Assembly (NCBI RefSeq): GCF_004138125.1
Contig: NZ_RXHS01000007.1
Coordinates: 1 to 64,000 of the forward strand
From: Seramator thermalis
GTDB taxonomy: Bacteria > Bacteroidota > Bacteroidia > Bacteroidales > Dysgonomonadaceae
Direction: 5' to 3'
Length of the DNA: 64,000 bases
The notes under the pieces were generated by a model that was not told the origin of the DNA, ran no database searches, and saw only the letters and a list, made by a program, of their open reading frames with translations. A program made the position numbers and the translations under genes. Shown here one piece after another: positions 1 through 64,000 of this stretch. Each line of letters opens with the position of its first letter. Position 1 is the first letter of the stretch.

Positions 1-1
1 T

Positions 2-97
2 GAACGATTTATTTGCGTGTCCGGCATAAAGCCGAACAGAAGATTAAATGATAAACTTGTTAAAGAACTCGTCGAGTTTGCAGCAATTGCTGCATGA
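2..97 (+). CDS. C-terminal end of an unidentified reading frame (5' end outside window)
   Basis: An open frame runs from the first bases to a TGA at 95-97 and encodes about 31 residues ending in LVEFAAIAA. There is no start codon inside the window. I do not recognise the family. It could be the tail of a gene upstream of the IS element, a short frame inside the IS21 left end, or chance. No copy of the IS21 terminal repeat is seen between it and istA, so the left end of the element must lie further upstream. Confidence 0.3.
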   Translation, partial: ERFICVSGIKPNRRLNDKLVKELVEFAAIAA

Positions 98-124
98 TTC
101 GTATATTAAATAATTAACGAACTA

Positions 125-1708
125 TTGATGTATACAAAACAGGAAATAATCATCAGGAGTTATCGTGAGGGAAAAAGTCAGAGACAAATATCGCGAGAAC
201 TTCAAATAAGCCGCAAGACGGTAAGAAAGTATCTTAGAGAACATGAAGAGGTGTTACGATCGGCTGAGAGTGAAGAAGCCGGTCAGACAAGTAATTTATC
301 GAGTGCGCCCATTTATAAAAAGACAATTCCTCGCACAAAAATAAAACTAACCCGTGAGGTAGAGTCCGCAATAGAGGAGTTACTTGAGAAGAACGAACAA
401 AAGAAGCAGCAGGGTCTGGGCAAGCAGCTGTTCAAGAAGAAAGACATCCTGGAAGCACTTCAAGGTCAGGGTTATGAAATAGGTTACACTACGGTATGTA
501 ATTACATTAGTGAAAGAGAAAAGCGTCAAAACAGGAAGGAAGCCTATATTCGTCAAGTATACCGGCCGGGAGAAACATGCGAGTTTGACTGGGGCGAGAT
601 TAAGCTCAATATAGCAGGGAAACGTCGATCGATGCAGCTTGCCGTATTTACCTGTGCCTACAGCAATTACCGGTATGCCTTTATCTACGAGCGGCAGGAT
701 ACGCTTGCTTTCATGGAATCCCATGTGCGTTTTTTTCAAACCATCGGAGGAGTTTTCCAAGAGATGGTTTATGACAACATGCGCGTAGCGGTAGCCCGGT
801 TTGTGGGTCGTCATGAAAAAGAGCCGACTGAAGCCTTACTGGGCTTGCGTGGACACTATCAGTTCCGACATCGGTTTTGCAACATCCGTCGGGGAAATGA
901 GAAAGGACATGTAGAGCGCAGCGTAGAATACGTACGCCGCAAAGCCTTTTCTTCCAAAGATTCCTTTGCCGATATTGAGCAAGCAGAGCAGTGGCTGGAA
1001 GCCACCTTACAAAGGTTGAACGCTACCCGCCAGCAGGGAACGGAAAAGAGTGCCGACGAGCTGTTTGGGGAAGAAAGAGCAGCTTTGATTCATCATCCCG
1101 CAGCAGGAATGATCTGCAGTGAACAGGAACAGTGCCGTGTAGATAAATATGCCACCATCAGTTACCGGACAAACCGTTATTCGGTTCCGGATCACCTGGT
1201 GGGAGAATTTGTAGAGGTAAGTGTTCACAGCCGCAAGCTGGAAATCTATTTTCAGAACAAACGGGTTGCCACACATGTTCGAAGTTACGAAAAGCATAGC
1301 TGGAATATCGATATCGAACATTATCTGGACACCTTTAAGAAAAAGCCGGGAGCCCTGGCCGGCAGTCAGGCCCTTGCCGACAACCATTATTTGGGAGCAT
1401 TGTACCGGAACTTCTTTCAGGATGAACCCCGCGAATTTATCGAACTGCTTGATTACTGTCGCAGGGAAAGAGTGAGTGAAGAAAAGCTGGAGGAATCCCT
1501 TCGGCGCTTGTTGGGCACCTCACCCGACGGGGTGAGTGTGGAGAAGCTCCGAGCTCTCGTGGGGAACACTTCCTCGATAAATCCTCTCAGAGCATCAGAA
1601 GATAACATCAGTATGAAAGCCAAAGAACAACTTGCCGGCATCACCCGGTTAATGCATCAAACCAATTACAATGGATACCGTCAATCAACAAATAATAACC
1701 TACAGTAA
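125..1708 (+). CDS. istA: IS21-family transposase IstA
   Basis: The 527-residue protein catalyses DNA cleavage and strand transfer for the IS21 element. A helix-turn-helix lies at about residues 14-38 (SQRQISRELQISRKTVRKYL). The DDE catalytic core has its first Asp in CEFDWGE (about residue 155), the second in MVYDNMR (about 219) and the Glu in GHVERSVEYVRRK (about 264). The C-terminal part resembles the Mu-transposase beta-barrel region. The reading frame is intact and of normal length. Its 3' end overlaps istB by 38 bp in another frame, the usual translational coupling of this family. Confidence 0.93.
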   Translation: MMYTKQEIIIRSYREGKSQRQISRELQISRKTVRKYLREHEEVLRSAESEEAGQTSNLSSAPIYKKTIPRTKIKLTREVESAIEELLEKNEQKKQQGLGKQLFKKKDILEALQGQGYEIGYTTVCNYISEREKRQNRKEAYIRQVYRPGETCEFDWGEIKLNIAGKRRSMQLAVFTCAYSNYRYAFIYERQDTLAFMESHVRFFQTIGGVFQEMVYDNMRVAVARFVGRHEKEPTEALLGLRGHYQFRHRFCNIRRGNEKGHVERSVEYVRRKAFSSKDSFADIEQAEQWLEATLQRLNATRQQGTEKSADELFGEERAALIHHPAAGMICSEQEQCRVDKYATISYRTNRYSVPDHLVGEFVEVSVHSRKLEIYFQNKRVATHVRSYEKHSWNIDIEHYLDTFKKKPGALAGSQALADNHYLGALYRNFFQDEPREFIELLDYCRRERVSEEKLEESLRRLLGTSPDGVSVEKLRALVGNTSSINPLRASEDNISMKAKEQLAGITRLMHQTNYNGYRQSTNNNLQ

Positions 1709-2426
1709 GGAGCTTCGCTTGCCAGCCTTCCGTCGAGACTACAAGGAACTGGCCATGGAAGCCGCCAGGGAGAGGCTTGATTATGAAGACTATCTGGTAA
1801 AGCTCATGGAGCGGGAATATGATCTCAGGCTGGAGAATCGGAAAAAGGCACAGATAAGAAATGCACAATTCCCTTCCAGAATGTATCTTTCCGATCTTGA
1901 TCACAGTCAGTTGCCACCGGCCGCACAAGAGAAACTGCCGATCCTGGAGAGATTGGATTTCATAACCTCCGCCCAAAACGTAATCCTTGCCGGCAATCCC
2001 GGTACCGGCAAAACCCATATCGCAATAGGACTCGGACTGAAAGCCTGCATGCAGGGATATAAGGTGCTCTTCACCACCGTTCACCGATTATTGACCCAAC
2101 TGCGTGAATCACATGCCGAGAGAACCCTAAGACAGGTAGAAGCGCAATTCGAAAAATATGACCTGGTCATTTGCGATGAATTTGGTTACGTCTCATTCGA
2201 TAAACAAGGTGCGGAGCTGCTCTTCAATCACCTCTCTTTAAGGACAGGCAGAAAATCAACCATCATTACCACAAACCTGGGCTTCGACCGATGGGAAGAA
2301 ATCTTCGGCGATCCGGTATTGACGGCTGCTCTGGTTGACAGATTAACCCACAAGGCTTATCTGATAGATATGAATGGGGAATCTTACCGACTGAAACAAA
2401 CCAGACAAATGATGGGTGAAAAATGA
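1671..2426 (+). CDS. istB: IS21-family helper ATPase IstB
   Basis: This 251-residue AAA+ ATPase is the target-selection and regulatory partner of IstA, related to DnaC. Walker A is GNPGTGKTH at about residues 107-115 and Walker B is LVICDEFGY at about 165-173. An N-terminal helical IstA-binding region precedes the ATPase domain. It overlaps the end of istA. Length and motifs are normal, so the element may still be active. A strong palindrome follows 32 bp after the stop. Confidence 0.93.
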   Translation: MDTVNQQIITYSKELRLPAFRRDYKELAMEAARERLDYEDYLVKLMEREYDLRLENRKKAQIRNAQFPSRMYLSDLDHSQLPPAAQEKLPILERLDFITSAQNVILAGNPGTGKTHIAIGLGLKACMQGYKVLFTTVHRLLTQLRESHAERTLRQVEAQFEKYDLVICDEFGYVSFDKQGAELLFNHLSLRTGRKSTIITTNLGFDRWEEIFGDPVLTAALVDRLTHKAYLIDMNGESYRLKQTRQMMGEK

Positions 2427-2458
2427 AAACATCAACATCTACCAAAATAAGAGCGCCC

Positions 2459-2498
2459 GTTTTATCCTTTTTGGAGGTACCTCCAAAAAGGATAAAAC
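2459..2498. terminator. 40-bp perfect palindrome after istB, probable transcription barrier
   Basis: Each arm is 20 bases with no mismatch and the centre is GGTACC at 2476-2481. As RNA it would form a very stable hairpin with a minimal loop. It lies between istB and the IS right end. It may stop transcription leaving the IS, or entering it from outside. There is no long T-run, so a role in protein binding or structure is also possible. Confidence 0.55.
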
Positions 2499-2591
2499 TA
2501 ACTTGGAATTTATATTAAAATGGTATACTTTTGGATTGAAATACCGGTATACTTTTGGGGTGAAATAAACAAGTAACTTTCTAATATCTTT

Positions 2592-5087
2592 TTATTTTAG
2601 GGTTATGTTTATCTTTTTTCGCTGATCGGGTATTTTTACCAGGCATTCACCGGTGGATGCATTCCAGGACCAGCCCGTAGTGGTGAAGTCGTTCTCTGCA
2701 CGCTCCTGCAGCTTCTTCTCTTTCATTTCTTTGATCTTCTTCCCGTTGATGATTACCTGCGACGGTTGCTGATCGAGATGAAACGTGAGGATGAAGTTGC
2801 GGCTGTCGGATTGATGGAAGCCGTTGTCAGCAGGTGTGATATCCATGCTGTAACCTCCTGCTTGCGTGGTGCAGACAAAGAGGGTGCGCGAAGCAATGTT
2901 TCCGAGATAGCCAAGATCTTCACCTTCATCTTCATAAAGCGCAAAGCAGGCAGTCTCCTCCTCGTAATGAGGAAAGACATGGACATAGATCGGATAATCG
3001 CTCCTCTCATGGATATACTGCATCACCGGCATCATGGGGATGATGGATCCTTTCTTCACGAAGAGGGGAATGACACTGAGCGGTGCACGGTAGGCGATCT
3101 CCTTTCCCCCGAAATAGGTCTGCTTCGGATCGTGGAAGTCGATCCACTCTCCTTGAGGAAGGTAGACACTCCGTACCCGCTCGCCCTTCTTCAGGACGGG
3201 GGCAACCAACAGCTCCTCACCGAAGAGGAATTGATCATCGACAGTGAGCGCCTGCGCATCGGAAGGGTACTCCATAAAGAGGCCGCGCATAAGCGGCAGT
3301 CCAGTGTCGTGAGCCACACGGGCATAGCTGTAGAGGTAAGGAAAGAGGCGGTACTTGAGTTCGATGGCGGATCGACTGTTCCGTTCGGCTGCCTCGCCGA
3401 AGCGCCAGAGCTCCACGGCATTATCACCCTCGTGATGGGCGCGGCTCAGCGGGTTGAAGATGCCAAACTGCATCCAGCGGGTATAAAGCTCGGCCATGGC
3501 GGGATAGTCAGCGATATCGCCACAGTAACCCGATATGTCGGTGGTCCAGAAAGGGATGCCTCCCAGTCCGGCGGAGATGCCGATGGCTACTTGGTTGCGC
3601 AACTGTGCCCATCCTTCCAGCACATTGCTGCCGTTCCCGCTGTCGCCGCTCCAGCCGAAGGTGTAGCGCTGCAGGCCGGCATAGGCGGCACGGGTCATCT
3701 GGAAGATGCGCCTGTTGGGGTTACGTTTTTCGAACTGCTCCTTCACCACCTTGTCCCAAGTGAGGCCGTAGATGTTGTGCACCTCGTCGTGCATGCCAAT
3801 GTGATGCTGCATGTGGAGGCGGTCCAGGTCCTCCTCGTTGCTCCAGGCGGGCTCACCCATATCGGTCCAGAAGCCGGCAGCACCATCATCGAGGGGCTTC
3901 TGTTGGTAGGCGCCCCACCAGTCGGCTACCGCTGGCAGGGTGAAGTCGACCACCCCACAGTTACCACCCCATGGCCAGGGCATATTGTATGCCTTGCCAG
4001 TGCGCGCATCGCGCACGAAGAAGCCGAGCGAGTCGGCCTCCGCCCACTGCTTGCGGTTGTTCTGCGAGATGACCGGGTCCTGCGAGAGGATCACCCTGAA
4101 GCCCTGCTCCCGGAGCGTGGCAAGCATCTTCTCTGGTTCGTTGTAGTTGCCCTCACGCCACTCGAAGTCCTGGAGGTGCTGAGTCCAGCCAATATCCTGG
4201 TAGATGATGTCGCAGGGGATCTGGCGGCGACGGAACTCGGCCGCGATCTCCAGTGTCTGCGCCTCTTTGGTGTAGAGGCCGCGGCTCTGGGCGAAGCCAA
4301 ACGCCCACTTGGGGGGCATGATAGGCTTGCCGGTGAGGTCAATATAGCGACTTAGAATTTCTTTGTAATCCTTCCCGTGGATGAAGTAGTAGATAAACGG
4401 TCCGTCGGAGGCTTCGAAGCTGTAGTAGTTGTCGGAATGCTCGCCGAAATCGAACCGTGTCTTGTAGGTGTTGTCGAGGAAGATCCCGTAGTGGTAGCTG
4501 CTCATAAAAAAAGGGATACTCTTGTATAGCGGGTCCTCGGTGGTGCTATAGCAGGGACGGTCGCTGTTCCACATGGTGTAGCTGCGGCCGCGCCGGTTGA
4601 GCGGTCCGCTCTTCTCGCCCAACCCGAAGAACAGCTCATCGCTGCGCAGCAGCTTGTAGGCTTTCTTCGCAGTGGAGTCTGATACATGTCCTTTTTCTTG
4701 GTAATCGCTGAAGATGAGCTTCTGCCACTTATCGAAGATCTGCAGCTGCATCGGGGTCTTATTGAGGCGTATACGCAACGTGGGGGTGAAGAGCTCATAG
4801 GCAGAGGTCTCTTCATGTACCGTGATTTCACTCGGTGCTTCCAGTTGCTCATTGACTATGGCGAAGGAGGGGTTGTTCCGCCGGAAGGTGCCGGCAGGAT
4901 CGTACCATATCCTGATCACATCGCTGCTCAGTATCGCGAGGGAGAGTTTCGCGCCATCGGTGGCATGAAACACCACGCCGTTGCCGTCTTTTGTATAGGA
5001 GGTCACTGTCGGTCCATTGCCAGGCTCTGCCCGCAACAGCATTGGCATCAGGAGCAGCCAGAGGAATAATTGTCTTGCTTTGTTCAT
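2592..5087 (-). CDS. GH31 alpha-glucosidase, exported
   Basis: This 831-residue enzyme belongs to glycoside hydrolase family 31 and probably cleaves alpha-glucosides released from dextran or isomalto-oligosaccharides. A signal peptide occupies residues 1-20 (MNKARQLFLWLLLMPMLLRA). The N-terminal beta-sandwich is followed by the (beta/alpha)8 barrel. The likely nucleophile is Asp409 in GFWTDMGEP and the acid/base is Asp482 in FGWSGDSG. A C-terminal DUF5110-like beta domain follows. It is the last gene of the locus, 15 bp after the GH66 stop. The exact bond specificity (alpha-1,6, alpha-1,4 or xyloside) is inferred from the neighbouring GH66. The gene is strongly GC-rich compared with most of the window. 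Confidence 0.9.
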   Translation of the reverse strand: MNKARQLFLWLLLMPMLLRAEPGNGPTVTSYTKDGNGVVFHATDGAKLSLAILSSDVIRIWYDPAGTFRRNNPSFAIVNEQLEAPSEITVHEETSAYELFTPTLRIRLNKTPMQLQIFDKWQKLIFSDYQEKGHVSDSTAKKAYKLLRSDELFFGLGEKSGPLNRRGRSYTMWNSDRPCYSTTEDPLYKSIPFFMSSYHYGIFLDNTYKTRFDFGEHSDNYYSFEASDGPFIYYFIHGKDYKEILSRYIDLTGKPIMPPKWAFGFAQSRGLYTKEAQTLEIAAEFRRRQIPCDIIYQDIGWTQHLQDFEWREGNYNEPEKMLATLREQGFRVILSQDPVISQNNRKQWAEADSLGFFVRDARTGKAYNMPWPWGGNCGVVDFTLPAVADWWGAYQQKPLDDGAAGFWTDMGEPAWSNEEDLDRLHMQHHIGMHDEVHNIYGLTWDKVVKEQFEKRNPNRRIFQMTRAAYAGLQRYTFGWSGDSGNGSNVLEGWAQLRNQVAIGISAGLGGIPFWTTDISGYCGDIADYPAMAELYTRWMQFGIFNPLSRAHHEGDNAVELWRFGEAAERNSRSAIELKYRLFPYLYSYARVAHDTGLPLMRGLFMEYPSDAQALTVDDQFLFGEELLVAPVLKKGERVRSVYLPQGEWIDFHDPKQTYFGGKEIAYRAPLSVIPLFVKKGSIIPMMPVMQYIHERSDYPIYVHVFPHYEEETACFALYEDEGEDLGYLGNIASRTLFVCTTQAGGYSMDITPADNGFHQSDSRNFILTFHLDQQPSQVIINGKKIKEMKEKKLQERAENDFTTTGWSWNASTGECLVKIPDQRKKINITLK

Positions 5088-5102
5088 CCAGTTTTCATTT
5101 AT

Positions 5103-6863
5103 TTATGCATACTCCAACACCACCATATCCCAGTATTTCAGCAGGGGAAGGGTGAAACTGACCGTATCTCCCTGTTGGGTGAACTGTAGCGACACGGCTA
5201 CTCCGCCCTGATAATCGGGAGAAGCGAACCAGACGTTTTTCACCGGCCTGTGGCTTTTCACGGTGAGGTCTGCATTGGCGATTGCTGCCGGCTCCTTCTG
5301 AGAGCCGTTGTTGTCGCGCCACTCCATGCTGTTGGCGTCGGTGAAATTGATCAGGTGGATCACATCGCGTACGGGAAACATTTTACCCGTGACAGCCACA
5401 CTGCCCTGTGAGGCGGGCCAGTTTTTTACTATCAACTTCTCATCCGCGGAGCTTATATCGAACTGAACCGGCTCACCGCCATCGCGCAACAGATTCTGGT
5501 AGGCGGTCATAAAGTCGTAGTAGTGCAGCAGCGACTCCTTCAGCGCGCTCTTCATCTGCAGGTTGTTGTTGGGAAAGTATTCGTTGGCGAGGTAGTGCTC
5601 GCCCAGCTCGAGGTGTGCCCCGCCAAAGGAGAAGATGACTGCATTGGCCAGCAACACGCCGGGGGCGTTCACATAGCCCGTGCTGCCTGAGCGGCCGTAG
5701 TTGATGTAGGCTGCCAGCACGGTACGCTTGTTGCCGCCGCTTAGCTGGTCGTTGTAGGCGATGACATCCGCCAGGTCGGCGTAACTTTGACACTCATTCC
5801 ACACCTCGGTGTAGAGAATATCGGTAGCGCTCTGTGCAATCTGCTCCTGTCCATAGCCGCTTACAGCGTTCATCACCAGCCGCTTATTGGGTTGTGCCTG
5901 CTTCATGGCAGCGATAAAGGGGAGGTAGCTTGCTGCAAGGTCCACTGTATTGCCGTCGTAGTCATATACTGTGCCGCGGTTGCCCAGCTGGTCGATATGA
6001 TATCCGTCGAAGTTGAAAACGCGGTACACATCATCGTGCCGCGCAGCCAGGTACGCCTGCCACTCGCTGTTGCCTGGATTGGTTAGGTAGATACTGCTGC
6101 GGAAGGGTGGATCGAGGTGATGGTTGTCCTTCTCCCGGTGCTCCTGGTCGCGGTATAGGTGCCACTCCTCGGCAACGCCGTCGGTGGAGGCGTTCTCCAG
6201 CGCCCCGTAGGCGAGGTTGTAGAACATCGTTTTCATCCCTTTCGCCTGTGCTGCATCGATATAACCTTTCACTGTGCTGAGATAGTTGGTGCGACCGATC
6301 AGGTCGGGCCAGGTGGGCTGTGGTGCCGCTGTGGTGCCGGCCAGTGGACGGTGATGGTCGTGCAACCAGTCGTAGAACTGAATGCCGTTGATGCGGTAGC
6401 GGGTGAGCAGGTCGATCTGGTGATCGATCTCGGCCTTGCTCATCTCTCCATAGGAGGAGAGGAAGCCGTAGCGGGGAAAGCGTGTCCAGTCTGACGATAC
6501 ATCAATGGCGATGGTATAGAGCAGCTGCTCTTGACCATTCTTCGATTCATAAAGGGCGGCCATATATCCTTTGAAGTCGCCTTCCGGAGGAGTCCAGCTC
6601 CAGCTGGTGTTATCCACAGACTCTTCCTTCAGCAGCGTACCCAGGTGAAAATAACGGACAGTGAGTATGCCAGCAGGCTTCTCCTTCAGGGTGAAGGTGA
6701 CCGCCTCTCCAGGCCTGTAGAGAGCCTTGTCGGTGCTGATGCCGATGTGGAGGTAAGTGTCGCCGTAGGTGACGGGGTCATTTTTCGTATCGTAATAGTC
6801 GTCGCACGCGGCGAACAGGAAAGGGATAAGCACAAACAGTGCGGTAATTTTTTTTAACATCAT
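5103..6863 (-). CDS. GH66 dextranase / cycloisomaltooligosaccharide glucanotransferase lipoprotein
   Basis: This is a family GH66 enzyme, which acts on alpha-1,6-glucan (dextran) by endo-hydrolysis or by transglycosylation to cyclic isomalto-oligosaccharides. Numbered from the ATG at 6863 it has 586 residues. That start is chosen because MMLKKITALFVLIPFLFAAC is a lipoprotein signal with the acceptor Cys at 20; the open frame continues upstream without signal-like sequence. The catalytic nucleophile should be Asp291 in GYHIDQLG and the acid/base Glu353 in YTEVWNE. As a lipoprotein next to SusC/D/E it probably acts at the cell surface. It cannot be told from sequence whether it hydrolyses or cyclises. 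Confidence 0.87.
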   Translation of the reverse strand: MMLKKITALFVLIPFLFAACDDYYDTKNDPVTYGDTYLHIGISTDKALYRPGEAVTFTLKEKPAGILTVRYFHLGTLLKEESVDNTSWSWTPPEGDFKGYMAALYESKNGQEQLLYTIAIDVSSDWTRFPRYGFLSSYGEMSKAEIDHQIDLLTRYRINGIQFYDWLHDHHRPLAGTTAAPQPTWPDLIGRTNYLSTVKGYIDAAQAKGMKTMFYNLAYGALENASTDGVAEEWHLYRDQEHREKDNHHLDPPFRSSIYLTNPGNSEWQAYLAARHDDVYRVFNFDGYHIDQLGNRGTVYDYDGNTVDLAASYLPFIAAMKQAQPNKRLVMNAVSGYGQEQIAQSATDILYTEVWNECQSYADLADVIAYNDQLSGGNKRTVLAAYINYGRSGSTGYVNAPGVLLANAVIFSFGGAHLELGEHYLANEYFPNNNLQMKSALKESLLHYYDFMTAYQNLLRDGGEPVQFDISSADEKLIVKNWPASQGSVAVTGKMFPVRDVIHLINFTDANSMEWRDNNGSQKEPAAIANADLTVKSHRPVKNVWFASPDYQGGVAVSLQFTQQGDTVSFTLPLLKYWDMVVLEYA

Positions 6864-6923
6864 ATGCTTTTTATTTGCATCTGCCATGTCGGGGTGACCG
6901 GCACGGCAGAGCATGATTGGATA

Positions 6924-8363
6924 CTATTGTTTCTGTATGGTGACCGTCTCTTTGAGCTGGTCGAGCAGGATGGTGTAGCCCCCTGCCTCGGTGATCTTCC
7001 ATTTATAGTCGACCCCGGAACCGGGATAGTGGAAGATCATGGGTTCGGGTTGACCGGAAGGATGCTTGTCTGGCTCACTGGCAATGAACCAGGCACCGTT
7101 CCAGTCGCTCTGCTTGTCGAGCGTGAACTTGAGTTCGCCGCCCTTGAGGTTACCGCTCCAGGTGAAGATATTGGGATTGTCGGTGCTCTCCATGGGTGTG
7201 GCGTTGCCGATGTCCCACCCGTTTGGGGTGGCATCGCCCACCAGGTAAACCATGGGGTAGGGTGTGAAGGGAACGATATCGATCTTCATCTCACGCGTGT
7301 CGAGCGTGATCTTGTAGACGCCACCGGTGATGTTCCATTTGTTGTCGGGGTCGCCTGCCCATACCTCCACTTCGAGCCCCTTGCCTTCGGTAGTGCCGTT
7401 CACGAGGGGTCGGAAGAAGGGTGCATCCCAGCTGCCCTGTTGTGTGCCTATTTTGAACTCGCCACCGGCGGAGAGATCTCCGTTGTAGTGAAAGAGGTAG
7501 GGATCGAGCAGATCGACCTGCATGGGGACAAAGTTCCAGCCGGTGGGGTTGCCCACGAACCAGAGCGCCGTATAGGCCGGCCCCTCACCCTTAGCGATGG
7601 TGACGGTCAGGGTGGCGAGGTTGGCCGTGATAGTGTAGGTGCCTGGCTCGGTAATGGTGAAAGGCTCATCGTAGGGGTCGTCGAAGCTCTCCCGCAGGTA
7701 GAGGGTACCCTCAGCGGTGCCCTTGTTGTAGGAGGGTACAAACTGTCCAAGCGTGGTAATAAACTTGAAGTTACCAGTGGTGAGCGAGCCGGTCCAGCTG
7801 AAGGTGCGCGGCTTGTTGGGCACTTTGCGCAGCTCAGTGGCATTGTCGGCATTCCATCCATTGGGGGTGGCGTCGCCGATCAAGTAGAGGGTGGCGGTGA
7901 TGGGTTTGTAGGGGGTGATGACAAAAGCGACAGGCTCTGAGGTTGCCGGCTCAATGCCTTCGGCGGAAACAGTAGCGGTGACGCGTGCCTCGAGGGTGAC
8001 TGCCTCACCTGGGGTGGCATCAAACTCAGCCAGCAGCAAGTTGTTCAGCTCCTCATTGAGGAAACTCTTCTCATAGGCTTCGCGCCCCATCTCAAGGGTG
8101 AGACCTCCGGCAAAATGATTACCTGCGCGGTCAATCTGCAGCGTGTAGCTGATGGCAGCGTTGGTGCCGCGGTTGGTGCCGCTGCTCCAGGTGAGCTTCA
8201 GCGCCTCAGCCTCAGGGTTGGCGGCATCGAGCTGTAACTGCGGTGCCGATACCGCTATCTCCAGCGGGTTATCACCCTTATTCAACTCCATCAGGTTGTC
8301 GTCGCAGCGGGTGAACAGCACTGCAGCCATCAACAGGAAAAAAAGATAACTATTTCTCTTCAT
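6924..8363 (-). CDS. SusE-like surface glycan-binding lipoprotein
   Basis: This 479-residue lipoprotein starts with MKRNSYLFFLLMAAVLFTRC, with the lipid-acceptor Cys at 20. A SusE-type N-terminal beta domain (about 30-150) precedes three beta-sandwich modules. Each module opens with a related motif: YLIGDATPNGW (160), LWFVGNPTGW (267) and YLVGDATPNGW (373). This is the tandem starch-binding layout of SusE/SusF. In this locus it should bind dextran or isomalto-oligosaccharides at the outer surface beside SusCD. It lies between susD (20 bp upstream) and the GH66 gene. Confidence 0.85.
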   Translation of the reverse strand: MKRNSYLFFLLMAAVLFTRCDDNLMELNKGDNPLEIAVSAPQLQLDAANPEAEALKLTWSSGTNRGTNAAISYTLQIDRAGNHFAGGLTLEMGREAYEKSFLNEELNNLLLAEFDATPGEAVTLEARVTATVSAEGIEPATSEPVAFVITPYKPITATLYLIGDATPNGWNADNATELRKVPNKPRTFSWTGSLTTGNFKFITTLGQFVPSYNKGTAEGTLYLRESFDDPYDEPFTITEPGTYTITANLATLTVTIAKGEGPAYTALWFVGNPTGWNFVPMQVDLLDPYLFHYNGDLSAGGEFKIGTQQGSWDAPFFRPLVNGTTEGKGLEVEVWAGDPDNKWNITGGVYKITLDTREMKIDIVPFTPYPMVYLVGDATPNGWDIGNATPMESTDNPNIFTWSGNLKGGELKFTLDKQSDWNGAWFIASEPDKHPSGQPEPMIFHYPGSGVDYKWKITEAGGYTILLDQLKETVTIQKQ

Positions 8364-8383
8364 AATCGGTTGCTTTTAATGGA

Positions 8384-9871
8384 TTAATAACCAGTGTTTT
8401 GTGTCAGGTTGGGATTGGCATCGCGTTCCTTCTGCGGGATGGGGAAAAGGAGGTGCTTCTCCGTAGCGTTTACTTTGCCAATGGAGTGCAGAAAGTTGAG
8501 TGCGTACTGGCCATTATCCCAGCGGATAAGGTCAAACCAGCGGTGTCCTTCAAAGGCGAGCTCAATACGCCGTTCATGGCGGATCTTCTCACGCATGACA
8601 GCCTGGCTCAATCCCTCCACATCGCTGCGGTTGGTGAGGCCGGCACGCCTGCGTACCTGGTAGAGGGGCTCTTCGGCTTCCGCAGTACGTCCCAGCTCAT
8701 TGAGTGCCTCGGCCTTCATCAGCAGCACATCAGCAAAGCGAAGCACGATGATGCTTGCCGAGTTGGTGTTGTAGTCGGGTGAGACAGAGAGTGGCACCAG
8801 GAACTTGCGCACATTATAACCGGTATTGGACATGGTGGACTTGTAGTTTTTGCCGTCGAACGGGGGACATCCCTCGTAGAGGATGGTCTTGTCTTTGCGC
8901 AGGTCGCCCTCCTCATAGCTGTCTACAAACTCCTGCGTGGGCAGGTTCCAGCCGTAGCCTCCTCCCACCCAGCCGCTGTTGCGTGGACCCATAAAGGTGC
9001 TGAGCCAGTTGGCCTGGTTTTCATCATCCCAGAAGCCTGCCTTGGTGAGGCCATAGTACTGCACCTCGAAGAGCGACTCGCGCGTGTTCTTGTGACGCTC
9101 CTCACCGCCGAAGCAGTCGCTGTAATCGGGGTTGAGGGTGTAGCCCAGTTCCTCGACCAGCTCGCACATCTGTAGCGACTCATCATACATGCCCAGGGTG
9201 AGGTATACCTTGGCCAGCATGCCGGCGGCGGCACCTTTGGATGCGCGACCGATATCACTGCCGCTGTAGGACTCCCTCACGGGCAGCAGCTTCACCGCCT
9301 CCACCAGGTCGGGAATGATTACCTCGTTGTAGATGGTCGCCCTGTCGGTGCGCGACGGCAACAGGTTGTCACCCGGCTTGGGGGTGGCGATGCTCATTGG
9401 CACATCGCCAAAGAGCTGCACCAGGATAAAGTAGTAGTGTGCGCGCAGGAAGCGGGCCTCACCGAGGATTCTGTTTTTGAGCGATTCGTCGATCTTCATA
9501 TCGGGCACGCTCTCCAGCACAGTGTTGCAGTAGAGGATGCCGGGGTTGGGACCTCGCCAGATATCGAGTGCCGCAGCATTGTCGGCCGTGGCAACGAAGT
9601 TGGCCAGGGTAACCGTCTCGATGCCGTCGGTGCCGCCACCGGCACCCACTTCGCTGTTGCCGGCGATGATGTCGAGGGTCCAGATGCGCATGTTATAAAG
9701 CTTGGGTCGCTGCAGCGGCTGGTAAGCCCCGTTGATCAGGGCGATGGCGGATGCCTCATCTTTCAGCGCCTCGGCACTGGGATCTTCGTAGGGCACCTTG
9801 TTGAGGAAGTCGGAACAGCCAGCAAAGAAGGATGCTGCCGCAAGTAATCCTATATAAATATATTTTTTCAT
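8384..9871 (-). CDS. SusD/RagB-family outer-membrane nutrient-binding lipoprotein
   Basis: This is a 495-residue SusD-family lid protein. The lipoprotein signal is MKKYIYIGLLAAASFFAGC with the acceptor Cys at 19. Helical TPR-like segments include RILGEARFLRAHYYFILVQ, and the C-terminus has the conserved IRHERRIELAFEGHRWFDLIRW motif region. It forms the hinged lid on the SusC barrel and delivers oligosaccharide. It is encoded 60 bp downstream of susC in the same operon and is GC-rich like its downstream neighbours. Confidence 0.93.
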   Translation of the reverse strand: MKKYIYIGLLAAASFFAGCSDFLNKVPYEDPSAEALKDEASAIALINGAYQPLQRPKLYNMRIWTLDIIAGNSEVGAGGGTDGIETVTLANFVATADNAAALDIWRGPNPGILYCNTVLESVPDMKIDESLKNRILGEARFLRAHYYFILVQLFGDVPMSIATPKPGDNLLPSRTDRATIYNEVIIPDLVEAVKLLPVRESYSGSDIGRASKGAAAGMLAKVYLTLGMYDESLQMCELVEELGYTLNPDYSDCFGGEERHKNTRESLFEVQYYGLTKAGFWDDENQANWLSTFMGPRNSGWVGGGYGWNLPTQEFVDSYEEGDLRKDKTILYEGCPPFDGKNYKSTMSNTGYNVRKFLVPLSVSPDYNTNSASIIVLRFADVLLMKAEALNELGRTAEAEEPLYQVRRRAGLTNRSDVEGLSQAVMREKIRHERRIELAFEGHRWFDLIRWDNGQYALNFLHSIGKVNATEKHLLFPIPQKERDANPNLTQNTGY

Positions 9872-9931
9872 TTGATTTGTTCTTTAGGGTGTAAATGATT
9901 CGCTATCATCTTGCAAAACTTACTCATTCAT

Positions 9932-12900
9932 TTAAAATTGAATATTTAATCCCAGACTGACCGTACGAGTGACGGGATAGGTTCCCAAATCCACACCTCC
10001 GGCACCTACTTCTGGATCGAAGCCGGAGTAGTGGGTGAGGGTGAAGAGGTTCTGGGCGGAGAGGTAGAGGCGTGCCTTGCTGAGATATGCTTTACGTGTG
10101 AGGTCGGCGGGCAACGTGTAGCCCAGCGTCAGGTTCTTGAGTCGCAGGTAGGAGCCATCCTCGATGAAACGGTCGGAGTGACGCACGTTCATGTTTGGGT
10201 CGCTGTAGACGGCACGTGGTACGCTGTTGCTGGTGCCCTCGCCCCGCCAGCGGTCGAGCACCTTCGTGGTTTGGTTCTGTGGGATGGACATGCTCTCCTG
10301 CCAGATGCGGTTGGCATTGTAGATGTCAACATCGGCGACTCCCTGTAAGAATATCTGTAGGTCAAAATCCCTGTACGAGAGGCTATTGTTCATTGAGAAT
10401 GACCAGTTGGGGAAAGGATTGCCAATGTAGGTGCGATCATCGGCATTGATGACGCCGTTATTGTCGAGGTCGCGGAAGCGGATATCGCCCGGGGCGGTGC
10501 CGCCAGGCACTTGCACGGCGTAGTTGTTAACCTCCTCCTGTGTCTGGAAGATGCCGTTGGTGACATATCCGTAAAAGGTGTTGACTGGCTTACCCTCGGC
10601 ACTCACCTGCACCTTGGTCATGTTGATGTCGCCGCCGGTGAAGAGGGCGATGCCGTCGTTCATCTTCATCACCTTATTCTGGTTGTAGGAGATATTAAAA
10701 TCGGTATCCCACGACAGTACACCGGTGAGGTTGCGGGAGGAGAGGGTGAGTTCCACACCCCTGTTTTGCACCTCGCCAGCATTGATGCTCGGCACATAGA
10801 CATCGGAGTAGCCGGTGGTGATGGGTACCGACATGGGTACCAGCATGTCGCTGGTATTCTTCAGGTAGGCGTCGAGTGTCAGGTTGAGCCGCTGCCCCAG
10901 CAGGGCAATATCGGCACCGACGTTGAACTGTTTCACGGACTCCCAGCGCACATTGGGGTTGGGCATCACCAGTGGATAGAGCGTGGGAACAAGGGTGCCG
11001 TTGAAGACATACTGACCGGTCTTCAGGCGGGTGAAATAGGCATAGTTATCAATTCCTCCCTGGTTGCCGGTTTCACCATAACCAAGACGCATTTTGACAT
11101 CATCGACCCAGCGACCACGCTCGAAGAACTCCTCTTCGGAGAGGCGCCATGCTCCGGAGAAGGAGGGGAAGGTGCCCCACCTGTTGGCTTTCGAAAAGCG
11201 GGAGGAGCCGTCGCGCCGCACCGTGGCGGTGAACAGGTACTTGTTGTCGTAATTGTAATTCACACGTCCCATGAGGGAGAGCACTGCCCAGTCGTTGCGG
11301 CTTCCTCCCACGATGGGGTCGGTGAGCCCGTTGTTAAGTTGGTTGTTGGCATCGCTGAGAAAACCCTGCACGCCGGCGCTCATATAGTTGTAGACATTAT
11401 TCTGCGCACTGGTGCCGATCATCGCGTTGAGCGTATGCTTGTCGGCCAAGGTGTTGAGATAGGTGAGGGTGTTGTCCCACAAGTAGGTGAGACTCTTATT
11501 GGAGGATTCGTTCAGAGAGGACTGCGGCTGTGGTATCGGCTTCCAGTCGTACTTGGGACTGAAGCTGTTGTTATCCCAGAACTTGAAATCGATGCCTCCG
11601 AGCGACTTGAAGGTGAACTTATCGGCCAGTTTGATCTCCGCATAGAGGTTACCCAGCACATTGTAGCCGTTGGTTTTGCTCTTGCTGAGGGTGGCGGTGC
11701 CAATGGGGTTGCGGATGTCGCCGTACTGGTAGGCGGGCTCACCGGGCCCGGACCAGCTGCCGTCGTCGTTATAGACAGGCTGTGTGGGCAGTGCGGCCAT
11801 GGTGGAGCGGATATCGTATGCTCCCTGCTGCTTCACATCGTGACTCAGGGTGAGGTTATGACCAAAGCTGATCCATGGGCGCACCTTCGACTCGCTGTTG
11901 AACTGTACCGTGTAGCGGCGGTAGGAGGTATTTAGCACGATGCCTTCCTGATCGAGTACACCCCCGGAGACATAGTAGTTTCCCTTGTCACTTCCTCCCG
12001 AGTAGGAAAGGGTATAGTTTTTCATCCAGGCATCCCGGAAGAGCATGTCGAGCCAGTCGGTGGAGCTGCTCCAGAGGGTTGGATCGGCAAAGTCGGGCCG
12101 CTGTGCTAACTGCGAGGAGGTGGAGACGGATCTGTTGTAGTTGGCGATCATCTCGTTGTGTAGGGATGCGAATTGACTGGCGTTGAGCATTTGCGGCATG
12201 TTGGTAGCGCTCTGCACACCCCAGTTGGTGCTGAAAGCAATGATACCGTCACCACTCTTCCCTTTGCGGGTGGTGATGAGAATGACACCGTTGGCACCGC
12301 GTGAACCATAGATGGCCGTGGCGGAGGCATCTTTAAGCACGTCGACCGTCTCCACATCTTCCATATTGAGGGCGTTGATGCCCAGGTCGGTGGGGACACC
12401 GTCGATGACAAGTAGCGGCTCACTGTTGTTGATGGTGCTGATACCGCGGATGCGGAACGAGACATTGTCGCCCGGCTTACCAGAGGAGATGACCTGCACG
12501 CCTGCGGCACGTCCCTGTAGCGCTTCACCTAAGCTTGCCAGGGGCTTGTCCCTGAGTATCTCGCCCTGTACGGAGGCGACAGCACCGGTGAGGTCTTTCT
12601 TGCGCATCACACCATACCCCACAACCACCACTTCCTCCAGCGCCTGAGTATCTTCAACCAATGTTATATTAAAAGATGTTTTTCCTGCAGTATTAATTTC
12701 CTGCTCAACATAGCCAATGTACGACACGCGAATTGTCGCATTATCAGCAACTTTTAACGAAAAATTTCCATCCATATCCGTTACGGTTCCATTGGTTGTG
12801 CCGACTTCTATAATATTGGCTCCGATAATCGGTTCTCCATTGGCATCGGTCACTTTCCCCGTAATGGTGTTTTGCTGTTGCTGAGCAGATTCAATTCCGT

Positions 12901-13261
12901 AAACTATTTCTCCTATTTTTTCTTTCGGCGACAGAATGATTTGATTGCCTTCAACCTGATAGGCTACATCTTCCGATGCGAACAGTTTATCCAGTACATC
13001 CGAAATGGCCGCATTTTTTACGCGAACACTCACTTTTCGGTCAACATTCACCAGCTTGTTGTTGTACAGGAAGTAATAGTCGGATTTTTCTTCGATGGTT
13101 TGCAATACTTTTTCGATGGTCGTATTTTTCATATCCAGCGAAATTTTCGTTTTTTGTGAATACACATCTTCAGCCTGAAGTTGAAATGCGATCAAACAAA
13201 GTAAGATCAGGGTTACTCTCATGGCTAATGGTATTTTTTTGATGTTTAATAATTTATTCAT
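9932..13261 (-). CDS. SusC/RagA-family TonB-dependent transporter with N-terminal STN signalling domain
   Basis: This 1109-residue outer-membrane transporter has a signal sequence (1-30), an STN domain (about 38-112) that contacts an anti-sigma factor, a carboxypeptidase-regulatory-like beta domain (about 132-202), a TonB-box-like EEVVVVGYG (209-217), a plug, and a barrel ending in LNIQF. The STN domain links it to the FecR/ECF sigma pair just upstream. Base composition changes sharply near 12650, about residue 203: I count 37/60 G+C at 12541-12600 and 18/60 at 12661-12720. The first 200 codons therefore look native and the remainder acquired. The predicted substrate is dextran-derived oligosaccharide. 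Confidence 0.93.
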   Translation of the reverse strand: MNKLLNIKKIPLAMRVTLILLCLIAFQLQAEDVYSQKTKISLDMKNTTIEKVLQTIEEKSDYYFLYNNKLVNVDRKVSVRVKNAAISDVLDKLFASEDVAYQVEGNQIILSPKEKIGEIVYGIESAQQQQNTITGKVTDANGEPIIGANIIEVGTTNGTVTDMDGNFSLKVADNATIRVSYIGYVEQEINTAGKTSFNITLVEDTQALEEVVVVGYGVMRKKDLTGAVASVQGEILRDKPLASLGEALQGRAAGVQVISSGKPGDNVSFRIRGISTINNSEPLLVIDGVPTDLGINALNMEDVETVDVLKDASATAIYGSRGANGVILITTRKGKSGDGIIAFSTNWGVQSATNMPQMLNASQFASLHNEMIANYNRSVSTSSQLAQRPDFADPTLWSSSTDWLDMLFRDAWMKNYTLSYSGGSDKGNYYVSGGVLDQEGIVLNTSYRRYTVQFNSESKVRPWISFGHNLTLSHDVKQQGAYDIRSTMAALPTQPVYNDDGSWSGPGEPAYQYGDIRNPIGTATLSKSKTNGYNVLGNLYAEIKLADKFTFKSLGGIDFKFWDNNSFSPKYDWKPIPQPQSSLNESSNKSLTYLWDNTLTYLNTLADKHTLNAMIGTSAQNNVYNYMSAGVQGFLSDANNQLNNGLTDPIVGGSRNDWAVLSLMGRVNYNYDNKYLFTATVRRDGSSRFSKANRWGTFPSFSGAWRLSEEEFFERGRWVDDVKMRLGYGETGNQGGIDNYAYFTRLKTGQYVFNGTLVPTLYPLVMPNPNVRWESVKQFNVGADIALLGQRLNLTLDAYLKNTSDMLVPMSVPITTGYSDVYVPSINAGEVQNRGVELTLSSRNLTGVLSWDTDFNISYNQNKVMKMNDGIALFTGGDINMTKVQVSAEGKPVNTFYGYVTNGIFQTQEEVNNYAVQVPGGTAPGDIRFRDLDNNGVINADDRTYIGNPFPNWSFSMNNSLSYRDFDLQIFLQGVADVDIYNANRIWQESMSIPQNQTTKVLDRWRGEGTSNSVPRAVYSDPNMNVRHSDRFIEDGSYLRLKNLTLGYTLPADLTRKAYLSKARLYLSAQNLFTLTHYSGFDPEVGAGGVDLGTYPVTRTVSLGLNIQF

Positions 13262-13446
13262 ATTTTTGCTCTGTTATTAAATTTGTTATGGGTTTAGTAA
13301 CTTTGCTTATCGACGCGGGGGAGTGGCATTTTCCGAAACGATAAGCGAATTATTTGCGGGGGGAGGATCAAGCTTTGGCTTTTCTTCTCCCGATTTTTTT
13401 GTTTGCATTTTTCTCATGTGTTCATAGGCATTCCTCCTGTATGGTT

Positions 13447-14460
13447 TTATTTGGTAGTTATTTTAATGGTGCGTTTTGTATATGTGCTGTCATTGAGCTG
13501 TTGTGGATTGCTGATGGTGTAGGAGATAGGTGTCGATCGTGTGAGCAGATAAAGAATTTCTTCCAGCGATTCGTCCGTGAAAGTAGCGGTGAATATGTAT
13601 TCTCGCAGTTTTTCATCTTCCATTTGAATATTGACTCCAAATTTTCGCGAAAGTTTTTCGGTGATGGTTTCGAATTTTTCGCGACGAAATACCATCTTGC
13701 CATCTTTCCAGGCCGTTTCAGCATAAGTGTCGGCTGAAGCTACCTGCATATTACCGCTGACAGCTTCTATGATGGCTTTTTCTCCGGAAATGAGTGTCTC
13801 CTGACTTTTCGAAACGTCTGACGAAACTTCCACGTGTCCCTTGGCCAATGTTACTTCGTAGCGATTCGCGCTCGTGTAGGCATTCACGTTAAATTCCGTT
13901 CCGTATGCGCTTACGATTATTTGATGAGGCGTCATCACTTCGAAACGATGCTCTTTGTCGGAAGTTACCTTGAAATAGGCCTCGCCGTTGAGTTTCACGG
14001 TTCGAGTTTTTTGGGTGAAGTGTACCGGATAGGTAAGTGTGCTTTGAGCATTCAGCCACACCTCGCTGCCATCGGGAAGCACCGTTTTGGTGACTGTGCC
14101 CGGTGCTGAAGTTATGGTAATAGTTTGTTGTATTTTGTTCCGATTGATTTCGGGCAACAGAAAATATTGATAAATCAAAAAAAGTGGAAGAAGAATGGCT
14201 GCGGCGGTTCGAGTGAAATTCCAAATCGACTGCATGGTTTTGCTTCTCTTAATACGCCGATAAAGCTGGTCCCATGCCGCTTGCGTATTCACTTCACGTT
14301 GCCGGATTAGATTTTCGGATAGAGTATATATTCGGGCAATTTCGTCGAATTTCTTTCTGAGTTCGGGAGACCGCTGTAATTGCAGCTCGAAGTCTCGTTT
14401 TTCATCGGCCGATAGATTGTCTTGTAAATACGAAAAAATAGATGATTCGTTATACTCCAT
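13447..14460 (-). CDS. FecR-family anti-sigma factor
   Basis: The 337-residue protein has an N-terminal cytoplasmic anti-sigma region, a membrane segment at about 82-104 (AAAILLPLFLIYQYFLL) and a periplasmic FecR domain (about 117-215, with LPDGSEVWLNAQSTLTYPV), then a C-terminal STN-interacting domain (about 255-337). It should hold the sigma factor inactive until the STN domain of the SusC transporter reports substrate. It lies between the sigma gene (194 bp upstream) and susC (185 bp downstream). Its composition is about 45% G+C in a counted 60-base sample, unlike the GC-rich transport genes. Confidence 0.9.
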   Translation of the reverse strand: MEYNESSIFSYLQDNLSADEKRDFELQLQRSPELRKKFDEIARIYTLSENLIRQREVNTQAAWDQLYRRIKRSKTMQSIWNFTRTAAAILLPLFLIYQYFLLPEINRNKIQQTITITSAPGTVTKTVLPDGSEVWLNAQSTLTYPVHFTQKTRTVKLNGEAYFKVTSDKEHRFEVMTPHQIIVSAYGTEFNVNAYTSANRYEVTLAKGHVEVSSDVSKSQETLISGEKAIIEAVSGNMQVASADTYAETAWKDGKMVFRREKFETITEKLSRKFGVNIQMEDEKLREYIFTATFTDESLEEILYLLTRSTPISYTISNPQQLNDSTYTKRTIKITTK

Positions 14461-14654
14461 TTACACCTTTTATATACTTGACGTTTCATCGATCAAATAC
14501 CCTATAAAAAAAGTAATTTTTTATCAAACCATTAAATTTTTAAACCATTAAGGAGTTAAGGTTATTAAGGGAACAACGAATCAGACTTAACGGATTCTTA
14601 ATTTCTTCATAAATGTTTACAAAAAAATAATTTGAAACACTCGAATTTGTGTCA

Positions 14655-15227
14655 TTAAAAAATCAGAAAAAATAAAGGCAAATAGTCTTTCAACTCGACA
14701 CGCAAAATGCTTAGAGCTTTGCTGATGTAGGCCTCGATGGTTTTTGGAGAAAGCGACATCTGTTGTGCAATTTCGTTGTAGGTCATTCCTTTGAAGCGAT
14801 TCATTTCGAATGCTTCGCGAATGTTGGGCGGAAGTTTTTGAATTGCTTTTCCGATGATTTGCTCCAACTCATTGATGGTATAGATTTCTTCAGGCGATTG
14901 TTCCGATGTTTCCACTGTTGAGGGTGATCGGGTGGCAAAGCGGTCGATTACCGTACGCTTGCGCAAGATGTCGGTGCACTGGTTGCGCACGGCCGTTACG
15001 ATAAAGTTGCGAAAGGACGATTCCAATTCGATTTTTTTCCGATTTTTCCAGATATTGAAAAACACTTCCTGCACAATGTCGCGGGCTGTTTCATTGTCGC
15101 CCACTATGTTGGAAGCATATACGCAAAGCGTCGGGAAAAATTCGAAAAAAAGCTCCTTGAAAGCTTCTTCACTATCCAGTAAAGCTGCTTTCGAGAAAAG
15201 TCGATCGTAACGTAAATCTTCCTTCAT
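14655..15227 (-). CDS. ECF-type RNA polymerase sigma factor (sigma-70 family)
   Basis: This is a 190-residue ECF sigma factor. Region 2 covers about residues 25-95 (YASNIVGDNETARDIVQEVF, then NIWKNRKK) and region 4 about 125-178 (LPPNIREAFEMNRFKGMTYN with a helix-turn-helix). It pairs with the adjacent fecR and should drive the dextran locus. It begins 33 bp after the yifB stop on the same strand with no clear terminator between, so part of its transcription may come from yifB. Alternatives such as control of another SusC gene cannot be excluded. Confidence 0.92.
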   Translation of the reverse strand: MKEDLRYDRLFSKAALLDSEEAFKELFFEFFPTLCVYASNIVGDNETARDIVQEVFFNIWKNRKKIELESSFRNFIVTAVRNQCTDILRKRTVIDRFATRSPSTVETSEQSPEEIYTINELEQIIGKAIQKLPPNIREAFEMNRFKGMTYNEIAQQMSLSPKTIEAYISKALSILRVELKDYLPLFFLIF

Positions 15228-15260
15228 TTCAGTTTCAATCCGACTTCGGAATGACCGGTA

Positions 15261-16802
15261 TTATCCGCCTGCCCATGTCTCTCGATCCAAATTGCGATAA
15301 TTTATCGCTTCGGCAAGATGATGGGGCAACACTTTTTCGGAATTGTCCAAATCGGCAATGGTGCGCGAAACTTTCAGAATGCGGTCGTAGGCACGAGCCG
15401 AAAGGCTTAGGCGCTCCATGGCCGTTTTCAACAGCTTTAAACCTGCTTCGTCGGGCGAAGCATATTTTTGCAGCATTTTGCTGGTCATCTGTGCATTGCA
15501 GTAGATGCCGTCTATATCTTTAAAACGTTCTTCCTGAATTTTCCGAGCCATGATCACGCGTTCGCGTATGGTGGCACTATGTTCGGCCGGTGTCTTGTCC
15601 GATATTTTTTCGAACGGTACCGGAATGATTTCGATATGAATGTCGATGCGGTCGAGAAGTGGTCCCGAGATTTTGTTCAGGTATTTTTGTACGGCTCCGG
15701 GCGGACAAACGCAAGCTTTTTCGGGATGATTGTAGTATCCGCACGGACACGGGTTCATGGCCGAAACCAACATAAAACTTGCCGGATATTCTACCGAAAA
15801 TTTTGCACGCGAAATGGTTATTCTTCTGTCTTCGAGTGGCTGGCGCATCACTTCGAGCACACTTCGGTTGAATTCGGGAAGCTCGTCGAGAAACAGGACT
15901 CCATTGTGTGCCAAACTTATTTCGCCAGGCTGAGGATATGTCCCCCCGCCTACAAGTGCTACATCGCTGATGGTGTGATGAGGCGATCGGAAAGGCCGTC
16001 GCGACATGAGGGCAGTGTTCCCCTCGAGTTTTCCTGCTACGCTGTGTATTTTGGTCGTTTCGAGTGCTTCAGCTATCGAAAAGGGAGGCAAGATGGATGG
16101 CATTCGTTTGGCCATCATCGATTTGCCGGCTCCCGGACTTCCAATCATCAAAATATTGTGACCTCCGGCAGCGGCAACTTCCAGTGCACGCTTCACATTT
16201 TCTTGGCCTTTGACGTCGGCAAAATCGAGTTCGAACGTTGACTGGTCTTTCAAAAATTCTTGATAAATATCAACCTGTGTGCGATCGAGTTTCAGTTCGT
16301 CGTTGAAAAAACCGGTTACCTGACGAATATTTTTCACACCGTAAATATCGAGGCCTTCCACCACGGCTGCTTCCTTTGCATTTTCTTCGGGCAGTATAAA
16401 TCCTTCAAATCCTATTTCTTTTGCCATAATGGCAATAGGGAGAGCGCCTTTGATGGGTAATATGGTGCCGTCAAGCGAGAGTTCGCCCATCATTAGATAT
16501 TTTTCGAGCCGATCGGGGCGGAGTGATTCCGAGGCAGCTAAAATACCTATCGCCAGAGGTAAATCGTAAGCCGATCCCTCCTTCCGAATGTCGGCAGGGG
16601 ACATGTTTATTACAATTTGACGACGCGGAAAAGCAAATCCGTTTGCCTGCAATGCCGAAACAATGCGTTCGTGACTTTCTTTTACAGAGGCGTCGGGAAG
16701 CCCGACGAGCATAAATTTGATACCGGTCGAGCAGTTTACCTCGATGGTAATAGGGGTTGCGCTGATGCCATGTACAGCCGCACCAAATACTTTAACTATC
16801 AT
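15261..16802 (-). CDS. yifB: YifB/ComM-family Mg-chelatase-like AAA+ ATPase
   Basis: This 513-residue protein matches the usual length of the YifB (ComM) family. It has an N-terminal ChlI-like domain, Walker A in MIGSPGAGKSMMAKR at about residues 218-232, Walker B in VLFLDELPEF, and a Cys-rich NPCPCGYYNHPEKACVC segment. In other bacteria ComM is a helicase that helps integrate transforming DNA. It starts 17 bp after the thioredoxin-fold lipoprotein stop, so the two form an operon, with the ECF sigma gene following. Confidence 0.93.
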   Translation of the reverse strand: MIVKVFGAAVHGISATPITIEVNCSTGIKFMLVGLPDASVKESHERIVSALQANGFAFPRRQIVINMSPADIRKEGSAYDLPLAIGILAASESLRPDRLEKYLMMGELSLDGTILPIKGALPIAIMAKEIGFEGFILPEENAKEAAVVEGLDIYGVKNIRQVTGFFNDELKLDRTQVDIYQEFLKDQSTFELDFADVKGQENVKRALEVAAAGGHNILMIGSPGAGKSMMAKRMPSILPPFSIAEALETTKIHSVAGKLEGNTALMSRRPFRSPHHTISDVALVGGGTYPQPGEISLAHNGVLFLDELPEFNRSVLEVMRQPLEDRRITISRAKFSVEYPASFMLVSAMNPCPCGYYNHPEKACVCPPGAVQKYLNKISGPLLDRIDIHIEIIPVPFEKISDKTPAEHSATIRERVIMARKIQEERFKDIDGIYCNAQMTSKMLQKYASPDEAGLKLLKTAMERLSLSARAYDRILKVSRTIADLDNSEKVLPHHLAEAINYRNLDRETWAGG

Positions 16803-16819
16803 GTTTTAATTGTCCTGTA

Positions 16820-17953
16820 TTATGAATCGGATTTGCCCTTTTTTGCAATTGTGGAGCTAATTTGCGATGCAGCAATGTTGCGAATTTGTATTTTGCCTCC
16901 CGGTGAGATCAGAATGTTGTAAGGGACAAACGGAATGTGATAAGAGCGCACAATATCCGATGCCCAGCTCCTTTTTTCGGCAACTGCAATCCAGGGCAAT
17001 GAGTCGTTTCCGATGGTTGTGATGGGGTAAATGTCCGAATCGATGTAGATCGATAAAAACTGAACGGAATCTTTATTGACTTTTTCGAATTCTTTCTTCA
17101 ATACTTGCACAGTTTCGCGCGATTCGCTACCGGTAGCCGAAAGAAATGACATGACCAAATATTTGGACGCGAAGTCGGTGGAACGAATGGTTTTATCGTT
17201 TATGTCGGTGAGTTGAAAATAGGGCATATAGGCTCCCTCAGCCGATTCCTTGAGTTCTTGAGTATAAATTTTGAGGTCGGAAACGGGTGGCCACTCAAGC
17301 GCTTTCCCTTTCAGATATCCGAGTACTCTTTCGAGCGACTGCGGATTTTCGGTATCTCTGAAAAACTCGTTGATCAGAATTGCACTGGCAATTTTTTCGG
17401 GATTTGCCTGAATGAATGTTTCGGCGCGTTGCATCAATTCGTGATTTAGGGAATTTATTTTTGCAACCTTTTCGTTCACGCTTAAAACATCGTTTTTCGG
17501 ATCGTTTTCCGATCGGTAATTGTTGATGATTTCGAAGCGTTGCTTGATCAAAGCTTCGTTCTCTTTTTTAAATGTCGATAAATCCTCGTTTATTTCATTG
17601 CCTTTCACCACGATTAAATCCGATAGATTGGCATCTCCGTCAAGAGAAATCTTGTCATCTTTGTCGGCAAAAACTACTGTCGAACTTTGGTAATCGTTGA
17701 AATAGAGCGCAAAGGTGGAAAGTGTGTCGATTTTTGTTTCGTATTTGAAGCTTCCTTCGGGGCTTGTTTTTATTGTGTCTATCACTATGGAATCTGACGA
17801 AAAATGCGTAGCAATGATATAAGGAGTTTCCAAATTCGAAATTTCACCTTTGATGATCACTTTGTTCGAATTTTTTTTACACGAAACAAATGAGAATGTC
17901 ACCAAGCACGTTAATAGATAAAGTCCTATTTTTCTTATATTTAAGAATGTCAT
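16820..17953 (-). CDS. Thioredoxin-fold lipoprotein with DUF4369-like N-terminus and no CXXC
   Basis: This 377-residue protein has a lipoprotein signal ending VTFSFVSC (Cys25). Residues about 35-130 look like the DUF4369 beta domain found in Bacteroidetes TlpA-like proteins, and a thioredoxin-like domain covers about 245-377 (YLVMSFLSATGSESRETVQ). At the place where active members have WCxxC this protein has SATGSES, so it should not be a disulfide oxidoreductase. It may be a binding or chaperone protein. It heads the yifB operon and is divergent from the glycosyltransferase. Confidence 0.75.
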   Translation of the reverse strand: MTFLNIRKIGLYLLTCLVTFSFVSCKKNSNKVIIKGEISNLETPYIIATHFSSDSIVIDTIKTSPEGSFKYETKIDTLSTFALYFNDYQSSTVVFADKDDKISLDGDANLSDLIVVKGNEINEDLSTFKKENEALIKQRFEIINNYRSENDPKNDVLSVNEKVAKINSLNHELMQRAETFIQANPEKIASAILINEFFRDTENPQSLERVLGYLKGKALEWPPVSDLKIYTQELKESAEGAYMPYFQLTDINDKTIRSTDFASKYLVMSFLSATGSESRETVQVLKKEFEKVNKDSVQFLSIYIDSDIYPITTIGNDSLPWIAVAEKRSWASDIVRSYHIPFVPYNILISPGGKIQIRNIAASQISSTIAKKGKSDS

Positions 17954-18143
17954 TATAAGATAGTTTGAATAGATGTTTCGTTGCCTTTTTCAGACCTCTA
18001 AAATAGAAATTTATGGATATATTTTGCTACATCCACACAAAGATAATTTCATATTTCGAATATTCAGCTATTTTTGCATATTTTTATTCAAATTTTATTT
18101 TATCGTGTTTGTAAAGAACTTCTGCACGCATTGTTTTTTTGTT

Positions 18144-18151
18144 TAGATTTG
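18144..18151 (+). promoter_or_regulatory. Bacteroidetes -7 element for the glycosyltransferase
   Basis: TAGATTTG fits the Bacteroidetes -7 consensus TAnnTTTG. It lies 18 bp before the ATG at 18170 and supports that start over the upstream in-frame ATG at 18074. No convincing -33 element was found. Confidence 0.35.
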
Positions 18152-18169
18152 TATCCAAGAATCGAAAAA

Positions 18170-19159
18170 ATGCAATTTTCTGTAATTATACCTGTTTTTA
18201 ATCGTCCCGACGAGGTGGATGAATTGTTGGACAGTTTGACGAAACAAACTTATCGGCAGTTCGAAGTGATTGTGGTAGAAGATGGTTCTACCCGAAAATG
18301 CGATGAAGTGGTGAATAAATACCGCGAAAAACTGTCTGTCGTTTATTTCGAAAAGCCCAATAGTGGTCCCGGACAATCGCGAAATGCCGGCGCCGAAAAA
18401 GCAAAGTACGAATATCTCGTTTTTTTCGATTCGGATTGCATCATTCCCGAAAATTATTTTCACGAGGTGAATCGATTCCTTTCCGATCACTACGTGGATG
18501 CTTACGGTGGCCCCGATCGTGCACTGCCTACATTTACAACGGTGCAAAAGGCAATAAATTATTCGATGACTTCTTTTTTTACGACCGGAGGTATTCGTGG
18601 GGGCAAAAAATCGATGGACAAATTTCATCCGCGCAGTTTTAATCTCGGAGTTTCTCGCAAAGCTTTCGACGCGATTGGCGGTTATGGCTCGATGCGTTTT
18701 GGCGAGGATATCGATTTCAGTTTGCGCCTCCTCGAACATGGCTTTAGTACCGCCCTCATACCTGAAGCTTTTGTGTATCACAAACGCCGTACCGATTTCA
18801 AAAAGTTTTATAAGCAAGTTTATAATTCGGGCATTGCACGCATTAATCTGTATTTGGCTCATCCTTCGTCGCTGAAACTTGTGCATTTGTTGCCTTCGTT
18901 TTTTGTAGTGGCGATGTGTTTTTTTGTCCTTAGCGCATTCATCTGCCCTTATGCGTTACTTATTCCACTGCTATATTGCTTGGCTGTTTTGGTCGATTCT
19001 TCGGCTCAAAACCGATCGATAAAAGTTGGTTTGTACAGTATTGCTGCCGCCTGGACTCAACTATTTGGTTATGGATTGGGCTTTTTATCGGCAGTTTGGA
19101 ATCGGTTGATACTTAAGAAAGGGGAATTCGGCGCATTCGAAAAAAATTTTTACGAATAG
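18170..19159 (+). CDS. Family 2 glycosyltransferase, membrane-associated
   Basis: The ATG at 18170 gives 329 residues starting MQFSVIIPVFNRPDEVDEL. An upstream in-frame ATG exists but the extension is hydrophobic and unlike the family. The GT-A domain has EVIVVEDGS and the metal-binding FFDSDC. A second motif, FGEDIDFSLRLLEHGF, fits the acceptor-side ED region. The C-terminus carries hydrophobic segments (about 240-290). It likely adds a sugar from a nucleotide donor to a cell-surface glycan at the inner membrane. It converges on fkp (17 bp apart), but sugar specificity is unknown. Confidence 0.88.
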   Translation: MQFSVIIPVFNRPDEVDELLDSLTKQTYRQFEVIVVEDGSTRKCDEVVNKYREKLSVVYFEKPNSGPGQSRNAGAEKAKYEYLVFFDSDCIIPENYFHEVNRFLSDHYVDAYGGPDRALPTFTTVQKAINYSMTSFFTTGGIRGGKKSMDKFHPRSFNLGVSRKAFDAIGGYGSMRFGEDIDFSLRLLEHGFSTALIPEAFVYHKRRTDFKKFYKQVYNSGIARINLYLAHPSSLKLVHLLPSFFVVAMCFFVLSAFICPYALLIPLLYCLAVLVDSSAQNRSIKVGLYSIAAAWTQLFGYGLGFLSAVWNRLILKKGEFGAFEKNFYE

Positions 19160-19175
19160 CCGTTTTCGTTAATTT

Positions 19176-22028
19176 TCAACTTCTGCTTATCTGCATTCCG
19201 GTAGGTGACAGATTCATTTCCACAAAACGGGCTTTTTCGTTAGGACGATTTTCGACGAGAATTTGTTTGATCTTGGCTGCTGCTTCCGGGCTTTTCGCTA
19301 CCATGTACAGATAGCCCCCGCCGCCGGCACCCGGAAGTTTGAGCCCGAGTGTATAATCTTTCACCAATGTGATGATTTTTTCGATCGAAGCGGGATTTGT
19401 CCCACAATCCAAACGTTTGTTTTGTTCCCAGGTTTTTGCCACATACCGGCCAAATTCCTCGAAATTATTTCGCTGTACGGCGTCAGCCAAATCTCGTGCA
19501 TGTTGTTTCATTTCGGCCAACTGCGACAGCGTTTCCGATTTGTTGAGAAACATGCCGGCAACAATTTCCTGTAAAATGTTTTTCGCCGTGCGTGTAATTC
19601 CGGTGTAATAGAGCAGGTGACAGTCGCGGTAGAAGGGGGCATTGAACAAATAGTCCGGCAGCCAGCTTGTCACGGGTGTTTGATCGAATCCGTCGGTGGT
19701 ACGAAGCAATTTTGCGCCACGCAAAATGCCTCCGTATTGGTCTTGCCAACCCCCGCCGGTAGTCAGCAGCTGTTCGAGTGCGAGCGTGTAATTGCAAATC
19801 TCATGTTCCGTTCGATTCAGTCCCAGAAAATCGGAAAGTACGCCAAGAACCGTTGCCGAAAGCACACTGCTTGTCCCCAATCCCGAACCGGCAGGAACAG
19901 CCGACAACAGGGTGATTTCGATGCCGCAGCCGAGTACCTGCAATTGCTCGCGCAGCGATGCAAAAGGTTGTGCCGAAAAATCGGGTGAAAAGCCGCATAA
20001 AACGAGCGCGGCTTTCGGAATGGAAAAAGGTGAACCTACGGTGTGAAACCGATGTAAAGCCTCGTAATCTTCCACTATTTCGGTTGCTCCCAAATCGATG
20101 GAGCGCAGGGTGATATTGAATTTTTTCGACGGTTTGGCGTAAACTTGAATGGGCGGTTGGGCGTTCAGTTCGATAGCCATATTGACCACGCTTCCTCCTT
20201 CCATCAGACAATAGGGCGGCGTATCGGTCCAGCCTCCGGCAAGGTCGATGCGTACAGGACTTCGTCCCCAAACAATCTGATCGGGATAGACGCTCATCGT
20301 GGGATTGACTTTTTCTGTTAAGACCGAATCGAGAATTCCTTTGCGAAGCAGCGAAAACGCTTGATCTCGATCGTTTTCGAACGTTTTTCCCGAGAGTTGA
20401 AGTACACGACTTCGGAACATTCGATTGTGAATTTGCGTCAGCAAATCGGTTTGCACGGGAATGGGCTCGGGGATGGGCAGTTTGTTGGCCGCAAAGGCTT
20501 GAGCTTCGGCTTCGAGATCGATCTGATAAAAAATGCTGTTGGCATAATTATTTGCCAATGCTACCCTGTTTTCGTTCAGCAAGGAAGCTCGCGAAGCCAA
20601 TATTTTTTCGATGTCGGCTCTCGATGTGATTTCGTCGGCCGATAGTCTTTCGTGATTCAGCCAAATTTCTTTCCCTTTTCCGTCGCGCTTATTGCCGATC
20701 ATCCATTGCAGCACCTCAATGATTTCGTCGGTAGTATCAACAAGTGGAAAGAGTTTTGAGAACTGAATATCGTCGATATTTTCCAACAAAACCTGCGCGA
20801 TTTCTACTCCTCGATCGGCGAACCACGACAATGCAGATTTTCCCATCCATAGTGTGGTTGCCGAATCTGCGGCTCCGGTGAATTTGTCTTCGAAGCCATA
20901 GGGACGAACGGCGAACTGTTGCCCAACGGGTATGATATCGATGCAGATACCGGATGGTAAATTTATCTCCCAATCGTTTGCCGGAATCCCCGTAAGAATG
21001 TGTTTTTCGTGAAGAATCCAGTGACTGCCGAGATGGGCATTTTCAATCCAAATCTCCGAATTATTCGACGAAAACGAAAGTTCAACATGCGCATTCTGGA
21101 CGAAAATGGCCGGATGCGGCTTTATTTTTTTGTGCAGGATGACCTTTTGATTGTTTGTTTGATTTTGTATGGAAAGCGTGGATGAAATCAATTCCTTTCC
21201 CGTTCCGAAATGATAGAATTCGGCATTGTCCAATGGCAAAATCGAAACGGTTAATTTGTTAATTTCTTCGTCGATGATGGTCGGATGTTTACCCATCGCC
21301 GGACCGAATTGCGAATACAGATCATAAAAACCGATTTCATCGCTTTTGCCCTTCCAACCCGACTTTTTCATCAAAATTTCCACTGCCTTGTCGCTCAGCA
21401 TCCACAAACCGATATCCATCATAAAATAATGCGATTGCGATAGGCTTTGCAGCGTAGCCGCATCGGGTTTTTGAAGCATGAAATCGAGTTCCGATGAAGA
21501 TGTCTGGTCAAAAAAGAATACGCCATGCCTGCCGGCAATATCACTGTCCACCCACACGCCGCAACAAACGATGTCGGCATCCGGGATGCGAGGGATTTTG
21601 CTTGTATTGTGAATATAAACATCGCCGCTGGCGACAAGTGTGTGAAAAGACAAGGGCGCAGCTTCCATCATTTTTTCGTAGAGAGGCAGCTGCAGTGAAA
21701 GGAGGGTCTGGTCGAGTTTTTGTCCACGCGCCCATCGGAAAATCGGAACGGGCAGAAAAATCTTCCCGATAGGAGCATAAGCCGGCAACCGCCTGCTCTG
21801 ACCTCCTGCATGAATCAAAATTCTTTTTTCGGAGCTTAACCAATCTCCAAATTTCAACGCGCTGTTTTCGCTTTCTCTGCAGGTATCGAGCAACCATGCC
21901 GTTCCTCCCCCTGATCCCAATTTTTTGTCTTGAGGATCGGATGTGAAAAAATAATCATTCCAAGTAGGATTATTGTCTTTTCGAAGGTATTCGGCCAGGT
22001 TAGGTGGCAGAGAAAGGAGTTTTTTCAT
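19176..22028 (-). CDS. fkp: Bifunctional L-fucokinase / L-fucose-1-phosphate guanylyltransferase
   Basis: This 950-residue protein has the length and domain order of Bacteroides Fkp. The N-terminal nucleotidyltransferase half has GSGGGTAWLL and HAGGQSRRLPAYAPIGK. A left-handed beta-helix-like middle follows. The C-terminal GHMP kinase has RIDLAGGWTDTPPY, AVPAGSGLGTSSVLSATVL and KLPGAGGGGYLYMV. It converts salvaged L-fucose to fucose-1-phosphate and then GDP-fucose, used to fucosylate surface capsule and glycoproteins. It begins 5 bp after the upp stop, so the two are probably co-transcribed. Confidence 0.96.
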   Translation of the reverse strand: MKKLLSLPPNLAEYLRKDNNPTWNDYFFTSDPQDKKLGSGGGTAWLLDTCRESENSALKFGDWLSSEKRILIHAGGQSRRLPAYAPIGKIFLPVPIFRWARGQKLDQTLLSLQLPLYEKMMEAAPLSFHTLVASGDVYIHNTSKIPRIPDADIVCCGVWVDSDIAGRHGVFFFDQTSSSELDFMLQKPDAATLQSLSQSHYFMMDIGLWMLSDKAVEILMKKSGWKGKSDEIGFYDLYSQFGPAMGKHPTIIDEEINKLTVSILPLDNAEFYHFGTGKELISSTLSIQNQTNNQKVILHKKIKPHPAIFVQNAHVELSFSSNNSEIWIENAHLGSHWILHEKHILTGIPANDWEINLPSGICIDIIPVGQQFAVRPYGFEDKFTGAADSATTLWMGKSALSWFADRGVEIAQVLLENIDDIQFSKLFPLVDTTDEIIEVLQWMIGNKRDGKGKEIWLNHERLSADEITSRADIEKILASRASLLNENRVALANNYANSIFYQIDLEAEAQAFAANKLPIPEPIPVQTDLLTQIHNRMFRSRVLQLSGKTFENDRDQAFSLLRKGILDSVLTEKVNPTMSVYPDQIVWGRSPVRIDLAGGWTDTPPYCLMEGGSVVNMAIELNAQPPIQVYAKPSKKFNITLRSIDLGATEIVEDYEALHRFHTVGSPFSIPKAALVLCGFSPDFSAQPFASLREQLQVLGCGIEITLLSAVPAGSGLGTSSVLSATVLGVLSDFLGLNRTEHEICNYTLALEQLLTTGGGWQDQYGGILRGAKLLRTTDGFDQTPVTSWLPDYLFNAPFYRDCHLLYYTGITRTAKNILQEIVAGMFLNKSETLSQLAEMKQHARDLADAVQRNNFEEFGRYVAKTWEQNKRLDCGTNPASIEKIITLVKDYTLGLKLPGAGGGGYLYMVAKSPEAAAKIKQILVENRPNEKARFVEMNLSPTGMQISRS

Positions 22029-22033
22029 CTTGT

Positions 22034-22690
22034 TCAGTCTTTTATCCCGTACGCCAAATCGCCGGCATCACCCAGCCCCGGCACAATGTAGGCATGTTCG
22101 TTGAGTTCGGGGTCAATAGCTGCAGTCCAAATGGTTGTTTTTTCTTCGGGAAAATTGTTCTTGCAATATTCGATTGCTTGTTTGCTGGCTATAATAGTTG
22201 CAAGATGAATTTTGTCCGGGTTCCCTTTTGTAAGTAAAGCCTTATATGTCAACTCCATACTGCTGCCCGTAGCGAGCATGGGATCGGTGAGGATCAGCGT
22301 CTTTCCCTCGATGCGGGGTGAGGCGATGTATTCGATGAAGATGTTGAACGATTCGTAGCTTTCTTTATACTTGCGGTATGCCGAAACAAAGGCATTTTCG
22401 GCCCCATCGAAATAATTCAGAAATCCGTGATGAAACGGCAATCCCGCTCTCAAAATCGTGCCGATTACGATGTTTTCGCAAGGAAGATTGATTTCGCTTA
22501 TTCCGAGCGGAGTTTGGATTTTTTTTGCTTCATAAGTCAATGTTTTGCTTATTTCGTATGCCATTACTTCACCGATGCGTTCGATGTTTCTTCTGAATCG
22601 GAGACGATCGTTTTGAATATCTATATCCCTGATTTCTCGCACAAAAGAGTTAAGGAGAGAGTTGTTTTCCGAAAAATTTATAATTCTCAT
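22034..22690 (-). CDS. upp: Uracil phosphoribosyltransferase
   Basis: This enzyme makes UMP from uracil and PRPP. I chose the ATG at 22690 (218 residues, MRIINFSENNSLLNSFV) because it matches the usual start of Bacteroidetes Upp. The longer frame from 22765 would begin upstream of a good -7 element. The PRPP loop is in GKTLILTDPMLATGSSM and the C-terminus YIVPGLGDAGDLAYG carries the uracil-binding region. It is the first gene of an upp-fkp pair. Confidence 0.93.
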   Translation of the reverse strand: MRIINFSENNSLLNSFVREIRDIDIQNDRLRFRRNIERIGEVMAYEISKTLTYEAKKIQTPLGISEINLPCENIVIGTILRAGLPFHHGFLNYFDGAENAFVSAYRKYKESYESFNIFIEYIASPRIEGKTLILTDPMLATGSSMELTYKALLTKGNPDKIHLATIIASKQAIEYCKNNFPEEKTTIWTAAIDPELNEHAYIVPGLGDAGDLAYGIKD

Positions 22691-22731
22691 CAGTAGGAGG
22701 TTGTTAGCGTTATTTATTTTTTTTCGGAAAA

Positions 22732-22739
22732 CAAAGGTA
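22732..22739 (-). promoter_or_regulatory. Bacteroidetes -7 element for upp-fkp
   Basis: On the minus strand this reads TACCTTTG, matching TAnnTTTG. Transcription would start about 35 bases before the ATG at 22690, which supports the shorter upp start. Confidence 0.45.
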
Positions 22740-22855
22740 ATCGTTTTGTCTTGATCTATAAACATTTTGAACGTTATTTTGTTTTATTTTCATCGGTGTG
22801 AAGAAATTTATTACGGAAATTTTTCTTTAATCTTTTCTTTTTCTGTGTAAATGAT

Positions 22856-22863
22856 TATCTTTG
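22856..22863 (+). promoter_or_regulatory. Bacteroidetes -7 element for pckA
   Basis: TATCTTTG matches TAnnTTTG and lies 75 bp before the pckA ATG. The -33 region is T-rich but has no clear TTTG. Confidence 0.5.
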
Positions 22864-22938
22864 TCTCGTTGTTTTTAGGCTCACATCTGAAGATTTCATC
22901 ACTAAATATTTTATCAAATCATTTCAACAACTAAACAA

Positions 22939-24531
22939 ATGGCAAATTTAGATTTAAGCAAGTATGGGATTAAGGGCGATTTCGAGATTGTCCACAATCC
23001 ATCTTATGAGACTCTTTTTCAGGATGAAATGAATCCTGCAAACGAAGGCTTTGAAAGAGCTAAGTTAACAAAAACAGGTGCTACGGCTGTTTATACCGGA
23101 AAATTTACCGGACGTTCACCCAAAGACAAATTTTTTGTAAAAGATGCCGTTACCGAAAACACGTTGTGGTGGGACGGTACGATCAATCGCCCTTGCACCA
23201 AGGAGGCATTCGATTATTGCAAAGGTCGTGTTGTTGAACAACTTTCGAAAGCCAAAAAACTGTATGTAGTCGATACATTTTGCGGAACAAATGAGGATAC
23301 CCGGATGAAAGTTCGCTTCATCATGGAAGTGGCATGGCAGGCACATTTCGTTACCAACATGTTTATTCGTCCTTCTCACTACGAGCTTGCCCATTATGGC
23401 GAACCTGATTTCGTTTGCCTCAATGGTTCGAAAACCACCAACGACAAATGGCAGGAACACGGATTGAATTCCGAAAATTTCACACTTTTCGATTTGACCG
23501 AAAGAATGCAGGTTATCGGAGGCACATGGTATGGCGGCGAAATGAAGAAAGGCATTTTCTCGTTGATGAACTACTACCTTCCTTTGAAAGGCATTGCTTC
23601 GATGCACTGCTCTGCCAATGTGGGCAAGGATGGTGACGTTGCTATTTTCTTCGGACTTTCCGGAACAGGCAAAACCACTCTTTCGGCTGACCCGAAACGT
23701 TATCTGATTGGGGACGACGAACATGGATGGGATGATCACGGTATTTTCAATTACGAAGGCGGTTGCTACGCAAAAGTTATTAACTTGAGCGAAGAAAACG
23801 AACCGGATATTTGGAGAGCTATTCGTCGCGATTCGCTGCTCGAAAACGTTACGGTTGACGACGAAGGCAACATCGATTTTGCCGATAGTTCGACAACTGA
23901 AAACACACGAGTTTCATACCCGATTTATTTTATCAACAAAATCGTTCTTCCGTCACGTGCAGGACATGCCAACAAGGTAATTTATCTGTCGGCCGATGCA
24001 TTTGGAGTTTTGCCCCCGGTTTCCATCTTGGATGACAAACAGGCTCAATATCACTTCCTTTGCGGATTTACTTCGAAACTTGCCGGAACCGAACGCGGTA
24101 TTACCGAACCTGTTCCTTCCTTCTCGCCTGCATTCGGCGAAGCTTTCCTTACACTTCACCCGACTATCTATGCACAGCGTTTGGTTGAAAAAATGCAAGC
24201 TCACGGTGCAAAAGCTTATTTGGTGAATACGGGTTGGAATGGCACCGGAAAACGTATTTCCATTAAAGATACGCGTGCCATCATCGATGCCATCATTGAC
24301 GGTTCAATTGAAGAAGCCGAAAAAGTTCATATTCCTATCATGAACCTGACAGCTCCCAAAAAATTAAACAATGTTTCGGAAGGTATTCTCGATCCTCGCG
24401 ATACGTATGCCGACAAATCGGAATGGGAAGCTAAAGCCAGGAAATTGGCTGCCATGTATATCGAAAACTTCAAACAATATTGCGATAACGATGCTGCTAA
24501 AGCATTGATTCCTTCAGGACCGCAATTGTAA
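22939..24531 (+). CDS. pckA: Phosphoenolpyruvate carboxykinase (ATP)
   Basis: The 530-residue enzyme interconverts oxaloacetate plus ATP with PEP, CO2 and ADP. In Bacteroidales it mainly fixes CO2 on the route to succinate. Motifs include [16 protein letters not shown], the kinase-1a P-loop [16 protein letters not shown] and the metal-binding [13 protein letters not shown]. Length is normal for the ATP-dependent family. It is a single-gene unit with its own promoter and a clear terminator 30 bp downstream. Confidence 0.97.
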
Positions 24532-24560
24532 TTTGAAATATTTCGGTTTCAATAAAAATA

Positions 24561-24594
24561 AATCCCGCACTTCGACTTGAAGGCGGGATTTTCT
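24561..24594. terminator. Rho-independent terminator between pckA and amt
   Basis: AATCCCGC (24561-24568) pairs with GCGGGATT (24583-24590); an inner CTTC/GAAG extends the stem. A T-run follows on the plus strand and an A-rich stretch precedes it, so it may serve both convergent genes. Confidence 0.85.
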
Positions 24595-24643
24595 TCATAA
24601 TAGTATAACAGGTTTTTTCATAATAATCGTATCGCAAATTTTT

Positions 24644-25969
24644 TCAAAAAGAGGATGAAATGTCGGTTGCAACTTCACCGTGCTGAGTAATATCCAAGCC
24701 ACGTTCTTCCTGCAATTCGGTTACGCGCATCGGCAGAATTAAATTTGTGAGTTTGTAAAGCAGGTAACTGCCTCCAAAAGTGAAGACGCCAACCACGATC
24801 AAAGCCACAAGATGATAGAGAAAGATTGTTGGATCGCCGTAAATTAATCCGACATCTTTTGCAAATACTCCGGTGAGTAGCATTCCAACCATTCCTCCAA
24901 TACCATGACATGGGAAAACATCGAGCGTGTCGTCGATGCTGCTGCGTGATTTTAATCTGACGGCAAAATAGCTAACCAATGCGCCGGCAAATCCTATGAA
25001 AATACTTTGACCCACATTGACAAAGCCTGCCGCCGGAGTGATGGCTACAAGTCCGACTACGGCACCTACAGCAGCTCCCGTTGCCGAACGTTTTTTCCCG
25101 CGTGCTCCGTCGGTGAGCATCCAGGTGAGCATGGCTGTTGCCGATGCCAGATTAGTATTGATGAATGCTGTTACTGCCACTTCATTGGCTGCTAAAGCCG
25201 ACCCGCCATTAAATCCAAACCAGCCGAACCAAAGTAATCCGGTGCCTAACAAAATGTATGGGACGTTTGTGGGATTGCTTTCCTCGCCGTCTTTGCGCCT
25301 GCCCAGAAATATTGCGCCGCTCAAAGCGGCGAAACCGGCAGAAATATGTACAACCGTTCCCCCTGCAAAATCTAAAACTCCCCATTTGTGCAGAAAGCCT
25401 TCGGGATGCCATGTCCAATGTGCCAGCGGAGCATAGATAAAGAGTGAAAATAGAACGATGAACAGCATTAATGATGAAAAGCGAATTCTTTCGGCCAATC
25501 CTCCCGTGATGAGAGCCGGTGTGATAATCGCAAATTTGAGCTGGAACACGGCAAATAGCGCAAAGGGAATGGTCGCTGCAAAATCGGGATTGGGCGCAGT
25601 TCCCACGTTTTTAAACATAAAAAACGTAAGCGGATTTCCAATGAATCCCCCGATGCTGTCGCCAAAAGCAAGACTGAATCCTACCACAATCCATATCACG
25701 CTGATGATACCCAGCGTAATAAAACTTTGGAGTAGGGTGGATACGAGGTTTTTGTATCTGACCATCCCTCCGTAAAAAAATGCCAGACCGGGCGTCATGA
25801 GCAATACCAGCGCCGATGCCATCAACATCCATGCGGTATCAGCGCCATTGATGGCGGCGTCGGCAACATGGGGTGTTGTATCATCTACCGGAATCAACGC
25901 TATGACTGCTATTACCGATAAAAAGATAAAGGGCGTTAGATATCTCCTCTTTGAGTTCTTTTCGTTCAT
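24644..25969 (-). CDS. amt: Amt/MEP/Rh-family ammonium transporter
   Basis: The 441-residue protein has an N-terminal signal-like helix and about eleven membrane helices. Family motifs are AWMLMASALVLLMTPGLAFFYGGM near the N-terminus and FPCHGIGGMVG with the pore His near the C-terminus (the Amt twin-His region, with HWTWHPEGFLHKWGVLDFAG in the middle). It takes up ammonium across the inner membrane. No glnK or glnB regulator gene is next to it, which is unusual for bacterial amt. Confidence 0.95.
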   Translation of the reverse strand: MNEKNSKRRYLTPFIFLSVIAVIALIPVDDTTPHVADAAINGADTAWMLMASALVLLMTPGLAFFYGGMVRYKNLVSTLLQSFITLGIISVIWIVVGFSLAFGDSIGGFIGNPLTFFMFKNVGTAPNPDFAATIPFALFAVFQLKFAIITPALITGGLAERIRFSSLMLFIVLFSLFIYAPLAHWTWHPEGFLHKWGVLDFAGGTVVHISAGFAALSGAIFLGRRKDGEESNPTNVPYILLGTGLLWFGWFGFNGGSALAANEVAVTAFINTNLASATAMLTWMLTDGARGKKRSATGAAVGAVVGLVAITPAAGFVNVGQSIFIGFAGALVSYFAVRLKSRSSIDDTLDVFPCHGIGGMVGMLLTGVFAKDVGLIYGDPTIFLYHLVALIVVGVFTFGGSYLLYKLTNLILPMRVTELQEERGLDITQHGEVATDISSSF

Positions 25970-26018
25970 TTTGTAATTATTTTAGAGCAATGATTGTCAT
26001 AAAGAAATTAATTCACTG

Positions 26019-26026
26019 CAAATGTA
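26019..26026 (-). promoter_or_regulatory. Bacteroidetes -7 element for amt
   Basis: On the minus strand this reads TACATTTG (TAnnTTTG), 50 bp before the amt ATG. No good -33 was recognised. Confidence 0.4.
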
Positions 26027-26179
26027 TAAAAAATATTACAATAAAAACATTATACAATACAAAAAGATTTTATATCAATATATATAATTTCAAAATGATT
26101 TTTCCGATAAATAAAAAAATCGCTCTGCCTACGTTCGGGCGATTCTCTCAAAATAGATTACAATATGGTTTCGGATGAG

Positions 26180-26960
26180 AAGATGCAGTCTTGATCTTTT
26201 TTGGCATCAAGGCAAAAAAACATGTGGGGTTTGGGGCAACGCCCTAAGAGTCAATGGATAATGGATAATGCACAATGTATAATTTACCGATTGAAGGATT
26301 TATCGATTTGATAATTCATTGAAATTCTTATTTCTCTATTTCCCATTTCTCTATTTCTTGTTAATTCTCAATTATCCATTAGTTCATAACTCTTCCCCGC
26401 CTTCGGCGGTACCCCTCTTATCTTAAGAGGGGAATAGTTTTGGGATCACGTTTACCGTAGCTGTCCCCTTAAGATAAGGGGACAAGTGCTGCCGCCAGGC
26501 AGCACAGGGGTTATGATATTCTGAGGACGAAGCCAACTTTGCGTCTTTGCATCTTCGTGGCAAATAAAAGTACTGCCTTCTAGGCAGGTTTCTGGCGACG
26601 ATTCATGCCGCAGAATAAATTCTGCGGTTATGGAAATCCGGCTTTTCAAGCCCAAAAAGTTTTCAATGCACGAACTCATCGTTGCCTGAAAGGCAAAAAC
26701 ATTCATAACCGCAGGTCGGCGACCTGCGGACAAAGCTGCAACAAACATACGCTGCCTGAAAGGCAGAACTCTTGCCGCGTTGTACAAATGAATATCCACA
26801 CCGGCAAAAAGAACAAACAAAAGGAAAATTCGTAATTTAAAATTCTCCCTTCCGACTTCTTCACTTCTTTCCTAAATTCTCAATTATCCATTATACATTC
26901 TTTTTGGCATCAAGGCAAAAAAGAATGTGGTGTTTGGGGCAACGCCCCAAAGAGTCAATG
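26180..26960. repeat. Intergenic cluster of short hairpin repeats (locus A)
   Basis: The gene-free stretch 26027-27065 holds a chain of perfect short palindromes. They are TAAGAGGGG-type at 26412-26432, TGTCCCCTTA/TAAGGGGACA at 26462-26484, GTGCTGCC/GGCAGCAC at 26486-26505, CTGCCT/AGGCAG at 26573-26587 and 26752-26766, CCGCAGAAT/ATTCTGCGG at 26608-26627, GGCTT/AAGCC at 26640-26652, TTGCCT/AGGCAA at 26682-26696 and CCGCAGGTC/GACCTGCGG at 26709-26729. TTGGGGC/GCCCCAA hairpins lie at 26231-26247 (one arm imperfect) and 26934-26950. Loops are mostly 2-4 nt. No protein gene is credible here. Confidence 0.8.
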
Positions 26961-27065
26961 AACGCCATGAGTTGTGCAAAAAAAGCTGATACCTCTTAAG
27001 ATAATGGTTTCGCTTTTTCCCATACAAAGTCATATAGAACCGAAAATTCTCAAAAAATAATTGCT

Positions 27066-27863
27066 TTATTCGTCTAATATTTTCAGCTCCACTTTTCTGA
27101 ATTCGCACGGATGACCTTCACTTTGCAGGGAAATCGTTCCCTTGCTCAACATTATTCCGCCGTTGAGTTTCACAAGTTTCGAAAAAGTCGCATCGCGATC
27201 GTCCAATTGAGGCTGTTGGTAGGTAATTACGGTGTCGCCGTTCATGATGTGCTTAATGATGCCGTTGCCATGAACTTCAACCTCAGCCGTTACCCATTGA
27301 TCACCAAACACGGGTTTCGACGATGAGTTGGTGCAATGATCAAGTATCAATTGGTTGTTCATCACGATATTCGTACCGGGTGTGCAGACATTCATATTTG
27401 TGCGTTCAACCAGCGAATCGCTTCCCAAAAGTTGCACCTCGATGGAAGTTGGGAATTCCTGATTCTTTTCCATCGATTGAGGTGTCTGTCCATGAATCAT
27501 GATGCCACTGTTTCGGTAAGCCCATTCGGGAGCACCCGGACATTGATCGCCGGTCAAACGATACTCAACACGGAGAATGTAATGCGAAAATTCATCCTTA
27601 TAAAAAATGTGCCCAAACCGATTGCGAAGCGAATCATAAGCATCATATCTTACTTTCAGAATGCCATCTTCCACACGAAACGTGTTCCCGAAATTATCTC
27701 CTGCATCGTATCCGCAGATTTTTACGGTCCAACCCGACAAATCTTTCCCGTTGAAGAGTTGAATCCATTCGCCGTCGGTGTTCGATTGATTTTTGTTTTG
27801 CGAGCATGAAAATAAAATCACTGCCGAAAAAAATAACGAAATAAAAAGAAATGTGTGTTTCAT
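27066..27863 (-). CDS. DUF1080 (3-keto-disaccharide hydrolase-like) lipoprotein
   Basis: The ATG at 27863 gives 265 residues with lipoprotein signal MKHTFLFISLFFSAVILFSC (Cys20). The longer frame starting at 27914 adds a non-signal extension. The DUF1080 concanavalin-like fold is shown by WIQLFNGKDLSGWTV near the N-terminus and by YRNSGIMIHGQ and GGIMLSKGTISLQSEGHP later. Some members cleave 3-keto-glucosides; the substrate here is unknown. It is a single gene, divergent from the esterase. Confidence 0.88.
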   Translation of the reverse strand: MKHTFLFISLFFSAVILFSCSQNKNQSNTDGEWIQLFNGKDLSGWTVKICGYDAGDNFGNTFRVEDGILKVRYDAYDSLRNRFGHIFYKDEFSHYILRVEYRLTGDQCPGAPEWAYRNSGIMIHGQTPQSMEKNQEFPTSIEVQLLGSDSLVERTNMNVCTPGTNIVMNNQLILDHCTNSSSKPVFGDQWVTAEVEVHGNGIIKHIMNGDTVITYQQPQLDDRDATFSKLVKLNGGIMLSKGTISLQSEGHPCEFRKVELKILDE

Positions 27864-28062
27864 CTGTTTATTTTTTTTTGAATGAGTTGAGGTATTCTGC
27901 AAAAATACATACAATTTTTAATTGTTCTACTGGTTACAAGGTTTAATGATGTGAGAAATATGACTTTTTGCACAACAGACCCTTCATCTCCAAATTTACG
28001 CGAGAACGATAAAAATGTTTTTTGTTTAGCCGTTTTTGTGTAGCTCATTTGTTGAAATTGAC

Positions 28063-28070
28063 TATTTTTG
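28063..28070 (+). promoter_or_regulatory. Bacteroidetes -7 element for the esterase
   Basis: TATTTTTG matches TAnnTTTG 37 bp before the ATG at 28108. The -33 element is unclear. Confidence 0.35.
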
Positions 28071-28107
28071 TATCAGATCAACCTTGTTTATTTAAAATTT
28101 CCACAAA

Positions 28108-29694
28108 ATGAGAAAGACACTTTTTCTTACATTGATTTTATGGACAACACTTTTCATTGCCAATGCCCAATCGGCTTGCGACACAACGTTTGTCCGCGTG
28201 AAAACTGCTAACGGAACCATTGAAGGTTTTGAATTAATGGGCATTCGATTTTTTCGCGGTGTTCCTTATGCACAACCTCCCGTAGGGGACTTGCGCTGGA
28301 AGGAACCTCAACCCCTTCAATCTTGGAGCGGTGTGAAAAAAACTATCCAATTTGGACCGAGAGCCATGCAGCTGCCTGTTTTCAGCGATATGCGTTTCAG
28401 ATCGAACGGCATGAGCGAAGATTGTCTGTATCTGAATATTTGGACACCGGCTAAAAATGAAGGCGAACGCTATCCCGTACTGGTGTATTTCTACGGTGGC
28501 GGATTCATTGCGGGCGACGGTTCGGAATACCGTTATGATGGCGAAAGCATGGCTCGCAAAGGAATCGTAACCGTAACGGTGAATTATCGATTAGGAATAT
28601 TCGGATTTTTTAATCATCCCGAACTGACGAAAGAATCGGCGCACAAAGCATCGGGCAATTATGGGCTGCTCGATCAGAGTGCGGCTCTGCGATGGGTGAA
28701 GGAAAATATTGAACAGTTTGGTGGCGATCCCTCGCGGATTACCATTGCCGGAGAGTCGGCAGGATCTTATTCGGTGAGTGCACAGATGGCAACGCCCTTG
28801 TCGCGCGATATGCTGGCAGGTGCGATTTGCGAAAGTGGTTCGCTTTTGGGCTTTCGTCAAATGCCGACGTTGAATGAAGCTGAGTCGCGAGGTGTTGAGT
28901 TTGCCCGGAAAATTGGTAAAAAAAATCTGAAGGAACTGCGTTCGCTTTCGAGTGATGAATTGCTTCAAATTTCGGGAAGGCGCGACTTGCCATCGTTTGG
29001 CGTGGTGGTGGACGGCTATTTTTTGCCCGAAAACCCGATCGCTATTTTCGAAAAAGGGGAGCAGGCTCATGTGCCCCTTTTGGTGGGTTGGAATTCGATG
29101 GAAGGTCATTACAGTGCCGTTTTGGGGAAAGCGGAGCCTACGATTGCCAATTTCGAAAAAGCCATTCGAGAAAAATATCCCGATTTTGCCGACGGGCTGC
29201 TTCGAGTCTATCGTCCTGCATCGGACAAGGAAGTGCCCATAGTGGCTTCGGAATTTGCGGGAGATATGTTTATTTCTTTTGGAACATGGAATTTGTCGGA
29301 TATGCATGCTTCAACGGTTGCTAAACCCGTTTATCGCTATTATTTCACTCATCCGCGACCGGGATATAAGGGGCAGCCCCAAAACGTCGATCCATTGTAT
29401 CGGGGTGCATCGCATTCGGCCGAAATCGAGTATGTGTTGGGAAATTTGCCGGTGAATGATGTGTACGACTTTCAATCGGAAGATTACTTGGTTTCGTCGC
29501 TGGCACAAACATTTTTTGCGAATTTTATTCTTACGGGAAATCCCAATGGAGCCGGCGTTCCCGATTGGAATCCGGTCAGAGCGGGGAAACCGGCCGAGGT
29601 CATGATTCTCGATACGAAAAGTTGTCTGCAAACAGAACAACACCGCGATCGGTATCTTTATTTGCGAAGCATTCAAAACAGCTTTAATCCATAA
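28108..29694 (+). CDS. Type B carboxylesterase, exported
   Basis: This 528-residue alpha/beta hydrolase has a signal peptide (1-20, ending FIANAQS). The nucleophile Ser is in ITIAGESAGSYSVSAQM at about residue 217, preceded by the oxyanion motif YFYGGGFIAGDGSEY. EDCLYLNIW is the family signature. It likely hydrolyses esters in the periplasm or outside the cell. Its natural substrate is not shown by context. It is transcribed alone and converges on the tRNA-Arg-associated element. Confidence 0.92.
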   Translation: MRKTLFLTLILWTTLFIANAQSACDTTFVRVKTANGTIEGFELMGIRFFRGVPYAQPPVGDLRWKEPQPLQSWSGVKKTIQFGPRAMQLPVFSDMRFRSNGMSEDCLYLNIWTPAKNEGERYPVLVYFYGGGFIAGDGSEYRYDGESMARKGIVTVTVNYRLGIFGFFNHPELTKESAHKASGNYGLLDQSAALRWVKENIEQFGGDPSRITIAGESAGSYSVSAQMATPLSRDMLAGAICESGSLLGFRQMPTLNEAESRGVEFARKIGKKNLKELRSLSSDELLQISGRRDLPSFGVVVDGYFLPENPIAIFEKGEQAHVPLLVGWNSMEGHYSAVLGKAEPTIANFEKAIREKYPDFADGLLRVYRPASDKEVPIVASEFAGDMFISFGTWNLSDMHASTVAKPVYRYYFTHPRPGYKGQPQNVDPLYRGASHSAEIEYVLGNLPVNDVYDFQSEDYLVSSLAQTFFANFILTGNPNGAGVPDWNPVRAGKPAEVMILDTKSCLQTEQHRDRYLYLRSIQNSFNP

Positions 29695-29721
29695 AAAAAT
29701 CGGAGTTGAAAAAACTCCGAT
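29692..29721 (-). terminator. Hairpin with T-tract on the minus strand, probable original tRNA-Arg terminator
   Basis: ATCGGAGTT (29699-29707) and AACTCCGAT (29713-29721) form a perfect 9-bp stem with a 5-base loop. Read on the minus strand it is followed by seven T. It directly abuts the tRNA-Arg 3'-end copy at 29720-29747, so it looks like the terminator that followed tRNA-Arg before the insertion. It may also end the convergent esterase transcript. Confidence 0.65.
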
Positions 29722-29747
29722 CGGAGTAGCCCGGCCGGGAATCGAAC
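29720..29747 (-). repeat. 28-bp copy of the tRNA-Arg 3' end (distal attachment-site repeat)
   Basis: These 28 bases are identical to 32433-32460, which covers the T-arm and acceptor 3' end of tRNA-Arg(CCU) plus eight flanking bases. The copy has no anticodon arm or 5' half. The arrangement fits an att repeat left by site-specific integration at a tRNA 3' end. Confidence 0.8.
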
Positions 29748-29923
29748 GTAGGAATAAAAATGCCGATATACAATACATTAAGTGATTGAGAAAAGCATAT
29801 TCCGCGATTAATCCCATAATTTATTTGCACTATTTCGCAATAGATTTCATCGTGTAGAATACTGGTGCGAAGTTAAATACTTTATTCTTACATTACTACT
29901 GTTGCGTTAATAGGTGAAACGTT

Positions 29924-30552
29924 TCAACAAAACAAAGATAATTGGTCTTTGATATTTTGATCGATTCGATTAGGGGTATGTTCAGTCAGCAGCTGGCGTA
30001 TGGGAGTCTTATCAAAAGCCGGGATTCGTAAAATTTGCATGATTTCATAAATCGATAGCGGGCTCTTTATCAAGTGTTTGATATAAGCAACAATCCGATA
30101 GGAACAAATTGCCGTCCACAAATGTATTTTGACGGCATTTGAGGAATGTCCCCAAAGTTTTTTGACTATTAGATTTTGCTCTATCCATTTGAAAAACACT
30201 TCGATTTGCCAACGGTTTTGTACAAATATGCCACTTCGAGGGCAGATACATCAAAATTATTAGTCAAAAACAGAAGTAATTCGTCGTTTTCGCTGTCGTA
30301 AAACTCAACCGGACGAAGCTTTTCCGGATAAAGGCGTTTCGACTTCGGAACAGTAAGTTCTATGGTCTTGTCGGTTCTCAGTCCCGTCGTTTGGTCAATA
30401 TCGAAGCTTTGCTCAACAATGCTATATCGCAAGGTTGATTTTGTCCGCGTAACGAAAAATTCACCTGCACTGTTTATTCGAAACAATGCCTCGAAATCGA
30501 TATAAGCCTTGTCCATCAGATACATGGCGTTTGCATAACACAGAAGTGGCAT
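29924..30552 (-). pseudogene. IS4-type transposase, truncated and frameshifted
   Basis: Two frames carry consecutive parts of one DDE transposase. The upstream frame (30552 to about 30190) has YLMDKAYIDFEALFRINSAG and GEFFVTRTKS. The downstream frame (about 30215 to 29924) has NRWQIEVFFKWIEQNL, WGHSSNAVKI and FDKTPIRQLL, the usual C-terminal signature including the catalytic Glu. They join if one A is restored in the run near 30210. The N-terminal half with the first catalytic Asp is missing, so the copy is dead. Confidence 0.85.
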
Positions 30553-30641
30553 TTATAACTCGAATTCGGCAAATTCTTTACACGGCATCCGACATTAACC
30601 GGCTGTTGGAAGAAAATGACTATCCGGCTTTTGACGAATAA
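30546..30641 (+). pseudogene. Short 3' coding remnant next to the IS4 fragment
   Basis: A plus-strand frame reads AFITRIRQILYTASDINR and ends at a TAA at 30639-30641. Its amphipathic, charged composition looks like a protein C-terminus rather than spacer. It starts where the transposase remnant stops, so an IS may have replaced its 5' part. The family is not recognised and chance cannot be excluded. Confidence 0.3.
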
Positions 30642-30675
30642 AAGTGGCGGAACCCGGGGAAGAACTGTTTGCATC

Positions 30676-32034
30676 TCATCCTATCATTTCGATAACATGT
30701 TCCGGCAATAAAATATTCTCCGCCGATTTCTTACTGCTTTTCAGAAACAATACAGGAACAATTTTCTTATTTTTCGCGAAGGGAAGTTTTGCACTTTTTT
30801 CGGTCAGAATTTTAATTAAGCGCTCTGTATTCTCATTTTCCGACCATTTGCATTCGCCCACCAATAAGTTCTTTCCATCCATAGATTCGGCTACAATATC
30901 CAGTTCCATTTGTTCATCACGCGATATATTTCCCCACCAGCGCGACGCCAATCCATAACGTTCTCCCATAAATATCTGTCCGCTAATAGCTTTACGACAC
31001 AAGTTTTCCCAATGCCAAGCCACATAGCCGTGAAAACGTGTCAAAATTTCTTCCATCACGGCATCGGTGCGTCCTAACTCTATCAGAGAACGGTTTGGAA
31101 CAATGAAACGAAAATAAAAATCTATAAACGGGTCGGCAATTTTATAAAGTCCCTTTTTACTGTTTTTAGGGTTGTCACCAAACGGAATCTCTCGTTCAAT
31201 GTAACCCAATGTTATCAGTTTATCCAATGGTCCTGAAAGGCTTGTGACGGGTTTATTCGCCCTTGTTGCAATTTCGGAAATCCGGTTTGCTCCGTTTCCG
31301 ATAAGTGACAGCAAGGTGGATGCTTGAACAATATTACGCATATCGTCAATAAACAGCCGGTAAGGTTCTTCGTATAAAGTTCCTTGTGCATTTAACAAAT
31401 TAAAATTAATGGCTTCTTTTAACGAATTGCTTTGCAGACGTATTTCCCAATAACGTGGCACACCGCCCCACACGGCATATTCTTCGACGGCTTCGACGGG
31501 CGTACAATTTAATTGTTCACGAAGATATTTAATATTCATCGGCGAAATCTTCAATACCTGACTAGCGCGTCCATATAGCGGCGAGCTGCTGTCGAGTACT
31601 AATCCCTGCATCAATTGCTGCGAGGAGCCACAAATAATCAGATTATACTTGAGCGTTTTGGCATCAATCATTTTTTGGAGTAGTGATGGCAGTTCGGGCG
31701 AACTTTTTGCCAAATACGGAAACTCGTCTAAACATAAGGTGAAATGTTCTGTTACGCGAAAATTAAGCGCTTGGAACAATGTTTCCCAATCGGGATAAAT
31801 TACACGGTCGAAGCCTTCAAAGCGTAATCCGATTTCTTTGGCCAGCAATTCAATTTGATGGGGGCGTTCCGTTTGGTCGGCCATATAATATACGTCGTCA
31901 GGAGAAATCACTTTCTTTATTAAAGTTGATTTTCCTATGCGACGACGACCATACACTACAATAAATGATGGAGATGCACTTTTTAAGGTTGTAGTGAGCC
32001 GTTTTTGTTCTTCTATTCGGTTTACGAATTTCAT
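30676..32034 (-). CDS. AAA ATPase with C-terminal DUF234 nuclease-like domain
   Basis: The 452-residue protein has Walker A in VVYGRRRIGKSTLIKKV (about 28-44) and a Walker B-like CLDEFPYL. A winged-helix segment (about 245-300) precedes the DUF234 domain. There, MELDIVAES followed by LVGECKW resembles a PD-(D/E)xK nuclease core. Such proteins are common in archaea and Bacteroidetes and often sit in mobile or accessory DNA; their role is unclear. It is the only intact gene inside the tRNA-Arg element. Confidence 0.85.
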   Translation of the reverse strand: MKFVNRIEEQKRLTTTLKSASPSFIVVYGRRRIGKSTLIKKVISPDDVYYMADQTERPHQIELLAKEIGLRFEGFDRVIYPDWETLFQALNFRVTEHFTLCLDEFPYLAKSSPELPSLLQKMIDAKTLKYNLIICGSSQQLMQGLVLDSSSPLYGRASQVLKISPMNIKYLREQLNCTPVEAVEEYAVWGGVPRYWEIRLQSNSLKEAINFNLLNAQGTLYEEPYRLFIDDMRNIVQASTLLSLIGNGANRISEIATRANKPVTSLSGPLDKLITLGYIEREIPFGDNPKNSKKGLYKIADPFIDFYFRFIVPNRSLIELGRTDAVMEEILTRFHGYVAWHWENLCRKAISGQIFMGERYGLASRWWGNISRDEQMELDIVAESMDGKNLLVGECKWSENENTERLIKILTEKSAKLPFAKNKKIVPVLFLKSSKKSAENILLPEHVIEMIG

Positions 32035-32432
32035 GCGATTTTTTTTTGAACGTTATGACTATACAAATATTATGTTTTACAAAAATAATGTTTCTAATAC
32101 ATAGTTCAAAACATTTCTGACAAAAAATAAAATTCTAATATTTTCGGTAGATAAGGTGTCACCTTAGTGCACGTTATCATCGACAGACACACTTAAAACT
32201 TCAAGTAAGGTTTTGGTTTCTTTATCGACTCGTAAAAGTGATTAGGATTAATTCGGCGGTAGTGGTTTTGCCGGCTGTTTCCAATTCACGATAAATTGGA
32301 TAAACTTGCGAAAATAGCCACGATTTGCACCCGTACAATATGCTTAAAATGGCTATTTTTTGCCTTTTCCTTAAAAACAAAATCCACCAATAACCTCAGA
32401 TTATCAGTGGATTGCTTTATTCTTCTCCTATT
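32035..32432. other. Gene-free right part of the tRNA-Arg element
   Basis: No credible protein gene was found. AAAATAGCCA (32311-32320) and TGGCTATTTT (32350-32359) form a perfect 10-bp stem around a 29-base loop. AATCCAC (32381-32387) pairs with GTGGATT (32407-32413); on the minus strand it is followed by a T-rich run and may now act as the tRNA-Arg terminator. Confidence 0.5.
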
Positions 32433-32439
32433 ATCGGAG

Positions 32440-32511
32440 TAGCCCGGCCGGGAATCGAACCCGGATCAAAAGTTTAGGAAACTTCTATTCTATCCATTGA
32501 ACTACCGCGCC
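32440..32511 (-). tRNA. tRNA-Arg (anticodon CCU)
   Basis: Read on the minus strand from 32511, the sequence folds as a 72-base tRNA. The acceptor 5' strand is GGCGCGG, the anticodon loop is UUCCUAA closed by GAAGU/ACUUU, and the T-arm is CCGGG-UUCGAUU-CCCGG. Anticodon CCU reads AGG, so Arg. CCA is not encoded. The acceptor 3' strand CCGGGCU pairs with six of seven positions and leaves a G-G mismatch at 4:69. Its 3' end is one boundary of the inserted element. Confidence 0.85.
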
Positions 32512-32651
32512 TTGTGGGCGACAAAATTACGAACTTTTTCCCTTATTGTCAAAAGTTTTTGTAGTGGCATGCAATTAGCAGATTACGGCTTTTAAACAAA
32601 TGGGGTGTTTAACTGTTTATAGATGGATAACAAAAATTAATTCTACAAAAG

Positions 32652-33152
32652 ATGAACAAAATTGCAATACTTTATGGCTCCTCGGGAGGCAATACTCAAT
32701 TGGTAGCAAAGCAGGTGCAAGAACTTTTTGATGGCCGGGCCGATTTATACGACGTAGCCGACGTCCGACTCGATGATATAAAAGCCTATCCTTACCTTAT
32801 TTTGGGTACATCCACCACAGGTGTGGGCGATTTGCAGGATGATTGGGATGGTTTTTTACCTTCTTTTGCGAAATCGGATCTTTCAGGTAAGACCGTTGCC
32901 ATCTTCGGATTGGGCGACAGTGCGTCTTTCTCGGGTAGTTTTGCCGAATCGATGCGGATAATATACGATGCCATCAAAGATAAAGTGAAAATTGTGGGGC
33001 AAGTACCCGACGAGGGATATACGTACGATGATTCTACGGCAGTGATTGATGGTATATGGGTAGGATTGCCGCTGGATGAAGATAACGAATACGATCTTAC
33101 CTCTCAGCGGTTGCAGGCTTGGGTTGATACATTAAAAAAAGAATTTGTTTAG
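32652..33152 (+). CDS. fldA: Flavodoxin
   Basis: This 166-residue FMN protein has the phosphate-binding loop YGSSGGNTQLVA at residues 8-19, then STTGVGDLQDDWDGFL and FGLGDSASFSGSF for isoalloxazine binding. It is a long-chain flavodoxin that carries low-potential electrons, for instance to or from pyruvate:ferredoxin oxidoreductase. It is transcribed alone and ends in a terminator shared with trxA. Confidence 0.95.
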   Translation: MNKIAILYGSSGGNTQLVAKQVQELFDGRADLYDVADVRLDDIKAYPYLILGTSTTGVGDLQDDWDGFLPSFAKSDLSGKTVAIFGLGDSASFSGSFAESMRIIYDAIKDKVKIVGQVPDEGYTYDDSTAVIDGIWVGLPLDEDNEYDLTSQRLQAWVDTLKKEFV

Positions 33153-33175
33153 TCCGTATTCGAAAGTTTTATACA

Positions 33176-33204
33176 AAAAAAGACAGCTTCAGGCTGTCTT
33201 TTTT
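33176..33204. terminator. Bidirectional rho-independent terminator between fldA and trxA
   Basis: AAAAAAGACAGC and GCTGTCTTTTTT form a 12-bp stem with loop TTCAG, with T-tracts in both reading directions. It serves two convergent genes. Confidence 0.9.
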
Positions 33205-33223
33205 GTGAAAGGTTTCGTCTTGA

Positions 33224-33538
33224 CTAAATGAGCTTGTCGATTTTTTCTGTGAACAGGTTTTTTGGGCCTGCACCAACCACTTTGTCAACTACTTGTCCAT
33301 TTTTGATGAATAGCACGGTAGGTATATTGCGAATACCATATTTCGATGTAGCTTCGTCGTTATTGTCCACGTCAACTTTCCCGACAACGATCTTGTCTTT
33401 GTATTCTTCGGCAATTTGTTCGATGATGGGTCCAACCATTTTGCAAGGGCCGCACCATTCGGCCCAAAAATCAATTACCACCAGTTTGTCGGTGTTTAAT
33501 ACATCCTTTAGTGTTGAATCTGTAATTTGAAGCGCCAT
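33224..33538 (-). CDS. trxA: Thioredoxin
   Basis: This 104-residue classic thioredoxin has the active site FWAEWCGPCKMVGP at about residues 25-38 and the cis-Pro region IRNIPTVLF at about 71-79. It reduces protein disulfides in the cytoplasm. It starts 25 bp after the dnaE stop and is probably co-transcribed with it. Confidence 0.96.
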   Translation of the reverse strand: MALQITDSTLKDVLNTDKLVVIDFWAEWCGPCKMVGPIIEQIAEEYKDKIVVGKVDVDNNDEATSKYGIRNIPTVLFIKNGQVVDKVVGAGPKNLFTEKIDKLI

Positions 33539-33563
33539 AATTTTTTTGATTTTTATATTATTA

Positions 33564-36500
33564 TTAATTGAGTTTGAAGTCGATGGTCAATTTGTTCTTT
33601 AGATAATCGATCACCTGTTTATTGACCCGAATACGGGCAGGACGTGAAAATAGTTGAATACTCGTATTTGTTTCTTCTTTTATAATTTCAAAGTATAACA
33701 ACGAATCTCCCGAATTGTTTTTTACCAAACTCGATAATTCGGTTATCGTGACCTCGTCAATTTCTTTCAATGGCAGTTGCAGAGTAATTTTTGAGACAAG
33801 TTTATCCTTTACCTCCGAAAGCAGATTCATCGAGTTGATTTTTAATTCGAGCTGCTCGGGCTTAAAGCGTCGAGGTTGAACCTTAGCCGTAGCGTAAACC
33901 GATAGTCCTACACGGGCAAATCTGCTGAAGTTTAAACACTCCTCTCCAAAAAAGGCCAGTTCTATGCTTCCTGCATAATCTTCGATTTTGAGGATAGTGA
34001 ATGGAGAGTTGTTTTTGGTGTGTCCTTCGCGCACATTGGTAATGATACCTCCAAATTGCACCTCTTTGCCGTTTAAGGCATCAAGGTCGCTCAGTTTCAC
34101 GGTATCGGCATTGCACACATAATTCAGAATGAATTCGTAATCGTCGAGCGGGTGGGCCGACAGATAAATGCCGATATATTCGCGTTCTTTGTTAAGACGC
34201 TCCAGATCCGACCATTTTTGTAATTTGGGAATTTCGGGATGAGCTATTTGAAACGAGGAATCGTCGCCGAAAAGTGAATTCATCGATATTTGTTTGTCCG
34301 CCTGATATTTGTTTCCATAGCGGATCAGCGTATCGAGAAACTCTTCGCCTTTACTGTTAGTTCCCACGAACTGTTCGCGAGCGATGCCCTGCATGCTGTC
34401 AAAGGCACCTGCTAAAGCCAGCGCCTCAATCGTTTTTTTATTGCACGAAGTAAGATTGATTCGTTCTGCAAAATCAAAAATATCTTTAAACGGACCGTTT
34501 TTTTCGCGTTCGTCTATGATGCTTTGTGCCGCACCCTGTCCGACACCTTTTATAGCGGCCAATCCAAAACGGATATCGCCCTTTTTGTTTACCGAAAATT
34601 TCATGAACGATTCGTTGATATCCGGACTCAGCACGTTGATTCCCATCGCCTTGCATTCGTCCATGAATTTCGTGATTTCGGACAGGTTATTGAGGTTGTT
34701 CGACAATACCGATGCCATGTATTCCGACGGGTAATTGGCTTTAAGCCATGCCGTTTGATAGGCAACCCACGAGTAGCAAGTGGCATGAGATTTGTTGAAC
34801 GCGTACGATGCGAATTTCTCCCAATCGTTCCAGATTTTATTCAGCACCTTTTCTTCATATCCGTTTTGTTTTCCTCCGGCAATGAATTTTTCTTTCAAAG
34901 CCGTCATTTTGTCGATCATTTTTTTGCCCATTGCCTTACGCAGCTCGTCCGATTGTCCGCGCGTGAAATTGGCAAGCAGGCGCGAAAGCAACATCACCTG
35001 TTCCTGATATACTGTGATACCGTAGGTTTCGCTCAAATATTTTTCCATCACCGGAATGTCGTAAGTGATTGCTTCGCGACCATGTTTTCGTGCGATGAAA
35101 GATGGAATGTAGTCCATTGGTCCCGGTCGATACAAGGCATTCATCGCGATCAGGTCTTCGAATTTGCTGGGCTGCAACTCTTTGAGGTATTTTTGCATGC
35201 CGGCCGATTCAAACTGAAACGTTCCGGTAGTTTTTCCTTCGCAATAGAGCTGATAGGTTTTCGGATCGTTCATGTCGATATTGGAAATATCGACTTTGAT
35301 ACCTTCGGTAAATTCAATGTTGGCTATGGCATCCTTGATGATGGTGAGCGTTTTAAGTCCAAGAAAGTCCATCTTTATCAATCCTGTTTCTTCTATCACC
35401 GAACCTTCGTATTGAGTAACGATCAGTTTTTCTTTCGTTTCCTTGTCTTCGGCTGTACTCACAGGCACCACATCCGATATATCCGTTTGTCCGATGATGA
35501 CGCCGCAGGCATGAACACCTGTGCTGCGAATATTGCCTTCGAGCATTCCGGCATATTTGAGCGTGTCTCTCACCAATGGATCATCGCTTGTTGCGGCTTT
35601 TTGCAGTTCGGGAACGTATTCGATAGCTGCCTGCAAATCAATTTTTTTTACATTGGGTATGCGGTCGGGCACCAACTTGGCAAGTCTGTCCGATTCCGAT
35701 AGCGGAAGTTTATGCACTCGTGCCACATCACGGATGGCCGATTTTGTGGCCATTGTTCCGTAGGTGATGATATGGGCAACCTTTTCGGCTCCGTATTTCT
35801 CGGTAACCCAGCGAAGGACTTTTCCGCGACCTTCGTCGTCGAAGTCGATGTCGATATCGGGCATTGAGATGCGGTCGGGGTTCAGGAATCGTTCGAACAG
35901 CAGGTCGTATTTGAGCGGATCGATATCGGTAATGCCCAGACAATAGGCTACCGCCGATCCGGCCGCCGATCCTCGTCCGGGTCCCACAGCCACATCCATC
36001 TGGCGCGCAGCATTGATGAAGTCCTGAACGATGAGAAAATAACCCGGAAATCCCATACTTTTTATAGTGTCCAATTCGAACTGAAGTCGGTCTTTTATTT
36101 CGTCGGATGGATTTTCTCCATATCTTTTTTTCGCGCCGATCTGTGTAAGATGGGCTAAGTAATCCGACTCGAGTTTGATGCGGATTACTTTGTCGTAGCC
36201 ACCTAAACGTTCAAATCCTTTAGGTGTGAATTCCTCCATAAGCTGTTCGGGCGAGTATTTTGCTTTGTAGCTTTCCTCAGTCCCAAATGCGGGATCGATC
36301 GGATAAAAAGGCATCAAAGGTTCGTGGTCGATGGAATAGAATTCCACCTTTTCGGCTACTTCGAGGGTATTGGCAAGTGCCTGCGGGACGTCTGCAAAAA
36401 TGCGGTTCATCTCTTCGGTTGTTTTTAGCCATTCCTGCTTGGTGTAATGCATGCGATCGGGGTCGTCGAAGTCTTTCCCCGTACTCAGGCAGATAAGTCG

Positions 36501-37304
36501 ATCGTGTGCATCGGCATCTTCCTCGTTCACAAAGTGAACATCATTGGTGGCAATGACTTTCACTCCGTATTTTTCGGCAATTCGCAGCAATTCTCTGTTG
36601 ACATGTTCCTGTTTGGGATAGGTAGTTTGATCTGCGTCAGTGCGATCGGTTTTGTGCCGTTGCAGTTCGAGATAATAATCGTCGCCGAAAATATTTTTGT
36701 ACCATTGTACGGCTTCTTCGGCCTGTTCAATTTGGCCTTCGTCTATTTTTCTTGATATTTCGCCTCCCAAACATGCCGAAGATAAAATTAAACCTTCATG
36801 ATGTTCTTCCAAAAGTTGTTTATCGATGCGGGGACGATAGTAAAATCCTTCGGTCCAACTTTTCGAAACTATTTTGATCAGGTTTTTATAGCCTTTCAGA
36901 TTTTTTGCCAGAACGATGAGATGCCAACCGCTCGAATCGATTTTATCGTTTTGCGAAAAGCGATCGCGTCGTGCTACATAGCATTCACATCCGATAATGG
37001 GCTTGAAGAGTCTCCTCTCTGCTGCGGCGAGCTTGGCTTGAATTTGCAAAACGAGGCTTGAATTTTTTTGTTCATTGGCTTTTCCAAGTTCGCTTTTCAG
37101 ATTTTTTATTTCGGCTTGTACGGGTGCATTTTTTTTTGAAACGTAATTGATAAATTCCTTGATACCGTACATGGCACCGTGGTCGGTTAGTGCGATGGCA
37201 TTCATGCCATCTTTCATGGCTTTGTCCACCAGTCGCTGAATACTTGCCTGACCATCGAGAAGCGAATACTGAGAGTGAACGTGTAAATGTACAAAGGACT
37301 GCAT
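33564..37304 (-). CDS. dnaE: DNA polymerase III alpha subunit
   Basis: This 1246-residue replicative polymerase starts with the PHP domain (HLHVHSQYSLLDGQASIQR, residues 7-25). The catalytic Asp motif is PDIDIDFDDEGRGKV in the middle. A helix-hairpin-helix and an OB domain (about 1030-1110, with VQFGGIITNVREG) follow. Length and order fit the DnaE1 class. It is followed by trxA. Confidence 0.97.
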   Translation of the reverse strand: MQSFVHLHVHSQYSLLDGQASIQRLVDKAMKDGMNAIALTDHGAMYGIKEFINYVSKKNAPVQAEIKNLKSELGKANEQKNSSLVLQIQAKLAAAERRLFKPIIGCECYVARRDRFSQNDKIDSSGWHLIVLAKNLKGYKNLIKIVSKSWTEGFYYRPRIDKQLLEEHHEGLILSSACLGGEISRKIDEGQIEQAEEAVQWYKNIFGDDYYLELQRHKTDRTDADQTTYPKQEHVNRELLRIAEKYGVKVIATNDVHFVNEEDADAHDRLICLSTGKDFDDPDRMHYTKQEWLKTTEEMNRIFADVPQALANTLEVAEKVEFYSIDHEPLMPFYPIDPAFGTEESYKAKYSPEQLMEEFTPKGFERLGGYDKVIRIKLESDYLAHLTQIGAKKRYGENPSDEIKDRLQFELDTIKSMGFPGYFLIVQDFINAARQMDVAVGPGRGSAAGSAVAYCLGITDIDPLKYDLLFERFLNPDRISMPDIDIDFDDEGRGKVLRWVTEKYGAEKVAHIITYGTMATKSAIRDVARVHKLPLSESDRLAKLVPDRIPNVKKIDLQAAIEYVPELQKAATSDDPLVRDTLKYAGMLEGNIRSTGVHACGVIIGQTDISDVVPVSTAEDKETKEKLIVTQYEGSVIEETGLIKMDFLGLKTLTIIKDAIANIEFTEGIKVDISNIDMNDPKTYQLYCEGKTTGTFQFESAGMQKYLKELQPSKFEDLIAMNALYRPGPMDYIPSFIARKHGREAITYDIPVMEKYLSETYGITVYQEQVMLLSRLLANFTRGQSDELRKAMGKKMIDKMTALKEKFIAGGKQNGYEEKVLNKIWNDWEKFASYAFNKSHATCYSWVAYQTAWLKANYPSEYMASVLSNNLNNLSEITKFMDECKAMGINVLSPDINESFMKFSVNKKGDIRFGLAAIKGVGQGAAQSIIDEREKNGPFKDIFDFAERINLTSCNKKTIEALALAGAFDSMQGIAREQFVGTNSKGEEFLDTLIRYGNKYQADKQISMNSLFGDDSSFQIAHPEIPKLQKWSDLERLNKEREYIGIYLSAHPLDDYEFILNYVCNADTVKLSDLDALNGKEVQFGGIITNVREGHTKNNSPFTILKIEDYAGSIELAFFGEECLNFSRFARVGLSVYATAKVQPRRFKPEQLELKINSMNLLSEVKDKLVSKITLQLPLKEIDEVTITELSSLVKNNSGDSLLYFEIIKEETNTSIQLFSRPARIRVNKQVIDYLKNKLTIDFKLN

Positions 37305-37341
37305 TATAGTAATATATCTTTATCTGTTTGTTTGATCACGA

Positions 37342-37349
37342 CAAATATA
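37342..37349 (-). promoter_or_regulatory. Bacteroidetes -7 element for dnaE-trxA
   Basis: On the minus strand this reads TATATTTG (TAnnTTTG), 38 bp before the dnaE ATG. No firm -33 was found. Confidence 0.4.
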
Positions 37350-37440
37350 CTCAAAAAAACATGCTTTTCCGGAGGGAATAGATGGAAATTCAAGATCGAA
37401 ATTTTATATATCAATCGTTGAACACATTGCAAAATGTTAA

Positions 37441-37482
37441 ACCCGTAATTATTTTCGGTTGGGTTTTCCGATAATTACGGGT
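37441..37482 (-). terminator. Hairpin after the GH97 gene
   Basis: ACCCGTAATTAT and ATAATTACGGGT form a perfect 12-bp stem with an inner TCGG/CCGA helix. It lies 43 bp after the GH97 stop and ahead of the dnaE promoter. The T-tract is weak. Confidence 0.55.
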
Positions 37483-37524
37483 CAAAAAATTTTAGGATTG
37501 ATAAGATCTCGGTTTATCGATAGA

Positions 37525-39531
37525 TCATCGCAATGGCAATCCGTCACTTTTGATGACTTTGGCCGCAAAGCCACCTCCGGGCATCAAGGTTACGGATAAT
37601 TGCCGATTGTAGGGAACCAGAAAAATTTCACGTTTGAAATCGCGAGCTGCCCTGTCTGCATTTATCCCGTCACGGAATAGTTCTATTTCATAAGTGCCAT
37701 CTCCCAAAAACGACAGATCAACCGTAAGATCCCGTTTATCCCAATTGGTGAGCCCACCAACATACCAAACATCATTTTTGCGGCGGGCAATGACGGCATA
37801 TTGGCCAATTTTTCCGTCTAATGCCTGCGTTTCGTCCCACACGGTGGGGATATTCGAGATAAAATCCGTGCATTCCGGCTCGCGGTCGTAGTTCGAAGGA
37901 CTGTCGCAAAGCATATTTAAAGGGGATTCGAAAATCACATATTCGGCCAATTGATGGCAACGCGTTCCCTGACTCATCGGTTCACTATTGATCGGACGAT
38001 AGTTTTCCTTCGTGGCATTGCGCATGGCTCCTTGCGTATAATCCATCGGCCCGGCCAGCATGCGTATAAACGGTATGGTAACATCATATTTCACCATATC
38101 AACCGAAGCCGGCGACCATTTTAATTGTTCCAGTCCATGCACGCCTTCGAAATTGATGACATTGGGATAAGTCCGATTCAGCCCTGTAGGTTTGTAGGCA
38201 CCATGAAAATCGATCATCAGGTGATATTTGGCAGCGGTTTCGGCGCAACGATAGTAAAAATCGACCATCGCCTGATCGTCTCGGTCCATAAAATCCACCT
38301 TAAATCCCTTGACACCCATATCGGAATAAGTTTTAAATACATTTTCCATATCTCGCTCTACTGCCATGTACCCTGCCCACAAAATAATTCCGACGTTGCG
38401 TGCTTTTCCGTAACTTACAAGTTCTTGAATATCGATTTCGGGAACAACTTGTAATAAATCTGCTTTCAGGTTTACAGCCCATCCTTCGTCGAGAATGATG
38501 TATTCGATGCCGTGTTTCGACGCAAAATCGATGTAGTATTTGTAGGTTGGGTTGTTGATCCCCGACTTGAAATCGACGTCGTAAACGTTCCAGTCGTTCC
38601 ACCATTCCCATGCTACTTTCCCGGGTTTTATCCACGAGGTGTTTTCAATGCGCGAAGGAGTTGCCAGCTGATAAACAAGGTCGTTGTTCATGAGCTCTTT
38701 GTCGCTCGACGAAATGGCAAACACACGCCAGGGAAAGTTGCGTGTGCCTTTGCATTTGGCAATGAAATTTTCACGTTCCGTTACAATTCCCTGAAGCATA
38801 TTATGACCACCTTGTTTGATTTTTTTGGGATGAGGAGCAAAAACGCCTCGAAGCGCTAAATCGGTTGCCTTGTTCAGATAAAGCCCGGGATAACTTTCCA
38901 GATCCGATTCCGTGATGCAAAGTTTTTTCCCGTCATTCAATTCCACCACGAGAGGTAGAAACATTAATCGATTCGGTTCCAATTGGCTAATACTTGCATG
39001 GGTGTATGTGTTCTCGAATGAGTTGAAAAACTGCTGTTCAAATGTCTTGGGGTTGTCGCCTCTCACGTAGGGAACAATAGTCGAATAATCATTGCCAAAT
39101 TGCAAATTCACCTCTTCGTTTGTGACAGTGATACTGTCTTTGTTGGAGGACGAAAAACGATAGGCTACTCCCTGATTGAATGCTCTGAAAATTAGGCTGT
39201 AATTACCCTTGAAATTTAGAATCAATTCGTTATACGAGTTGCCGATTTCATTTTTCTTGTATATCTGAGGGTATAAGGTTTCGTTGATGCTTTTTGTTTT
39301 TTTACCGGTCAATTTTGCTTTCTGACCCCATACTGTCCCATCTGCCAAGGTCATCGAAATGGTAGAAGGGGACATTACTTCGGTTTGTTCGTGATTGACA
39401 GAAAAACGAATCTTATCTTCGATTTTCACATTCACGCTTATTTTGCCGTCAGGCGACTTCAAAACATAGGATTCGGCCGCGATCGATGCAACCAAAAAAA
39501 AGGAAAGAATGGATAGAAATAAAGTTTTCAT
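37525..39531 (-). CDS. GH97 glycoside hydrolase, exported (retaining, alpha-galactosidase-like signature)
   Basis: The ATG at 39531 gives 668 residues starting with the signal peptide MKTLFLSILSFFLVASIAAE; another ATG lies two codons earlier. The three GH97 domains are an N-terminal beta-sandwich (to about 270), the (beta/alpha)8 barrel (about 300-580) and a C-terminal beta domain. GVKGFKVDFMDRDDQ places an Asp at residue 413, where retaining GH97 galactosidases have their nucleophile. From memory, inverting SusB-type enzymes have a Gly there. NFEGVHGLE is also present. It is far from either SusCD locus and stands alone. Confidence 0.88.
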   Translation of the reverse strand: MKTLFLSILSFFLVASIAAESYVLKSPDGKISVNVKIEDKIRFSVNHEQTEVMSPSTISMTLADGTVWGQKAKLTGKKTKSINETLYPQIYKKNEIGNSYNELILNFKGNYSLIFRAFNQGVAYRFSSSNKDSITVTNEEVNLQFGNDYSTIVPYVRGDNPKTFEQQFFNSFENTYTHASISQLEPNRLMFLPLVVELNDGKKLCITESDLESYPGLYLNKATDLALRGVFAPHPKKIKQGGHNMLQGIVTERENFIAKCKGTRNFPWRVFAISSSDKELMNNDLVYQLATPSRIENTSWIKPGKVAWEWWNDWNVYDVDFKSGINNPTYKYYIDFASKHGIEYIILDEGWAVNLKADLLQVVPEIDIQELVSYGKARNVGIILWAGYMAVERDMENVFKTYSDMGVKGFKVDFMDRDDQAMVDFYYRCAETAAKYHLMIDFHGAYKPTGLNRTYPNVINFEGVHGLEQLKWSPASVDMVKYDVTIPFIRMLAGPMDYTQGAMRNATKENYRPINSEPMSQGTRCHQLAEYVIFESPLNMLCDSPSNYDREPECTDFISNIPTVWDETQALDGKIGQYAVIARRKNDVWYVGGLTNWDKRDLTVDLSFLGDGTYEIELFRDGINADRAARDFKREIFLVPYNRQLSVTLMPGGGFAAKVIKSDGLPLR

Positions 39532-39689
39532 GAGCATGTATTTGTTTGTTAAATGGATTTTAAAACGAACAAATATCGGAATTAAATTTTAAAAATCGAA
39601 AAAAACTTTTTGATTTTTATGAGACATGGATATAGATAGGTAAAGTGAACTGGGAATTTCAATTACGAATCAGCTTTTGCTTTCTGTAC

Positions 39690-39960
39690 AACCCCAATAG
39701 TTCTGCCCTTCAGGCAGGGATTGCAGTATCGTCTTTGTCCGTAGGTCGCATACCTGCGGTTATGAAGGTTATTGCCTTTCAGGCAAAGTTGAGCGGGTGA
39801 AATGAAGGCTTCGACTGTGATGAATTCCTGTATACGAGGGTGTTTTTGGCTTGAAAAGCCGAATTTTCATAACCGCAGAATCTATTCTGCGGTTATGAAT
39901 CGTCGTCGAAAAGCTGCCTGAAAGGCAGTACCTTTATTTGCCACGAAGACACCAAGATGC
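39690..39960. repeat. Intergenic cluster of short hairpin repeats (locus B)
   Basis: The gene-free stretch 39538-40116 carries the same hairpin modules as locus A: CTGCC-type at 39703-39717 (imperfect), the CCGCAGGTC type at 39739-39759 (two mismatches), TTGCCT/AGGCAA at 39772-39786, GGCTT/AAGCC at 39848-39860, CCGCAGAAT/ATTCTGCGG at 39873-39892 and CTGCCT/AGGCAG at 39914-39928. Order and spacers differ from locus A. Confidence 0.8.
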
Positions 39961-40116
39961 GAGGTCGAACATTATCCTTACATCGTCCGGAATTCATCGG
40001 TAAATCGATAAATCGTCAAATCAATACATAAGACATTATCAATTGTCCATTATACATTGTGCATGATCAATTAATTTGTCTTGCCTATAAAAAAATTTGC
40101 ATTTAAGTTATATTGT

Positions 40117-41796
40117 TTATGCGTCTCCGGTGGCTTTTTCGAGCTTTTTCATGATTGAGAAAATGAATATTGCCGAAATCGAACAGCATGCAACCAGTAC
40201 GCCCCAAACCATCCACAAAGGAATGGGCCCCCACAGGTAGCCGATGATGGAAGTCAGATAATTTCCTATTGCAGTGGCGGCAAACCAACTGCCCATCATG
40301 GCTCCTTTGTATTTTGGAGGAGCTACTTTAGATACGAATGAGATACCCATCGGCGAAAGCAGAAGTTCTGCAAAGGTCAGCACCAGATAAGTGGATATGA
40401 GCCAATTGGGCGATACGAGCACATCGCTCACCCCACCTACATCTTTCAGTTCGTCAGGCGAAGCCAGACCCATCGACCCTACGGCCATAATGATGAACCC
40501 TAATGCCGCGACAATCATTCCATACCCAATTTTTCGCGGAGCCGAAGGTTCTTTTCCTTTTTTTGCCAGCGAAGAGAATATGGCCAACGAAACAGGAGTA
40601 AGTGCTACAACGAAAAACGGGTTGAATTGTTGGAATATTTGTGGCGCAATTTCGATCGCAGGAGGCATCGCCATATATTTGATGACCAGCGCTATTAGCG
40701 ATAACGCTACGATTCCTCCCGAAATAAGTTTGGCACGCGAAGTTTTGGACTGGAAAACCGAAAATCCCGCATATACCGCTATGATGATCAATACCAAATT
40801 CCATACATCGAATCCTATACGCGTGATGCCGTCGGCAATGTTTGATGTGTAATCGCGAGCGAAATATGTCATCGTCAATCCGTTTTGGTGAAACGACATC
40901 CAAAAGAAAATTACAACCGCAAATACAAGCAGCAAAGCTGTGATGCGTTCTTTGGTTTGTTGCGGAGTCAATTCCGGCTCGTGGTTCACTCCGGCAGCTT
41001 TTGTTTGTTTCGAGCTTAGAATGGCGTGCTTGAAAGTGGATTGAAATCCCAGATAAATGGCCATCGAAGCAATGAGCGAGATGCATGCAACGGCAAATCC
41101 GTAGTTGTACGACTGCGCCAATTGTTCGATATATGCGGTGCTAAATTGGGCCAAATCGCCGGTGAAATTCTGAGAAATTGCGAGATTGTTGAGTTGCTCG
41201 AGTCCTTCGGGTTTTATTTCTCCGCGCAAAAATTGATGAGCCAGCGCCGGAATTTGCGGATTATAGGTAAATCCGGCTTTTGCCATAAAGTAGTTTGTTA
41301 CTTTGGTGGCCGCAGTAGGCGCGAAAAGTGCTCCAATATTGATGGCCATGTAAAAGATGCTGAACGCGGTGTCTCTTTTTGCACTATACCTGGGATCGTC
41401 GTATAGGTTTCCGACAATTACCTGCAGGTTACCTTTGAATAAACCCGTGCCGATGGCTATTAATGCCAAAGCCGAAAACATCATGATTTGCCCCATTCCC
41501 ATCTTATCAAATCCCGTGGGGATGGCAAGGAGAAGATATCCGACAAACATGATCACGATACCTGCCGTAACCATCTTTCCATAACCGAATTTGTCGGCCA
41601 GAATTCCTCCAACAAGCGGCATAAAATACACCATCGCCAAAAATCCTCCGAAGATGGTGGACGTCTGATCGATCGTGAAGCCGAATTTTGCTTGTAAAAA
41701 GAGCGTGAAAATGGCCAACATCGTGTAGTAGCCAAATCGCTCGCCTGTGTTGGCTAACGCCAACGCATATAAACCTTTTGGATGTCCTTCAAACAT
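40117..41796 (-). CDS. POT/PTR-family proton-coupled di-/tripeptide transporter
   Basis: This 559-residue protein of the major facilitator superfamily has about 12-14 membrane helices. The N-terminal FEGHPKGLYALALANTGERFGYY has the ERFxYY motif (Glu, Arg, Tyr) that couples protons to peptide. GTGLFKGNLQVIVGNLY is the second POT signature. It imports small peptides across the inner membrane, which fits an amino-acid-fermenting organism. It is transcribed alone. Confidence 0.93.
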   Translation of the reverse strand: MFEGHPKGLYALALANTGERFGYYTMLAIFTLFLQAKFGFTIDQTSTIFGGFLAMVYFMPLVGGILADKFGYGKMVTAGIVIMFVGYLLLAIPTGFDKMGMGQIMMFSALALIAIGTGLFKGNLQVIVGNLYDDPRYSAKRDTAFSIFYMAINIGALFAPTAATKVTNYFMAKAGFTYNPQIPALAHQFLRGEIKPEGLEQLNNLAISQNFTGDLAQFSTAYIEQLAQSYNYGFAVACISLIASMAIYLGFQSTFKHAILSSKQTKAAGVNHEPELTPQQTKERITALLLVFAVVIFFWMSFHQNGLTMTYFARDYTSNIADGITRIGFDVWNLVLIIIAVYAGFSVFQSKTSRAKLISGGIVALSLIALVIKYMAMPPAIEIAPQIFQQFNPFFVVALTPVSLAIFSSLAKKGKEPSAPRKIGYGMIVAALGFIIMAVGSMGLASPDELKDVGGVSDVLVSPNWLISTYLVLTFAELLLSPMGISFVSKVAPPKYKGAMMGSWFAATAIGNYLTSIIGYLWGPIPLWMVWGVLVACCSISAIFIFSIMKKLEKATGDA

Positions 41797-42009
41797 GTTT
41801 ACATTTTTGTTTATGGTTAATTACATATTTTTATTAGTTCTCGGTAAATGAGTGTGCAAACATACATAAAAATCTCGTAAAAATTTCATCTTTCTAAAAA
41901 TATCGTTTTAGAATGTACCCGATTTTTTTCGAAAAGCTGCGCATGATCGTATAGTTAGATCCGAAATATTTCCCGAAGGCGATCTTTGGTATGTATGTCG
42001 ATAATGCTG

Positions 42010-43194
42010 TTATTCACGAATTTCCTCTTTTCTGAAAATTCTTGACCACGCCACATAGCGTGTGGTTTCGTTCACGGGGGTGAGGGGCAGATATCCGGAA
42101 GAAATTTTTCCATGATCGATTTCGAGGGGAAAGGCTTTTTTCTGTTCGCAACAAAATTTCGAGGCCTCTCCTTCGCGCTTGAAATAGCCGATGCGATACA
42201 TGCCTTCGGAATCCGGATGAACAAATCGATCGAAAAAGCGTCGCGCTACAATCCCCATGTTCATCCGCATATTTATTTCCACGCACGGATGCAGCCGAAA
42301 ACCTTCTTCCGTTCGGCAAATCATCATATCTACACCCATCGGTCCTTCATATTCGGGAAAATATTCGGCTAAACGGACGGTCAATTCCTCTCGTAAACGG
42401 TATAAAACCGAAACGTCGATAAATTTCAATACCTCATCCTCAAACTGTTTGTCGGTGAGTAAGCGATTTCCTGCATAAGCACCGGAGGAGGCCGATTCGA
42501 AAAGCGAATAACATTCGAAGTTTACTTTTCGACGATTGGCCGAAAACTCCATTGCCAAGTCGGTTTGTTTGTCATAAACCGGCTCGGCAACTACCCCTCC
42601 TTGTGTTGCAATCACTCGCCTGCACCAATCGATCTGTTTGTCGGTTATTTCACCTTTGATCCAAATCAATCCTTTTCCGCTTCCCGAGTTGGGCATCTTT
42701 AATACCTTGTCGCCCGAAAACGACGAAAGATATTCCTGCACTTCGTACAATCGGGTGAAAAAAAGAGCACCGCCACAAAAAATATCGTTTTGCGGCAGTA
42801 ATTCGTGTAGCAACCTTGCAGCATGTTGTCGCCCCGAATAGTCGCGCAAGCGAGATAAGTCTTCCATCGAAGGAAGAAAATCTGACGAAACGCCTGCTTT
42901 CATTAATTGTTGTCGCAGCAATGGATTCCAGCCCCAAGGAATAATTATTTCCGATGCAAAGGATGGAATTTCTGTAAAAGGTATCATTTCCGAGTGAATG
43001 GGAAGCATCGATTGCAGTGTTCGGAGATAGTCTGCATTCGCTGCACCTTCGGCAACAATATGCTCGCCGTCGGGGGCATACCAAACGGGCAACAATGCCA
43101 AATCCGACGCAAGTTTCACTGCCGATTCGGGTGGAGTGTAGTTAGCGCCGAAGTTGCCCAATGCCAAATCATGTTCGGGGTTAAAAATATACAT
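42010..43194 (-). CDS. Conserved ATP-grasp-like protein of unknown function
   Basis: The 394-residue protein begins MYIFNPEHDLALGNFGANY, a start I associate with uncharacterised Bacteroidetes proteins. An ATP-grasp fold is suggested by KVLKMPNSGSGKGLIWIKG (about 165-183), where Lys and the Ser/Gly loop would hold ATP. Toward the C-terminus, GVDMMICRTEEGFRLHPCVEINMRMNMG matches the Mg-binding Asp/Glu/Asn strand. It has no signal peptide and is likely cytoplasmic. The substrate is unknown; it stands alone between the peptide transporter and a repeat-rich spacer. Confidence 0.75.
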   Translation of the reverse strand: MYIFNPEHDLALGNFGANYTPPESAVKLASDLALLPVWYAPDGEHIVAEGAANADYLRTLQSMLPIHSEMIPFTEIPSFASEIIIPWGWNPLLRQQLMKAGVSSDFLPSMEDLSRLRDYSGRQHAARLLHELLPQNDIFCGGALFFTRLYEVQEYLSSFSGDKVLKMPNSGSGKGLIWIKGEITDKQIDWCRRVIATQGGVVAEPVYDKQTDLAMEFSANRRKVNFECYSLFESASSGAYAGNRLLTDKQFEDEVLKFIDVSVLYRLREELTVRLAEYFPEYEGPMGVDMMICRTEEGFRLHPCVEINMRMNMGIVARRFFDRFVHPDSEGMYRIGYFKREGEASKFCCEQKKAFPLEIDHGKISSGYLPLTPVNETTRYVAWSRIFRKEEIRE

Positions 43195-43277
43195 CTCTGC
43201 AAAAGTACGAAAAGATCGATTGACTGTTGATACTGAGCAATGGATAATTTACCGATTCGATGATTTATTGATTTACT

Positions 43278-43379
43278 GATTTACTGATGAATTCTTTATG
43301 AAAATAGCTCAAAGTACAGGCGAAAAATTTTTCGCCCCTATTTCCCATTCTCCAATCCCCAACCTCCACTTTTCACTTC
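43278..43379. repeat. 102-bp intergenic repeat, copy 1
   Basis: It is identical to 43842-43943. It contains an 18-bp perfect palindrome, GGCGAAAAATTTTTCGCC (43319-43336). A further inverted, diverged copy lies near 55.63-55.87 kb. The spacer 43195-43962 has no credible gene. Confidence 0.85.
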
Positions 43380-43381
43380 TC

Positions 43382-43503
43382 ATTTCTCTTGAAAGTTCAC
43401 GCAGATCATCGCAGAAAAAAGATTCAATCAGCGAGAAAAAGTTCAGAAAAAGATTTCAAGCAGATATCCGCAGATAATTTTGTAATGATTCACGGTAAAT
43501 TCT
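43382..43503. repeat. Long inverted repeat, left copy
   Basis: This stretch, including CGCAGATCATCGCAG and GCAGATATCCGCAGATAA, is nearly identical to the reverse complement of 55511-55631, about 12.1 kb away. Only a few bases differ. Confidence 0.8.
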
Positions 43504-43766
43504 TAGTTCCTATTTCTTCATTTCCAACTTCTTCTTTCAATTCTCCATTCTCAATTATTTTCCCGACCTCCTCTCATCATCGGGGCACCCGATCTGCGTA
43601 GAGAGCGTGCCGCAAGGCAAAAGACAAGCTGTTTGAGTCCCGACGTATTTCGTGGGGACGAGTTATTTGTCTTTTAGCGAACAAGCAGCTATCGGGTCGA
43701 TGAGGAGAGGCAGTCTTGACCTTTTTTGCTAACTTTTTTGTGTCAAGACAAAAAAGTCAGTGGGGT

Positions 43767-43783
43767 TTGGGGCAACGCCCCAA
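43767..43783. repeat. TTGGGGC/GCCCCAA hairpin repeat
   Basis: A perfect 7-bp stem with loop AAC. The same hairpin, in the same flanking context (a TTTTTTG-rich run and GGTGTTTGG or GGGGTTTGG), occurs at 26231-26247 and 26934-26950. Confidence 0.7.
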
Positions 43784-43841
43784 GAAGTCAATTGTTAATT
43801 GATAATGTACAATGGATAATTTACCGATTCGGAGATTTATT

Positions 43842-43943
43842 GATTTACTGATGAATTCTTTATGAAAATAGCTCAAAGTACAGGCGAAAAATTTTTCGCC
43901 CCTATTTCCCATTCTCCAATCCCCAACCTCCACTTTTCACTTC
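43842..43943. repeat. 102-bp intergenic repeat, copy 2
   Basis: Identical to 43278-43379, ending 20 bp before the buk stop codon. Confidence 0.85.
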
Positions 43944-43962
43944 CCAATTTCCACACTCTCCA

Positions 43963-45042
43963 TCACACATACTCTTTTACTTCCACTTCGCCGTTGATGG
44001 CAAGCAAGGCATTCTCTGCCAAAGCGCGCATCTCGTCTTCGCCGGGATAAATATAGATAGGCGCTATTTTGAAAACTCGTTCGATAATCAAGTTACAAAT
44101 CCATCTGCTGTTAGCCATGCCACCGGTTATCAAAATGCCATCAACCTCACCTTTTAGCACCGTTGACATCGCCCCGATCTCCTTAGCCACCTGATAAGCC
44201 ATTGCCTCGAGCACTTCCGTGCTTTTTCGGTCGCCGTCTTTTGCGTTTCGTTCCACCAGATAAGCATCGTTGGTGCCCATATAAGCCATCAACCCTCCTT
44301 TTCCGGTAATCATTTCGGTCATTTCCCCGAGCGTATATTTCCCGCTGAAGGCGGCACGCACCAATGCTCCCGATGGCAATCCCCCCGATCGTTCGGGCGA
44401 AAACGGTCCGTCGCCATCCAAGCCTTGGTTCACGTCAATCACCCTGCCTTTCCGGTGAGCACCTACTGTGATGCCTCCCCCCAGGTGTGCTACAATCAGA
44501 TTCATGTCTTCATATTGCCTCATAATGGATTTGGCATGCGAACGTGCTATGGCTTTCTGATTGAGTGCATGAAAAATTGAAACCCGCTCGAAGGCCGGAT
44601 GACCCGAATAACGGGCAAGCGGTTCGAACTCGTCCACCACTACCGGATCGGCTATCAGTGCGATAGCGTTGGGCAATTCCTTTGCAATATCGTCGGCAAT
44701 GAGTGCCCCCAGATTGCTGGCATGTTCTCCCATTTTGCAGGCAAGCAAATCTTGCCGCATGGCCTCGTTCACCCGATAAACTCCCGATGCGATCGGTTTC
44801 ACAAGTCCGCCTCTGCCAATTACTGCACGGATCAGGTCGAAATAAATATCGGCATCCTTCAGCTCTTGATGAATTTTTTCCTTCCGATATTGATACTGAT
44901 CGGTTATACGGGGAAATTTAGCCAATTCCTCAGGCGAATGACGAATCGTTTTCAGAAAAACGACTTTTTCGTTTTGATAAACGGCAATTTTCGTGGACGT
45001 TGAACCGGGATTTATTGCCAAAATGCGAACATTTTTATCCAT
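43963..45042 (-). CDS. buk: Butyrate kinase
   Basis: This 359-residue acetokinase-family enzyme makes butyrate or a branched-chain acid plus ATP from the acyl phosphate. The N-terminal AINPGSTSTKIAVYQNE is the phosphate-1 signature and LIVAHLGGGITVGAHRKGR the central motif. It starts 34 bp after the ptb stop, so ptb-buk form an operon. Acetate kinases are longer (about 400 residues), which favours butyrate or isobutyrate kinase. Confidence 0.94.
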   Translation of the reverse strand: MDKNVRILAINPGSTSTKIAVYQNEKVVFLKTIRHSPEELAKFPRITDQYQYRKEKIHQELKDADIYFDLIRAVIGRGGLVKPIASGVYRVNEAMRQDLLACKMGEHASNLGALIADDIAKELPNAIALIADPVVVDEFEPLARYSGHPAFERVSIFHALNQKAIARSHAKSIMRQYEDMNLIVAHLGGGITVGAHRKGRVIDVNQGLDGDGPFSPERSGGLPSGALVRAAFSGKYTLGEMTEMITGKGGLMAYMGTNDAYLVERNAKDGDRKSTEVLEAMAYQVAKEIGAMSTVLKGEVDGILITGGMANSRWICNLIIERVFKIAPIYIYPGEDEMRALAENALLAINGEVEVKEYV

Positions 45043-45076
45043 ATTGTCAACTATTTTTCTAAGTGTTTCTTCAATC

Positions 45077-45976
45077 TCATCTAATGACTGCTGCCAGAGC
45101 TATCGACAAAAGTTTGCTCCTTTCGTCATCCGCTCGCGACGTGAGCACGATAGGAACCGATGCTCCCATCACTATTGCGGCCGATTTAGCGCCGCCCAAA
45201 AAGTTGAGTGCTTTGTATAAAATATTTCCGGCTTCGATATCGGGCACAAGTATAATATCGCTGTCGCCGGCAACCGCATTGTCGATCCCCTTGTGCAGAG
45301 CCGCCTGCTTATCGATGGCAATATCGAGGGCTAACGGCCCTTCGACGATACAGTCAGTCAACGTGCCTTCACGGTTCATATCCCTAAGCTTGGCTGCGTG
45401 AACGGTGGCTTCCATTTTCTGATTCACGGTTTCCACAGCAGCTACCACTGCCACTTTGGGGTTGTCTGTTCCAAGCCTTCGACTCGCTTCTACGGCATTG
45501 CGTATGATGTGTGCTTTCGTGTCCAGATCGGGTGCAATATTCATTGCAACATCCGTCAATCCCAACAATTTGTGGTAGTAGGGTGACTCCATAAATGCCA
45601 CATGACTCAATACTTGAGTTGTGCGTATGCCGTTATTCTTGTCGAGAACCGCTTTCAACAATTCGCTCGTGCTCAAAAATCCTTTCATCAGTATGTCGGC
45701 TTCTCCCTTCTTCACCAGCGAAACGGCAATCTCGGCCGAAACTGATGCGCTTTCATCGTGATCTATCGTTTCAATGCCTTTCAAATCGAAATTGATGGAT
45801 CGGGCAATGTCTTCAATCTCTCTCTTGTTTCCCACCAATATCGGGTGCACGATTTGCAATCCTACGGCTTCTTTCAGCGCTCTCAGCACCTCTTCGTCTG
45901 CGGCCGCCGCCACTGCTATCCTGCGCATGGGTTTGTTACGGGCTATTTCTATCAGTTCAGACAACTTGCTAATCAT
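45077..45976 (-). CDS. ptb: Phosphate butyryltransferase
   Basis: The 299-residue enzyme exchanges CoA for phosphate on butyryl-CoA or branched acyl-CoA. Family motifs include RIAVAAAADEEVLRAL near the N-terminus and ADILMKGFLSTSELLKAVLD in the middle; VPDIEAGNILYKAL is near the C-terminus. With buk downstream it completes the acyl-CoA to acid step that yields ATP. The same pair can serve isobutyrate and isovalerate formation from amino acids. Confidence 0.94.
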   Translation of the reverse strand: MISKLSELIEIARNKPMRRIAVAAAADEEVLRALKEAVGLQIVHPILVGNKREIEDIARSINFDLKGIETIDHDESASVSAEIAVSLVKKGEADILMKGFLSTSELLKAVLDKNNGIRTTQVLSHVAFMESPYYHKLLGLTDVAMNIAPDLDTKAHIIRNAVEASRRLGTDNPKVAVVAAVETVNQKMEATVHAAKLRDMNREGTLTDCIVEGPLALDIAIDKQAALHKGIDNAVAGDSDIILVPDIEAGNILYKALNFLGGAKSAAIVMGASVPIVLTSRADDERSKLLSIALAAVIR

Positions 45977-46194
45977 ACATGAATGTTATTTTGAAGTAAT
46001 TTACTAACAAAAGAACAAAAAAAATCGGAATTCTGATTGATTACGGGTGTGTTTTTTGTGACAAATGTCAAGGATGAGATTTGTAATTACCAATTACGAA
46101 GAAGTGGAGAAGTTAAAAGTTAAAAGTTAAAAGTAGAAAGTTGAGAGTGGAGGTTGGAGGATAGAGATTGGAGGTTGGAGATTAGAGGTTGGAA

Positions 46195-46318
46195 AATCAA
46201 AAATTATAAAAGCTATTGGCTGTCAGCTTTAAAAGCTGCGTAGCAGCAAAATATTGGTAGTAAAAGAAATTCATCAACACAATCCGGAGCTGCGTGGCAG
46301 CGAAATATTGGAGGTTGG
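46195..46318. repeat. 124-bp direct repeat, copy 1
   Basis: Identical to 46660-46783. It includes GCTGC/GCAGC hairpins with 3-base loops at 46235-46247 and 46289-46301. It lies in the gene-free block 45977-48618. Confidence 0.9.
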
Positions 46319-46372
46319 CGGTTTGAGAAATGAGAATTACAAATTACGAATTCAATCTTGTTTGTTTTTCCC

Positions 46373-46533
46373 CGGTGCAGATATTTTCACTTCAGCGGCG
46401 ATGGTTCTGCCTTTCAGGCAGTGGGGGGAGTGGTGTCATTGTCCGCAGGTCGTTGACCTGCGGTTATGAAGGTTATTGCCTTTCAGGCAAATTCTTTTAT
46501 TGTTTTTGGCTACAAGTCGTGACCTATTGTTAT
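46373..46533. repeat. 161-bp direct repeat, copy 1
   Basis: Nearly identical to 46864-47024, with a handful of differences in the first 35 bases. It carries CTGCCT/AGGCAG (46407-46421), CCGCAGGTC/GACCTGCGG (46443-46463) and TTGCCT/AGGCAA (46476-46490); another TTGCCT/AGGCAA follows at 46542-46556. Confidence 0.9.
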
Positions 46534-46659
46534 GGCGATTATTGCCTTTCAGGCAAAGGGGAAAGAAGTGGAAAATGAGAATTACAAGTTACTAATTACC
46601 AATTACTAATTACAAGTTGCTGATTATGCGATGTAGAGGTTAGAGGTTTGAGGTTGGAG

Positions 46660-46783
46660 AATCAAAAATTATAAAAGCTATTGGCTGTCAGCTTTAAAAG
46701 CTGCGTAGCAGCAAAATATTGGTAGTAAAAGAAATTCATCAACACAATCCGGAGCTGCGTGGCAGCGAAATATTGGAGGTTGG
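46660..46783. repeat. 124-bp direct repeat, copy 2
   Basis: Identical to 46195-46318, offset 465 bp. Confidence 0.9.
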
Positions 46784-46863
46784 AGATGAGTTAGAAAGTA
46801 GAATTATCAATTACCAATTACGAATTACCAATTTCAAATTTCCATTTTGTTTGTTTTTTTTGT

Positions 46864-47024
46864 CGGTGCAGATATTCTCCATTCAGCGGCAATAGTTCTG
46901 CCTTTCAGGCAGTGGGGGGAGTGGTGTCATTGTCCGCAGGTCGTTGACCTGCGGTTATGAAGGTTATTGCCTTTCAGGCAAATTCTTTTATTGTTTTTGG
47001 CTACAAGTCGTGACCTATTGTTAT
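46864..47024. repeat. 161-bp direct repeat, copy 2
   Basis: Second copy of 46373-46533, offset 491 bp. More modules follow: GGCTT/AAGCC (47095-47107), CCGCAGAAT/ATTCTGCGG (47120-47139) and CTGCCT/AGGCAG (47160-47174), the same order as in locus B at 39848-39928. Confidence 0.9.
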
Positions 47025-47239
47025 TCCGGCAAAGGTGGGGCGGTGGATTGAAGGCCTCGATTGCGATGGATTTCTGCCTTCGAGGATGTTTTTTGGCTTG
47101 GAAAGCCGAATTTTCATAACCGCAGAATTCATTCTGCGGGGTTGATCAACATCGGAAATCTGCCTGGAAGGCAGAACATCAGATATTCATACGTAACCCC
47201 ACGCTGCCGCACGAATTCTTTCGTGTGGTACTGGAGAAT

Positions 47240-47465
47240 GAAATTGAATTTGTCCCGTAGGGACAACCTTTTGGTAGAAAAAGAACCCGAACCAAGACAC
47301 AAAATCCTGTAGGGATGACCTTACGACAACAATTTCAGGGATAAAGAATTGTCGCCCCGACGGGGCTATGATATTTCCTCATTTCTAACTTCTCCACTTC
47401 TTTCAATTATCCATTATCCATTATCAATTGTCAATTAATTCATGTGGTATTGAATTTGTGGAAGC
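47240..47465. repeat. About 225-bp direct repeat, copy 1
   Basis: Matches 47538-47775 closely. It contains TTGTCCC/GGGACAA (47250-47266) and GCCCC/GGGGC (47354-47366) hairpins, and ends in short tandem CCATTAT units. Confidence 0.85.
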
Positions 47466-47537
47466 AGCCGGATACAGTTTGAAAGTTCATAAAGTTAAAA
47501 GTTGAAAGTTATAGAGAGATAAAAGCGAGTAGCGTAT

Positions 47538-47775
47538 GAAATTGAATTTGTCCCGTATGGACAACCTTTTGCTAGAAAAAGAGACCGAACCAAAACACAA
47601 AATCCTGTAGGGATGACCTTACGACAACAATTTCAGGGATAAAGAATTGTCGCCCCGACGGGGCTATGATATTTCCTCATTTCTAACTTCTCCACTTCTT
47701 TCAATTATCCATTATCCATTATCCATTATCCATTATCAATTGTCAATTAATTCATGTGGTATTGCATTAGTGGAA
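47538..47775. repeat. About 225-bp direct repeat, copy 2
   Basis: Second copy of 47240-47465. It has two extra CCATTAT-type units, which explain its greater length. Confidence 0.85.
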
Positions 47776-48115
47776 GCACAATTGAATGAAACCGTAATTC
47801 ATAAACAATCATGCTATACGTATTTTTTGGCTAAAACATGTAATCAGCGGTGTAGAAACCATGACTTTTGGCGCCGGACATGCTTTCTTCACATCAAGAT
47901 GACAGGTCGTGGCAAGTCAATCGTGTCATTTCAGAGTGAAAACGGGAGGTCATTCCTCGCCGAACGTGTCATCATTGAGCGAAGATGATGGGATTTGATA
48001 GGATATGGTGTTAATTTGGCCTCATTATTTAACGATTTTCTACGGATTCGCTTCATCACGAAATGTAGAAACCGCAATTTTCTTGGCTGATGTAGTTTTC
48101 CGAAAGTTTATACCC

Positions 48116-48186
48116 TTTGCCGGCGGAGGTGCTTACCTGTGCCGTTTCTTATCGGTAGCGGCACAGATAGATATCTGCGCCAGCGC
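48116..48186. repeat. 71-bp direct repeat, copy 1
   Basis: Aligns with 48317-48387 with about eight differences. TGTGCCG and CGGCACA can pair to form a hairpin. No other function is seen in 47776-48559. Confidence 0.7.
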
Positions 48187-48316
48187 GGTGCGAAGTGGGT
48201 TAGAGGAAACATGGAGCTACCATGGAGGAAACATGGAGTTGCCTCGGAGCTATGTCGGAGCTATAGCGCAAGAGGGTTATAGATGGATTGGATTGAGATG
48301 AAGGATAGGAGGAAAG

Positions 48317-48387
48317 TTTGCCGGCGCAGGTGTTTACTTGTGCCGTTTCTTATCGGCAGAGGCACAGATAGATGTCTGCGCCGGCAG
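48317..48387. repeat. 71-bp direct repeat, copy 2
   Basis: Second copy of 48116-48186. The ends carry GCCGGCG and GCGCCGGC-like inverted motifs. Confidence 0.7.
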
Positions 48388-48559
48388 AAGTTGTTATCTA
48401 TCAAGTTGTGGTGGCATTCAGACAGATTATTCTCAATTTGAAATTGCTTTTACATCTAACAGAAGACTAATATCCCTCTCAAGTAGGTGGAATAGGAAAT
48501 CGGGCGGGGATAATATACGTATTCACTAAATCATGGTAAATGTTGCAGTTTACGAATAC

Positions 48560-48591
48560 AAAAAGAGTGTCCGTTCAGGACACTCTTTTTT
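48560..48591. terminator. Rho-independent terminator of the second SusCD locus
   Basis: AAAAGAGTGTCC pairs perfectly with GGACACTCTTTT around loop GTTCA. On the minus strand a T-tract follows. It lies 28 bp after the last gene of the locus. Confidence 0.9.
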
Positions 48592-48618
48592 GAACTATAA
48601 TTCATACATTAGATATTT

Positions 48619-49341
48619 TTACATATCTTCAGGCATGCCTGTATAACGATATCCTGCAAGAGTCCAATGTTCATCCCAGTCGGCGGCTGGAGCGGGGGTG
48701 TTGCTTCCGGGTTTTAATCGCCATGCATACTTGGGCACTTGGGGATCTTCCCATTCATCTTCTGGAAGAGTATAGCTTTCGAACACAACAAAATCATGAT
48801 GCATTACAGCTTTTACATATATACTATCTGAAGTATTTCCTCCTATTGTTGTAGCACCTTTAGGAATGATTTTCCCCTCCTCAAGAGTAACCCTTGTATA
48901 AAGTTGAATTCCATCAATTAATGTTCCTTCTGAAGTAGGAACACCATAATAGGAATTTGCATTACTCTGACTAAATGAAGCTATTCCGCCGGTAGGTCTA
49001 AAAATATAATAATAGGTGCTTGCAATATTTGATACGGTTTCATCCGATTTGAATAAAGAGATGTCGCCAGTAATTTTGAATTTTGCTTTTATGTGAGCCC
49101 CAGCTACCTCGGTATCCAACCATATTTCATCTTTTACATTTGCGGCACTGTTGTATATCATCAATTCAATGCCATCCTCGATGGATGTATCGTCGTCTGA
49201 ATATTCCTCACAAGTTGTGGCTACGACGTAGCGTCCATCATAGGAGGCTGTTTCAGTGTACCAATTATCAAGTTCTTTCTGGCACGAATTAAAACTGATA
49301 ATAGTTAGGAATATACCCATTAAATAAATATTTTTTCTCAT
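48619..49341 (-). CDS. Lipoprotein resembling the Lipid_bd (PF12888-type) family
   Basis: This 240-residue protein has a lipoprotein signal MRKNIYLMGIFLTIISFNSC (Cys20). The mature part opens with KELDNWYTETASYDGRYVV and is rich in beta strands, like the putative lipid-binding lipoproteins encoded with SusCD pairs in Bacteroides. It is the fourth gene of the SusC-SusD-DUF5012-lipoprotein operon, 4 bp after its upstream neighbour. From gene order it should be a surface accessory subunit. The family assignment is by recognition. Confidence 0.7.
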   Translation of the reverse strand: MRKNIYLMGIFLTIISFNSCQKELDNWYTETASYDGRYVVATTCEEYSDDDTSIEDGIELMIYNSAANVKDEIWLDTEVAGAHIKAKFKITGDISLFKSDETVSNIASTYYYIFRPTGGIASFSQSNANSYYGVPTSEGTLIDGIQLYTRVTLEEGKIIPKGATTIGGNTSDSIYVKAVMHHDFVVFESYTLPEDEWEDPQVPKYAWRLKPGSNTPAPAADWDEHWTLAGYRYTGMPEDM

Positions 49342-49345
49342 ATTT

Positions 49346-50035
49346 CTATTTTTTATTAAGTACTATAAAGAATTTCATTCCTGCATAATAGGCCGTCCAT
49401 TTAATGGAGCCATCCTCAGGATTATAAACAGCATCCATTAAATCACTCAACGAATCTCCCCATCCAGAAACATGGCTGGAAAGTAATGCTAATGTATTAT
49501 CTGGCTTAAGCTGAATTTGACCTTTTGCGGCATATAAACTACCATATTTGGCCCTTTGATCGTAATACCCTCCCAGTAAATCTGAAACTTCGAAGAACCC
49601 CGGAGCAATTTTCTTTATTGAAACCTTAAAACCAGGGTAAGGAGTAATTACAGCAGCTTCTCTTCGAGTGCCTTCAACCGTTATATATTCTCCCGAAATA
49701 TCTGTTGTTATAGATGGATCGGCTACAATTACTGTGCGTGTTCTTGTGGTTTTTACACCATCAGCATTCACTATGGAATAATTTATGGGATAAACACCAA
49801 CAGTATTTCCGTCAACTTCACCTTCAACCTTTACTGTATTAGTAATATCCTCGCCTGCATAAATTACTTTATAACCAGGTTCTTTGTAAACATTATTCAA
49901 TGGAAGAAGATAATTCTCACCTTCAAAAAGTTCAAAATACAATATACTTGACACTCCCTCTGTTTCTTTCTCACAAGAGTAGAAGAAAGAAAGAGAAATC
50001 AATATAATTGAAATGTATAATAAATTCTTTTTCAT
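49346..50035 (-). CDS. DUF5012/BT_2262-like surface lipoprotein with Ig-like domain
   Basis: The 229-residue protein has lipoprotein signal ISLSFFYSC (Cys20). Residues about 45-110 form a DUF5011-like beta repeat (EPGYKVIYAGEDITNTVKV, then GVYPINYSIVNADG). The C-terminal half is a beta domain with no enzyme motif. The gene order places it beside the SusD-like protein, so it is probably part of the surface receptor complex. Confidence 0.75.
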   Translation of the reverse strand: MKKNLLYISIILISLSFFYSCEKETEGVSSILYFELFEGENYLLPLNNVYKEPGYKVIYAGEDITNTVKVEGEVDGNTVGVYPINYSIVNADGVKTTRTRTVIVADPSITTDISGEYITVEGTRREAAVITPYPGFKVSIKKIAPGFFEVSDLLGGYYDQRAKYGSLYAAKGQIQLKPDNTLALLSSHVSGWGDSLSDLMDAVYNPEDGSIKWTAYYAGMKFFIVLNKK

Positions 50036-50055
50036 ATTTTATGTATATATTAAAT

Positions 50056-51606
50056 TTATTTTCCGTTTTTAACATCCCACCATACTTTTACTCCGACATT
50101 TGGTTTTTGATTGGGCGCATTATTGTTCCTGAAAATGTAAGAGCTTGGATAAAGAGGTGAAGCCGGCAAATTCCCTTGGAGAAGACCTCTACCTTTGACC
50201 GATATAGTTAAATCTCCAATTGGGAAATTAGCATTTGCAACAACTCTATTTGCAGCTATATCAATCTCATTGACAGAAGGATATTTTGTCCTGTTTCGTT
50301 CCAAAAATGACTCAATGTGCTGATAATTGGCGTTAGCTACCCATTTTTGCATCGCAATTTGTTTGATCATTGCTTCGGTATTTCCTCCCTGCCATTTGGC
50401 ATAACCATTCGCTTCAATAATTGAATAATCATCAATTCCATGTTGTTTCAACGATGCAATTACTCCTTTTTCATAATAATCTTTGGCTTGGGCTGCTTGA
50501 GATGCTCGCGCATATACTTCGGCAATGTAGAAATTTACTTCCCATTCGGACATTAGCATTAAATCAAGGACCTCTAATAAATTATTTTCTTCAAGTTTTT
50601 TTTCATCGAGATTAAATATGGAGGTTGCGTAGGTTTCCTTATCATCAGTTGTCCCGTTGCCATCAGAATCAAACTTAGAATCAAAATCTCCGAAAAAAGC
50701 GCCCTTTGTTCCTACAAATAATTTCTTGAGACGCGGATCGTCATTTGTGCTTAAATAGTCAATAAAATTTTTGCAGGCTATCACATTTGTTGAGAAATAA
50801 TTAGCCCCTCCTAATTGAAATTCTCTCATGGGATGACGCTTGCCTTCCACTTTCTCATCCCATACGGATCCTGGTATCTTAGCGCTTTTGATTAGGAGGT
50901 CAGCCGAATTGATAAAACTTAATACGTCTGCATTTTTATACTGAGGTGTTTCAGATAAACGTATCATCAATTTCAGTTTCAAAGAATTGGCAAATCTGTA
51001 CCATTGATCCAAGTTCCCTTGATAGATTAAATCATATGAAGCATCAATATAAGACTTACTTAAATCTACCGCCAATAATTTATCTACTCTTTTCAGTAAA
51101 TCCGCATAGATAGCGTCTCCTTTATCCTGAACAGGGTGGAAAACTTCTTCATCACCTTTCAAGGCTTCAAAGTAGGGCATATCACCCCAAACATCGGTTA
51201 TAATCTGCCAAGTGAAAATAGATAAAGCCTCTGCGACAAAATAATATCCCCTGTTTTCATCATCGGCTGACATCTTTTTAATTCGTTCGAGGTCAGTCAT
51301 GGGCTCTCTCATCAATGATTGATAAGTGGTGTTAAATTCCTGAGGTAGATATTCGCAGAGTGATTTGAACTGTGAGGCTGTGTAGGATTGGGTCCAGTAC
51401 TCCACCCAAAAACCACCGCCAAAACCAAAATCCCATCCCATTAAGTTATTAGCAACGCCCACTTCTGCTGCCGGTAATAAAACTTTTGCATCAGGGATTT
51501 CCTCCAAGGCATTGGGGTCGTGATTCACGTCGAGCCAATCATTACAACTTGGAATGACAACCAGAGTGATAATAACGGAAAATATAATTAATAATTTATT
51601 TTTCAT
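50056..51606 (-). CDS. SusD/RagB-like lipoprotein (SusD-like_2 type)
   Basis: This 516-residue lid protein has the signal ending IPSC (about residue 21) and then NDWLDVNHDPNALEEIPD, typical of the SusD-like_2 group. TPR-like helices cover the middle (YYFVAEALSIFTWQIITDVW). The C-terminal part contains AMQKWVANANYQHIESFLER. It pairs with the SusC gene 20 bp upstream. Composition is AT-rich, unlike the dextran-locus SusD. Confidence 0.92.
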   Translation of the reverse strand: MKNKLLIIFSVIITLVVIPSCNDWLDVNHDPNALEEIPDAKVLLPAAEVGVANNLMGWDFGFGGGFWVEYWTQSYTASQFKSLCEYLPQEFNTTYQSLMREPMTDLERIKKMSADDENRGYYFVAEALSIFTWQIITDVWGDMPYFEALKGDEEVFHPVQDKGDAIYADLLKRVDKLLAVDLSKSYIDASYDLIYQGNLDQWYRFANSLKLKLMIRLSETPQYKNADVLSFINSADLLIKSAKIPGSVWDEKVEGKRHPMREFQLGGANYFSTNVIACKNFIDYLSTNDDPRLKKLFVGTKGAFFGDFDSKFDSDGNGTTDDKETYATSIFNLDEKKLEENNLLEVLDLMLMSEWEVNFYIAEVYARASQAAQAKDYYEKGVIASLKQHGIDDYSIIEANGYAKWQGGNTEAMIKQIAMQKWVANANYQHIESFLERNRTKYPSVNEIDIAANRVVANANFPIGDLTISVKGRGLLQGNLPASPLYPSSYIFRNNNAPNQKPNVGVKVWWDVKNGK

Positions 51607-51626
51607 AATCTCTAATTTTATAATAA

Positions 51627-54600
51627 TTAAAATGTCACATTTAATCCAAATACATAGGTTTGATAAGGAGGAGTAGTTCCAAACTCACCAAATTTGGCTG
51701 CAATATTATTTCCGAAAGTAGTTATCTCCGGATCGATGTATTGATTCTCTGCCGGAGTCCACAAGAGGATATTTGAAGCAGTGAGAGAAGCACTCAATCG
51801 AGTTATACCTAACCTTGTTACTAACGATTTAGGCAATTCATACACCAGACTAACATTTCTGAGTTTTAGATAAGAACGATCTATGACAGCAAAGTCAGAA
51901 TAATCGAATCCGCCGTTGCTGTAAAAGGTATGAAGAGCCGTAGGATCTACAGGTGTGGTGTTTTCACTATAAGTACCATCTAAATTATCTACAACCGAAT
52001 TAGGAATGATAAATGGATTTCTATCATTATATACCGTTTCGGGACCACTTCCAACCCAATGCATATAATCTTTTGTATAACTGTAGATGTTTCCACCGTA
52101 TCGGAAATCAAAAGTGCCTGAAAGTGAGAGTCCTTTGTAGGTAAATGTATTTGTCAGACCCATTCTGTATTTCTCATTAATATCTTTGTTTAGATAAACC
52201 TCATTTGGGGTGGGCTGAGGATTGCCATTCCCATCTACTACTGTATGCTCAACCCCGTCGATTTCGACTTTAAGAGCTTTCTGGGACTTAAACTGTCCGA
52301 TCGGTTCTCCTTCTACAGCATAGATGCCAATTCCTCCAAATCCACCAAGAAAAACTTCCGGTACATCCAAACGTTCAACTTTATTGTAGTTCTTTGTAAA
52401 GTTATAAGAGATATCCCATTGAAAATCTTTTGACCGTATAGGTGATATATTCAAAAGAAGTTCGATACCTTGATTTCTCACATCTCCCAAATTAGCCATC
52501 TGGGAAGTATATCCGGTAGTAGGATCGATAGGCAGAGTTGCAATAAGCCCATTTGTCATTTTGTTGTAGTAAGAGAGTTCTAAGCCTAATCGATGTTTAA
52601 AAAAGTTAAGATCAGCTCCGATTTCAAATTCATCGGTCAACTCCGGCTTTAAATTGATGTTTCCTGCCGTGTTTGAAACGGAGTACGCATTCACTCCTCC
52701 GATAGGGAATGTGAGATAATCGACATTAGGATATCCTGGGTTAGATATTTCGGCCGCTGCAAGTCTCGCATTAACTGCATAAAGCCCCGCATCTTTTCCG
52801 GTACGACCGTAGGACAAACGTAGTTTTGCAAAGTCAAGAATACCTGTATCTACATCTTTCCCCTTAAGATAGTCAGTAAGTAAGAAACTCAACATTCCGC
52901 TTGGATAAAAATATGAGTTCTTTCCTGAAGGTAAAGTAGAAGAGTAATCATTTCTTCCTGTTAGGGTTAAATACAGGTAATCGCGATATCCCAAATCAGC
53001 ATTTAAATACATACCCCATAATCGATAGAGAGTCGAAGCCTGAGTTGCAGTAGAAGGACTTAGTGAATTTGTGAAATCGTAAAATCCGGGTATGTCTATT
53101 GATGTGATCTGACCTCCAATTGCATTGTAGGATTGTTCATTAGTATTGCCTCCGGCAATAGCATTTAATGAAAAATCGCCAAATTGATCTTGATAGTTTA
53201 AAATAAAATCATGATTCACTTGTATTCTCTGTCTTCTGGTTTGGTCATACCAACCCGGATTCTCATTAGAAGAGTCTTCATTTGGGGATCCCGGCGAAAA
53301 TTTAATGGCATCCGAATGTGTGTCGGCAATCGATGACTCATAGTCTCCTCCGAAACGATAAGTGAATTTCAGATTATCTAAAATATCATAATCAAGTTGC
53401 ACTTTCCCAAAGAATTTGTATTTATTTTGAACTGCTTCCCTTATGTGCAGCATATAGTATGGATTCACCCCATAAGGAGTGAAATAATTATCTACATTGT
53501 TGAATTTATTATTGAAATCTTTTAAATCAACAATAGAAATATCTGTTGCAATTTCACTCAAGGAACGATATATGGAATTATCCTGACCAGTTGGAGACAC
53601 TTCATTTCTTTCAGAACTAAAGTTAATTGAGCTGCTTACAGTAAGTTTATTTGCTTTGTGAGATCCATTAGAAGCAATGGTATATCGTTTATATGAGTCA
53701 TCGTTCGTTGGAATTGGTCCATCGATATAATTTTGAGATACGGAAGCATGAAATTGTGTTTTGTCGTTACCTCCTGTTAGTGACACTGCATTGTTATAAC
53801 CAATACCAAAATCATAAAAATCACGAATTCGATTATTTAAGTAAACGTATGGCTTAATTTGTTGACTATTATCAACGATATTTCCCCACACACGCTCTTT
53901 TCCATCAAATGGAGCACCCCAGCTACCGTTTTCATCTAACGCACGATCGCCGCTCCAGCCTTGACCAAACATTGTTTGTTCTGTGGGTATTCGGCCGACT
54001 TGTTGTACTGTAAGCCCTCCATCATAAGCGATTAAAAATTTCCCATCTGTATTTTTGCCCGATTTGGTTGTAATCATAATTACCCCCTGTGCTGCACGAG
54101 AGCCATAGAGAGCAGAAGCAGCAGAACCTTTCAAAACCGTGATGTTCTCAATATCATTTGGATTCAAGGCGTTTATACCTGATCCAAAGTCAGCTTGAGA
54201 ATTCAGGTCAGTACCGGAGCGATTCTGAGCATTCGTAATAGGAACTCCGTCAACCACATATAGGGGTTGATTATTACCAAAAGAGCTATAACCGCGAATG
54301 ACTACATTCTGAGTTCCTCCAGGGTTGGCTGATGAAGAAGAAACATCCAACCCCGCAACTTTTCCTTGTAGAGCAGAGATTGGATTTACGGCTTTAGAAC
54401 GTGTAATTTCGTCTGCCGATACTGAGGCAACTCCATATCCTAATGTCTTTTTTTCTCGGGTTAGACCTAATGCAGTGACCACGACTTCATCAAGCATTTC
54501 TGTGTCTTCTCTCAGCGTTACACTGACATTTGGTTGCACAGGTACTTCCTGTGTCCGCATACCCACGTACGAAATCACCAAAGTTCCGTTGGCGGGAGCC

Positions 54601-54785
54601 GATAAGTTGAAACGTCCGTCGACGTCGGTAACCGTACCCTGCGACGTGCCTTTGATTTGGATGGTTGCGCCGATCACCGGTTGGCCGGTTTCGTCCACAA
54701 CTGTTCCACGCACCTGTGTCTGAGCGGTTACGATCCCTATCCCGATAATGAACAGGGCTAAAAACATTGTTAGTTTTCTTTTCAT
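51627..54785 (-). CDS. SusC/RagA-family TonB-dependent transporter (no STN domain)
   Basis: The ATG at 54785 gives 1052 residues starting MKRKLTMFLALFIIGIGIVT; the open frame extends eight codons further without benefit. A carboxypeptidase-regulatory-like domain (about 24-95) is followed by the TonB-box-like DEVVVTALG, then a plug (YGVASVSADEITRSKAVNP) and a barrel ending FGLNVTF. There is no STN domain, so it is not controlled through an anti-sigma factor. The gene order suggests a peptide importer. The first 80 codons are richer in G+C (32/60 at 54601-54660) than the next region (26/60 at 54421-54480). Confidence 0.93.
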   Translation of the reverse strand: MKRKLTMFLALFIIGIGIVTAQTQVRGTVVDETGQPVIGATIQIKGTSQGTVTDVDGRFNLSAPANGTLVISYVGMRTQEVPVQPNVSVTLREDTEMLDEVVVTALGLTREKKTLGYGVASVSADEITRSKAVNPISALQGKVAGLDVSSSSANPGGTQNVVIRGYSSFGNNQPLYVVDGVPITNAQNRSGTDLNSQADFGSGINALNPNDIENITVLKGSAASALYGSRAAQGVIMITTKSGKNTDGKFLIAYDGGLTVQQVGRIPTEQTMFGQGWSGDRALDENGSWGAPFDGKERVWGNIVDNSQQIKPYVYLNNRIRDFYDFGIGYNNAVSLTGGNDKTQFHASVSQNYIDGPIPTNDDSYKRYTIASNGSHKANKLTVSSSINFSSERNEVSPTGQDNSIYRSLSEIATDISIVDLKDFNNKFNNVDNYFTPYGVNPYYMLHIREAVQNKYKFFGKVQLDYDILDNLKFTYRFGGDYESSIADTHSDAIKFSPGSPNEDSSNENPGWYDQTRRQRIQVNHDFILNYQDQFGDFSLNAIAGGNTNEQSYNAIGGQITSIDIPGFYDFTNSLSPSTATQASTLYRLWGMYLNADLGYRDYLYLTLTGRNDYSSTLPSGKNSYFYPSGMLSFLLTDYLKGKDVDTGILDFAKLRLSYGRTGKDAGLYAVNARLAAAEISNPGYPNVDYLTFPIGGVNAYSVSNTAGNINLKPELTDEFEIGADLNFFKHRLGLELSYYNKMTNGLIATLPIDPTTGYTSQMANLGDVRNQGIELLLNISPIRSKDFQWDISYNFTKNYNKVERLDVPEVFLGGFGGIGIYAVEGEPIGQFKSQKALKVEIDGVEHTVVDGNGNPQPTPNEVYLNKDINEKYRMGLTNTFTYKGLSLSGTFDFRYGGNIYSYTKDYMHWVGSGPETVYNDRNPFIIPNSVVDNLDGTYSENTTPVDPTALHTFYSNGGFDYSDFAVIDRSYLKLRNVSLVYELPKSLVTRLGITRLSASLTASNILLWTPAENQYIDPEITTFGNNIAAKFGEFGTTPPYQTYVFGLNVTF

Positions 54786-54970
54786 AAACTCTACTTTTAG
54801 ATTAAACACTGATTAATAAAAAATTAAATTATACCATTATAAACGCCCTTAAGATCCATCTCAGGAGCGCATTCGATGGGGAAACGAAAGCGAAGAGAAT
54901 GGTTGTTCCTAACAGCATTTAGTGCATACCAGCAGTCGATTAACATAATTACAGACTATGTATGACATCG

Positions 54971-54978
54971 CAAATATA
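54971..54978 (-). promoter_or_regulatory. Bacteroidetes -7 element for the second SusCD locus
   Basis: On the minus strand this reads TATATTTG (TAnnTTTG), 186 bp before the susC ATG, which implies a long 5' leader. No -33 was recognised. Confidence 0.35.
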
Positions 54979-55510
54979 TATTAAAATTACATACCGAGTA
55001 TTTTTTCATAACTTTTTTTTCGTTTCAGGTTGCAATTTTTTATCAATAATGAGTAAAAAATACACTTTCATTTATTATTGCGATGCTAAAAGACCGCCAA
55101 AGGCTATCCCCACTTTTAACATTCGGTAAAACTGATCTCTTCTCTATGTACAAAAACACCTAAAACATGTGCAAATATATAACCTTTTTACAAATTGGAA
55201 TCATATCCGTACGATTTTAACATGTTTGGTATGCAAAAGTTCATAATTCGAGACAAATGTTGGCGAATATGCTCAAATAAAAACAATGCGAACAGGAAAT
55301 ATGCAAAGATTGGAATTACGAATTTCGATTCTGTTTATTATTTGCGCTTGTGAGACATTTTGTCTGTACCACTAATAAGAAACTGCACAAGTAATTACTT
55401 ACGCCGGCGGGTGCGGGGATGATCGCATGATAGAAATCTTGCGATAGTAAGTTGAACGTGAGAAATGGGAAGTGAGAAATTGAGAAATGAAGAAATAGGA
55501 ATTAAGACCT

Positions 55511-55631
55511 AAGAATTTACCGTGAATCATTACAAAATTATCTGCGGATATCTGCTTGAAATCTTTTTCTGAACTTTTTCTTGCTGATTGAAGTTTTTTC
55601 TGCGATGATCTGCGTGAACTTTCAAGAGAAA
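55511..55631. repeat. Long inverted repeat, right copy
   Basis: Nearly exact reverse complement of 43382-43503. The similarity continues to about 55720 against 43290-43381, and a further short match near 55830-55870 corresponds to about 43260-43300. The spacer 54979-56314 otherwise shows no gene. Confidence 0.8.
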
Positions 55632-56022
55632 TGGGAAGTGAAAAGTGAAAGGCTAAAAATGGAGGTTGGAGAATGGAGAATGGGAAATAGGGGCGAAAAA
55701 TTTTTTGCCCGTACTTTGAGTCTTAGAGCCTTAGCGGCTATTATTTGCCACGAAGACGAAAAGAAACGAAGTTGGTTTTGTAATGGGCAAAATTATCGTA
55801 ACTCCCCGTGCATTGTCTTTGACTATTTTCATAAAGAATTCATCGGAAAATCACTAAATCATCGAATCGGTCATTTCTGATTTCTCAACTTCCACTATGC
55901 TAATAAGAGACGAAACTAAAATTTTCTCCTAAATGTGGCAAATTTTTTTTTTATTCAGTTAAATAGTTAGTGAAAGCTTACATCAAGTTTGCTATTTTTC
56001 TTCTTTTAAGGCAATTACGGTG

Positions 56023-56084
56023 CAACTCCCAGTCAACTCCCAGTCAACTCCCAGTCAACTCCCAGTCAACTCCCAGTCAACTCC
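56023..56084. repeat. 11-bp tandem repeat, five units plus a partial
   Basis: CAACTCCCAGT is repeated without error at 56023-56077, with a partial unit to 56084. It lies about 230 bp upstream of the pheA-operon promoter. The unit length is not a multiple of three and no open frame crosses it usefully. Confidence 0.95.
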
Positions 56085-56314
56085 ATATAAGCCCCATATA
56101 CCTTTCGCCAAAAATTTGTCATAAATCGAAAAAGAGATAAGTTTTGTAGTTGAAATAAATTGTTGTGTCGAGGGGTCAGCCTATCCCAATATGCTGTCCA
56201 TCGAACTTTGGATAGAAGTTGAATCGGTGAATTCGATAACATTTCGGCTATATACCGAAAGGCTCTTTTACTTTAAACCTATTATTTGTGAAATCAACCA
56301 CATTTTTTTCTCGA

Positions 56315-56348
56315 TTTGATTTTTTTATTCAAAAAAATATTACTTTTG
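56315..56348 (+). promoter_or_regulatory. Promoter of the Phe/Tyr biosynthesis operon
   Basis: TTTG at 56315-56318 and TACTTTTG at 56341-56348 match the Bacteroidetes -33 TTTG and -7 TAnnTTTG elements with a 22-bp spacer. Transcription should begin near 56355, about 20 bases before the leader-peptide ATG. Confidence 0.7.
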
Positions 56349-56376
56349 TAGCGTCATTTCATCGAAAACGAACAAA

Positions 56377-56433
56377 ATGAAACACTCAAGTTTTGCCTAT
56401 TCTTTCTTTTTTTACTTTTACTTTAGCAAGTAG
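56377..56433 (+). CDS. Phe/Tyr-rich leader peptide (pheL-like)
   Basis: The 18-codon frame encodes MKHSSFAYSFFFYFYFSK and ends with TAG. Nine of 18 codons are Phe (six) or Tyr (three), with seven of them in the last eleven codons. It lies between a Bacteroidetes-type promoter and pheA, and is followed at once by sequence that can form alternative hairpins. The peptide resembles E. coli PheL in character and even in its first three residues. It should act as a sensor: ribosomes stall when charged Phe or Tyr tRNA is scarce. It is too short for ordinary gene finders. Confidence 0.8.
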   Translation: MKHSSFAYSFFFYFYFSK

Positions 56434-56438
56434 GAGCG

Positions 56439-56499
56439 GGATTTTATAGGCAAAAATGAAGAAAAAATACTAAACAATCATATTAAGTTCATAAAATCC
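56439..56499 (+). promoter_or_regulatory. Antiterminator helix of the pheA-operon leader
   Basis: GGATTTTAT (56439-56447) is exactly complementary to ATAAAATCC (56491-56499). The first arm lies 5 bases after the leader stop codon, so a ribosome finishing the leader would cover it. A ribosome stalled on the Phe/Tyr codons would leave it free to pair. The second arm is also the 5' side of the terminator, making the two structures exclusive. Confidence 0.75.
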
Positions 56500-56527
56500 T
56501 GTCGCCGATACGATGGGATTTTTTTTT
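56493..56527 (+). terminator. Attenuator terminator before pheA
   Basis: AAAATCC (56493-56499) pairs with GGATTTT (56516-56522); inside, TCG/CGA can pair further. Nine T in a row follow (56519-56527). It ends 24 bp before the pheA ATG, so termination here would switch off the operon. Confidence 0.75.
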
Positions 56528-56551
56528 AAATATACATGGTATAAAATATTT

Positions 56552-57439
56552 ATGAAAAGAGTAGCAATTCAGGGTGGAACGGGTGCATATCACGAAATCG
56601 CTGCCCGCCGTTATTTCGAAGGGGAAGAATTGGAAATCGTGGAATGCGTCACGTTTCGCGATATTTTCGAAGAAGCCAAAAAAGATCCTGCGCTTATTGG
56701 AATTATGGCTATCGAAAATACGATTGCAGGGAGTTTGCTTCCAAATCATGATTTGCTGAAGATGAGCGATCTGCAAATTGCAGGTGAATACAAACTACGC
56801 ATTTCTCATACGTTGGCAGCCCTACCCGGACAATCGATCGATGATATGAGGGAAGTGATGTCGCATCCCATTGCACTGATGCAATGCGAAGATTACTTGG
56901 AAGGGCTTCCGCACGTCAAAATCGTAGAACATGAAGATACGGCTTTGGCGGCCAAAGAGATTCACGATCGTCAATTGCGTGGAGTAGCCGCCATTTGCAG
57001 CAGCCTGGCGGCAGAGATGTATGGACTTGAACCTCTCGCCACAGGCATAGAGACCAACAAGCGTAACTTCACTCGATTCCTTATCCTCGCCCGACCCGAA
57101 ATGTTGCCCGAAGTGCAAAAAGACAATCATATCAATAAGTCGTCGCTCGTTTTTGTTCTTCCGCACAAAGAAGGAAGTCTTTCGCAAGTGTTGTCCGTAC
57201 TTTCGTTTTACGGAATCAATCTCACCCGCATTCAATCGCTTCCCATCATCGGGCGCGAATGGGAATATCAGTTTTATATCGATCTCACCTTTTCCGATTA
57301 CGAACGATATCGTCAGTCGCTCGATGCTATCATGCCGCTTATCGGCGATCTGAAAGTTTTGGGCGAATATCGGGAAGCAAAATATAATATGAATAATAAC
57401 ACAAATTATGAACATGTCGAAGCGAATCGAACCGTCTGA
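56552..57439 (+). CDS. pheA: Prephenate dehydratase
   Basis: The ATG at 56552 (295 residues, MKRVAIQGGTGAYHEIAARR) is chosen because the upstream extension runs back into the attenuator hairpin. The PDT domain has the catalytic NKRNFTRFLIL at about residues 168-178. A C-terminal ACT domain begins at SSLVFVLPHKEGSLSQVL; its usual ESRP motif appears as QSLP, so Phe binding may differ. It converts prephenate to phenylpyruvate. It overlaps the aminotransferase start and heads the operon. Confidence 0.93.
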   Translation: MKRVAIQGGTGAYHEIAARRYFEGEELEIVECVTFRDIFEEAKKDPALIGIMAIENTIAGSLLPNHDLLKMSDLQIAGEYKLRISHTLAALPGQSIDDMREVMSHPIALMQCEDYLEGLPHVKIVEHEDTALAAKEIHDRQLRGVAAICSSLAAEMYGLEPLATGIETNKRNFTRFLILARPEMLPEVQKDNHINKSSLVFVLPHKEGSLSQVLSVLSFYGINLTRIQSLPIIGREWEYQFYIDLTFSDYERYRQSLDAIMPLIGDLKVLGEYREAKYNMNNNTNYEHVEANRTV

Positions 57440-58592
57440 AAATGTAAAAAAAATATCGGAATACTATTTTTCAGTGAAATTGGCCGAAGTGGCACAGATG
57501 AATGCGCAAGGTATGGATGTCATCAACTTGGCCGTCGGAAGTCCCGATCAGCCACCATCAGAAGCCACCATTGAAGCGCTGTGCGAAAGCGCACATCAAC
57601 CCGATGCGCACGGTTATCAGTCCTATAACGGACTTCCTGCTCTACGGCAGGCTTTTGCCGATTGGTACAAGCGCTATTTTCATGTCGATCTTACAACGGA
57701 CGAAATACTGCCGCTGATCGGTTCCAAAGAAGGCATTCTGCATATATCGCTCACGTTTCTCAATCCGGGTGATGGTGTGTTGGTGCCAAATCCCGGTTAT
57801 CCTACTTACACTTCGGTATCTGAACTTGTAGGTGCGAATGTCATTCATTATGATTTGATGGAAAACAATCATTGGCAGCCCGATTTCGATGCGCTCGAAC
57901 GGTTGGATCTTTCGAATGTAAAACTCATGTGGGTCAATTATCCCAACATGCCTACCGGTGCAAGCGCTTCGCCACAGCTTTTCGAAAGACTTGTCGCTTT
58001 TGGTAAAAAACATCAAATCATCATTTGCCACGACAATCCTTACAGTTTTATCCTCAACGAACATCCCGAGAGTATTTTATCTGCCGACGGCGCAAAAGAT
58101 ATTTGTATCGAACTCAATTCGATGAGTAAGTCACACAATATGCCCGGTTGGCGTATGGGAATGCTTGCATCGAATCCGCAATTCGTGAAATGGATTTTGC
58201 GCGAAAAAAGCAATATAGACAATGGACAGTTCAAACCCATGCAGGTGGCTACTATTGCCGCTCTCGGAAATCCCCCCGAATGGTATGTGCGGATGAACAA
58301 GCTTTATGCCGAACGGCGTGTAGTGGCCGAACGCATTATGGATTTGCTCGGCTGCACATACGATAAAAATCAGGTTGGTCTTTTTCTTTGGGCAAAAATG
58401 AAGGATGATGAGGCGAGCAGCGAGCAATTGATTAACGATATTTTGCGTAATGCTCACGTTTTTATTACGCCGGGATTTATTTTCGGAAGCAATGGCAGTC
58501 GATATATCCGCATTTCACTTGGAGTTTCCAAAGAAAGAATGGAAGAGGCTTATCGTCGAATCGAAACTTATCTCAACAAAAAAGACAAATAA
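57414..58592 (+). CDS. Class I/II aminotransferase, probably aromatic or aspartate type
   Basis: The 392-residue PLP enzyme starts at the second ATG (57414) inside the end of pheA; another ATG is at 57408. PLP-binding features are NYPNMPTGASA (Asn), the catalytic Lys in ELNSMSKSHNMPGWRMG and the C-terminal Arg in YIRISLGVSKE. Its place between pheA and the DAHP synthase suggests it aminates phenylpyruvate and hydroxyphenylpyruvate to Phe and Tyr. Sequence alone would also allow aspartate or LL-DAP-type activity. Confidence 0.9.
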   Translation: MSKRIEPSENVKKISEYYFSVKLAEVAQMNAQGMDVINLAVGSPDQPPSEATIEALCESAHQPDAHGYQSYNGLPALRQAFADWYKRYFHVDLTTDEILPLIGSKEGILHISLTFLNPGDGVLVPNPGYPTYTSVSELVGANVIHYDLMENNHWQPDFDALERLDLSNVKLMWVNYPNMPTGASASPQLFERLVAFGKKHQIIICHDNPYSFILNEHPESILSADGAKDICIELNSMSKSHNMPGWRMGMLASNPQFVKWILREKSNIDNGQFKPMQVATIAALGNPPEWYVRMNKLYAERRVVAERIMDLLGCTYDKNQVGLFLWAKMKDDEASSEQLINDILRNAHVFITPGFIFGSNGSRYIRISLGVSKERMEEAYRRIETYLNKKDK

Positions 58593-58605
58593 AACGGAAA
58601 AAGAT

Positions 58606-59685
58606 ATGGAATTTTCATCAATTTTATTGCCCGGTATCGAGGACAAACGTCCGTTTGTGATATCGGGGCCATGTAGCGCCGAAACGGAGGAGCAAGTGAT
58701 GGCAACGGCCATCGATTTAGCAAATCGGGGCATAAAGGTTTTTCGGGCAGGTGTTTGGAAACCACGCACCAAACCGGGTGGCTTCGAGGGCGTTGGGAGT
58801 CCTGCTCTGAAATGGCTTCAGCGTGTGAAACGCGAAACCGGAATGTACACTGCCGTTGAAGTGGCTACCGAAAAACATGTGTACGAGGCATTGAAATATG
58901 GCGTTGATATGCTTTGGATCGGAGCTCGAACAACTGCCAATCCGTTTGCGGTGCAGGAAATTGCCGATACGTTGCGTGGAACCGACATCCCGGTTCTGAT
59001 TAAGAATCCCGTAAATCCCGATTTGGAGCTTTGGATTGGTGCGCTGGAACGACTGTATAACGTCGGTATTACTCGGTTGGGCGCTATTCATCGTGGGTTC
59101 AGCTCCTCGGATAAAAGCATATATCGAAATATGCCTCAATGGCATATTCCCATCGAGTTGCAGCGACGTTTTCCCGAATTGCCTGTCATTTGCGATCCAA
59201 GCCACATGGGCGGACGTCGCGATATGATTTTCAAACTGAGTCAACAGGCAATGGATTTGAATTTTTACGGACTGATCATCGAGTCGCATTGCACTCCTGA
59301 TGAGGCCTGGAGCGATAAGGATCAGCAAATTACGCCAAAAACGCTCGCGGAAATTCTGAGTTCGTTGGTAATTCGTGAAAAAGGACAAACGACGGAAGAT
59401 CTTTCGGCTTTGCGCCAGCAAATAGATGAGATCGATAATCAGATGCTTGAGTTGTTATCGAAACGTATGCGTGTTTCGCGCGAAATCGGGCAGTATAAAC
59501 TCGAACACGATATGGCGGTTTTGCAGACACGCCGTTATGACGATATTCTGACCGATCGTGCCCGTCAGGCTTCCCGTCTTGGAATGTCGGAGGAGTTTGT
59601 TGTCAAAATTCTGGAAGCTACGCACGAGGAATCGGTGCGTCAACAGCTCGAAATCATGGAAAAGGCAGGGAAAAACAATCGTTGA
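58606..59685 (+). CDS. Bifunctional 3-deoxy-7-phosphoheptulonate synthase / chorismate mutase
   Basis: The ATG at 58606 gives 359 residues. Residues about 1-255 are a KDO8P-type DAHP synthase (RPFVISGPCSAETEEQV, then GVWKPRTKPGGFEGVG and CDPSHMGG). Residues about 270-350 are an AroQ chorismate mutase (LRQQIDEIDNQMLELLSKRM). The first domain makes the first shikimate-pathway intermediate; the second makes prephenate for pheA and tyrA on either side. The fusion is typical of Bacteroidetes. The longer upstream frame overlaps the aminotransferase gene and is not used. Confidence 0.95.
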   Translation: MEFSSILLPGIEDKRPFVISGPCSAETEEQVMATAIDLANRGIKVFRAGVWKPRTKPGGFEGVGSPALKWLQRVKRETGMYTAVEVATEKHVYEALKYGVDMLWIGARTTANPFAVQEIADTLRGTDIPVLIKNPVNPDLELWIGALERLYNVGITRLGAIHRGFSSSDKSIYRNMPQWHIPIELQRRFPELPVICDPSHMGGRRDMIFKLSQQAMDLNFYGLIIESHCTPDEAWSDKDQQITPKTLAEILSSLVIREKGQTTEDLSALRQQIDEIDNQMLELLSKRMRVSREIGQYKLEHDMAVLQTRRYDDILTDRARQASRLGMSEEFVVKILEATHEESVRQQLEIMEKAGKNNR

Positions 59686-59719
59686 GACAGAGTTTCCTTA
59701 TTTTTTTAAATAGTTTGAA

Positions 59720-60493
59720 ATGAAGATATTGATTCTTGGAGCCGGCAAAATGGGATCGTTTTTTGCCGATGTGCTCAGTTTCGATCACGAAGTCGCGATC
59801 CTCGATACCGATCCGCAGAAATTGCGCTTTACGTATAACACCGTCCGAATGTCTAATCCGGAAGAAGTTCGGGATTTCGCCCCTGAAATGGTGATTAATG
59901 CCGTAACGCTGAAATATACACTCGATGCGTTTCATAATATTCTGCCGTATATATCCGAGGCATGCATCCTGAGCGATATCGCCTCCGTGAAAACCGGGCT
60001 GGATGCGTTTTATCGCGATTCGAAACATCCTTTTGTTTCTTCGCATCCCATGTTTGGCCCCACCTTCGCCAGCTTGGGCGATTTAAGTTCCGAAAATGCA
60101 ATTATTATCAAGGAGTCGTCGCATTTGGGAAAGGTGTTTTTCAGAGATTTATATTCGAAACTGAAACTCAATATTTGCGAATATTCGTTTGATGAACACG
60201 ACAAAACCATTGCCTATTCGCTTTCAATTCCGTTTGCCTCTACGTTGGTGTTTGCTTCGGTAATGAAGCATCAGGAAGCTCCCGGAACTACTTTCAAAAA
60301 ACACATGAATATTGCTCGCGGATTGTTGTCGGAGGACGATTTTCTGTTAACCGAAATTCTGTTCAATCCCTACACCCCTGCACAATTGATGCAAATTCGC
60401 GAAAAACTGAAAGAATTGCTCGGCATTATCGAAGCGAAGGATAGCGAAAAAATGAAAGCTTTTCTTACGCAGGTAAGAAAAAATATAGAATAA
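59720..60493 (+). CDS. tyrA: Prephenate dehydrogenase
   Basis: This 257-residue NAD(P) enzyme has a Rossmann start MKILILGAGKMGSFFADVLS and LSDIASVKTGLDAF, followed by SSHPMFGPTFASLG with the catalytic His. It converts prephenate to hydroxyphenylpyruvate for Tyr. There is no C-terminal ACT domain. It is the last gene of the attenuator-controlled operon, 34 bp after the DAHP synthase gene. Confidence 0.93.
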   Translation: MKILILGAGKMGSFFADVLSFDHEVAILDTDPQKLRFTYNTVRMSNPEEVRDFAPEMVINAVTLKYTLDAFHNILPYISEACILSDIASVKTGLDAFYRDSKHPFVSSHPMFGPTFASLGDLSSENAIIIKESSHLGKVFFRDLYSKLKLNICEYSFDEHDKTIAYSLSIPFASTLVFASVMKHQEAPGTTFKKHMNIARGLLSEDDFLLTEILFNPYTPAQLMQIREKLKELLGIIEAKDSEKMKAFLTQVRKNIE

Positions 60494-60537
60494 AACATTC
60501 TGCTGCACAAGAATTTACTCGCGCGGAGTATCGGCAT

Positions 60538-61749
60538 TTAACCGATATTCCATGCGAGAATGCGTTCCATTGCTTCGCGCGTCTTTTCGTGAGTGTTGAA
60601 TGCTGTCAGGCGGAAAAATCCTTCACCGCAGGCACCGAATCCCTGTCCCGGAGTGCCCACGATATGGCATTCCGTAAGCAGCTGATCGAAAAATTGCCAC
60701 GAATCGTCCGTATTTGGGCATTTCAGCCAGATATAGGGCGAATTTGTGCCTCCGAAAACAGTCCAGCCTTTTTGCGTGAGCGCTTCGCGAATGGTTTTCG
60801 CATTTTCCATGTAATAATCTACAAGTCCGCGAATTTCTTTTTTCCCTTCCGATGAATAGATAGCTTCGGCTGCTCGCTGAACGATGTAGGCCGTGCCATT
60901 GAATTTGGTCGATTGACGGCGAAACCATAACCGGTTAAGTTTTATCTCGATGCCGTTGGACGACTTGACTTTCAGCGCTTCCGGAACAACCGTGTAGCTG
61001 CACCGCACGCCGGTAAACCCTGCGTTTTTTGAATAGGATCGAAACTCGATGGCGCACATTTGGGCACCTTCTATTTCGTAGATGCTGTGCGGAATGTCCT
61101 TTTCGGTAATATAGGCTTCGTATGCGGCATCGAAAAGAATAAGGCTTTGATTTTCCAAAGCATAATCAACCCATCGTTTCAGCTCTTCTTTTTTCATTAC
61201 CGTTCCGGTCGGATTGTTGGGATAGCAAAGGTAAATCACGTCCACTTTTTCGGAAGGCAATTGGGGTAAAAAATCATTTTCGGCTGTGCAGGGAAGCATG
61301 ATAAGTTGATCACGATCAGCCAGATTCATCAGATTAGTATCCACATACACGGGATATACCGGATCGGTAACCGCCACCTTATTGTTTCGTCCCAAAATAT
61401 CGACAATGTTTCCCACATCGCTTTTCGCACCGTCGCTCACAAAAATTTCGGAAGGAGAGATGTCGATTCCGAATGCCTTAAAATCGTTCTCGGCAATGGC
61501 TTCCAGCAAAAAATCGTAGCCCTGTTCCGGCCCGTAACCGCGGAAGGTTTCTTTTACGGCCATTTCGTCCACTGCCTTGTGTATGGCCGAAATTACCGAT
61601 GGGGTGAGGGGTTGGGTTACGTCGCCGATGCCAAGACGAATGATGTTGGCATCGGGATGCGTTGCCGTAAATTGTGCAACTTTTTTGGATATGGTACTGA
61701 AAAGATAGCTTTCGTTCAGCAGTAAAAAATTCTCGTTGACGGAAAACAT
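60538..61749 (-). CDS. dapL: LL-diaminopimelate aminotransferase
   Basis: The ATG at 61749 gives 403 residues starting [20 protein letters not shown]; upstream sequence overlaps dapF and is not family-like. PLP motifs are [25 protein letters not shown] and the catalytic Lys in [17 protein letters not shown]. It makes LL-diaminopimelate directly from tetrahydrodipicolinate in the lysine and peptidoglycan pathway. It is 23 bp after dapF, and the two enzymes act in consecutive steps. Confidence 0.95.
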
Positions 61750-61772
61750 AAATTCTGAGTTGATTCTTTTTG

Positions 61773-62606
61773 TTAAATTTCTCCTTCGAATACGAAATGT
61801 GCATCGCCCGTCAAATAGACCTGATTGTTGCTTTGATCCCATTCAATTTGGAGGTCGCCTCCTTTCAACCTGACCGTAACGTTGCTGTTACAACGATTGT
61901 TGATGACGCCGGCTACGGTTGCCGCGCAAGCTCCTGTGCCACAGGCAAGCGTCTCGCCGCTTCCGCGCTCCCAGACGCGCATTTTTAGTGTATCACGATC
62001 GATGATCTCGATAAATTCCACATTGGTGCGTTCGGGGAAGATGGGATGATTTTCGATTTTCGGGCCGATTTCCTCTATTTTCATGCCATCGATGCCTGTC
62101 GTGAAAATTACGGTATGGGGATTTCCCATGGATACACACGTTATCCGATAGGTATCTCCATCGATGGTCAGCGGCTGATCGATTACTTCCGGCAATGCCG
62201 AAACTACCGGAATGCGGGCGGACTCGGTAGTTGCCGATCCCATATTTACGCGGACGGTTTTCACCGTGTCGGTTTCGGGATCGATGTGCAACTGCAAATG
62301 CTTGATTCCGGATTTTGTGCTCAGTGCGATTTCTTTTTTACGTGTCATATGTTTGTCGTACAGATATTTGCCTACGCATCGCGAAGCGTTTCCGCACATT
62401 TGGGCTTCGCTGCCGTCGGCATTGAACATGCGCATCGAGAAATCGCCCGTGTCGGATGGGCCGATGAGCACAATTCCGTCCCCACCAATGCCGAAATGTC
62501 TGTCGCTCAACTGTATGGCGAGCGATGAGGGATCGCTTATTTGTTCTTCGAACAGGTTGAAATAGATGTAATCGTTGCCTGTCCCTTGCATTTTGGTGAA
62601 TTTCAT
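61773..62606 (-). CDS. dapF: Diaminopimelate epimerase
   Basis: The ATG at 62606 gives 277 residues starting [20 protein letters not shown], the family's normal start; the open frame runs 99 codons further upstream through repeat DNA. The two catalytic Cys are in [15 protein letters not shown] and [16 protein letters not shown]. It converts LL- to meso-diaminopimelate, following dapL in the pathway. Confidence 0.96.
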
Positions 62607-62638
62607 CCTGAATTGATAACTTTTTTCTTTTTCCGATG

Positions 62639-62646
62639 CAAAAGTA
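62639..62646 (-). promoter_or_regulatory. Bacteroidetes -7 element for dapF-dapL
   Basis: On the minus strand this reads TACTTTTG (TAnnTTTG), 33 bp before the dapF ATG, which supports the short start. Confidence 0.4.
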
Positions 62647-62649
62647 ATG

Positions 62650-63020
<371 letters not shown>

Positions 63021-63025
63021 AATCA

Positions 63026-63265
63026 ATGAATCATTGTTCCTGCCCTCAATCGCCAATAAAAACGCCGGCCGACATCGATGTTGTAATAGCCCGGGTGGAT
63101 GGCAATGACCCCAAACATCAGGCTAAAATGAAACCGTATCTCGATCCGCAGTCTGCCAAGTCGGACGATATCGCAGGACCTACCCGCTTTCGGTCTGAAG
63201 GAGAAATTTTTTATTGCGCGGCATCCATCTTGCGTTTTGCTTCGTTTGTTCGCAAGATCACAGAT
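63026..63265 (+). pseudogene. Truncated Stealth-type (CR1/CR2) sugar-phosphate transferase remnant
   Basis: The frame encodes ADIDVVIARVDGNDPKHQAK (CR1-like) and then PTRFRSEGEIFYCAASILRF and ASFVRKI (CR2-like), as in Stealth-family capsular polysaccharide transferases. After VRKI the similarity stops and the frame runs antisense into the FkbM gene, ending at 63364. The usual Trp of the first motif is Arg here. About the first 80 residues of a protein normally over 300 residues long survive, so this is a broken gene. Confidence 0.7.
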
Positions 63266-63292
63266 TTTCCTTTAGTATTTTTATGGAGAAGC

Positions 63293-64000
63293 TTATTGTT
63301 TGTTTGCCCGAATCAGACCTCGTCGAAAATAAGGTGGTTTCAAATTTTTATCATGAAAGAATAGCAGATATCCATCCGAAAAAGAAATTTTGAAATCATA
63401 TTTTGCTAAAAATTCGGATAATTCCTTCTCATCCTGTTCTTTATGATAAGTACAGAGGGCTATTTTTAAAGGTCTTTGCTCAGACAGAAGTTTTGTAGCT
63501 CCACTAAGCATTTTGAGTTCCCATCCCTCGACGTCCGCCTTCAGAAATATACCTGTATCTCCGGAAGAAATAGTTTTGTCGATTGTGGTTTGGTTTGAAT
63601 CTTCACTGTCTCCAACAAACTTATTTATAATGGTAATTTTTTGTTTCCATGGAGCAAATGTGGCGTTTAAAGGTTCTATCCATTCGGCATCTGGTTCGAA
63701 TAGAATAACTTTTGAGGCTTTTTCGATTTGACTTAATGCAAAATTGCCTTCCGCTGTTCCGGCGTCAATAAGTATAAATCCTTCGTCAAATTGAAATTGT
63801 TCATTTGAATACCTATGGGGGCTTTGTAGGTCTTGTTCTTTCAATAATGATTTGTAAGCCCGTTGAATTCTTTTTTTCCCCCATTTTCTTTTGAAGTATA
63901 ATTTCTTGCCATCTTGTAAAACATATTTCAACCCATTTTCACTGTTTTTAAAAACTTTAATATTTCTGTCATGATATTGATCTTGAAAAGGATAAGGAAT
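63293..64000 (-). CDS. FkbM-family methyltransferase (5' end beyond the window)
   Basis: The frame is open from the stop at 63293 to the window edge (about 235 codons), with no ATG in the upstream part, so the start is outside. SAM-binding motif I is FILIDAGTAEGNFALSQI and the acidic residue is in KVILFEPDAEW. FLKADVEGWELKMLSGA is the FkbM signature. Such enzymes O-methylate sugars or lipids and are common in surface-glycan gene clusters. Together with the Stealth remnant it suggests a polysaccharide region to the right. Confidence 0.85.
   Translation of the reverse strand: MPYPFQDQYHDRNIKVFKNSENGLKYVLQDGKKLYFKRKWGKKRIQRAYKSLLKEQDLQSPHRYSNEQFQFDEGFILIDAGTAEGNFALSQIEKASKVILFEPDAEWIEPLNATFAPWKQKITIINKFVGDSEDSNQTTIDKTISSGDTGIFLKADVEGWELKMLSGATKLLSEQRPLKIALCTYHKEQDEKELSEFLAKYDFKISFSDGYLLFFHDKNLKPPYFRRGLIRANKQ

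Follow-up and report, generated by a model that had tools for sequence, protein, structure and literature searches.

The window analysed here, a 64,000-nucleotide (nt) stretch of DNA from Seramator thermalis (contig NZ_RXHS01000007.1, positions 1 to 64,000), carries a putative operon of four genes preceded by a leader region. The features of the locus are as follows.

56315..56348, + strand: putative promoter of the Bacteroides −33/−7 type, TTTG (56315–56318) and TACTTTTG (56341–56348)
56377..56433, + strand: leader open reading frame (ORF) MKHSSFAYSFFFYFYFSK with nine putative Phe/Tyr sensor codons, called by reading and conservation
56391..56417, + strand: segment 1, inside the leader ORF, called by fold and covariation
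56436..56455, + strand: segment 2, with the 5′ arm of the putative antiterminator (56436–56447) and a part that pairs with segment 1 (56446–56455)
56491..56502, + strand: segment 3, 3′ arm of the putative antiterminator, of which 56493–56502 is shared with the 5′ arm of the terminator
56493..56527, + strand: predicted intrinsic terminator (3:4 helix), stem 56493–56522 and T run 56519–56527
56552..57439, + strand: pheA, prephenate dehydratase, with a PDT domain and an ACT domain that falls under the Pfam cut-off
57408..58592, + strand: class I/II aminotransferase, overlapping pheA
58606..59685, + strand: DAHP synthase/chorismate mutase fusion (mechanical ORF from 58450, probable start at 58606)
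59720..60493, + strand: tyrA-like prephenate dehydrogenase, the last gene ahead of a convergent gene

Given this gene set (pheA, aminotransferase, DAHP synthase–chorismate mutase and tyrA-like), the operon would make both Phe and Tyr, and the codons that fill the leader fit it, as a preliminary description of this DNA had proposed. Direct reading bore out the elements of that description, exact to the base. The leader ORF runs from the ATG at 56377 to the stop codon at 56431–56433, 118 nt upstream of pheA, and nine of its 18 residues are Phe or Tyr. Five bases past the stop (56434–56438) begins the first arm of a 9-base-pair (bp) helix, formed by GGATTTTAT (56439–56447) and ATAAAATCC (56491–56499), which can be extended to 12 pairs, two of them G–U (56436–56447 with 56491–56502). 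This 2:3 helix and the terminator are mutually exclusive, sharing the arm 56493–56502; the terminator stem has 12 pairs and a 6-nt loop, and its run of nine T ends 24 bases before the pheA ATG (56552). Upstream of the leader, TTTG and TACTTTTG match what we take to be the Bacteroides −33/−7 promoter consensus. The preliminary description had also likened the arrangement to E. coli pheL and trpL; the likeness stood, but that account had missed a 1:2 helix, in which 56391–56400 pairs with 56446–56455 and an inner part (56404–56407 and 56409–56417) pairs with 56428–56441. With this helix present, the layout is the full trpL/pheL one. Separately, the intergenic DNA upstream of the promoter holds about five direct copies of the 11-base unit aactcccagtc (56021–56085).

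The predicted folds of the leader RNA depend on which segments are available. The minimum-energy fold of the whole leader combines the 1:2 helix (56391–56417 with 56428–56455) with the terminator, and none of 200 shuffled sequences folds as well. Without segment 1 the antiterminator becomes the best fold (−14.9 kcal/mol), and its duplex has a z score of −3.9, with none of 100 shuffles equalling it; when only segments 3 and 4 are folded, the terminator forms (−13.2 kcal/mol, z −4.0, 0 of 200 shuffles as good). The trpL/pheL model has three states, in which the leader is untranslated, occupied by a stalled ribosome or occupied by a ribosome at the stop codon, and the three predicted folds correspond to these states. 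Folded as one piece, 56436–56529 is not unusual (z −1.2, 29 of 200 shuffles as good), and a generic terminator scan of 55500–57500 returned two sites versus 1.8 in shuffles.

We collected pheA loci from three overlapping genome sets, namely 61 relatives (46 matched by the pheA query), 247 Bacteroidales genomes (111 matched) and 148 Bacteroidia genomes (43 matched); those that gave no match, such as 136 of the 247 Bacteroidales genomes, are uninformative on the presence of a leader. The contigs of named genomes were also searched with pheA, and 80 of 422 loci were kept. In pheA the genome of the window comes nearest, among named relatives, to a Dysgonamonadaceae MAG (95% identity) and next to Seramator thermalis (83%), which puts it in family Dysgonomonadaceae of Bacteroidales. 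The near set contains 113 loci after removal of duplicates among 137, including 27 (L112–L138) from the order-level search; near-copies remain in it, and 111 loci have at least 350 nt upstream. The far set contains 77 loci (L139–L215, 76 usable) and the class set 38, of which 37 lie outside Bacteroidales.

A leader rich in aromatic codons is conserved across these loci. Frames of up to 45 codons with at least seven Phe/Tyr in 12 residues precede pheA in 109 of the 111 near and 65 of the 76 far loci, compared with 1.9% and 1.4% of dinucleotide shuffles, and with 5 of 111 and 2 of 76 reverse strands, respectively. Outside Bacteroidales, 17 of 37 loci reach this density and six more reach six in 12. 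Within the F/Y-rich stretch, codons beginning TT are almost exclusively TTY (632 near and 346 far) and not TTR (0 and 2); breaking ties the opposite way gives 631 and 345 against 0 and 5. Phe and Tyr residues in the near set number 1,010 in frame 0 versus 373 and 337 in the other two frames, and Leu shows the reverse trend, with 2 in frame 0 versus 237 and 611. What is conserved is the reading frame of the leader. The promoter box is conserved as well: the 90 nt that precede the leader contain TAnnTTTG in 105 of 109 loci of the near set and 47 of 65 of the far set, versus 11% and 6% of shuffles. Some leaders also contain Trp codons (for example, L012, L035 and L190; 17 of 1,308 codons near and 17 of 778 far), perhaps because the DAHP synthase of the operon also feeds Trp synthesis.

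A terminator follows the leader in 171 of the 174 loci that have one. By a common criterion, the complete unit of leader plus terminator occurs at 197 of 225 Bacteroidia pheA loci (107/111 near, 67/76 far and 23/38 class), against none in 450 shuffles and a single one in 225 reverse strands; at 28 of the 225 loci no unit was found by this criterion. The three leaders lacking a called terminator proved on inspection to have a hairpin with an interrupted T tail (L127 and L128) or two units (L131). No leader was called at 16 of 190 Bacteroidales loci. Of these, three (L006, L089 and L151) had at most 61 nt upstream; L163, L170, L180 and L181 carry, by eye, weaker F/Y-rich frames and a terminator; L021 retains its attenuator intact, moved away from pheA by a group II intron; and at eight loci (L135, L141, L144, L197 and L207–L210) we saw nothing leader-like. 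L207, L208 and L209 are the loci of all three genomes of family label f69 that have a pheA locus, and in each of them both leader and terminator are absent before pheA: the f69 lineage lost, or never had, this element.

A covariance model built from an alignment of near-set leaders (A1, described below) matched 43 of 61 genomes, with a single match in the genome of the window, at its pheA leader. Thirty-six matches have E < 1e-13; for 35 of them a pheA match follows no more than 200 nt downstream, and the remaining one, in genome G036, is displaced from pheA by an intron. At that locus (L310, between 1045 and 2968) the Phe/Tyr attenuator is intact and is separated from pheA by a group II intron that carries its reverse transcriptase and begins shortly past the terminator. 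The weak matches include a Bacteroid-trp element (G015:C30, E 1e-4) and a site in G011 with the frame MNNQYIAILVISILLLEDFGG.

The helices are also conserved, and the relatives bear out the expectation that the leader frame and both alternative helices would be kept, with compensatory changes in both. Compared with 100 shuffles, the antiterminator duplex comes out better than 95 or more of them in 153 of 171 loci (near set, 103 of 106; far set, 50 of 65). For the 1:2 duplex the same holds in 91 of 103 near but only 27 of 60 far loci, so that it is weak at a distance; this test left out 8 of the 171 loci, in which the best arm 2 lies more than 30 nt past the stop. Alignment A1 consists of 43 sequences, obtained by thinning 102 near regions of 110–190 nt to 44 (below 85% similarity) and dropping L040, whose start was misassigned. 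In A1, 86.6% (2:3), 96.9% (3:4) and 91.0% (1:2) of cells are paired, compared with 35–63% in slid controls. Doubly changed cells number 38 in 2:3, 47 in 3:4 and 31 in 1:2 versus shuffled means of 11.4, 13.7 and 12.5, values reached by none of 500 shuffles in each case, although the relatedness of the sequences alone can beat such shuffles. Two other measures are less decisive: as many pairs changed on both sides were seen in 47, 6 and 27 of 500 shuffles (2:3, 3:4 and 1:2), and as many further pair types in 19, 74 and 15.

Spacing is similarly constrained. From the first base of the last Phe/Tyr codon to arm 2 the median distance is 13 nt in the near set (10th–90th percentile, 12–15) and 14 nt in the far set (11–18), measured in the 101 of 106 near and 47 of 65 far loci in which the antiterminator ranks at most 5 of 100, arm 2 lies no more than 40 nt from the stop and an F/Y codon is usable. 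Since only F/Y codons at least 9 nt upstream of arm 2 entered the measurement, it is the narrow spread at the upper end that is informative. All 101 near loci and 46 of the 47 far ones have the start of arm 2 at most 10 nt past the first base of the stop codon, with a median of 4 nt after that base in the near set and 9 nt before it in the far set; in many distant loci the leader frame extends into arm 2, which serves the same end. A ribosome covers about 12 nt beyond the first base of the codon in its A site. With this footprint and spacing, a ribosome at the last sensor codon would leave arm 2 free, and one at the stop codon would cover it.

The locus thus combines the hallmarks of an attenuator: a leader rich in codons for the products, a terminator before the first gene, a conserved antiterminator that excludes it, a 1:2 helix that involves the leader codons, and spacing compatible with stalling. 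Given the elements read in the sequence, how they are conserved, covary and are spaced, and the folds predicted for them, we consider it highly probable that the pheA leader is a classical ribosome-mediated transcription attenuator, which would sense charged tRNA-Phe and tRNA-Tyr and control the pheA–aminotransferase–aroF/CM–tyrA operon. We infer the following course of events. Transcription would begin just upstream of the leader, which would then be translated. When Phe and Tyr are plentiful, the ribosome would reach the stop codon (56431–56433) and cover the core of segment 2 (approximately 56436–56443); segment 3 would then pair with segment 4, and RNA polymerase would halt at the T run (56519–56527). 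When Phe-tRNA or Tyr-tRNA is short, the ribosome would stall in the FFFYFYF tract and cover segment 1, leaving free segment 2, whose start is 14 nt downstream of position 56422, where the last Phe codon begins; segment 2 would pair with segment 3, allowing read-through into pheA. If the leader were not translated, the 1:2 and 3:4 helices would both form and transcription would stop. In Bacteroidota, transcription and translation are not known to be coupled.

Other readings of the same elements account for them less well. A chance hairpin next to a chance F-rich frame deserves a thought in AT-rich DNA, which yields Phe/Tyr codons so readily that 8.5% of near-set shuffles hold a frame with at least six in 12, but this has a negligible probability, given the near-absence of the complete unit from shuffled and reverse-strand controls (0/450 and 1/225, against 197/225 real loci) and the covariation in three helices; conservation across pheA loci rules out a chance origin. 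A more substantial proposal is that the helices are real and are switched by a protein or small molecule binding the leader RNA, as in TRAP-like, T-box or riboswitch control, with the ORF a by-product of a pyrimidine-rich segment 1. Segment 1 is indeed pyrimidine-rich and its partner, segment 2, purine-rich, and RNA pairing thus accounts for some of the conservation of segment 1. Such a switch would nevertheless leave unexplained why TTN codons in frame are hardly ever TTR (0 of 632 in the near set and 2 of 348 in the far set, or 0 of 631 and 5 of 350 with the other tie-break) while Leu is abundant out of frame, why richness in Phe and Tyr is kept in distant loci in which the nucleotide sequence has changed, and why arm 2 keeps its distance from the last sensor codon; nor does the window match any T-box or riboswitch in Rfam. 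We therefore judge it improbable.

The leader ORF could instead act by translational coupling, Rho-dependent control or a peptide working in trans, and not through the choice of terminator. PMC4833913 proposes reinitiation at leader ORFs near a gene, with a peak at 11–14 bp in Bacteroidetes, and a trans-acting leader peptide is reported for another system in PMC7298713. At the present locus the stop codon, 118 nt from pheA, lies too far upstream for the reinitiation model, the peptide diverges outside the F/Y tract, and the leader is followed by a terminator with its T run in 171 of 174 loci, all of which make this reading less probable still. Ribosome-mediated attenuation remains by far our preferred explanation.

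In a subset of genomes, two complete Phe/Tyr leader-plus-terminator units stand in a row within 500 nt upstream of pheA. This arrangement was found at 21 of the 225 loci, under 15 family labels (L112, L120, L122, L123, L138, L142, L154, L157, L159, L184, L187, L188, L191, L194, L198, L199, L200, L203, L212, L229 and L255), and by eye also at L118, L131 and L183. Sought up to 60 nt from the leader, the box TAnnTTTG is present at 14 of 21 first units, 0 of 21 second units and 149 of 176 single leaders; with a promoter box at first leaders and at no second leader, both units seem to be on one transcript. In a region starting at the end of the F/Y tract, the antiterminator of the second unit itself ranks at most 10 of 200 in 18 of the 21 loci, the exceptions being L154, L157 and L191. 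Run on 33 chosen loci, the covariance model gave second sense matches in L212, L112, L118, L138, L122, L187, L120 and L123 (E 3e-5 to 0.05), and antisense matches to the same hairpins reach E 1e-4 to 0.005 (L150, L130 and L120), so that only the first two or three of the eight second-unit matches carry weight alone.

A rapidly built pheA tree comprised 71 rows, of which 23 are tandem (the 21 plus L118 and L131), 45 single and 3 without a called unit. On it the label needs at least nine changes, eight of them forced by starred branches, versus 19.7 for shuffled labels; long branches make some placements unsure, and gain and loss of the tandem form look alike. Of the 115 far and class loci the tree includes 40, and 16 of these were chosen because they are tandem.

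Leaders of other specificities accompany other amino acid operons. RF01692 (Bacteroid-trp, the Bacteroidete tryptophan peptide leader RNA), listed for Bacteroidetes in Weinberg 2010 (PMC2864571), matches 13 of the 31 genomes searched, nine of them over the cut-off, and at its match in all ten loci fetched (L216–L225) there is a leader with a WW or WWW run. Upstream of hisG, His-rich candidate leader frames (at least four His in ten residues) occur, by plain count, in 17 of 18 loci (L264–L281); one of them lies in the genome of the window (L267, G000), with the frame MKANRIHHHHFQTCGQAS, and the remaining locus, L280, has none within 600 nt upstream. At ilvD, 7 of 20 loci (L285, L286, L291, L293, L296, L297 and L298) have frames rich in Ile, Leu and Val upstream, for example MKNLLNIVLVVVVVISEMK, again by plain count, and a further such frame is found at L311:280–345. 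Their composition makes it likely that these frames are branched-chain leaders; none was seen upstream of ilvD in the genome of the window.

On balance we favour, with some reserve, a broader reading in which ribosome-mediated attenuation is, throughout Bacteroidia, the standard way of controlling amino acid operons, and in which a second complete Phe/Tyr attenuator, served by the promoter of the first, has come or gone repeatedly ahead of pheA in many lineages. The leaders that count towards it are the Phe/Tyr leader, the Trp, His and probable branched-chain leaders of relatives, and the His leader in the genome of the window. If this reading is right, RNA polymerase at tandem loci must pass two independent starvation checks, the second of which would make the switch steeper and less leaky. 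What a second, like attenuator adds is a question for which the tandem forms are a natural experiment. The broader reading would also imply tight transcription–translation coupling near the 5′ end in Bacteroidota. A working ribosome-mediated attenuator needs a ribosome close behind RNA polymerase, and the leader could therefore serve as a natural reporter for coupling in this phylum, which largely lacks Shine–Dalgarno initiation and in which, to go by the title of one paper cited in PMC13009471, the anti-Shine–Dalgarno is reportedly sequestered. The regulation of amino acid synthesis in Bacteroidota is, to our knowledge, little described, and this element provides the phylum with a specific candidate for the regulation of Phe and Tyr synthesis, one that is widely conserved and absent from Rfam.

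The element very probably represents, as judged from sequence, an attenuator of the classical kind that is widespread in Bacteroidia and has no Rfam family. No T-box or riboswitch family of Rfam reaches its gathering score in the window, which rejects such an identity, and Rfam holds no family that matches the pheA leader of the window. Membership of RF01859 (Phe_leader), which we take to be the phenylalanine leader peptide of enterobacterial pheL, was rejected at 21 bits against a cut-off of 55 (E 0.24; 16.6 for the opposite strand), and that of Bacteroid-trp was rejected because neither the window nor its genome holds a match (cut-off 49 bits). A 2010 article by Lopatovskaya, Seliverstov and Lyubetsky (Mol Biol 44:128), cited in PMC4833913, may list attenuators of Bacteroidetes, so that a prior description is possible. 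The preliminary description knew of no described case for this operon in Bacteroidetes. It needs correcting in that leader-peptide attenuation is on record in the phylum, in RF01692 and in PMC9723704; for Bacteroidales, we found in the open-licence literature no description of a pheA attenuator, its helices, covariation or tandem forms, the nearest being PMC9723704.

The 2021 study of Flavobacterium psychrophilum (PMC9723704) presents strong clues for leader-peptide attenuation upstream of amino acid operons, and describes 5′ elements upstream of pheA and hisG that are conserved in Flavobacteriaceae and lack an Rfam match. Its pheA element comes from the same phylum and precedes the same gene as that of the window, but in the text available it appears without leader sequence, helices or tandem units and is not outright called a leader-peptide case. 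The kind of regulator is thus already known, and so, probably, is a related element for pheA in another lineage. Bacteroid-trp is likewise a leader-peptide attenuator of the same phylum, and differs in its amino acid and its operon. Phe_leader works in a similar way, with a leader peptide rich in Phe, helices that exclude each other and a terminator ahead of pheA, whereas the leader of the window mixes in Tyr codons and its operon would make Tyr as well. For the tandem form, the Salmonella mgtCBR operon (PMC3641672) provides a known case of tandem attenuators, with two short leader ORFs in one long 5′ leader under attenuation control. That operon serves virulence and Mg2+ transport, whereas the pheA tandems carry Phe/Tyr leaders in both units and precede one biosynthetic operon.
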